A stretch of DNA of 33,591 nucleotides, taken from assembly GCA_002839805.1 (NCBI GenBank), contig PGYT01000029.1, positions 1 through 33,591 of the forward strand, read 5' to 3'. The DNA is from Ignavibacteriae bacterium HGW-Ignavibacteriae-2 (GTDB lineage Bacteria > Bacteroidota > Ignavibacteria > Ignavibacteriales > Melioribacteraceae). Positions 1-33,591 of this stretch are shown here, piece after piece. Within the stretch, counting starts at the first letter, position 1. Every line of letters begins with the position of its first letter. The position numbers and the translations under genes were made by a program. The notes under the pieces are model-generated. The model had not been told where the DNA came from. It saw only the letters and a program-made list of their open reading frames with translations, and ran no database searches.

Positions 1-156
1 ATTAATTTATTGTTCTATTTAATTTTTCTCGATAGGCTGAAATAAAATTTATATATTACTCATCAATAGGTGCTGACACATATAAATTTTTATATAACTA
101 TTAAAATAATCTAAAAAATTATCGAAGCTAAATTCTAGCGCTAATATGAGTATCTA

Positions 157-975
157 ATGACATCATCCAAAAAATGTTTAGTTGAAGATAAAAATATTTT
201 TTATTTAAGGGAAGGTGCGGGCGATCCCATTATTCTGCTACACGGTATCACAACTTATTCCTTCATCTGGAGAAAAATTATTCCTCTATTAGCTAAACAT
301 TACGACACTATAGCTCCCGACCTTCTCGGCTGCGGCAGTTCTGATAAACCTTTGGATGAGGATTATTCTATTAAAAACCAGTCAGAAATTGTTGCCGGGT
401 TTATCAAAAAGCTTAAATTGAACAGGGTACATCTTATTGCACACGATATTGGAGGTGGAATCGCGCAGATATTAGCTGTTAACTATCCGGAATTGATAAA
501 GGATGTAACGGTTATAAATACTGTTGCATACGATTTTTGGCCAGTACAACCAATTGTGGCAATGCGCATTCCGGTACTACGGCAATTAGCGATGGCAACC
601 TTAGAGTTTGGCGCATTTAAGTTTATGGTTAACAGAGGATTATTCAACAAAAAAGTTTTAACGGATGAACTTATGGAATTATTTTGGGAACCGATGAAAA
701 CACCATTAGGCCGAAAAGCATTTTTACAGTTTGCTAAATGTTTGAATAATAAACAATTGGTGGAAATTGAGGATAAAATACACAATATAACTATGCCTTT
801 TTTAATTATACGTGGTGATCAGGATATTTATCTGAGCTCTGAGATAAGTAGAAAATTACACCAGAATATTAAGGGGAGTAAGCTTATAAAAATACCTAAC
901 GCAGGCCATTACATGACAGAAGAATTGCCTGAAGAAATTGCGAACATTTTAATGCAATTTTTATCGGAGAATTGA
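157..975 (+). CDS. Alpha/beta hydrolase with an aspartate nucleophile
   Basis: A 272-residue alpha/beta-hydrolase-fold enzyme, cytosolic, with no signal peptide. The oxyanion motif LLHG lies at 27-30 and the GCGSSDKP loop at 58-65. The nucleophile elbow is AHDIGG at 95-100, so the nucleophile is Asp97 and not Ser. The acid is likely Asp221 or Asp223 (RGDQD) and the catalytic histidine is His251 (NAGHYMTEE). In this superfamily an Asp nucleophile is typical of epoxide hydrolases and haloalkane or haloacid dehalogenases, which form an alkyl-enzyme ester. The substrate cannot be read from the sequence. ATG 157 has no strong Shine-Dalgarno; the ATG at 146 runs straight into a stop. The stop abuts the start of the histidine kinase, so the two are probably co-transcribed. 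Fold very likely; exact activity unknown. Confidence 0.85.
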   Translation: MTSSKKCLVEDKNIFYLREGAGDPIILLHGITTYSFIWRKIIPLLAKHYDTIAPDLLGCGSSDKPLDEDYSIKNQSEIVAGFIKKLKLNRVHLIAHDIGGGIAQILAVNYPELIKDVTVINTVAYDFWPVQPIVAMRIPVLRQLAMATLEFGAFKFMVNRGLFNKKVLTDELMELFWEPMKTPLGRKAFLQFAKCLNNKQLVEIEDKIHNITMPFLIIRGDQDIYLSSEISRKLHQNIKGSKLIKIPNAGHYMTEELPEEIANILMQFLSEN

Positions 976-2313
976 ATGTCTAAAGAATTATTGAGTATAG
1001 TTAAAAAACTTGAAGAAAAGGTAAGACTGCTGGAGCTGGAAAACAGCGATTGGACAGATAGATCGGAAGATATATATCTTTTTGCCACTACTTCTGAGAG
1101 TATAAGCACCCTGTCGGAGAAACATCAAATTTTTGAGGTAGTACTTGAGAAAATATCAATAATTAAAGACTTTCCTTATTGTGCTTTCGGCAGTCTGAAT
1201 AATAAAAATTTCATTATTGAATGTGAGTACGCGTCATTCTCCGAATCTGAAAAAGTTGTAAATATTTCAATTACGGATGATATTTATAAACGATTAAGTA
1301 ATAATGAAACTATAATTGAAAACTATTTAGAAAATGGGTCGAATATATTTTTTAATTTTAACAGTTCTAACTTTACACCTCACAGTTATATAATTATTCC
1401 ATTCACGAATAATAGTAACAAAATAGAATTTTTAATTTGTGTCGACAATAATTCAAAAGAACGAATAGAATTGATGCAGAATACAATTTTGCATTTTGTG
1501 AAAATTGTAAATTCACGCCTCGATAACATATATTTACTTGAACGACTTTCCGAACAAAAAGACCTGTTGGAATTGAAAGTTGAAGAACGTACGGCAGAAT
1601 TATTGAAAGCGAAAGAAGTCGCTGAAAAATCGAACAGGCTTAAATCTGATTTTCTTGCCCAAATATCGCACGAGATAAGAACACCCGTGAACACAATATT
1701 AAATTTTACTAATCTTATTGAATCAGTTGTTCAGGATAAACTGGAACCTGATCTCCGTGATGGTTTTAAAATCATATATTCTGCAAGCAGCAGACTAACA
1801 AGAACAATTGATCTTATCTTAAACGTTTCGGAAGTCCAAACAGATTCTTATGAATATATCCCTAAAAAAGTTGATTTATATGCTGATGTATTTGAAAAAC
1901 TATTAAAAGAATTTAATCAGGTCGCAAATTTGAGAGGGATAAAACTATTACTAACTAAAAGAACAGAATCGACTTGTATAGTTGCTGACGAGTATAGTAT
2001 TGTACAAATTTTTTCAAATTTAATTGATAATGCTATCAAGTTTACAAAAAAAGGCCATGTCTTAATGGATATATCAAGAAATTATAATAACAAATTGATA
2101 GTAGAAGTTTCCGATACAGGAATTGGTATTTCAAAAAATTTTCTGTTACAAATATTTGATTCTTTTTCTCAGGAGACACAGGGATATAGCCGAAGTTTTG
2201 AAGGCAACGGTTTAGGCCTTACACTTGTAAAGAAATATTGCGAGTTGAATAACGCCACTATTGAAGTAGAAAGTGAAAAAGGAATAGCTACTAAGTTTAG
2301 AGTGTTATTTTAG
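976..2313 (+). CDS. Soluble sensor histidine kinase (GAF-like + HisKA + HATPase_c)
   Basis: A 445-residue histidine kinase with no predicted membrane segment, so a cytosolic sensor. Residues about 30-185 look like a GAF-type sensory domain (inferred from size and position; no ligand residues recognised). A coiled-coil linker follows at about 186-222. The HisKA dimerisation helix carries the phospho-acceptor His232 in ISHEIRTP. The ATPase domain has its N box at 348-352 (NLIDN), G1 at 380-384 (DTGIG) and G2 at 410-414 (GNGLGL). All catalytic motifs are intact. It starts directly after the hydrolase stop (TGA then ATG). No response regulator lies nearby, so it is an orphan kinase in this window. 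It converges with the restriction-like gene with only 8 bases between the two stop codons. Confidence 0.93.
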   Translation: MSKELLSIVKKLEEKVRLLELENSDWTDRSEDIYLFATTSESISTLSEKHQIFEVVLEKISIIKDFPYCAFGSLNNKNFIIECEYASFSESEKVVNISITDDIYKRLSNNETIIENYLENGSNIFFNFNSSNFTPHSYIIIPFTNNSNKIEFLICVDNNSKERIELMQNTILHFVKIVNSRLDNIYLLERLSEQKDLLELKVEERTAELLKAKEVAEKSNRLKSDFLAQISHEIRTPVNTILNFTNLIESVVQDKLEPDLRDGFKIIYSASSRLTRTIDLILNVSEVQTDSYEYIPKKVDLYADVFEKLLKEFNQVANLRGIKLLLTKRTESTCIVADEYSIVQIFSNLIDNAIKFTKKGHVLMDISRNYNNKLIVEVSDTGIGISKNFLLQIFDSFSQETQGYSRSFEGNGLGLTLVKKYCELNNATIEVESEKGIATKFRVLF

Positions 2314-2321
2314 AAATTTTA

Positions 2322-2882
2322 TTATTGTATACCCTCAACACAATTTTTCAAATCAGAATAATAAATGACTTTTTTTTTGCCTTTGAGGTATTGGAGAACC
2401 GGCTCTCTAAATTGCAGCTGCTTAATTTGTACGGGCGGAAAAACTTTGCTTAAAAAATTGTTCAAATCATCACACTCAACAAAACAAACCCATTGTTCGG
2501 GCTGTAACAGTAAAGGATCTTTTCTGGCTATTGAAAACTGAAATGTCCACGACAATCCGTATTTTTTTGAAGCGGAAGTTTTTTGTGTTTTTACAGCCAA
2601 AGGTATTTTGTTTATTGTAAGATCGGGCGACCATGATTTATAATCGCCTACATAAATTGTATAATCGGGTTTAATTATGTCTGTAGTATATTTACTGAAA
2701 ACCAGGTAAACGGCCTCTTCTCCAAGTTTGCTTATAAAATGATCATTCTCAATTTTTGTTCTTTTGTACTGGTCGCAATCATTGTAGTTTACAGTTTTTA
2801 CGACGGCGTTTGCAAATTCTTTGGCTAAATAAATTTTTTTCGTCGGAATTTCTACGATTATTGGTTTTTCAAATAGTCGCAT
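2322..2882 (-). CDS. Small PD-(D/E)xK-like protein, putative restriction endonuclease
   Basis: A 186-residue protein 13 bases downstream of an adenine methyltransferase on the same strand, the usual arrangement of a type II restriction-modification pair. It has a possible nuclease core: GEE at 54-56, SPD at 85-87, then AVKTQ at 96-100. Spacing of Asp87 to Lys98 fits PD-(D/E)xK, and a Gln two residues after the Lys occurs in several such nucleases. The residue normally Asp or Glu before xK is Ala96, so the active site is a variant, with Glu55/Glu56 possibly supplying the acid, or the protein is inactive. It is shorter than the GATC enzymes of the DpnII/MboI type (about 280 residues). The start ATG is preceded by a weak AGAAG site. 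Function is inferred mainly from the neighbour and this motif; the family was not recognised. Confidence 0.55.
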   Translation of the reverse strand: MRLFEKPIIVEIPTKKIYLAKEFANAVVKTVNYNDCDQYKRTKIENDHFISKLGEEAVYLVFSKYTTDIIKPDYTIYVGDYKSWSPDLTINKIPLAVKTQKTSASKKYGLSWTFQFSIARKDPLLLQPEQWVCFVECDDLNNFLSKVFPPVQIKQLQFREPVLQYLKGKKKVIYYSDLKNCVEGIQ

Positions 2883-2895
2883 AATCTTCTTCTGA

Positions 2896-3750
2896 TTAGT
2901 TGTTGTTTTTGCTTAACTGCACCCTCAAGTCAAAATTTGCTATTAATAATTCTTTCCCTTTTGCAGCTGATTTCCGTTTATAATTGTTCATGCCATATTG
3001 TAATTCCCATTCCACTTGGGAATATTCCTTATAAAGATTCCTTATATACTCGGAGTTATCGTATGTTATCAACCATTTGTGTGAACATTCTTTTACATCT
3101 GCAAAAAATTTTTCGTGATTAAATTCAGTATGCAACAATCCTTTTTTACCATATAAACGGGAGCGGCTAACCGAATAATACGGAGGGTCCAGAAATAAAA
3201 AAATATCCTTTCCCGGTTTTTTTAATAGTAAGGAATAATCTGAATAAATAAAATCAATTTTTTTAACTATTTCTGAAGTTTTTTTCAATCTATTTATGGA
3301 AGACTGTGTGAATCTGCCATCATAACTTGCTTTACTGTACCCACCGGCATCAACAACTCCGGAAAAAGTGATACGATTTAGAATAAAAAAATCGACTGCC
3401 CGGTCAAACTCAGATTGTTGCTTATTCCTTCGCGTCAATATCTTTTCGTATAATTTTCTGCCATCATTTGTTTTGTCGTATATAAACTGAACACTATCAA
3501 TCAACTTTGAGGATTCAGTTTTTAATATTTCCCAAAAACAAAAAACATCGTAGTTCAAATCCGAGGCTACAAAAATTTTATTTTCAAATAATTGCAGAAA
3601 GTGCAAAATAAATGAACCGCCACCAATCATAGGTTCACGTAATTCGCAAAAATCGGGAATAAACCCTTTAATGAATTTAATGGCTTTTGATTTTCCACCG
3701 GGATATCTTAATGGGCTATTAATCACACTTTTTGTTTGCTTATTCGACAA
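2896..3750 (-). CDS. DNA adenine-N6 methyltransferase, D12 class (alpha group)
   Basis: A 284-residue S-adenosylmethionine-dependent DNA methyltransferase. Motif X is SPLRYPGGKSKA at 12-23, motif I is EPMIGGGSF at 39-47 and the catalytic motif IV is DPPY at 188-191. The order X-I-target-recognition-IV is that of the Dam/D12 alpha group. The target region holds NRITFSG and GGYSK (125-140), which differs from E. coli Dam, so a GATC target should not be assumed. The modelled start is TTG (3750); an ATG five bases upstream is out of frame and stops early. A GTG at codon 9 is an alternative, but the family normally has about ten residues before motif X. It is followed by the small endonuclease-like gene and is divergent from hpnC across an 84-base spacer. 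The product identity is secure; the target is unknown. Confidence 0.92.
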   Translation of the reverse strand: MSNKQTKSVINSPLRYPGGKSKAIKFIKGFIPDFCELREPMIGGGSFILHFLQLFENKIFVASDLNYDVFCFWEILKTESSKLIDSVQFIYDKTNDGRKLYEKILTRRNKQQSEFDRAVDFFILNRITFSGVVDAGGYSKASYDGRFTQSSINRLKKTSEIVKKIDFIYSDYSLLLKKPGKDIFLFLDPPYYSVSRSRLYGKKGLLHTEFNHEKFFADVKECSHKWLITYDNSEYIRNLYKEYSQVEWELQYGMNNYKRKSAAKGKELLIANFDLRVQLSKNNN

Positions 3751-3834
3751 ATCATTTGTAATTAAATTAATGCTTTAGTTGCTGATTAAAAACTTATTTC
3801 ATTATTTTCATTTTCAAATTTTTTCTTGGAAAAG

Positions 3835-4689
3835 ATGTACACAGAAAAAGAGTTGAAACTGGCATTTGAAGAATCAATTGCTTTTACTAAAAATCATTAC
3901 GAAAATTTTCCCGTTTTATCTTTGTTTGTTCCTAAACATTTGCGCAAATCTGTAGCCGTAATATACAAGTTTGCAAGAATGGCTGATGATATCGCTGATG
4001 AAGGAAACGCATCGCCTGAACAACGGATGGATTATTTGGAAAAATACGAAAGTCATCTAAATAATTGTTTAGCGGGAGTTTTCGACGATACATTTTGGTT
4101 TGCTTTAAAAACAACAATCGATAATCACAATTTATCCACTCAAAATTTTTTGAACTTGTTGAAAGCATTTAAACAGGATATTGTAAAAAAAAGATATGAT
4201 ACATTCGCTGAATTAATGGCATACTGCAATAATTCCGCAGACCCTGTAGGCCGGCTTATATTGGAATTGCATGGAATTCAAAATGAAGATACTAAGTTGT
4301 ATTCAGATAAAATCTGTACTGCCTTACAGATTACCAATTTTATTCAAGATATTGGCGTTGATTGGAATAATGGACGAATATATATTCCAAGTGATGAAAT
4401 GATAAAATTCGGAATTACTGAAAATGAATTTGACAAGAATAAAAATAATGATAAATTTAGGGAATTAGTTAAATATCAGGTCGATCGGGCAAAAATTATT
4501 TTTGATGAAGGACGTACTTTATTAGGATTCCTGAAAGGAGCGTTAAAATATCAGATCGCCTGGACTATATTTGGAGGCGAAACAATCCTAAATAAAATTG
4601 AGAAAATTAATTACGATACAAGAAAAATTCGACCTACTATAACAAAAATTGACTTACTAAAACTGATAATATTATCATGGAAAATATAA
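3835..4689 (+). CDS. hpnC: Squalene synthesis protein HpnC (hydroxysqualene synthase)
   Basis: A 284-residue member of the trans-isoprenyl diphosphate (squalene/phytoene) synthase family. The first Asp-rich motif is DDIADE at 51-56 and the second is QDIGVDW at 171-177. In the characterised HpnCDE pathway HpnC converts presqualene diphosphate to hydroxysqualene. The assignment to HpnC and not HpnD rests on gene order and the DDIADEG form of the first motif. I chose ATG 3835, preceded by TTGGAAAAG, which serves as the ribosome site; an in-frame TTG at 3826 is less likely. The gene overlaps hpnD by 13 bases, so the two are translationally coupled. It is the first gene of a three-gene unit, divergent from the methyltransferase. 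Confidence 0.9.
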   Translation: MYTEKELKLAFEESIAFTKNHYENFPVLSLFVPKHLRKSVAVIYKFARMADDIADEGNASPEQRMDYLEKYESHLNNCLAGVFDDTFWFALKTTIDNHNLSTQNFLNLLKAFKQDIVKKRYDTFAELMAYCNNSADPVGRLILELHGIQNEDTKLYSDKICTALQITNFIQDIGVDWNNGRIYIPSDEMIKFGITENEFDKNKNNDKFRELVKYQVDRAKIIFDEGRTLLGFLKGALKYQIAWTIFGGETILNKIEKINYDTRKIRPTITKIDLLKLIILSWKI

Positions 4690-5531
4690 ATCTGGAATCG
4701 GCCAAACAAATTTCAAAGAGCAGCAAAAGCAGCTTTTATTATGCGTTCAATCTTTTACCCGTTGAACAGCGTGATGCTATGAACACTGTATACGCATTCT
4801 GCCGCAGAACTGATGACATTGTGGATGAAGATTTTGAAGACAACAATGTTAAGTACGAGAATTTGCGCAAATGGAGAAATGAATTGGAGAGGGGACTACG
4901 CGGTCAGTCAGAATATTCCTTACTGAATAAACTTTCAATAATTATTAGAAAATTTAATATTCCTTTAGAACCATTTTTCGAGTTGATAAAAGGAATGGAA
5001 ATGGATTTGCAGAATAACAGATATCAGAATATGGAAGAATTACTTACATATTGTTATCGAGTTGCTTCAACTGTTGGTTTGATGTGTATTGAAATTTTTG
5101 GATACAAGAACAAGTCTGCGCGGAATTACGCCATTAATTTAGGATTGGCAATGCAGTTGACAAATATATTGCGAGATGTAAAAAAAGATGCCGAGAAAGG
5201 CAGAATCTATTTGCCTCAGAGCGATCTAAATAAATTTAATTATTCGGAAAATGATCTTTTTAATAATATTTATAATAATGAATTTATTGCTCTTATGCAG
5301 CATGAAGGTTCTCTTGCCAAAAAATATTTTAAGGATGCCGATGAAGCCCTTAATTTTGAGGATAAACCTTCCATGTTTGCAGCCAGAGCCATGCAGCATA
5401 TATATTTCAAATTATTAAAAAGACTTGAAGAAAAAAAATTCGACATCTATTCAGATGATATTAATGTAACAAAATTCGAAAAAGCATCTATTGCAGTTGG
5501 TGTCTGGGCAAAATATAGCCTGGTTTACTAA
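4677..5531 (+). CDS. hpnD: Presqualene diphosphate synthase HpnD
   Basis: A 284-residue squalene/phytoene synthase family enzyme. The first Asp-rich motif is RTDDIVDE at 44-51 and the second is NILRDVKKDAEKGRIYLP at 163-180, the classical pair that binds the Mg-diphosphate of farnesyl diphosphate. HpnD is known to condense two farnesyl diphosphates to presqualene diphosphate, which HpnC then uses. ATG 4677 lies inside the end of hpnC. Alternatives are a phytoene or dehydrosqualene synthase; two adjacent synthase paralogs followed by an HpnE-like oxidoreductase favour squalene. Confidence 0.9.
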   Translation: MENINLESAKQISKSSKSSFYYAFNLLPVEQRDAMNTVYAFCRRTDDIVDEDFEDNNVKYENLRKWRNELERGLRGQSEYSLLNKLSIIIRKFNIPLEPFFELIKGMEMDLQNNRYQNMEELLTYCYRVASTVGLMCIEIFGYKNKSARNYAINLGLAMQLTNILRDVKKDAEKGRIYLPQSDLNKFNYSENDLFNNIYNNEFIALMQHEGSLAKKYFKDADEALNFEDKPSMFAARAMQHIYFKLLKRLEEKKFDIYSDDINVTKFEKASIAVGVWAKYSLVY

Positions 5532-5568
5532 TCTCATACTTATTTATCAATCAATAATTAATCTAATT

Positions 5569-6864
5569 ATGAAAAAAGTCATTGTCATAGGCGGTGGTCT
5601 CGCTGGTTTAAGCTGTTCTTGTTCCCTAATTGAATCCGGTGCTGAAGTAATACTTTTAGAAGCTTCTCCTAAGCTCGGAGGCCGTGCTTATTCATTTATA
5701 GACGAGAATACCGGCGATATAATTGATAACGGGCAGCATATTATGATGGGTTGTTATGAAAATACTATAGAATTTTTAAATCAGATTGATGCTGCTGAAC
5801 AATTGTTGATTCAAGATGAACTTAGAGTACCTTTTGTAATGAATGATGGAAGTATACATTTCCTCAGTTCTTCAAATAACAGATATCCAATTAATCTTTT
5901 AAGAAGTATAATTAAATTTACAGCGTTAAGTATAAAGGAACGTATTCGAGTATTAGATCTCTTTTTGGATTTATTATGTTTTGAGGAAGAAGATTTGATA
6001 GATCTAACTGTGAAAGAGTGGCTGCTCAACGAATCGCAGGATGAAAATTCAATTAAAATACTATGGGAAGTATTGGCTATAGGAACTCTTAATTCCAAAA
6101 TTGAAGAAGCTTCGGCGGGAGTATTCGTTAATGTTCTTAAACGAATATTTTTGGGTGGACAGGAAGCCTCTAAAATAATGCTTCCGATCAATGGACTTAG
6201 TGAAATGTATGTAGCTCCGGCCGCCGAATTCATAAGGAGGCGTGGTGGAACTATTGTTGTCTCAGAGAGAGTTACCGGTGTAACCTTTGAAAGTGACGAA
6301 GTTGTTAGAATTGATACGAATAAAAACTCCTATACTGAATTTGATTTTGTTGTTTCAACGATACCTCTGCATGCATTATCTAAAATTGAATCAATTGAGA
6401 AAATTTTAAATCTGCAGTTAAATCAAATAAAATATTCTCCGATTTTATCCATTAATATTTGGCTTAGTAAAAATGAGTTTACAGAAAGTTTTTACGCCCT
6501 AGTCGATTCGGATATTCACTGGTTATTCAATCATGGATCATATATAAGCCTTGTTACCAGTGCTGCGGAAGGTTTAATCAATTTGACCGATGAAGAAATA
6601 ATGCGCAAAACTATTAGTCAATTGTCAAACAATTTTTGTGTCTTTTCTCCCGATTTAATATTAAGTTACAAAATACTAAAAGAAAAACGAGCCACATATA
6701 TTCCATCTTCTGAAAGTATTATTTGCCGAAATAGGATAACAGACTCATTTGGTAATTTTATCCTGGCTGGAGATTGGACGGAATTAATGTTGCCCGCAAC
6801 AATTGAAAGTGCGGTTTTAAGTGGTCGTAAGGCCGCTGCGAAAATTTTGGAGTATAATCGCTGA
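5569..6864 (+). CDS. hpnE: Hydroxysqualene dehydroxylase HpnE (FAD amine-oxidase fold)
   Basis: A 431-residue flavoprotein of the carotenoid desaturase/amine oxidase superfamily. The N terminus has a dinucleotide fold with GGGLAG at 8-13, the ribose-binding acid Glu31 and the GGRAYSF motif at 37-43. A C-terminal FAD motif lies near LAGDWTE (399-405). HpnE is known to reduce hydroxysqualene to squalene, completing the HpnCDE route. I chose ATG 5569, 37 bases after hpnD, because MKKVIVIGGG is where the fold begins; a longer in-frame reading that starts inside hpnD adds 26 residues with no family support. It is the last gene of the cluster; no squalene-hopene cyclase follows in this window. Confidence 0.9.
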   Translation: MKKVIVIGGGLAGLSCSCSLIESGAEVILLEASPKLGGRAYSFIDENTGDIIDNGQHIMMGCYENTIEFLNQIDAAEQLLIQDELRVPFVMNDGSIHFLSSSNNRYPINLLRSIIKFTALSIKERIRVLDLFLDLLCFEEEDLIDLTVKEWLLNESQDENSIKILWEVLAIGTLNSKIEEASAGVFVNVLKRIFLGGQEASKIMLPINGLSEMYVAPAAEFIRRRGGTIVVSERVTGVTFESDEVVRIDTNKNSYTEFDFVVSTIPLHALSKIESIEKILNLQLNQIKYSPILSINIWLSKNEFTESFYALVDSDIHWLFNHGSYISLVTSAAEGLINLTDEEIMRKTISQLSNNFCVFSPDLILSYKILKEKRATYIPSSESIICRNRITDSFGNFILAGDWTELMLPATIESAVLSGRKAAAKILEYNR

Positions 6865-6929
6865 TTGATTCTATATTTTGTTCGTCAATCTAATTACATT
6901 AAAATTTATCATAATTTTATGAGGGAATT

Positions 6930-8234
6930 ATGTCACAACTAAAAAAGAAACTGTTCGAAAAAATTGAAGAATGGCGTCCACGTACTACAAGACTTCTAAA
7001 GGATTATGGAGACGTAAAGTTGGGGGACGTAACTATATCCCAAGCAATTGGAGGTATGAGGGGTGTTAAATGTTTAACAACCGATATTTCTTATCTCGAT
7101 CCATTCGAAGGCATTCGGTTTAGAGGTTTAACAATTCCCGAAACACTCGCAAAATTACCCAAAGTTCCGGGTTCCGAAATGCCGTATGTGGAGGGATTTT
7201 TCTTTTTACTTTTAACCGGCGATATTCCTACAGACGAAGAAGTTAATGAAGTTGCAGAAGAATTTAACAACCGCAAAAAAGTACCCGCTTATGTTTTTAA
7301 TATTCTCCGCGCTATGCCTGCAGACTCCCACCCAATGACAATGTTATCAGCTGCAATTGTTGCTATGCAGAAAGAATCTGTATTTGTAGAAAAATATAAT
7401 GAAGGTATAAATAAAATGGATTATTGGGATCCTACTTACGAGGACGCATTAAATCTTTTGGCGCGTTTACCAGAGGTAGGTGCATTTATTTATAGACTGA
7501 AGTATAAAGGTGGGGAAATAATTGCGCCGGATCCTAAACTTGATATGGGCGGTAATTTTGCTCATATGATGGGCATTGGTAAACCATATGATGATTTGTC
7601 CCGTTTATATTTTATTTTACACAGCGATCATGAAAGTGGTAACGTTAGCGCACATGCGGGACATTTGGTTTCAAGTGCCTTATCCGATATATATTACTCA
7701 ATTTCTGCTATGGTAAACGGTTTAGCCGGACCTTTGCACGGTTTGGCCAATCAGGAAGTTTTGCGATGGCTTCAGGAGGTTTACGAAAAGAAAGGGGGTA
7801 AAATTCCTACTGAGGAAGAAATGAAAGAATTCGTATGGGAAACTCTTAATTCCGGACAGGTTATTCCGGGATTTGGACACGCCGTACTTAGAAAGACTGA
7901 TCCTCGTTATATGGCTCAGCGTGAATTTTGTCTGCAACATCTGCCTAACGATCCATTATTCAAATATGTTGATCTTCTTTATAAAGTTGTTCCGCCAATT
8001 TTGGTTGAGCAAGGTAAAGCAAAAAATCCGTGGCCTAACGTCGACGCTCAATCCGGTGTTATTCAATGGTACTATGGCTTAACTGAGTATGATTATTACA
8101 CTGTATTATTTGGGATTGGACGTGCCCTAGGTGTTTGCGCAAATATTATTTGGGACCGCGCTCTTGGTTATCCTATAGAAAGACCTAAATCACTTACTAC
8201 TGCAATGCTCGAAGAAATTGCCGGTATAAAATAA
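6930..8234 (+). CDS. gltA: Citrate synthase, mitochondrial (eukaryotic-type) family
   Basis: A 434-residue citrate synthase that condenses acetyl-CoA with oxaloacetate in the TCA cycle. By comparison with the pig mitochondrial enzyme, the catalytic residues are His270 (AGPLHGLANQ), His317 (PGFGHAVLRKTDPR) and Asp372 (PWPNVDAQSG); oxaloacetate ligands His234 and Arg326 are also kept. Long stretches match the mitochondrial enzyme far better than the E. coli allosteric hexamer, so this is the eukaryotic-type si-synthase. No NADH-regulatory N-terminal domain is present. The start has a good ribosome site (GAGGG, 6 bases upstream). A hairpin terminator follows, so it is probably expressed as a single gene. 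The gltA symbol denotes the reaction, not orthology to E. coli GltA. Confidence 0.96.
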   Translation: MSQLKKKLFEKIEEWRPRTTRLLKDYGDVKLGDVTISQAIGGMRGVKCLTTDISYLDPFEGIRFRGLTIPETLAKLPKVPGSEMPYVEGFFFLLLTGDIPTDEEVNEVAEEFNNRKKVPAYVFNILRAMPADSHPMTMLSAAIVAMQKESVFVEKYNEGINKMDYWDPTYEDALNLLARLPEVGAFIYRLKYKGGEIIAPDPKLDMGGNFAHMMGIGKPYDDLSRLYFILHSDHESGNVSAHAGHLVSSALSDIYYSISAMVNGLAGPLHGLANQEVLRWLQEVYEKKGGKIPTEEEMKEFVWETLNSGQVIPGFGHAVLRKTDPRYMAQREFCLQHLPNDPLFKYVDLLYKVVPPILVEQGKAKNPWPNVDAQSGVIQWYYGLTEYDYYTVLFGIGRALGVCANIIWDRALGYPIERPKSLTTAMLEEIAGIK

Positions 8235-8239
8235 ATTTT

Positions 8240-8286
8240 AAAGCTGCCCATTTATTCGGTTCATGCTGAATATTATGGGCGGCTTT
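8240..8286 (+). terminator. Hairpin terminator after citrate synthase
   Basis: An 11-base stem (8240-8250 with 8276-8286, AAAGCTGCCCA against TGGGCGGCTTT, one G-U pair) encloses a 25-base loop a few bases past the stop codon. The T-run after it is weak (TTTCTTCCTT), so termination may be partial. It separates citrate synthase from the large ligase gene. Confidence 0.6.
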
Positions 8287-8372
8287 CTTCCTTGAGTTTT
8301 AATTATTTCTTTCCTTGTTTACTTATTTAATTCTTCTTAGATTTTCAACAAACTACTTTATTTGGAAAATGA

Positions 8373-11300
8373 ATGAATGATATAAAAAATTTAATAGAAA
8401 AAATATCCGCCGGCAGGGCATCTTTGGATGATAATACCGGAAATAAATTGTTTAAAGATATTGTAGATGAAATAGAAAAAACAGCAGAATTGTTCGGTAA
8501 GAAACCTGATGAAACCGTTATAAGTAATTGGAATGATTTGCTGCTTCGAATTAATTCTTCACGTTTCGGACGTGAAATTGCCGCCCGATTAGATCCGGCA
8601 AAATTTTATAAATTGGGACAAATGCTTTCTTTAGCGCTAAGTGAAAATTCTATAATCTCGAAAGCTCTGATTCCAATTGTTCATGAATATCTTGACTTAT
8701 TCAGGCAGCCTGAATTTCTAATTAAAATTTATAATCAAAGAATTTGGGACGAATTGATTCTTGATCTTATAAGAAAATCGAATTATAACTTTAAGGTTCT
8801 TTTCACTCAGCGTGTAAGAGACTATTCTTCAAAACCTCTTCTCGGATTGATTAAAAACAACAATATAAAAATGTACAGTTGGGATGAAGTATCGGACATT
8901 GTTTCGCATTATTTAAAAGCAATTTACTCTGCTTTATCAGAAGATTTAGATAACGAAATTAACGTTGCATTTCTTCTGGAGAATAGTTTAAATATGGCAT
9001 GCCTGGATTTCGCATGTTTATCTGGCGGGGTCGTAAATGTTATGATTCCGTCTAATTCGGTTGAGCAGCATATTGAGTTTATCCTAAATGAAACTAAAGT
9101 TCCGCTTTTATTTGTGTCCGATGAAAAACAACTTACCAAGATTAAATCAATTAAAAATAAACTTACTTATCTCAGGAAAGTTATTCTTGTTGAAGGAATT
9201 AGCGCAGAATCCTGGGTTATAACATTCGAGAACTTTTTAGGTTCAGCTGCAGCAAACACAATTAAAAAGGATATTTTTGAAAAAAATCTGCATTCCGATA
9301 AACTTGCTACAATTATGTACACATCCGGTACTACAGGCGAGCCTAAAGGTATAATGTTTTCGCATACAAACATTATTTATAAAAGATTTTGCAGAGCTAT
9401 GGCAATTCCCGGAATTGGAGATAAAGACAGATTCCTATCATATCTACCATTATTTCATACATTCGGCAGATACCTTGAATTAATGGGATCAGTTTTTTGG
9501 GGAGCGGAATATTATTTTATGGAAAACCCATCTCTTAATGCAATTTTATCGAATATGCAGCAGGTTAAACCGACAGTGTTTATTAGCATTCCCAAAAAAT
9601 GGATTCAACTTTACGAGTATATAGCTTCGCAGGTTGATATTGAGTTGGAGGATGTAAGGCTAATTAAAGATACGGTTAAATCAGCCACAGGAAATGAATT
9701 AAAGTGGGGTTTATCGGCCGCAGGTTTCCTACCTCCTGAAATTTTTCAATTTTTTCAGAATAACGGTGTAGAATTGATGAGTGGTTTCGGGATGACTGAG
9801 GCCACGGGCGGTATTACGATGACTCCTCCTGAAAAATATAAATCAAATTCTTTGGGTAAGGCATTACCAGGAATCGAAATTAAAACCGCAGAAGATGGCG
9901 AACTTTTAATTCGAGGCAATTATGTTATGCTGAATTACTTTGGACAAAATAAAGATGAGGTATTCGATTCCGAGGGTTGGCTGCCGACCGGTGATGTTAT
10001 GCGGATGGATGAAAATAATTTTATAGAAATAATTGATAGAAAAAAAGAAATCTATAAAAATGTTAAAGGGGAAACAATTGCTCCGCAGAAAATCGAGAAT
10101 TATTTTCGTGATTTCGAAAGTATTAAACAGGTATTTCTTGTTGGAGATCACAGACCATTTAATACTCTGCTTATTTATCCGAATTATGATATTCCCGAAT
10201 TATCTTTCCTTACGTTATCCGATGGTGAAAAAAATGAATATTTTTCCTCGTTAATAGTTACCGTCAATAATTTTCTTGCACCCTTCGAACGAATAGTGGA
10301 TTTTCGACTTGTTAATAGGGCATTTTCAGAAGATCACGGTGAATTAACACCTAAAGGCACTTACAAAAGGAGAATGATAGAAAAAAATTTTGATGATGTT
10401 ATAGAACCAATGTATGAAAGAAATTTCACCGAACTTCTTGTAGGAACATTTAAGTTACGAATTCCAAATTGGTTTTTAAGAGAAAAAGGCTGTTTGAGTG
10501 CAGATATAATTTACGAGAATTATAAAATTATCATTCCCAAAACCGGTTCAGGATTATTCATAAAAAAAGTTGATGATGAATTTGTTAAAATTGGTAATTA
10601 CCGATATAGACATTTGTCAAATACTATAGAACTTCAATGGTTATTAATTGATCCGGAACTTTGGATAGGTAATAATCAACTGGTTGATTTCGCCGGAAAT
10701 TCAATTATTCAATGGCAGCAAATAATAAACAGAAATCCCGGATTTTCCTTTTCCTCGATAATCGATAAATATTTACCTGATAATTTCGACGGAAATTATT
10801 TCAAACAAATCACCGAATCGGGTGAAAATTCAGTTTATGGTTTGCACCTTGCAGTATTAGCAATACAGACTGACGAGTATTTTAATTTGGGATTATCATA
10901 CATTGAAAACTGTCTTACCGAAGTTGATTCAATTGTATCAAAATATTCATTCGAAATTTTAATGCGTCCGGATTATGGAAAATCAAAATCATCAAGAAGA
11001 TTGATGCTGAAAACCGCTGTACAACACTCTTCACCCCATTCTCTCGCCACTTTTTTAAGAAAATATATCGATTATGATTGGGATATTATAGATGATGAAA
11101 TTATAGATGTTACCTCTAAACAGGGGAAAAAACCCGATAAAATGAATACTCTAATATCATTGTTGAGAGCGAAAATAAAGGAATTGGAAATAGATGAAAA
11201 GATTGATGAAACTTGTATTCCTTCAATTTTTAAAATGGTTTGCCAGTATGGTATTAAACATCCCAGCACATACGAAAAAATTCGTCAGGTATTTGTAGAA

Positions 11301-13154
11301 TATCAATTACAAAAAAGTAAACCAAAACTTTCTCTTTTAGCGCTTGAAACGCGTAATATACTTAGAAATGGTTTTAGAGCCTGGTTTGGTGAAAATAAAT
11401 CCGTAGCAGTGGATATGGAAACCAATGAGGAATATGGATGGGAGGATGTTATTATATTTGAGGATGGTATTTCTAAGGATGATAAAGAAAAAATCCAAAA
11501 GTGTATTGTCGAGACCGTTCTTTTAAGTGAAGCTATTTTTTTAATATCTAAAGGTAAGGTAATACAGCTTAATGATCTGCTGCCAGGCGGAATCTGGATT
11601 AGTGAATTACGCAGATTTCATAATAAAACAAATTACAGAGTGTCAGTACAAACTCGTTTATACGGTTCATTCGAGCTTGTTTTTACAATTAATTTCTGCA
11701 GACAAAAAGATGATATAAACAACGAAGTTAGTTTACTTATTCTCGCAGGATCCCGCCAGTATCTTCAGGAGTTGGTGGAAGATTTTGGCGGTTACTGGGA
11801 GAAATATGATTTATGGAGCAGTAAATATATACCTGGGGATTCAGCCGAAAAATTTCTTGCAAGGGAATATAGGAAAATTGAGGATTTTAATAATAACAGG
11901 TTATATTTTATTTGGCCCTATTTTGTCTGGAACGCCGCCGCGGCTTATTTTAATTTTTGGAGATTAACTGATTATAAGGAAATTCTTTCTGACCCTTCTT
12001 TAGATAACTTTATTATTCCTTCTCATGATTACCAAACTGGAACAAAGGTAATTTCATTATCCCAAAAATCGCCTTTTATTTCGTTGACAGATCTTTTTCG
12101 AAATTTCTATAGTTTATTCATTGAGGCTGGTGAAAATAAATATCCTTTCCTCCATAGGAAAAAGATTTGGACATTCGCATTTGCAGGATTAATAAATGCT
12201 GAAGGAGAGGAATTAGGAATAAAAATTCTCAAGGATTTTAAAAATGAATTGATGAAAAAAAATGTATTTGAAAATGAACTTGAGATTGAACATCAACTGG
12301 ATGAGTTTATTAAAACAGTTAGTGAAGGGAATTATGTGCCAAAGCTTTTATACTTTGCAATAAAACGTTTCCAGAGGTGGAAACAACTAAATAATGATGC
12401 CGATCAAACGGCTCAGGCGCAGATGCTTAATGAACTTTACGAAACCTACCGTCTGTCGGAACTTACGCAGGCATATCCGGAAGCTCGTGCCAAACTCTAT
12501 TTTGAAACTGTATTTTCCAACTCATCAGATGAATTAAAAGTTGTACTTAAAGAAATTATTGAACAATACCACAAACATATTATTACTGAAGAAGAAGAAT
12601 TATCGATGCTCTCAAACCTTTCATCGCAATTCAACTTATCGGAAAGTGAAAAATTCTTTCTTACCCGTTTAATATATCCTTATCTAAAACCATCCGATTC
12701 AGCTCACTTAATTGAATATAAAGTTGATGGCAAAGCTTCGTCAAATTTGGTGGTTGAATATGAAGATTCCGACGGTATGCAGTACTATATAAGGAAACCA
12801 ATCTCTCCAAAAGAAATTTCTCGTCTGCATCAAATATTTATCGAAGCAAATTTACTTGTTACCTTCCGGCCAGAGCATGAATATCTGCTTGCAATATCTG
12901 AAAGGGGATTTATAATAGGCGGATTGTATTATTTGCGTCAATCAGATGGTTCTGCTTATATGGAAAAAATTGTTGTATCTAACAGATACAGGAGAAAGGG
13001 AATTAGCGACAGACTTATGAACGAATTTTTTGAAAGAATGCATAATGATAGAATTAAATTTGTTACAACCGGATTTTTCAGACCTGAATATTTCTACAAA
13101 TTTGGCTTCAGTGTAGAGAAAAAGTATTCCGGACTTGTTAAAGAATTGAAATAA
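8373..13154 (+). CDS. Megaprotein: AMP-forming acyl-CoA ligase, unknown central region, GNAT acetyltransferase
   Basis: A 1593-residue single open frame. Residues 1-145 are a helical region of unknown role. About 148-685 is a long-chain acyl-CoA synthetase-like adenylation domain: P-loop MYTSGTTGEPKG at 315-326, GFGMTE at 471-476, PTGD at 538-541, and the C-terminal TPKGTYKRR at 659-667 with Lys665 as a possible catalytic lysine. About 690-1440 matches nothing I recognise; it has motifs such as LPGGIW (1069-1074) and FGGYW (1138-1142). About 1475-1590 is a GNAT domain with the acetyl-CoA motif RYRRKGIS at 1538-1545 and YKFGF at 1575-1579. It seems soluble, with no signal or membrane segment. 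An inferred scheme is that the ligase makes an acyl-CoA or acyl-adenylate and the GNAT acylates something; no substrate can be named. ATG 8373 follows TTGGAAA; an ATG four bases earlier hits a stop. The frame is intact throughout. Confidence 0.85.
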   Translation: MNDIKNLIEKISAGRASLDDNTGNKLFKDIVDEIEKTAELFGKKPDETVISNWNDLLLRINSSRFGREIAARLDPAKFYKLGQMLSLALSENSIISKALIPIVHEYLDLFRQPEFLIKIYNQRIWDELILDLIRKSNYNFKVLFTQRVRDYSSKPLLGLIKNNNIKMYSWDEVSDIVSHYLKAIYSALSEDLDNEINVAFLLENSLNMACLDFACLSGGVVNVMIPSNSVEQHIEFILNETKVPLLFVSDEKQLTKIKSIKNKLTYLRKVILVEGISAESWVITFENFLGSAAANTIKKDIFEKNLHSDKLATIMYTSGTTGEPKGIMFSHTNIIYKRFCRAMAIPGIGDKDRFLSYLPLFHTFGRYLELMGSVFWGAEYYFMENPSLNAILSNMQQVKPTVFISIPKKWIQLYEYIASQVDIELEDVRLIKDTVKSATGNELKWGLSAAGFLPPEIFQFFQNNGVELMSGFGMTEATGGITMTPPEKYKSNSLGKALPGIEIKTAEDGELLIRGNYVMLNYFGQNKDEVFDSEGWLPTGDVMRMDENNFIEIIDRKKEIYKNVKGETIAPQKIENYFRDFESIKQVFLVGDHRPFNTLLIYPNYDIPELSFLTLSDGEKNEYFSSLIVTVNNFLAPFERIVDFRLVNRAFSEDHGELTPKGTYKRRMIEKNFDDVIEPMYERNFTELLVGTFKLRIPNWFLREKGCLSADIIYENYKIIIPKTGSGLFIKKVDDEFVKIGNYRYRHLSNTIELQWLLIDPELWIGNNQLVDFAGNSIIQWQQIINRNPGFSFSSIIDKYLPDNFDGNYFKQITESGENSVYGLHLAVLAIQTDEYFNLGLSYIENCLTEVDSIVSKYSFEILMRPDYGKSKSSRRLMLKTAVQHSSPHSLATFLRKYIDYDWDIIDDEIIDVTSKQGKKPDKMNTLISLLRAKIKELEIDEKIDETCIPSIFKMVCQYGIKHPSTYEKIRQVFVEYQLQKSKPKLSLLALETRNILRNGFRAWFGENKSVAVDMETNEEYGWEDVIIFEDGISKDDKEKIQKCIVETVLLSEAIFLISKGKVIQLNDLLPGGIWISELRRFHNKTNYRVSVQTRLYGSFELVFTINFCRQKDDINNEVSLLILAGSRQYLQELVEDFGGYWEKYDLWSSKYIPGDSAEKFLAREYRKIEDFNNNRLYFIWPYFVWNAAAAYFNFWRLTDYKEILSDPSLDNFIIPSHDYQTGTKVISLSQKSPFISLTDLFRNFYSLFIEAGENKYPFLHRKKIWTFAFAGLINAEGEELGIKILKDFKNELMKKNVFENELEIEHQLDEFIKTVSEGNYVPKLLYFAIKRFQRWKQLNNDADQTAQAQMLNELYETYRLSELTQAYPEARAKLYFETVFSNSSDELKVVLKEIIEQYHKHIITEEEELSMLSNLSSQFNLSESEKFFLTRLIYPYLKPSDSAHLIEYKVDGKASSNLVVEYEDSDGMQYYIRKPISPKEISRLHQIFIEANLLVTFRPEHEYLLAISERGFIIGGLYYLRQSDGSAYMEKIVVSNRYRRKGISDRLMNEFFERMHNDRIKFVTTGFFRPEYFYKFGFSVEKKYSGLVKELK

Positions 13155-13227
13155 TATAATTATTGTGCAGTATAAAGTGACTTGTGACTATTAATAAATA
13201 ATTAATTTCTCCTATTATATGGAATTA

Positions 13228-13251
13228 TTATCTCTTATAAATTAGAGATAA
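13228..13251. repeat. Inverted repeat upstream of pyrG
   Basis: A perfect 8-base inverted repeat, TTATCTCT (13228-13235) and AGAGATAA (13244-13251), separated by 8 bases and lying about 52 bases before pyrG. It is followed by an A-run and not a T-run, so it is not a terminator for the + strand. It could be an operator or a leader hairpin. Nothing else was recognised in the 149-base spacer. Confidence 0.4.
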
Positions 13252-13273
13252 AAAAAAATTTTGTTAAATTTAA

Positions 13274-16436
<3,163 letters not shown>

Positions 16437-16444
16437 TTTCTTTT

Positions 16445-16463
16445 ACCGGAGCTTCCGGTTTTT
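16445..16463 (+). terminator. Intrinsic terminator after the TPR gene
   Basis: A 6-base GC-rich stem (ACCGGA with TCCGGT) has a 3-base loop and is followed directly by a T-run. It lies 8 bases after the stop codon and separates the pyrG unit from the purN unit. Confidence 0.8.
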
Positions 16464-16551
16464 GTAAAAAAAATATGAAAATTTAACAACTTACATCAAA
16501 AAAACTCTAAATTTTGTCTCTTATTGATTATATTTCCAAATTAAAAAAATC

Positions 16552-16565
16552 TGTGTGGAAACACA
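16552..16565 (+). promoter_or_regulatory. Small hairpin in the purN leader
   Basis: TGTGT-GGAA-ACACA forms a 5-base stem with a GNRA-type tetraloop ending 6 bases before the purN start codon. The purN leader has no obvious Shine-Dalgarno unless GGAA in the loop serves as one, so the hairpin might influence translation. This is weak evidence based on shape only. Confidence 0.25.
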
Positions 16566-16571
16566 AAGCTG

Positions 16572-17189
16572 ATGTTAAATTTAGCTGTTTTTGTTTCAGG
16601 AAAAGGTTCGAATTTTCATTCGATACTTAGAGCTATTAGTGCCGGTGAAATAAATGCCGAAGTTAAATTACTTGTTAGCGATAAAAAATATTGCGGCGCT
16701 TTTGATATCGCAGAACAAAACGGAATAGATAAAATTTCCGTTTCAGAAATATCTAAGTCGGGTTTCATAACTTATAAAGAGTTATTTGATCTGCTGCATG
16801 AATTACAAATTAACTTAATTGTTTTAGCAGGATTTTTGCAGAAAATTCCTGTTGAAATTGTTTCCGCATATTCTTATAAAATTATAAATATTCATCCGGC
16901 ATTGCTGCCGGCTTTTGGCGGAAAAGGAATGTACGGAATAAACGTGCACAAAGCTGTATTTGAAAGTACTGCTAAAGTTTCCGGCGCAACGGTTCATTTT
17001 GTGGATAATGATTATGACAAAGGAAGAATTATTGCTCAACAAGCGGTGGATGTTTCTTATGCCGAAGATCCTGAAGATATAGCAGCTGAAGTACTTCAGG
17101 TTGAACATAAATTGCTTCCATTTGTTATTAAAAAATTTTCTGAAAATAAAATTGTATTTGAAAACGGAAGAGTGAAAGTTTTACTTTAA
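16572..17189 (+). CDS. purN: Phosphoribosylglycinamide formyltransferase
   Basis: A 205-residue enzyme that transfers a formyl group from 10-formyltetrahydrofolate to GAR in de novo purine synthesis. The phosphate-binding motif SGKGSN is at 9-14. Catalytic Asn106 and His108 lie in NIHPALLPAF (106-115), followed by GGKGMYG, and the third catalytic acid is probably Asp149 (VDNDYDKG). Length and motifs fit the folate-dependent PurN and not the ATP-formate enzyme PurT. It opens the long unit running to pyrF and is 13 bases from purH, the other folate-dependent formyl transfer step. Confidence 0.96.
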   Translation: MLNLAVFVSGKGSNFHSILRAISAGEINAEVKLLVSDKKYCGAFDIAEQNGIDKISVSEISKSGFITYKELFDLLHELQINLIVLAGFLQKIPVEIVSAYSYKIINIHPALLPAFGGKGMYGINVHKAVFESTAKVSGATVHFVDNDYDKGRIIAQQAVDVSYAEDPEDIAAEVLQVEHKLLPFVIKKFSENKIVFENGRVKVLL

Positions 17190-17202
17190 TTTTGGAGTTA
17201 TA

Positions 17203-18720
17203 TTGAAAAGATTTGCCCTCATAAGTGTTTCAGACAAAACAGGTGTTGTTCAGTTTGCTAAGAAAGCAAATGAGTTGGGTTACGATATCCTTGCCACTGG
17301 AAAAACAGCTAAAATTATTAATGATAATAATGTCAACTGTACAGAAGTTTCTGACTATACAGGTTTCCCGGAAATTTTTGCCGGTAGAGTTAAAACTTTA
17401 CAGCCATCGGTATTCGGTGGAATATTGATGAGAAGAGACAATGAGAGTGATATAAGGGAAGCCGAAAAAAATAATGTTTTACCAATTGATATAGTATGCG
17501 TAAATCTTTACCCTTTCCCTCAGGTCGTAAAAGATCCTGAAAAAGATCTTCAAACAAAAATAGAAAATATTGATATTGGCGGACCTAGTTTAATTAGAGC
17601 AGCTTCAAAAAATTATAAATTTGTTTCAGTTTTAACGGATCCATCTCAGTACGAATCTTTTCTTGCTGAACTTGAGAAAGGAGAAATTTCGCTAAATACA
17701 AAAGAAAAGTTGGCCGCTGCCGCATTTGCCTATACATCATACTATGATACTCTTATAGCCAATTATTTTGAAAAAGAATTTCACCTGCCAATGCAGGCTA
17801 TTCGTTTGAATTATTGTGTAAAAGATGAGCTTCGCTACGGAGAAAATCCGCATCAAAAAGCTTTTATAACAGGCGAATTTTATGATTATTTTAGCGTTCT
17901 TCATGGAAAGGAACTATCTTATAACAATATTATAGATTTAGTTGCTGCCGTTGAATTGGTAAATGAACTTGAACCGGTTTCTTGTGCCATAATTAAGCAT
18001 ACAAATCCGTGCGGCGCGGCAACCTCAGATAATTTGTTGGATGCATACACAAAAGCACTATCCTGCGATCCTGTTTCTGCTTTTGGTGGAATTGTAGCGG
18101 TTAACGAAACAATAGAAAAAGATTTGGCCGAAAAACTGAATGACATATTTTTAGAAATAATTTGCGCGCCAGCTTATACAGATGAAGCTTTGGAAATTTT
18201 ATCGCGTAAAAAAAACAGAAGAATTGTTAGAATAAATAAAAAATTGCCTTCTGATGAAATGCTTGTTAAAAATATTCCAGGCGGACTGGCTTTACAAGAC
18301 AAAGATAGTTCCAGAATAACTGAGAAAGATTTTAATTATGTTACAAAACGTAAAGTATCACATGCAGAACTAGAAGATCTTAAATTCGCATGGGTTATTT
18401 GTAAACACACGAAATCAAATGCAATTGTTTATGTTAAAGACCGTAAGGCTATAGGTGTTGGAGCCGGACAAATGTCGAGGATTGATTCTGCTAAAATTGC
18501 TGCTTCCAAAGCGCGTGAGCATGGTCATGACTTGGTAGGTTCTGTGGCCGCTTCAGATGCATTTTTCCCATTTGCCGATGGTTTAATTGAACTTGCTAAT
18601 AACGGTGTGTCTTCTGTTATCCAGCCGGGTGGGTCGGTTCGTGACGATGAAGTTATTAATGCTGCCAACCAGAAAAATATAGCTATGATTTTTACAGGCA
18701 TCAGAAATTTTAAACATTAA
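17203..18720 (+). CDS. purH: Bifunctional AICAR transformylase / IMP cyclohydrolase
   Basis: A 505-residue enzyme catalysing the last two steps to IMP. The N-terminal IMP cyclohydrolase (MGS-like) domain spans about 1-190, with ATGKTAK (31-37) and DIGGPSLIRAA (124-134). The transformylase domain begins near RYGENPHQ (211-218) and has Lys265-His266 in KHTNPCGAA, the conserved catalytic pair. The start is TTG at 17203: the family begins at RALISVSDKTG, no ATG lies near, and a strong TTGGAG ribosome site sits 6 bases upstream. It is followed 8 bases later by mreB. Confidence 0.98.
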   Translation: MKRFALISVSDKTGVVQFAKKANELGYDILATGKTAKIINDNNVNCTEVSDYTGFPEIFAGRVKTLQPSVFGGILMRRDNESDIREAEKNNVLPIDIVCVNLYPFPQVVKDPEKDLQTKIENIDIGGPSLIRAASKNYKFVSVLTDPSQYESFLAELEKGEISLNTKEKLAAAAFAYTSYYDTLIANYFEKEFHLPMQAIRLNYCVKDELRYGENPHQKAFITGEFYDYFSVLHGKELSYNNIIDLVAAVELVNELEPVSCAIIKHTNPCGAATSDNLLDAYTKALSCDPVSAFGGIVAVNETIEKDLAEKLNDIFLEIICAPAYTDEALEILSRKKNRRIVRINKKLPSDEMLVKNIPGGLALQDKDSSRITEKDFNYVTKRKVSHAELEDLKFAWVICKHTKSNAIVYVKDRKAIGVGAGQMSRIDSAKIAASKAREHGHDLVGSVAASDAFFPFADGLIELANNGVSSVIQPGGSVRDDEVINAANQKNIAMIFTGIRNFKH

Positions 18721-18728
18721 GAGGATTA

Positions 18729-19754
18729 ATGGGATTATTCGATTTTCTTTCGACTGATATTGCAATGGATTTGGGTACTGCTAATACCCTTATTTATATT
18801 AAAGGTAAAGGTATTGTTCTTAACGAACCCTCAATTGTTGCTTTCGATAGGAATACAAAAAAAATAATTGCTCTTGGTAACAAAGCCAAGGAAATGCAAG
18901 GCAGGGAACACAGACAAATAAGAGTTTCGCGTCCCATGCGTGACGGTGTAATTGCCGATTTTGAAATAGCTGAAGGGATGATCAGAGCTTTTATTAAAAA
19001 AGTTAGCGGTACTTCATTATCCAGCAGACGTATAGTTGTAGCAATCCCAAGCGGAGTTACTGAAGTTGAAAAAAGGGCCGTGCGCGATAGCGCTGAGCAT
19101 GCGGGCGCAAAAGAAGTACACCTTATAGCAGAACCTATGGCTGCCGCTATAGGTATAGGAATTGACGTAGAAGCTGCAGCGGGCAGTATGATAATTGATA
19201 TTGGAGGCGGAACTACTGAGATAGCAGTTATTGCTCTTGCGGGAATTGTAAATGAAGAGTCTGTGCGTATTGCAGGCGATGAAATGAATAACGCGATAAT
19301 GCAATATTTCAAAAAGAATTACAACCTGTTAATAGGAGAACGTACAGCAGAATCAATTAAATGCGAAGTAGGGTCTGCTGTTCCTCTTAGAGAAGAAATA
19401 ACAATACAGGTTAAGGGACGCGATCTTGTTGGTGGTATTCCTAAAACTGCCGAAATCAGTTCAGTGGAAATTCGTGAAGCTTTAAATGAAAATGTGACCC
19501 AAATTGTTGAAGCGGTTAAACAAACACTTGAAAGAACTCCTCCCGAACTGTCGGCCGATATTCTCGACAGAGGAATAATGTTAACAGGTGGCGGCGCATT
19601 ATTAAAAGGATTAGACGAACGTATAAGAATGGAAACGAATCTTCCCGTCCATGTTGCCGAAGATCCACTTACTGCCGTAGTGCGTGGTGCGGGAAAAGCT
19701 GTTGACAATATAAATAAATACCAGAAGGTTTTCATACGTAAAAGAAGTTATTAA
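18729..19754 (+). CDS. mreB: Rod shape-determining protein MreB
   Basis: A 341-residue bacterial actin that polymerises on the inner membrane and directs sidewall peptidoglycan synthesis. The phosphate-1 loop is DLGTANT at 14-20, the phosphate-2 loop is IDIGGGTTEIA at 156-166, and the adenosine motif GGGALLKG lies near 287-294. The N-terminal MGLFDFLSTD resembles the amphipathic membrane-binding leader of MreB proteins. The ribosome site GAGGA precedes ATG. It shares one base with mreC (TAATG). Its position directly behind purH is unusual. Confidence 0.98.
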   Translation: MGLFDFLSTDIAMDLGTANTLIYIKGKGIVLNEPSIVAFDRNTKKIIALGNKAKEMQGREHRQIRVSRPMRDGVIADFEIAEGMIRAFIKKVSGTSLSSRRIVVAIPSGVTEVEKRAVRDSAEHAGAKEVHLIAEPMAAAIGIGIDVEAAAGSMIIDIGGGTTEIAVIALAGIVNEESVRIAGDEMNNAIMQYFKKNYNLLIGERTAESIKCEVGSAVPLREEITIQVKGRDLVGGIPKTAEISSVEIREALNENVTQIVEAVKQTLERTPPELSADILDRGIMLTGGGALLKGLDERIRMETNLPVHVAEDPLTAVVRGAGKAVDNINKYQKVFIRKRSY

Positions 19755-20593
19755 TGAAGTCTGCTTTTAATAGTTTTTATAAGAATTATAAAGAGTATAT
19801 TTTATTTGCTATACTTCTGTTAATTTCAATCTCACTTCTTACAATTAATGCCGACAGTAAAATAAGAAAATTTAAAGCCATTGCATTCGGGCATTTTGCG
19901 ATTGTAAGTGCGGGTGTATCTGAAATTATCGATTGGAGTGAGGATTCAAAAGATTTTAAAAAACTTCAAGAATTAAATGCCAAACTGACACTCGAAAACA
20001 CACTTCTAAAATCTCGGGTTATTGAAAATAATAAACTTAGAGCCATGCTGGGTTTTAAAAACCAAAAGCTATATCCTCTTATTGCGGGAGAAGTTGTTTC
20101 AAAACACGGTTCAGTATTTAACGGACAGTTCATTATAAATTTGGGTACCAGAGACAGTATAACTAAAGGAATGCCTGTGATTACTGAAAAAGGAATTGTA
20201 GGTATGGTAACTAATGTATCCGACAAATTTTCTACGGTAAACCACATTTATAACAGCGAGTTTAATGTGGCGGTAACATTCGCTGAGAATAATACCGAAG
20301 GGATTTTGAGCTGGAATGGAAGAACGCTTATTGTTCGCAATATACCTACTACTACCCATGTTGAGAAAGATTATAAAGTAATTACATCTGACTTCAGCAC
20401 GATTTTTCCAGCAAAAATTCCAGTTGGAAAGGTAAGTAGAGTTGAATCGTCTGCGGCTGGCTTGTTAAGTGATATTGTTATTGTTCCATTTGAAGAAATA
20501 GAATCTGTGGGAAATATATTTGTAATGAAAATTAACAAGCAGGAATTGTTCTTAAATACTACTCCGAATACTTCTAAAGATAAAGAGGAATAA
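19754..20593 (+). CDS. mreC: Rod shape-determining protein MreC
   Basis: A 279-residue bitopic protein. One membrane segment lies at about residues 12-32 (LFAILLLISISLLTI), followed by a periplasmic coiled coil (about 70-95, KLQELNAKLTLENTLLK) and the beta-rich MreC core (about 110-260, with NLGTRDSITKGMPV and GIVGMV). MreC links MreB filaments to PBP2 and activates it. ATG overlaps the mreB stop by one base. The last bases include an AGAGGAA that serves as the ribosome site for mreD. Confidence 0.94.
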   Translation: MKSAFNSFYKNYKEYILFAILLLISISLLTINADSKIRKFKAIAFGHFAIVSAGVSEIIDWSEDSKDFKKLQELNAKLTLENTLLKSRVIENNKLRAMLGFKNQKLYPLIAGEVVSKHGSVFNGQFIINLGTRDSITKGMPVITEKGIVGMVTNVSDKFSTVNHIYNSEFNVAVTFAENNTEGILSWNGRTLIVRNIPTTTHVEKDYKVITSDFSTIFPAKIPVGKVSRVESSAAGLLSDIVIVPFEEIESVGNIFVMKINKQELFLNTTPNTSKDKEE

Positions 20594-21067
20594 TTGAAGT
20601 ATATTTATCCCATATTATTTTTTATTCCGTTAGCACTTCTTCAGGTTACTGTAATACCTTTTTTTTCATATAATTCCGTTTACCCCGATCTGATTGGTAT
20701 ATTGATTGCTATCCTGGGTTTTCGTAATGGCAAAATTTATGGTATGGCAAATGGCTTTTTTCTTGGTTTGTTATTCGATATTTTAACGGGCGGTGCAATT
20801 GGGCTATCAAGTTTTTCTAAAACTATAAATGGATTTATGGCGGGACATTTTTACAAGGAAGAAAGAAAAGATGAAGAAATTTCAAATATGAAGCTACTTC
20901 TCATAATCCTGATTAGCACTTCTTTGGATAGTTTTTTCTATACCTTTTTGGGTGGAAGTAAACTTAGTTTTAATGTTTTTTATTTACTTCTTGTACATGG
21001 TCTTATTCCAGGTTTTTATTCAGCAGTTTTTAGTTTACCCATTTTATTTTTTAAAGAAAAAATATAA
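20594..21067 (+). CDS. mreD: Rod shape-determining protein MreD
   Basis: A 157-residue integral membrane protein with about five hydrophobic segments, MreD-like in size, topology and position between mreC and mrdA. The segment with the MANGFFLGLLFDIL pattern is typical of MreD. The start is TTG, directly after the mreC stop, with AGAGGAA a few bases upstream; no ATG is available before the second membrane segment, so the TTG is needed. MreD is part of the elongasome, with no known catalytic role. Confidence 0.9.
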   Translation: MKYIYPILFFIPLALLQVTVIPFFSYNSVYPDLIGILIAILGFRNGKIYGMANGFFLGLLFDILTGGAIGLSSFSKTINGFMAGHFYKEERKDEEISNMKLLLIILISTSLDSFFYTFLGGSKLSFNVFYLLLVHGLIPGFYSAVFSLPILFFKEKI

Positions 21068-21069
21068 TT

Positions 21070-22881
21070 ATGGATGACAATTCTTTCGGCGCCGGTATTA
21101 GGAAGGATATTCTATTCTATTCGATAATTATTATCTTTGGATTATTCTCGTTTCGTTTGTTTAAAATGCAGATACTGGATAATAAAATTTACCAGGATCA
21201 GTCTGAGGATAATAGCATTAAAGCGGTAACACTAAGACCGCCGCGCGGTGTGCTTTATGATAGAAACTTCCAATATTTAGTATCCAATAAACCTGCGTTT
21301 ACTATCGATATAGTCCCATCAGAATTTGATACATCTAAGTCAGAAGTTCTTGAAAAACTTATTTCTGCAAATTCAGGTTATCTTAAAGGAGTTTTTGCGA
21401 AATTTCGGGGCTATCCAGCATATCTTCCGCAAAAATTGGCTCAAAATGTGGGCATTGAAACAATTTCCAGAATTGAAGAAAATAAAAGTTTTTTTAAGGG
21501 TATAAGTTATAATGTTGAATTACAGCGTGATTATTCGTTTGGCGTAAATGGCTCGCATATGTTTGGTTACACAAGAGAAATTGATGCAAAGCAACTCGCT
21601 TTAAGACGCGGAGAATACAGTATGGGTGATTACATTGGAAACAGTGGAATCGAAAAAACTTATGAGTATTTGCTCCGAGGTCAAAAAGGATATGAGTTTT
21701 ATATTGTTGATTCGAAGCAACATATGAAGGGGAGATACGAAAACGGACAAAATGATGTTGTTCCCAGCAAAGGATATGATTTAGTTTTGTCAATTGATAG
21801 AGAGGCACAATATGTGGCTGAAAAGCAATTTCTTGATAAAAGCGGTGCGGTAATTGCTATCGAACCAGAAACCGGTGAAATTTTAGCGTTTGTAAGTTCA
21901 CCGGAATTTAATCTGGATCAGTTGTCGTCTCTCGCTTCGGGTAAAGTTTGGCAGAAACTTACAACAGACAAAGATAAACCTTTGTTCAATAGGGCCACGA
22001 TGTCAAGTAATCCACCGGGTTCAACTTTTAAAATGATAACCGCAATTGCCGCATTGGAGGAGGGAGTAATTACTCCTGAATTCACTATAAATTGCAGTGG
22101 GGGTTATCAATACGGGAACAGATTTTTTAAATGTACACATGTTCATGGGACTGTTAATGTTATAAGCGCTATTGAGAAATCCTGCAATACATTTTTCTAT
22201 CAACTCATATTAAAAATAGGGCTGGATAAATGGGCGGGCTATGCGGAAAAATTTGGTTTCGGTAAAAAAACCGGGGTAGATATTGGTGAGGAGACAAGAG
22301 GAATATTACCCGATTCGAAATATTTTGATAAAACTTATGGCAAAGGGAAGTGGACTAACGGATACCTTATAAGTTTGGCCATCGGGCAAGGGAATATAAT
22401 CACAACTCCCATTCAATTGGCGCAGTATGCCGCTTTACTGGCTAACAATGGAAATTCCGTGCAGCCTCATTTTCTGAAAGGTTACATAGACGAAAACAAT
22501 GATTTTATTCCCGCAACTTTTAAAACAGTTCATACCGATATCAGTCAAAAAACTCTTGATATTGTCAGGCAGGGAATGTTCCTGGTAGTTCAAGGCGCTG
22601 GTACTGCAACACATATTAGAAATACAAAATATACAATTGCCGGTAAAACGGGAACGGTACAAAATCCTCATGGTAAAGACCATGCCCTCTTTGTTGCATT
22701 TGCGCCTTTTGATAATCCAAAGATTGCCGTTGCGGTGATAGTTGAAAACGCCGGTTTCGGCAGTACCCATGCTGCCCCTATTGCCAAAGAAGTTATAAAT
22801 GCTTACCTGCAGAAACTTGAAGGCACTTATGAAAGTAAAGTTGCAGAAGCCAAGCCGGAAGAAGTTACCGATGAAAATTAA
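21070..22881 (+). CDS. mrdA: Penicillin-binding protein 2 (elongation transpeptidase)
   Basis: A 603-residue class B PBP that cross-links peptidoglycan in sidewall growth. A single membrane segment lies at about 13-33. The dimerisation/pedestal domain contains [11 protein letters not shown] (56-66). The transpeptidase domain has the catalytic Ser318 in STFK (318-321), SCN at 371-373 and KTGT at 526-529. All three motifs are intact. The tail after about 585 is acidic and variable. It starts two bases after mreD, and the rodA start codon lies inside its last codons, which couples the transpeptidase to its glycosyltransferase partner. Confidence 0.97.
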
Positions 22882-24100
22882 TTATAATTTACAAGACAAG
22901 TTTGATTTAGGAATTTTCCTGCCCTTATTGGGTCTGCTTACATTCGGATTAATCGCGATTTATAGTTCCACAATAGATCATCCAACCGCTGTAAATAATT
23001 TTGAGAAGCAATTATTCTGGGCGGGAGCATCTTATATTGTTTTCTTTATAATTTATTTTTTACCTCCTGAATCAATTAGGTTTTCCGCTATACCTTTATA
23101 TATAATTTCGCAAGTTTTTCTTGTTATTGTTCTTATAATGGGCCGTGTTACCAAAGGAGCTAAAAGCTGGCTCGATCTGGGACCCGTTGGGTTTCAGCCT
23201 TCCGAGTTTGCGAAAATAGGTTTAATATTATTTTTAGCTTACTGGCTGTCCAATAAACGTCACGACATAAATGATTTTAAAGAATTATTGATGGCAATCG
23301 GTATAGGTTTTATACCACTAATACTTATACTATTAGAGCCAGATATGGGAACGGCAATTGTTTACGGAATAATAACACTGGCGATGATTTTTTGGAGCGG
23401 TATTAGTTTGTTTGGTCTATTCGCGGTTCTATCCCCGGGTTTGGCAGTGTTTTCAACGCTTTTTGGTATACCCGTATTTGTGATTACCATGATTATTATT
23501 TTAGCTGTACTTATATTTTTTAAGAGAGAAATATTTACAAGCGCAACAATATTTGTGGTAAATCTGGGAGCCGGTTTCCTTTTTGAATTGGCAGTAAAGT
23601 ATCTGAAACCTCATCAGCAAAAAAGAATAGAATCTTTTGTAAATCCGTTGGCAGATCCACTTGGGTCCGGTTATAACGCAATTCAGGCAAAAGTTGCAAT
23701 TGGTTCCGGGGGATTCTGGGGAAAAGGGTTGTTCCAAGGCAATCAGACACAGCTCAATTTTATTCCTGAACAATGGACCGATTTCATTTTTTGTGTTATT
23801 GGAGAGGAATTAGGTTTTATTGGAAGCATTGTAGTGCTAATATTATTTTTAATCTTATTTGTTCGTCTTATTAGGCTTACAAAATTTACAAAAGACAGGT
23901 TCAGCAGTCTTTTAATTGTTGGTATTCTAGCGTTGCTTTTCTCACATTTTTTTATAAATATCGGAATGAATCTGGGAATTACTCCCGTAATTGGTCTACC
24001 TCTTCCATTTCTTAGTTATGGTGGTAGTTCCTTGCTAGTAAATATGAGTCTGATTGCATTATCACTAAATATATACAGAAATAGGAAACAACATAGTTAG
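22871..24100 (+). CDS. rodA: Rod shape-determining protein RodA (SEDS glycosyltransferase)
   Basis: A 409-residue polytopic membrane protein with about ten hydrophobic segments, belonging to the SEDS family that polymerises lipid II with PBP2. Conserved SEDS features are present: LLEPDMGTA, with the functionally essential Asp, the extracellular loop with [15 protein letters not shown] and [11 protein letters not shown], and LSYGGSS near the C terminus. I chose ATG 22871, which overlaps mrdA by 11 bases; a longer in-frame reading upstream adds charged residues from the mrdA tail. It is the last shape gene before pyrF. Confidence 0.97.
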
Positions 24101-24110
24101 GGATATTTTT

Positions 24111-24923
24111 ATGAAATCTGTTGAAAAACTCACAAAAAGATTAGAAGAAGGTAAACATATATGCATTGGTTTAGATTCCGATAGGAATAAAATTCCCGAA
24201 TATCTTAGGAATGATGAAGATGGTATTTTAAAGTTTAACAGGAATATTATTGAGAGCACCAAAGAAGACGTTTGTGCATATAAAATAAATTTAGCATTTT
24301 ACGAAAAAGAAGGTAAAAAAGGGATTGATGCTTTGGAGCGAACTATGGATTTAATGCCTGAGGATGTATTTGTAATTGGTGATGCTAAACGAGGTGATAT
24401 TGGAAATACTTCCGAAATGTACGCTTATTCAATTTTCGAACATTTTTTATTTGATTCCGTAACACTGCATCCATATATGGGTTACGATTCTCTTTTGCCC
24501 TTTTTTGAATATGAGGATAAAATAAATTTTATACTAGCGCTGACCTCAAATGCCGGATCATTGGATTTTGAAAAACTAAAATTAGATAGTGGTAAATATT
24601 TATATCAGGAAGTTATAAATAAAGCGGTGCAGTGGAATACAAAAAACAACCTTGGTGTTGTATTTGGGGCGACAAATCCTATTGAACTTAAAGAAGAAAT
24701 CGATGCATTAAAGTCATTGTTTGTGCTTTTACCTGGTGTGGGAGCTCAGGGTGGCAGTCTGGAAGACGTAGCTTCAACCTTTTATTCAGCGGGAAATAAA
24801 AAATTTCTTGTCAATGTTAGCCGGGCAATTATTTATTCCGATAGTACTGAAAATTTTGCAAGTTCCGCCTCCGAAAATTTAAAGAATTATAATCAGAAAA
24901 TTAAAATTATTGTTAATGCTTAA
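24111..24923 (+). CDS. pyrF: Orotidine 5'-phosphate decarboxylase, type 2
   Basis: A 270-residue enzyme giving UMP from OMP. The catalytic motif DAKRGDIGNT starts at Asp91, with Lys93 and Asp96 as the charged catalytic network. Substrate-binding GLDSD lies at 20-24 and PGVGAQGG near the phosphate site. Length (270, against about 230-240 for the E. coli type) and the DAKRGDIGNTSEMYA signature indicate the type 2 family (PyrF/UMPS-like, common in mycobacteria and Bacteroidota). It sits 10 bases after rodA and ends in a strong terminator, so it closes the purN-to-pyrF unit. Confidence 0.96.
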   Translation: MKSVEKLTKRLEEGKHICIGLDSDRNKIPEYLRNDEDGILKFNRNIIESTKEDVCAYKINLAFYEKEGKKGIDALERTMDLMPEDVFVIGDAKRGDIGNTSEMYAYSIFEHFLFDSVTLHPYMGYDSLLPFFEYEDKINFILALTSNAGSLDFEKLKLDSGKYLYQEVINKAVQWNTKNNLGVVFGATNPIELKEEIDALKSLFVLLPGVGAQGGSLEDVASTFYSAGNKKFLVNVSRAIIYSDSTENFASSASENLKNYNQKIKIIVNA

Positions 24924-24946
24924 ATAGATGATAGCATCTATTTTTT
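24922..24946 (+). terminator. Intrinsic terminator after pyrF
   Basis: A perfect stem AAATAGATG / CATCTATTT with a 4-base loop (ATAG) continues directly into a T-run. It starts inside the pyrF stop codon. Shape and position make this a strong call for the end of the purN-pyrF transcript. Confidence 0.85.
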
Positions 24947-24993
24947 ATAAATATTATATTATACCTCAAATGATTCATTTATTTTGAATTGAC

Positions 24994-25029
24994 TCTCGCA
25001 ACCCCAAACGCGAGAAGGGCATAAGAGGG
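24994..25029 (+). promoter_or_regulatory. GC-rich hairpin, possible pseudoknot, covering the DUF2851 leader
   Basis: TCTCGC (24994-24999) pairs with GCGAGA (25010-25015). The 10-base loop carries CCCC, which could pair with GGG at 25017-25019 or with the GAGGG ribosome site at 25025-25029. Pairing with the latter would hide the ribosome site. A 6-base GC-rich perfect stem stands out in this AT-rich spacer. The ribosome site itself is strong and 5 bases from ATG 25035. It does not match the preQ1-I or SAM-II consensus as I remember them. Confidence 0.4.
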
Positions 25030-25034
25030 CAAAT

Positions 25035-26510
25035 ATGCAAACTACTCCCAAAATTTTTGAGCGCAAGCTCCATGAAATATGGCTATCCCAAGATTTTAGT
25101 AATCCTTTAGAAACATTATCTGGAGAAGAAATAGTTATTCTGGATACCGGAATTTTAAATGAAGATACTGCCGGACCGGATTTTAAAAACGCAAGGATTA
25201 GAATTGGGAATTTAGTTTATATAGGGGATATAGAAATTGATTCTGATTACAATAATTGGAAAAGTCATGGACATAATATAGACAATAAACACAATAAAGT
25301 TATTTTACACGCCAGTTTAACCAATAAGAATAATCAGCATTATGTATATACAAAAGACGGCAGAAGAGTGCCAACAATCTGTCTCTCCCGATTTATTGAT
25401 AAAACTGATCTTCATGAATTCGAAACAAGTTTTAAAGGAGAAGATGAAAACTCACAGCTCAAATGCAGTCATCTGTCGGACACTGTTGATTTCCATTTGA
25501 AGAAACGGTTTATCTCTGAACTTGGTATGCAAAGGTATCAAAAGAAGTGCGAAAAAGTATACAATAGATTAAAGGAACTAGCATATATTAAAGAGCTTCA
25601 CTTAAAAGAACCTGTTATTGGATATGACTTAAAGCCGGAATTTGAAAATAAAAAATTCGAGCCTGAGGCATTCCATGATAAAGAAATATGGCAGCAATTA
25701 TTCTATGAATTAGTTTTTGAGGCTCTGGGGTATTCCAAAAATAAAAATATCATGTTAAGGCTCGCTCAATCTGTTAACATAACATTCCTTTCTAAGTTAG
25801 GTACAATTAACGAATCACTAAGCTTTTATGAGAGTGCGTTATTTAATATTTCGGGAATATTACCAGAAAAGTCCAAATTTGATAATATTCAAATACCCGA
25901 ATATATAAATAAGCTTTACACTGACTGGGAAATCATTAAAAGAGTTTATGACGGACAGACTTTTTATAACACAGATTGGCATTTTTTTAAATTAAGACCA
26001 CAAAATTTTCCCACAATTAGAATTGCCGGTGGAGTGAAATTTTTAGAATCGCTTTTATTTGAGGATTTATTAAATATAATTTCGAAAAAATTTAGTGAAA
26101 TCCGCAATCTTAATGTACTCATTAACTCGATACGCTCATTATTTGTGATTAAAGGGAAAGGATTCTGGAAAACACACTATGTATTTGAACAGACTTCAAA
26201 AGATGAAATTAAATATTTTGTTGGAGCTGCCAGAGCTGATGAAATTGTGGTGAATGTTGTACTCCCATTTTTTTCAGTTTATTTCGATTTATTTAATGAG
26301 CCTGAATTGAGAAAAAAAATTCTTAAGATATATAACATTTACGATCAGCGGTCAGAAAATAAAATAGTAAAAGAAGTTGCGGACGGATTAAATACCACTA
26401 ACTTCCTAAAAAAAACAGTTCTAACACAGGGTATGCTAGAACTATTTAGAAATTATTGTTCAAAAAAGAAATGCCTTGAGTGTGAAATAGGTAAAATTAT
26501 TTTCAACTAG
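25035..26510 (+). CDS. DUF2851 family protein, function unknown
   Basis: A 491-residue protein I recognise as DUF2851, frequent in Bacteroidota and relatives and uncharacterised. The N-terminal core has GPDF at 47-50, then IGDIEI at 63-68 and WKSHGH at 75-80. This PD...ExI spacing recalls a PD-(D/E)xK nuclease core with Ile where Lys is usual (my inference). The C terminus has YCSKKKCLECEIG, giving Cys475, Cys480 and Cys483; Cys144 is a possible fourth metal ligand. The central region is helical. There is no signal peptide. It has its own leader after the pyrF terminator and converges with the DUF151 gene across 56 bases. Confidence 0.85.
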   Translation: MQTTPKIFERKLHEIWLSQDFSNPLETLSGEEIVILDTGILNEDTAGPDFKNARIRIGNLVYIGDIEIDSDYNNWKSHGHNIDNKHNKVILHASLTNKNNQHYVYTKDGRRVPTICLSRFIDKTDLHEFETSFKGEDENSQLKCSHLSDTVDFHLKKRFISELGMQRYQKKCEKVYNRLKELAYIKELHLKEPVIGYDLKPEFENKKFEPEAFHDKEIWQQLFYELVFEALGYSKNKNIMLRLAQSVNITFLSKLGTINESLSFYESALFNISGILPEKSKFDNIQIPEYINKLYTDWEIIKRVYDGQTFYNTDWHFFKLRPQNFPTIRIAGGVKFLESLLFEDLLNIISKKFSEIRNLNVLINSIRSLFVIKGKGFWKTHYVFEQTSKDEIKYFVGAARADEIVVNVVLPFFSVYFDLFNEPELRKKILKIYNIYDQRSENKIVKEVADGLNTTNFLKKTVLTQGMLELFRNYCSKKKCLECEIGKIIFN

Positions 26511-26566
26511 AATGTAGATGTTTTTATGTATTCATACACATTGTAATCAATTTCAATAATTCTGTG

Positions 26567-27181
26567 TCAGTTAATCGCGGAACCACCCTCTAATCTGGTT
26601 ATTTCATCCCTTATATTGGCCGCTTTTTCATAGTCTTCTTTCTCAATTGCTTCACGTAATTGATCTTTTAAGGTAGCCAACTTTGTATCTTTAGATTTTC
26701 TTTTCGGTTCGAAATTAATTTCTGGTTCCGGTTCAATATCAGGTTCAATATCGAATTCCGAAGGATTTTCACTGTTAGGTATAAATCCCGCTTTTTCCAT
26801 CACATCCTCAGCGACATACATTGGAGAACCGGTTCTAACGGCAAGTGCTATTGCATCACTTGGGCGCGAGTCAATTAAATTTTCCATAGAGGCTATTTCA
26901 AGAATAATTTTTGCAAAAAAGGTATTATCCCTTAATTCATCAATAACAATTTCGTTTACATTAGCACTCAAATGATCAATAAGTGTTTTTAAAAGATCAT
27001 GAGTCAATGGTCTTGGTGGTTTAATACCTTCCAACTCCATAGCAATAGCTTGAGCCTCAAATGATCCAATTATTATTGGCAAACGCCTATTACCGTACAT
27101 TTCTTTTAACAAAAGTGCGTAAGCACCGCCAGCCGATGGGCTGGCGGATAATCCTAATATTTCTACTTGTACTTTATTCAA
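26567..27181 (-). CDS. Bifunctional nuclease-family (DUF151) protein with C-terminal UVR motif
   Basis: A 204-residue cytosolic protein. Residues about 3-132 form a DUF151/BFN domain (GGAYALLL, PIIIGSFEAQAIAMEL, then SRPSDAIALAVRTGSPMYV). Plant and bacterial DUF151 members have been reported to have nuclease activity, but the bacterial role is unsettled. An acidic linker (about 138-158) leads to a UVR motif at about 168-199 (LKDQLREAIEKEDYEKAANI), as in UvrB, UvrC and ClpC, which mediates protein contacts. It is 11 bases after etfA on the same strand, so probably in the etf operon. Confidence 0.9.
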   Translation of the reverse strand: MNKVQVEILGLSASPSAGGAYALLLKEMYGNRRLPIIIGSFEAQAIAMELEGIKPPRPLTHDLLKTLIDHLSANVNEIVIDELRDNTFFAKIILEIASMENLIDSRPSDAIALAVRTGSPMYVAEDVMEKAGFIPNSENPSEFDIEPDIEPEPEINFEPKRKSKDTKLATLKDQLREAIEKEDYEKAANIRDEITRLEGGSAIN

Positions 27182-27192
27182 GGTTGTTCCTG

Positions 27193-28164
27193 TTAATCCT
27201 CTTTTACTTTTTTCAGTTCTTCAATTAATACAGGCAAAACTTCAAAAGCGTCACCAGCTATACCATAATCGGCAACCTGAAAAATTGGTGCATCTTTGTC
27301 TTTATTTATAGCAACAATATACTTGGATGATCGCATACCTGCAAGGTGTTGTATAGCGCCCGATATTCCAACAGCAACATAAAGAGTAGGGGAAACTGTT
27401 TTACCTGTTTGACCAACCTGCTCGGAATGTGGTCGCCAACCTGCATCTACTACCGCTCTTGATGATCCTGTAGCAGCTCCTAAAACGTCTGCTAACTTTT
27501 CTATTAATTCAAAATGTTCCGGACCTTTCATACCTCGTCCGCCTGAAACAATTATTTCTGCTTCCGCGACATCCAGTTTGCCTTCTGATTTTTTTATTTC
27601 GATAGTTTTTGTACTTAAATCAGTTTCTGTTAATTCGTTTATAACTATTTCAGGTGCATCTTGATTCGGATTTCCGGGGTTAAACACATTTGGACGAATT
27701 GTAATTACTTTTTTAGGAGATGTAATTTTAACAGTGGTAAGAGCTTTAGATCCATATTCCGGTCGAACTAATTGAATTTCACCGTTTTCAATATTACATT
27801 CCACAGCATCCATTACAATGCCGGAATCCATTTTTACTGATAAGTGAGGAGCTAAGTCTTTACCAAGAGCCGTATTCGAAAATACAACAATATCAGCATC
27901 AATTTCAGCAATAAAATCAGAAACAATTTTAGTATAAGCGCTTGTTGAATAATCTGCCAGTGAGCTATGTTTTTTGTGTGTTACTTTTTTAATACCATAT
28001 CCGCCAATTTCCTGTAAATTGTTTATCTCATCACCAACGCTTACAGCTTCAACGTCAAAACTTAATTTCCCCGCTAAATCCGATGCGAATTTTGCAGCTT
28101 CCAAAGAAGCTTTTTTCAGGAGACCGTTTCTTTGTTCAAGAAAAACCAATATTATATTTGCCAT
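27193..28164 (-). CDS. etfA: Electron transfer flavoprotein, alpha subunit
   Basis: A 323-residue subunit that carries the FAD of the ETF heterodimer, taking electrons from acyl-CoA dehydrogenases to the quinone pool. The C-terminal FAD domain has SGGRG at 207-211, SSRAVVDAGW at 234-243, QVGQTGK at 249-255, GISGAIQH at 266-273 and INKD at 286-289, all typical. The N-terminal domain pairs with EtfB. The ribosome site GAGGAGA precedes ATG, 10 bases after etfB. No Fe-S ferredoxin fusion is present, so there is no sign of a bifurcating variant with added domains. Confidence 0.97.
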   Translation of the reverse strand: MANIILVFLEQRNGLLKKASLEAAKFASDLAGKLSFDVEAVSVGDEINNLQEIGGYGIKKVTHKKHSSLADYSTSAYTKIVSDFIAEIDADIVVFSNTALGKDLAPHLSVKMDSGIVMDAVECNIENGEIQLVRPEYGSKALTTVKITSPKKVITIRPNVFNPGNPNQDAPEIVINELTETDLSTKTIEIKKSEGKLDVAEAEIIVSGGRGMKGPEHFELIEKLADVLGAATGSSRAVVDAGWRPHSEQVGQTGKTVSPTLYVAVGISGAIQHLAGMRSSKYIVAINKDKDAPIFQVADYGIAGDAFEVLPVLIEELKKVKED

Positions 28165-28174
28165 TATATTCTCC

Positions 28175-28921
28175 TCATATTACTTTAGCTTCTTCTTTTA
28201 ATAAACGGACTAATTCCGGCACGGCACCGGCATCATTACCAATAATTTTCCCGGCTTTTTTAGGAGTCGGTTTTTTCATAATTACCACTTCTGTAAAATT
28301 TTCTGCGGGTAAAGCTGGTTTTTCTTCAATTGTTTTTCGTTTTGCAGCCATAATACCCTTTAAAGATGCGTAACGCGGTTCATTTAAACCCTTTTGAGCT
28401 GTAATCACTGCAGGCAGGCTGGTTTCAACAACTTCTTTACCCCCTTCAATTTCACGTTCAGCTGTTATTTTATTGTCAGTTAAATCGAATGATACAACTA
28501 CTGAAACCGAATTGAAACCGAGTAATTCCGCAGTAAGCTGACCTACAATAGAATTATCATGGTCGACCGATTGTTTCCCAAAAAATACTAGTTCAGCATT
28601 TTGGTTATTTATTTCATCTGCAAGAGCCTTTGCAACAGCCAGGGAATCTCTGTAATTATCGTCTTTCAGTAAAACACCAGAATCGACTCCCATCGCAAGA
28701 GCTTTTCTAATTGATTCTTTATTGTTTTCACCACCAAGGCTTATTACAACAACTTCACCGCCAAGTTTTTCTTTCGTTTTTAGTGCCTCTTCAATAGCAA
28801 ATTCGTCGTAAGGATTTACTACATAAGTCACTCCGTTAGGATCAATTGATTTACCATCGGATCCAATATTAACTTTTGTTGCCGTATCGGGCACATGGCT
28901 AACACATACAGCTATTTTCAT
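28175..28921 (-). CDS. etfB: Electron transfer flavoprotein, beta subunit
   Basis: A 248-residue subunit that partners EtfA. NPYDEFAIEEAL lies at 36-47, GKQSVDHDNSIVG at 115-127 and the partner-recognition loop LNEPRYASLKGIMAAKRK at 179-196. This form resembles housekeeping (group I type) ETF that serves beta-oxidation. I chose ATG 28921, preceded by a strong GGAGGAA; a longer in-frame reading adds 35 residues with no family support. A Bacteroidota-type promoter lies upstream. ETF with acyl-CoA ligases in the same region suggests fatty-acid degradation, though no dehydrogenase is seen here. Confidence 0.97.
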   Translation of the reverse strand: MKIAVCVSHVPDTATKVNIGSDGKSIDPNGVTYVVNPYDEFAIEEALKTKEKLGGEVVVISLGGENNKESIRKALAMGVDSGVLLKDDNYRDSLAVAKALADEINNQNAELVFFGKQSVDHDNSIVGQLTAELLGFNSVSVVVSFDLTDNKITAEREIEGGKEVVETSLPAVITAQKGLNEPRYASLKGIMAAKRKTIEEKPALPAENFTEVVIMKKPTPKKAGKIIGNDAGAVPELVRLLKEEAKVI

Positions 28922-28951
28922 TCTTCCTCCATAATTCAACAAATTGGTTAT

Positions 28952-28982
28952 CGAAGATATAAAGTCTTTCTGAAAAAACAAA
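28952..28982 (-). promoter_or_regulatory. Candidate Bacteroidota-type promoter for etfBA
   Basis: On the minus strand, TTTG (28979-28982) is followed after exactly 19 bases by TATCTTCG (28952-28959), a 7-of-8 match to TAnnTTTG, the -33/-7 pattern of the primary sigma factor in Bacteroidota. It lies about 30 bases from the etfB start codon. This is a match by eye to a short consensus. Confidence 0.45.
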
Positions 28983-29051
28983 AATAAGTAATTCTTAATT
29001 CCCTTTTGAAACGATTTTTTATACATTTAAACTAAATTAAATACGGATAAT

Positions 29052-29339
29052 ATGATTAAAGAATCCCCTACTGGTATTGTTGAACCGATTGAAGATATTA
29101 GCACCGAATTACATCTTGCTTTTAAAGTTATATTATATAATGATGATCACCACTCCTTCGATGAAGTTATAGTGCAACTGATTAAGGCCGTTAAATGTAG
29201 CTTTGAGAAGGCTCGCGATTTCGCATTTGAAGTCCATGTAAAAGGTAAAGCTATTGTTTTCAGCGGTGAACTGAATAAGTGTCTTAAGGTCTCCGCTATT
29301 TTACAAGAGATTGAACTACATACTCAAATAGTTTCGTAA
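29052..29339 (+). CDS. clpS: ATP-dependent Clp protease adaptor ClpS
   Basis: A 95-residue adaptor that delivers N-degron proteins to ClpAP or ClpCP. The core starts at KVILYNDD with Asn30-Asp31-Asp32, the residues that grip the N-terminal amino group, and continues to VHVKGKA with His62, the third contact. The N-terminal 20 residues are a flexible extension that enters the chaperone pore in known ClpS. The usual Thr after NDD is His, a mild deviation. No clpA/clpC is adjacent. It is divergent from etfB across a 130-base spacer. Confidence 0.92.
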   Translation: MIKESPTGIVEPIEDISTELHLAFKVILYNDDHHSFDEVIVQLIKAVKCSFEKARDFAFEVHVKGKAIVFSGELNKCLKVSAILQEIELHTQIVS

Positions 29340-29364
29340 TTATCTGTTCATTAAAACTTCCATT

Positions 29365-29377
29365 CGAATTTAATTCG
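29365..29377. repeat. Short palindrome in the clpS-GTPase spacer
   Basis: CGAATT-T-AATTCG is a perfect 6-base inverted repeat around one base. The loop is too short for a terminator and there is no T-run. It could be an operator, or chance in AT-rich DNA. Confidence 0.2.
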
Positions 29378-29417
29378 GAAATCTCTATATTTAATTTTCT
29401 ATTTTAAATTAATTATA

Positions 29418-30509
29418 ATGGTGAATATGCAGATAGGATTAGTTGGATTACAATATTCAGGCAAAACAACCCTTTTTAGTACAATATCGGGCACCGACAA
29501 AACGGACGCATCTCAGGGAAAAGAAGAAGCTCAAATAGAAGTCGTTAATATTCCGGATGAGAGGTTAAACAAACTAACCGAAATGTTTCAGCCGAAAAAA
29601 ACAGTTCACGCAACTATTGAAGTTTACGATACTCCCGGATTAAGAATGTCCGACGATGGTAAAGTTAAAATCACTACTACTTTCTTAAATAATGTTCGAA
29701 ATAATGACGCGTTGTTTTATATTATTCGTCAGTTTGCCGAGGATACAGTTTCTCATCCAATGAATTCTATTGATGCAATAAGGGATATAGAATTTCTGGA
29801 CACCGAATTTTTGTTCTCAGATCTTGCGTTTCTAGAAAGTCGTATTGAGAAATTAAAAAAAGAGGTGATGAAATCGAAAGATGAAAGATTGAAAAAAGAA
29901 CTGCCTCTTATAGAAAAATGTTATGCTCATGTTGAAGCAGAAAAACATTTACGTACCCTTACACTCGACGAAAATGAAACAAAAATGTTATCGGGTTATC
30001 AACTTTTAACACTTAAGCCTCTGGCTATAGGCATAAATCTGGATGAGAGTTCAATTAATAATGTGAACGATATAATTGATTCTATTAAAACTAAATTGAA
30101 CAATCCAGGAGTTGAGATTATTCCCTTTTTCGGTAAAATTGAATTCGAGTTATCCCAGCTTAGCGCGGAAGATCGCGCAACTTTTATGCAGGATTATGGA
30201 ATAAAAGAATCTGCTTTAAGTAAAATTCTTAGAACTTCATATGAAATTTTAGGTCTGCATTCTTTCTTTACTGTCGGTGAGGATGAATGTCGTGCTTGGA
30301 CTATCAGGAAAAATGATACTGCTCAACAAGCAGCAGGTGTAATACACACAGATTTTTTTAATAAATTTATTCGTGCTGAAGTTGTTCATTACGAAGAGTA
30401 TCTTAAACATGGTTCTTTTCCTAAATGTAAAGAAGCCGGAGTTTGGCGTTTAGAGGGGAAAGAATATATTGTTAAAGACGGAGATATTCTTTCTATAAGA
30501 CATAGCTAA
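29418..30509 (+). CDS. Divergent YchF-like GTPase/ATPase with TGS domain
   Basis: A 363-residue Obg-family P-loop protein. The G1 loop is GLQYSGKTTLF at 10-20 where YchF has GLPNVGKSTLF. G3 is DTPGL at 71-75 (DIAGL in YchF). The GASxGEGLGN stretch that follows in YchF is absent. G4 is NLDE at 207-210; YchF also has an NxxE form and prefers ATP. A coiled coil spans about 138-180. The C-terminal TGS-like region is at about 285-363, with AAGVIHTDFFNKFIRAEVV and RLEGKEYIVKDGDI, closely YchF-like. It is therefore a YchF relative or paralog and probably ribosome-associated. An in-frame ATG at 29427, preceded by GGTGA, is an equally likely start. Confidence 0.85.
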   Translation: MVNMQIGLVGLQYSGKTTLFSTISGTDKTDASQGKEEAQIEVVNIPDERLNKLTEMFQPKKTVHATIEVYDTPGLRMSDDGKVKITTTFLNNVRNNDALFYIIRQFAEDTVSHPMNSIDAIRDIEFLDTEFLFSDLAFLESRIEKLKKEVMKSKDERLKKELPLIEKCYAHVEAEKHLRTLTLDENETKMLSGYQLLTLKPLAIGINLDESSINNVNDIIDSIKTKLNNPGVEIIPFFGKIEFELSQLSAEDRATFMQDYGIKESALSKILRTSYEILGLHSFFTVGEDECRAWTIRKNDTAQQAAGVIHTDFFNKFIRAEVVHYEEYLKHGSFPKCKEAGVWRLEGKEYIVKDGDILSIRHS

Positions 30510-30536
30510 AAATTAATAAAATTGGAGACAAATTTT

Positions 30537-31994
30537 ATGTCTAAAGATGTAATAAAAAATTTAAAACCTGCTTTATTATGGAAATACTTCTATGAAATTT
30601 CTCAAGTTCCTCGCCCCTCGAAAAAGGAAGAAAAGATAAGAGAATATGTTATTGATTTTGCACAAAAACATAGTTTGGAGTTTGTTGAGGATAAGGTTGG
30701 CAATATTGTGATTAAAGTTCCTGCTTCAAAAGGTTTTGAAAATAAACCTACTGTGGTATTACAGGGTCATGTGGATATGGTTTGCGAAAAAAACAAAGGT
30801 ACAAATCATGACTTTGATAACGATCCGCTCACATTAATTAATGAAGACGGTTGGATTAAAGCTAAAGGAACCACACTCGGAGCAGATAACGGAATTGGCG
30901 TTGCTGCTGGAATGGCAGCCGCTACAGATCCTGATTTACAACACGGACCGCTTGAAATTTTATGTACTGTTGATGAAGAAACTGGACTTACCGGCGCCAA
31001 CGCGCTTAAACCTGGCTTTATTAGTGGAAAAATACTTCTTAATCTGGATAGTGAAGAAGACGGAGCTTTTTATGTCGGTTGTTCCGGTGGTGTGGACACA
31101 TATGGGGTATTTGAGCTGGAACTTACAAAGGCTAAAAAAGATCATGAGCCTTTTGAAATTATGGTAACAGGGTTAAAAGGTGGGCACTCGGGATTAGACG
31201 TAAAAGCTGGTAGAGCCAACGCCATTAAATTGCTAGCACAGTTGCTTAATAGAATGAACGATGTAAAATTTAGTATTGCTCAAATAAGCGGGGGATCAAA
31301 AAGAAATGCAATTCCGCGTGAAGCCGAAGCAGTTATTTTGATTGATCCTAAGGATAAAGCCAAAGTCCAGAAAATTGTTAAATTATTTGTGCAGGATTCT
31401 CTGCTCGAATTCAACACGAATGATGGGGGATTAAAAATTTCCTTCACAAAGAAAAAAGACAAAGTTAAAAAAGTATTCACAAAACCATTCTCAAAAAAAA
31501 TTATAAGAACATTGCTAGCATTACCTCATGGAATAATGGCAATGAGCGCCGATATTCCGGATCTTGTTGAAACCTCTACAAATTTAGCTACAGTTACAAT
31601 GGAGGATAATTTACTGCAAGTTGGCACTAGTCAAAGGAGTTCAATAGAAAGCGCCAAAGAAAACATATGCAACAGCGTAAAAGCTGTATTTAAATTAGCC
31701 GATGCCAGCCAGATTTTATTAGGCGATGGTTACCCTGGATGGAAACCTAATATGAATAGTGAAGTCCTAAAAAGTTCGGTTGAAGTCTTTAAAAAATTAT
31801 ATTCTAAAGAGCCACACATAAAAGCTATACATGCCGGGCTTGAGTGCGGAATACTTGGGGATAAATATCCGGGTTTGGATATGATTTCGTTTGGCCCAAC
31901 AATTCAGGGTGCACATTCGCCGGACGAAAAGGTTAATATCGCCGATGTAGAAAAATTCTACAATCTGTTAAAGGGAATTTTAAAGGAAATCTAA
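30537..31994 (+). CDS. pepD: Cytosol non-specific dipeptidase (aminoacyl-histidine dipeptidase)
   Basis: A 485-residue M20-family di-zinc peptidase, the same length as E. coli PepD, that cleaves unblocked dipeptides in the cytosol. Zinc ligands and catalytic residues are His78 and Asp80 (GHVDM), the bridging Asp117 (GADNG), the base Glu147 and ligand Glu148 (DEETG), Asp171 (LDSEE) and a C-terminal His in GAHSPDE. The inserted dimerisation (lid) domain lies at about 190-390. I chose ATG 30537, because the in-frame TTG at 30522 is itself the TTGGAG ribosome site. It lies close behind the GTPase gene. Confidence 0.96.
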   Translation: MSKDVIKNLKPALLWKYFYEISQVPRPSKKEEKIREYVIDFAQKHSLEFVEDKVGNIVIKVPASKGFENKPTVVLQGHVDMVCEKNKGTNHDFDNDPLTLINEDGWIKAKGTTLGADNGIGVAAGMAAATDPDLQHGPLEILCTVDEETGLTGANALKPGFISGKILLNLDSEEDGAFYVGCSGGVDTYGVFELELTKAKKDHEPFEIMVTGLKGGHSGLDVKAGRANAIKLLAQLLNRMNDVKFSIAQISGGSKRNAIPREAEAVILIDPKDKAKVQKIVKLFVQDSLLEFNTNDGGLKISFTKKKDKVKKVFTKPFSKKIIRTLLALPHGIMAMSADIPDLVETSTNLATVTMEDNLLQVGTSQRSSIESAKENICNSVKAVFKLADASQILLGDGYPGWKPNMNSEVLKSSVEVFKKLYSKEPHIKAIHAGLECGILGDKYPGLDMISFGPTIQGAHSPDEKVNIADVEKFYNLLKGILKEI

Positions 31995-32015
31995 TTTTTA
32001 ATAATACTAATTGAG

Positions 32016-32047
32016 GCGAAAGATTTTTCGAAATCTTTCGCTGATTT
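32016..32047 (+). terminator. Strong hairpin after pepD, UUCG loop
   Basis: A perfect 11-base stem (32016-32026 with 32031-32041) is capped by a TTCG tetraloop, 21 bases after the pepD stop. A short T-rich tract (TGATTTT) follows. The stability of the stem favours termination or transcript-end protection. Confidence 0.7.
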
Positions 32048-32087
32048 TCATTTCAACTTTTAATTATAAGATAGGTGGGTCTAATTA

Positions 32088-33591
32088 ATGGGACATCAAA
32101 AAGATTTATTCGAAGTACCAAAAGTTAATTCAGTACAACAAATGTTATTGAATACTGTGGATAAATATAAGGACAAACTAGCACTCGAGGATCTTAACAA
32201 AACTCCCATTGGCAGATTAACATATAATGATTTGTTGGATAAAGTCTTAAGATTTGGAAACTCATTAAAAAAAATAGGGTTAGCTGAAAGATCTCACATA
32301 GCGTTGATTAGCGAGAATAGGGTTCAGTGGGCGGTTACTTTTTTAACAAGCATGACATTTAATTATGTGATTGTTCCAATTGATAGAAATCTTACTGAAA
32401 ATGAAATTTTAAATATAGTTCACGAATCAGATTCCGAAGCAATAATCTTCAGTGAATCTTACGAAGAAATATTTTCGGGAGTTAAGTCTTCACTAAAAAA
32501 AGTAAAACACCTTATATGCATGGATGAACCAACACAGAAGAAAGAGATTCATTCTATGGTAAACATGATAAATTCTAATCCTGCTTTCGATTTATACAAG
32601 TTGCCATCAATTAATCCTAATGAAACAGCTGAAATTATTTTTACATCTGGCTCTCTTGGCAGAGCTAAAGGAGTTATGCTTTCTCAGAAAAATTTAGCTT
32701 CAAATTTAGTGGATATGGTCAGTATGCTTTTTATGCATCCGGAAGACAAATTCCTTTCAGTACTACCTATGCATCATACATACGAATGTACATGTGGGAT
32801 GTTGTGTCCTCTTTATTGCGGATCATCAATTCATTATGCCCGATCTTTAAAGACCGTCACAGATGATTTAAATAAAGTCAGTCCTTCAATTTTATTAGGT
32901 GTTCCATTATTATACGACAAAATGTTTAAAAAAATAAGTAAATCGATAAACGAAGATAAAGTGAAATCGAAGATCATACCTCCTCTTAAAAAAATAACTA
33001 ATCTTTTGTCCAGTGCCGGTTTAACTGATGTGAAGAAAAAAATATTTAAAGAATTGCATGCGCGGTTCGGCGGGAATATAAGAGTATTTATAGCGGGGGG
33101 CGCCGCTCCCGATCCAGAAGTAGCTAAAGGATTGCGTGAGTTTGGTTTCAGTTTTTTACAGGGTTATGGTTTAACGGAGACATCCCCAATTCTTGCCTTA
33201 AACAGAATTAACGATTTTAAGGATAACGCTGCCGGACTGGCTTTACCAAGCGTGGAAATTAAAATAACAAATCCTGATGAAACTGGATCCGGAGAAATTT
33301 ATGCCAAAGGTCCAAATGTTATGTTGGGATATTATAAAAATCCAAAACTTACTGCCGAAGTATTTGACGGTGATTGGTTTAAAACAGGAGATATCGGTTT
33401 TATTGATAAAGATGGATTTTTACATATAAACGGCAGACAAAAAAATGTGATCATCTCTAAAAGTGGAAAAAATGTTTTCCCTGAAGAAATTGAGGATGGT
33501 TTGAACAGAAGTCCATATATATTGGAATCAATTGTTTATGGATCAAAGGATGAAAAACAGGATGAGATTATAGCCGCTCAAATAGTAGTTG
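32088..33591 (+). CDS. Long-chain acyl-CoA synthetase-like AMP-forming ligase, 3' end cut by window
   Basis: An open frame of 501 codons that runs off the window edge; the C-terminal part is missing. It translates to an AMP-forming ligase: P-loop FTSGSLGRAKG at 185-195, LPMHHTYE at 226-233, AGGAAPDPEV at 336-345, QGYGLTETSP at 358-367, TGDIG at 433-437, GRQKNVI at 449-455 and GKNVFPEEIE at 460-469. The family activates fatty acids to acyl-CoA through an acyl-adenylate. The P-loop has Ser-Leu where Thr-Thr is usual, and Ala for Pro in the PKG position. ATG 32088 has a good GGTGGG site. Together with ETF nearby it suggests fatty-acid use, but the acyl-chain preference cannot be read. Confidence 0.9.
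   Translation, partial: MGHQKDLFEVPKVNSVQQMLLNTVDKYKDKLALEDLNKTPIGRLTYNDLLDKVLRFGNSLKKIGLAERSHIALISENRVQWAVTFLTSMTFNYVIVPIDRNLTENEILNIVHESDSEAIIFSESYEEIFSGVKSSLKKVKHLICMDEPTQKKEIHSMVNMINSNPAFDLYKLPSINPNETAEIIFTSGSLGRAKGVMLSQKNLASNLVDMVSMLFMHPEDKFLSVLPMHHTYECTCGMLCPLYCGSSIHYARSLKTVTDDLNKVSPSILLGVPLLYDKMFKKISKSINEDKVKSKIIPPLKKITNLLSSAGLTDVKKKIFKELHARFGGNIRVFIAGGAAPDPEVAKGLREFGFSFLQGYGLTETSPILALNRINDFKDNAAGLALPSVEIKITNPDETGSGEIYAKGPNVMLGYYKNPKLTAEVFDGDWFKTGDIGFIDKDGFLHINGRQKNVIISKSGKNVFPEEIEDGLNRSPYILESIVYGSKDEKQDEIIAAQIVV

Follow-up and report, generated by a model that had tools for sequence, protein, structure and literature searches.

Several described systems resemble parts of the protein that is analysed in this work. 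Long-chain acyl-CoA synthetases (FadD11) and the adenylation domain of carboxylic acid reductase have in common with it an AMP-binding domain, a P-loop, the further site residues that are conserved in the family and an AMP-binding_C_3 lobe. The Pat/PatA/PatZ proteins, which combine an NDP-forming CoA-synthetase-like domain with a GNAT, and the AcuA-AcsA system couple a GNAT to a CoA ligase, as is the case here. The Acyl-[ACP]--phospholipid O-acyltransferase fusions (PRK06814 and PRK08633) carry an AMP-forming ligase and an acyltransferase in one chain. That acyltransferase is not known to be a GNAT. ACAD10/ACAD11 are alike in that a kinase domain is fused to an acyl-CoA enzyme, as described in the extract of PMC11342911.

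The window is the whole stretch of DNA that was analysed (33,591 nucleotides of Ignavibacteriae bacterium HGW-Ignavibacteriae-2). One of its genes encodes a protein that consists, in order, of a ligase, a beta-rich linker, a helical (HEAT-like) region, a predicted kinase-like fold, further helices and a GNAT. The features of this gene are as follows.

8373..13154, plus strand: whole open reading frame, 1,593 aa, ATG start, zero internal stops
8373..8789, plus strand: N-terminal extension, residues 1-139, poorly conserved (mean 30% identity to close members)
8934..9941, plus strand: AMP-binding large lobe of the ligase, residues 188-523 (PF00501, E 1.7e-55)
10062..10421, plus strand: small C-terminal lobe AMP-binding_C_3, residues 564-683 (PF23562, E 1.2e-11)
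10338..10373, plus strand: A10 motif GELTPKGTYKRR, residues 656-667, with Lys661, Thr663 and Lys665 within it
10440..10790, plus strand: small beta-rich linker, residues 690-806 (secondary structure of the AlphaFold2 model)
10791..11390, plus strand: helical region, tentatively labelled HEAT-like, residues 807-1006 (helices 118-316 of the AlphaFold2 model)
11460..12320, plus strand: predicted protein-kinase-like fold, residues ~1030-1316 (AlphaFold2 model, Foldseek and VIA)
12321..12692, plus strand: helices between the kinase-fold domain and the GNAT, residues 1317-1440 (AlphaFold2 models)
12750..13151, plus strand: GNAT acyltransferase, residues ~1460-1593 (Pfam and VIA)
12990..13007, plus strand: CoA loop R1540-S1545 (RRKGIS), with G1543 in 26/26 and R1540 in 24/26 aligned members

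A single match that has no stop and covers 1,470 or more query residues was found in 34 of the 58 genomes, the window's own included. The 1,593-residue protein is a conserved family, and a fusion by chance or by assembly is rejected because 34/58 genomes hold a near-full-length, stop-free match. The one complementary frame that was read on the opposite strand over 8373-13154 is full of stops. The preliminary description had considered the frame a real, intact polypeptide and had proposed a search for its architecture across genomes; the stop-free frame and the matches in other genomes support the former, and the latter recovered near-full-length matches in 34 of the 58 genomes. Partial or split matches were found in five further genomes (G013, G021, G028, G032, and G040). 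The remaining 19 genomes exhibit ligase matches alone among the matches listed, with E of ~1e-37 to 1e-47.

The full-length alignment consists of 26 members, which are the window, 16 close members (43-63% identity to the window) and nine distant members (22-29% identity). Their lengths are 1,513-1,613 aa, and the alignment of the distant members runs end to end. In the 16 close members, conservation is highest at the two enzymatic ends: the mean identity to the window is 69% for the GNAT, 63% for the ligase, 52% for the helices after the kinase fold, 47% for the kinase fold, 40% for the linker and 30% for the HEAT-like part, the last being the same level as that of the N-terminal extension. 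The rank differs in the nine distant members, where the ligase (38%) is ahead of the GNAT (27%), followed by the kinase fold (19%) and the HEAT-like part (13%).

The seven member loci that were named belong to Melioribacteraceae (two), Ignavibacteriales (two), 'Bacteroidetes' (one), 'Chlorobiota' (one) and Calditrichia (one). Residues 690-1593 as the query matched 14 of the 247 sampled genomes of the phylum, one of them by the GNAT alone, and 33 of the 294 genomes of the class, where one match (G498) looks like chance. The search with profile A2 matched 23 of the 198 genomes of the phylum, with the whole region in 10 and short GNAT matches in the rest. The phylum of the Calditrichia bacterium exhibits matches to residues 690-1593 in 23 of 40 genomes, of which 22 are strong and one is GNAT-only. 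The strong matches lie within frames of 1,555-1,638 aa in 18 of the 22, one with an internal TAA. In one Calditrichia-phylum member (L149, G522:C227), a single TAA splits the gene into frames of 840 and 742 aa, which points either to decay of this copy or to an error in the sequence. The plasmid search, for which residues 690-1593 were taken from the distant member L071 instead of the window, gave no match. The scan of the 1,593-residue protein against a defence library (PADLOC) also gave no match.

The genes upstream of the fusion gene in the window are as follows.

6930..8234, plus strand: citrate (Si)-synthase gene
3826-6864: HpnC, HpnD, and HpnE genes (squalene route), all over their NCBIfam cut-offs, next to the citrate synthase gene

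HpnC, HpnD, and HpnE-type genes and citrate (Si)-synthase precede the fusion gene at most of the close loci. Citrate (Si)-synthase was found within at most two intervening ORFs at 13 of the 26 loci, all of them close members; it is rejected as a general partner, being present at 0/9 distant members and 0/13 Calditrichia-phylum loci. An HpnD-type match was found in 58 of the 58 genomes, with E of 1e-94 or better in 55 of them. The weaker matches are from G031 (5.1e-52), G028 (65% identity over a fragment at a contig edge) and G054 (3.1e-12), the last of which perhaps represents another family. A function derived from the upstream squalene genes is rejected, as the HpnD-type match also occurs in genomes without the fusion. 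The adjacency looks like local synteny because the 19 genomes without the fusion, except G054, keep a strong HpnD match. Among the 26 loci and the 13 Calditrichia-phylum loci that were compared, no neighbour is common to the whole family, and the fusion gene seems to act alone.

Other neighbours were also observed. A TetR-type regulator lies downstream at two of the 13 Calditrichia-phylum loci, which we count in favour of the acyl-activating enzyme proposed below; the regulator at L139 is YsiA-like by a score that barely passes the threshold (21.2 bits, cut-off 21). Upstream at seven of these 13 loci (L012, L139-L142, L144, and L147) is a related protein that reaches 1,549 aa, with some copies shorter or cut. 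The L012 copy, which is the sole copy that was scanned, has Ig/cadherin-like and LVIVD repeats. In the window, a D12 DNA adenine methyltransferase gene (PADLOC Type II methyltransferase, E 9.5e-109) and an ORF of 186 aa beside it occupy 2322-3750 on the minus strand. Neither Pfam nor PADLOC matched the 186-aa ORF at E <= 0.001, and among the 26 loci the pair recurs in L009 alone. The pair looks as if it were a small restriction-modification insertion.

We tentatively favour, at somewhat less than an even chance, a one-chain enzyme that activates and transfers acyl groups and whose middle is an inactive kinase-fold scaffold or gate. The N-terminal ligase would activate a carboxylic acid with ATP to give an acyl-CoA, and the C-terminal GNAT would take an acyl group from CoA and pass it to an amine. 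The helical region and the kinase-fold domain, with the usual catalytic Lys and DFG Asp lost, would hold both ends. The kinase-fold middle may also gate the ends, for example through the binding of a nucleotide or of a partner. We infer the overall reaction, its acyl chain, its amine acceptor and the gating role, and the evidence from the ends and from the middle is considered below.

The score of the ligase large lobe is 188.9 bits for PF00501 (gathering cut-off 29.9), and that of the small lobe is 45.5 bits for PF23562 (cut-off 20.8). These matches, together with the Pfam match of the GNAT, agree with the earlier assignment of an AMP-forming ligase to one end and a GNAT to the other. FadD11 is the best NCBIfam match, with 198.6 bits that are far under the curated cut-off of 950. 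The best 25 NCBIfam matches are all ligases or ligase-containing proteins and are far under their own cut-offs; PRK06814 scored 118.4 bits (cut-off 1349) and PRK08633 scored 116.7 bits (cut-off 1221). Judged by its best profile matches, the ligase is of the long-chain acyl-CoA synthetase kind. The conserved nucleotide motifs of this end include residues T317, S318, G319, G322, K325, E476, D541, R556, and K562, which are invariant in 26 of the 26 aligned members. The names that we take to apply to the conserved positions are P-loop, A5 Glu, A7 Asp, and A8 Arg. The motif names A3, A8, and A10 are also used in the extract of PMC11255334.

The A10 catalytic lysine of the ANL superfamily is absent from all 26 aligned members. 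Its position, Thr663 in the window, is occupied by Thr in 19 members and by Ser in seven. Lys is aligned to Thr663 in eight of eight comparison ligases from the same order, which were hand-picked from the genome-search matches; a ninth, at the end of the window, is cut before the motif and was not counted. Five of the eight read GE(I/M/V)TP(S/T)LK and three exhibit a shorter form. The ungapped alignment made here with carboxylic acid reductase 5mso also puts Lys opposite Thr663. The A10 pattern search matched 98 of 101 entries (56 distinct motifs, many from overlapping loci), and this number is a presence check, given that the pattern permitted only T/S/A and required K at Lys661; the unbiased count is that of the 26 aligned members. 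The ligase at the window end (32088-33590) is a second AMP-forming ligase that runs off the window. Its P-loop reads FTSGSLGRAKG, with Leu where the other aligned ligases have Thr.

Lys661, two residues before Thr663, is kept in 26 of the 26 aligned members. Mutation of the A10 lysine strongly impairs adenylation in several ligases, according to the extract of PMC11255334. The family has either moved the lysine to Lys661 or lost efficient adenylation. Full acyl-CoA synthesis is doubtful unless Lys661 substitutes, because the A10 lysine is Thr or Ser in every aligned member.

The loss of this lysine bears on a second explanation, in which the ligase adenylates poorly and acts as a sensor of acyl groups or nucleotides, or performs the thioester half-reaction only, and the GNAT is the effector, with another protein or a small molecule as its target. 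It is consistent with the replacement of the lysine in 26/26 members against its retention in 8/8 ligases of the same order. It also has a precedent in actinobacteria, where GNATs controlled by a fused sensor domain (for cAMP or amino acids) are known, as the extract of PMC8007912 describes; the gating role in the enzyme that we favour has the same precedent. However, the other ATP-site and CoA-site residues that were checked are invariant, something rarely seen in a dead enzyme, and the ligase ranks with the best-conserved parts. We consider the impaired ligase rather unlikely.

The preliminary description had also raised autoacetylation of Lys665 in the manner of Pat/AcuA, and a third explanation is that the GNAT acetylates the fused ligase in cis and switches it off. 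GNAT control of AMP-forming ligases is known from AcuA-AcsA and Pat-Acs (extracts of PMC11255334 and PMC4053389), and candidate targets exist in Lys661, which is invariant, and in Lys665, which is K in 17 of the 17 close members (window included). However, the target of Pat/AcuA is the A10 lysine, so that the acetylatable residue that is a trait of Pat/AcuA-controlled acyl-CoA synthetases is absent from this family, and Lys665, by its place in the sequence, is not the A10 lysine. The earlier emphasis on Lys665 is appropriate for the close members and not for most of the distant members, where its position is N in five, K in three and R in one. Regulation in cis, through Lys661 or, in the close members, through Lys665, is unlikely, and the direct comparison with Pat/AcuA that had been drawn for Lys665 is not supported.

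The Acetyltransf_1 domain (PF00583) was identified at residues 1493-1579 with E of 7.3e-6 and 26.7 bits (cut-off 20.7). VIA aligns this end with YhbS 4rs2 (Z 16.1, rmsd 1.8, 132 aligned) and GCN5/PCAF 1cm0 (Z 15.6, rmsd 1.9, 124 aligned). The segment R1540-S1545 is the GNAT CoA-pyrophosphate loop, R-x-x-G-x-S/G/A. The C-terminal end thus exhibits a Pfam score over the cut-off, the conserved CoA loop and the GNAT fold. Tyr1573 and Tyr1575 are kept in 17 of the 17 close members. In the nine distant members, position 1573 is F in 9/9 and position 1575 is varied; the loss of both Tyr residues and the low identity suggest that the GNAT chemistry may vary across the family. GNATs mostly use short acyl groups, so the product of the ligase may not be a substrate of this GNAT.

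The middle of the protein had been left unassigned in the preliminary description. The Pfam scan of residues 690-1470 at E <= 10 listed zero models, a result to be read with the caution that HMMER filters discard most matches above ~0.1, and a search of the PDB with the sequence of the middle gave zero matches. The AlphaFold2 model of residues 690-1593, which was built from an alignment of 26 rows, has a pLDDT of 88.4 and a pTM of 0.75. In this model, residues 807-1006 form paired helices, and the mixed domain, the helices and the GNAT come after them. The top Foldseek match of the 904-residue model is PI3KC3/Vps34 (E 8.9e-5, 626 columns, TM 0.20, rmsd 19.9). The HEAT-like label is tentative, as it is based on the order of the predicted helices and on this low-TM PI3K match. 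The structure prediction and fold search that had been proposed for residues 690-1440 yielded a helical region and a predicted kinase-like fold.

The middle had been suggested to be a carrier, substrate-recognition or regulatory module, and the last two roles may apply. A carrier (phosphopantetheine) domain is rejected, as no Pfam match was found at E <= 10 in residues 690-1470 and the models show other folds, with residues 807-1006 seen as part of the larger model. The models give a helical region and a kinase-fold domain whose catalytic residues are degenerate. From the self-contained acylation enzyme of the preliminary description, we retain the two ends as a plausible pair that makes and uses acyl-CoA, and we discard the carrier.

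The AlphaFold2 model of residues 1007-1434 alone, from 35 sequences, has a pLDDT of 91.1 and a pTM of 0.86. The alignment of these sequences (A3) includes nine of the 18 Calditrichia-phylum loci L072-L089, the nine minus-strand loci being left out; one of the nine used, L079, is from a member with a TAA that lies outside the stretch used. Foldseek matched the model to Rio2 (E 9e-5), Wee1, BRAF, a Kae1-Bud32 fusion, Eph kinases, and PsiK, with low TM-scores (0.24-0.34 when scaled to the query length, 0.59 at most when scaled to the target). The best VIA-align 2 match is Bud32 4ww7 (Z 12.9, rmsd 4.1, 222 aligned), followed by PRPK 7szc (Z 12.5, rmsd 4.4, 212 aligned), PsiK 8zic (Z 12.5, rmsd 4.0, 240 aligned), NahK 4ocu (Z 12.3, rmsd 3.9, 224 aligned), and Rio1 1zth (Z 11.4, rmsd 4.1, 207 aligned); VIA re-scores chains chosen by Foldseek, and its notes state that mostly helical models can reach Z 14 by chance arrangement. 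The best 50 VIA rows are all kinase-fold chains by title, small-molecule kinases among them, and the absence of other families from these rows excludes nothing. The matched part of the model has a five-stranded N-lobe, and Foldseek and VIA agree on one fold. Residues ~1030-1316 are therefore predicted to adopt a protein-kinase-like fold. The profile search of the region gave a best E of 0.013 (bone sialoprotein-binding protein), with the kinase STK4 at E 0.68-0.93. The Pfam scan of the 35 kinase-fold regions gave no family in more than two members, with a best E of 0.0013.

The canonical residues of an active kinase (beta3 Lys, HRD Asp, and DFG Asp) are not conserved in the predicted fold, where the residue equivalences (1207, 1212, 1228, beta3, and helix C) are those inferred from the predicted strand order. 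The position of the DFG Asp is Ser1228, and it is Ser in 35 of the 35 sequences. The position of the HRD Asp is 1207, which is D in 17/35 and N in 9/35. The beta3 strand (1099-1107) has Lys in at most two of the 35 sequences at any position, and the protein of the window has no beta3 Lys. The catalytic-loop Asn is Asn1212 (34/35), and the presumed helix-C Glu is Glu1118 (25/35). Arg1089 and Asp1219 are kept in 33/35 and 31/35, respectively. The domain looks like a pseudokinase, although this assignment depends on the predicted fold, as does the degeneracy of its residues. Kinase folds without the standard residues can have other activities.

Such an activity is part of a bolder proposal, a three-step acyl machine in which the ligase lysine has shifted by two residues to Lys661 and the kinase fold has a new activity, or is a nucleotide switch, that controls the hand-over of the acyl group from the ligase to the GNAT; we consider it improbable. 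It is highly improbable that the domain is an active non-canonical phosphotransferase on the acyl chain, with ligase, kinase and GNAT acting in series, since Ser occupies the DFG Asp position throughout, the beta3 Lys and HRD Asp are not conserved and the profile comparison with 15 of the 30 APH-family loci gave no similarity (probability 0.2%), even though Asn1212, Arg1089, Asp1219, and Glu1118 are conserved, small-molecule kinases are among the VIA rows and the ACAD10/ACAD11 kinase domains, fused to an acyl-CoA enzyme, act on 4-hydroxyacyl-CoA (extract of PMC11342911).

The inactive kinase-fold scaffold or gate remains the reading that we favour. If it is true, a conserved bacterial enzyme uses a kinase-shaped domain, in which the usual kinase residues are missing, to link the activation of an acid to acyl transfer, and its ligase lacks the lysine that is thought essential for adenylation. 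The ~800 residues without a Pfam model would also be accounted for. One protein would then pose two questions, which are whether the A10 lysine is movable and what role inactive kinase folds have in metabolic enzymes. Every part belongs to a known fold family. Their arrangement appears to be new: searches of one library of open-licence PMC papers turned up no description of this ligase/kinase-fold/GNAT architecture, of its kinase-fold middle or of the loss of the A10 lysine.

Comparing the family to the known systems, it differs from FadD11 and carboxylic acid reductase in that the A10 Lys is replaced by Thr or Ser in 26/26 members and in that ~900 further residues are fused to the ligase. The family differs from Pat/PatA/PatZ and AcuA-AcsA in two ways, as its ligase is of the AMP-forming type and it lacks the lysine on which Pat/AcuA act. 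In the Foldseek search with the 904-residue model, E. coli PatZ 9it0 came up as a weak match (rank 44, E 1.8e-3). The predicted fold of the middle is like that of Bud32/PRPK, Rio1/Rio2, and APH-type kinases, but the sequence similarity to them is not convincing and the catalytic residues are degenerate here. PI3-kinase (Vps34), with a helical domain and then a kinase domain, has at best a similar order of parts and probably not a similar arrangement (TM 0.20). ACAD10/ACAD11 differ in that the partner is an acyl-CoA dehydrogenase and the kinase is active, as described in the extract of PMC11342911.
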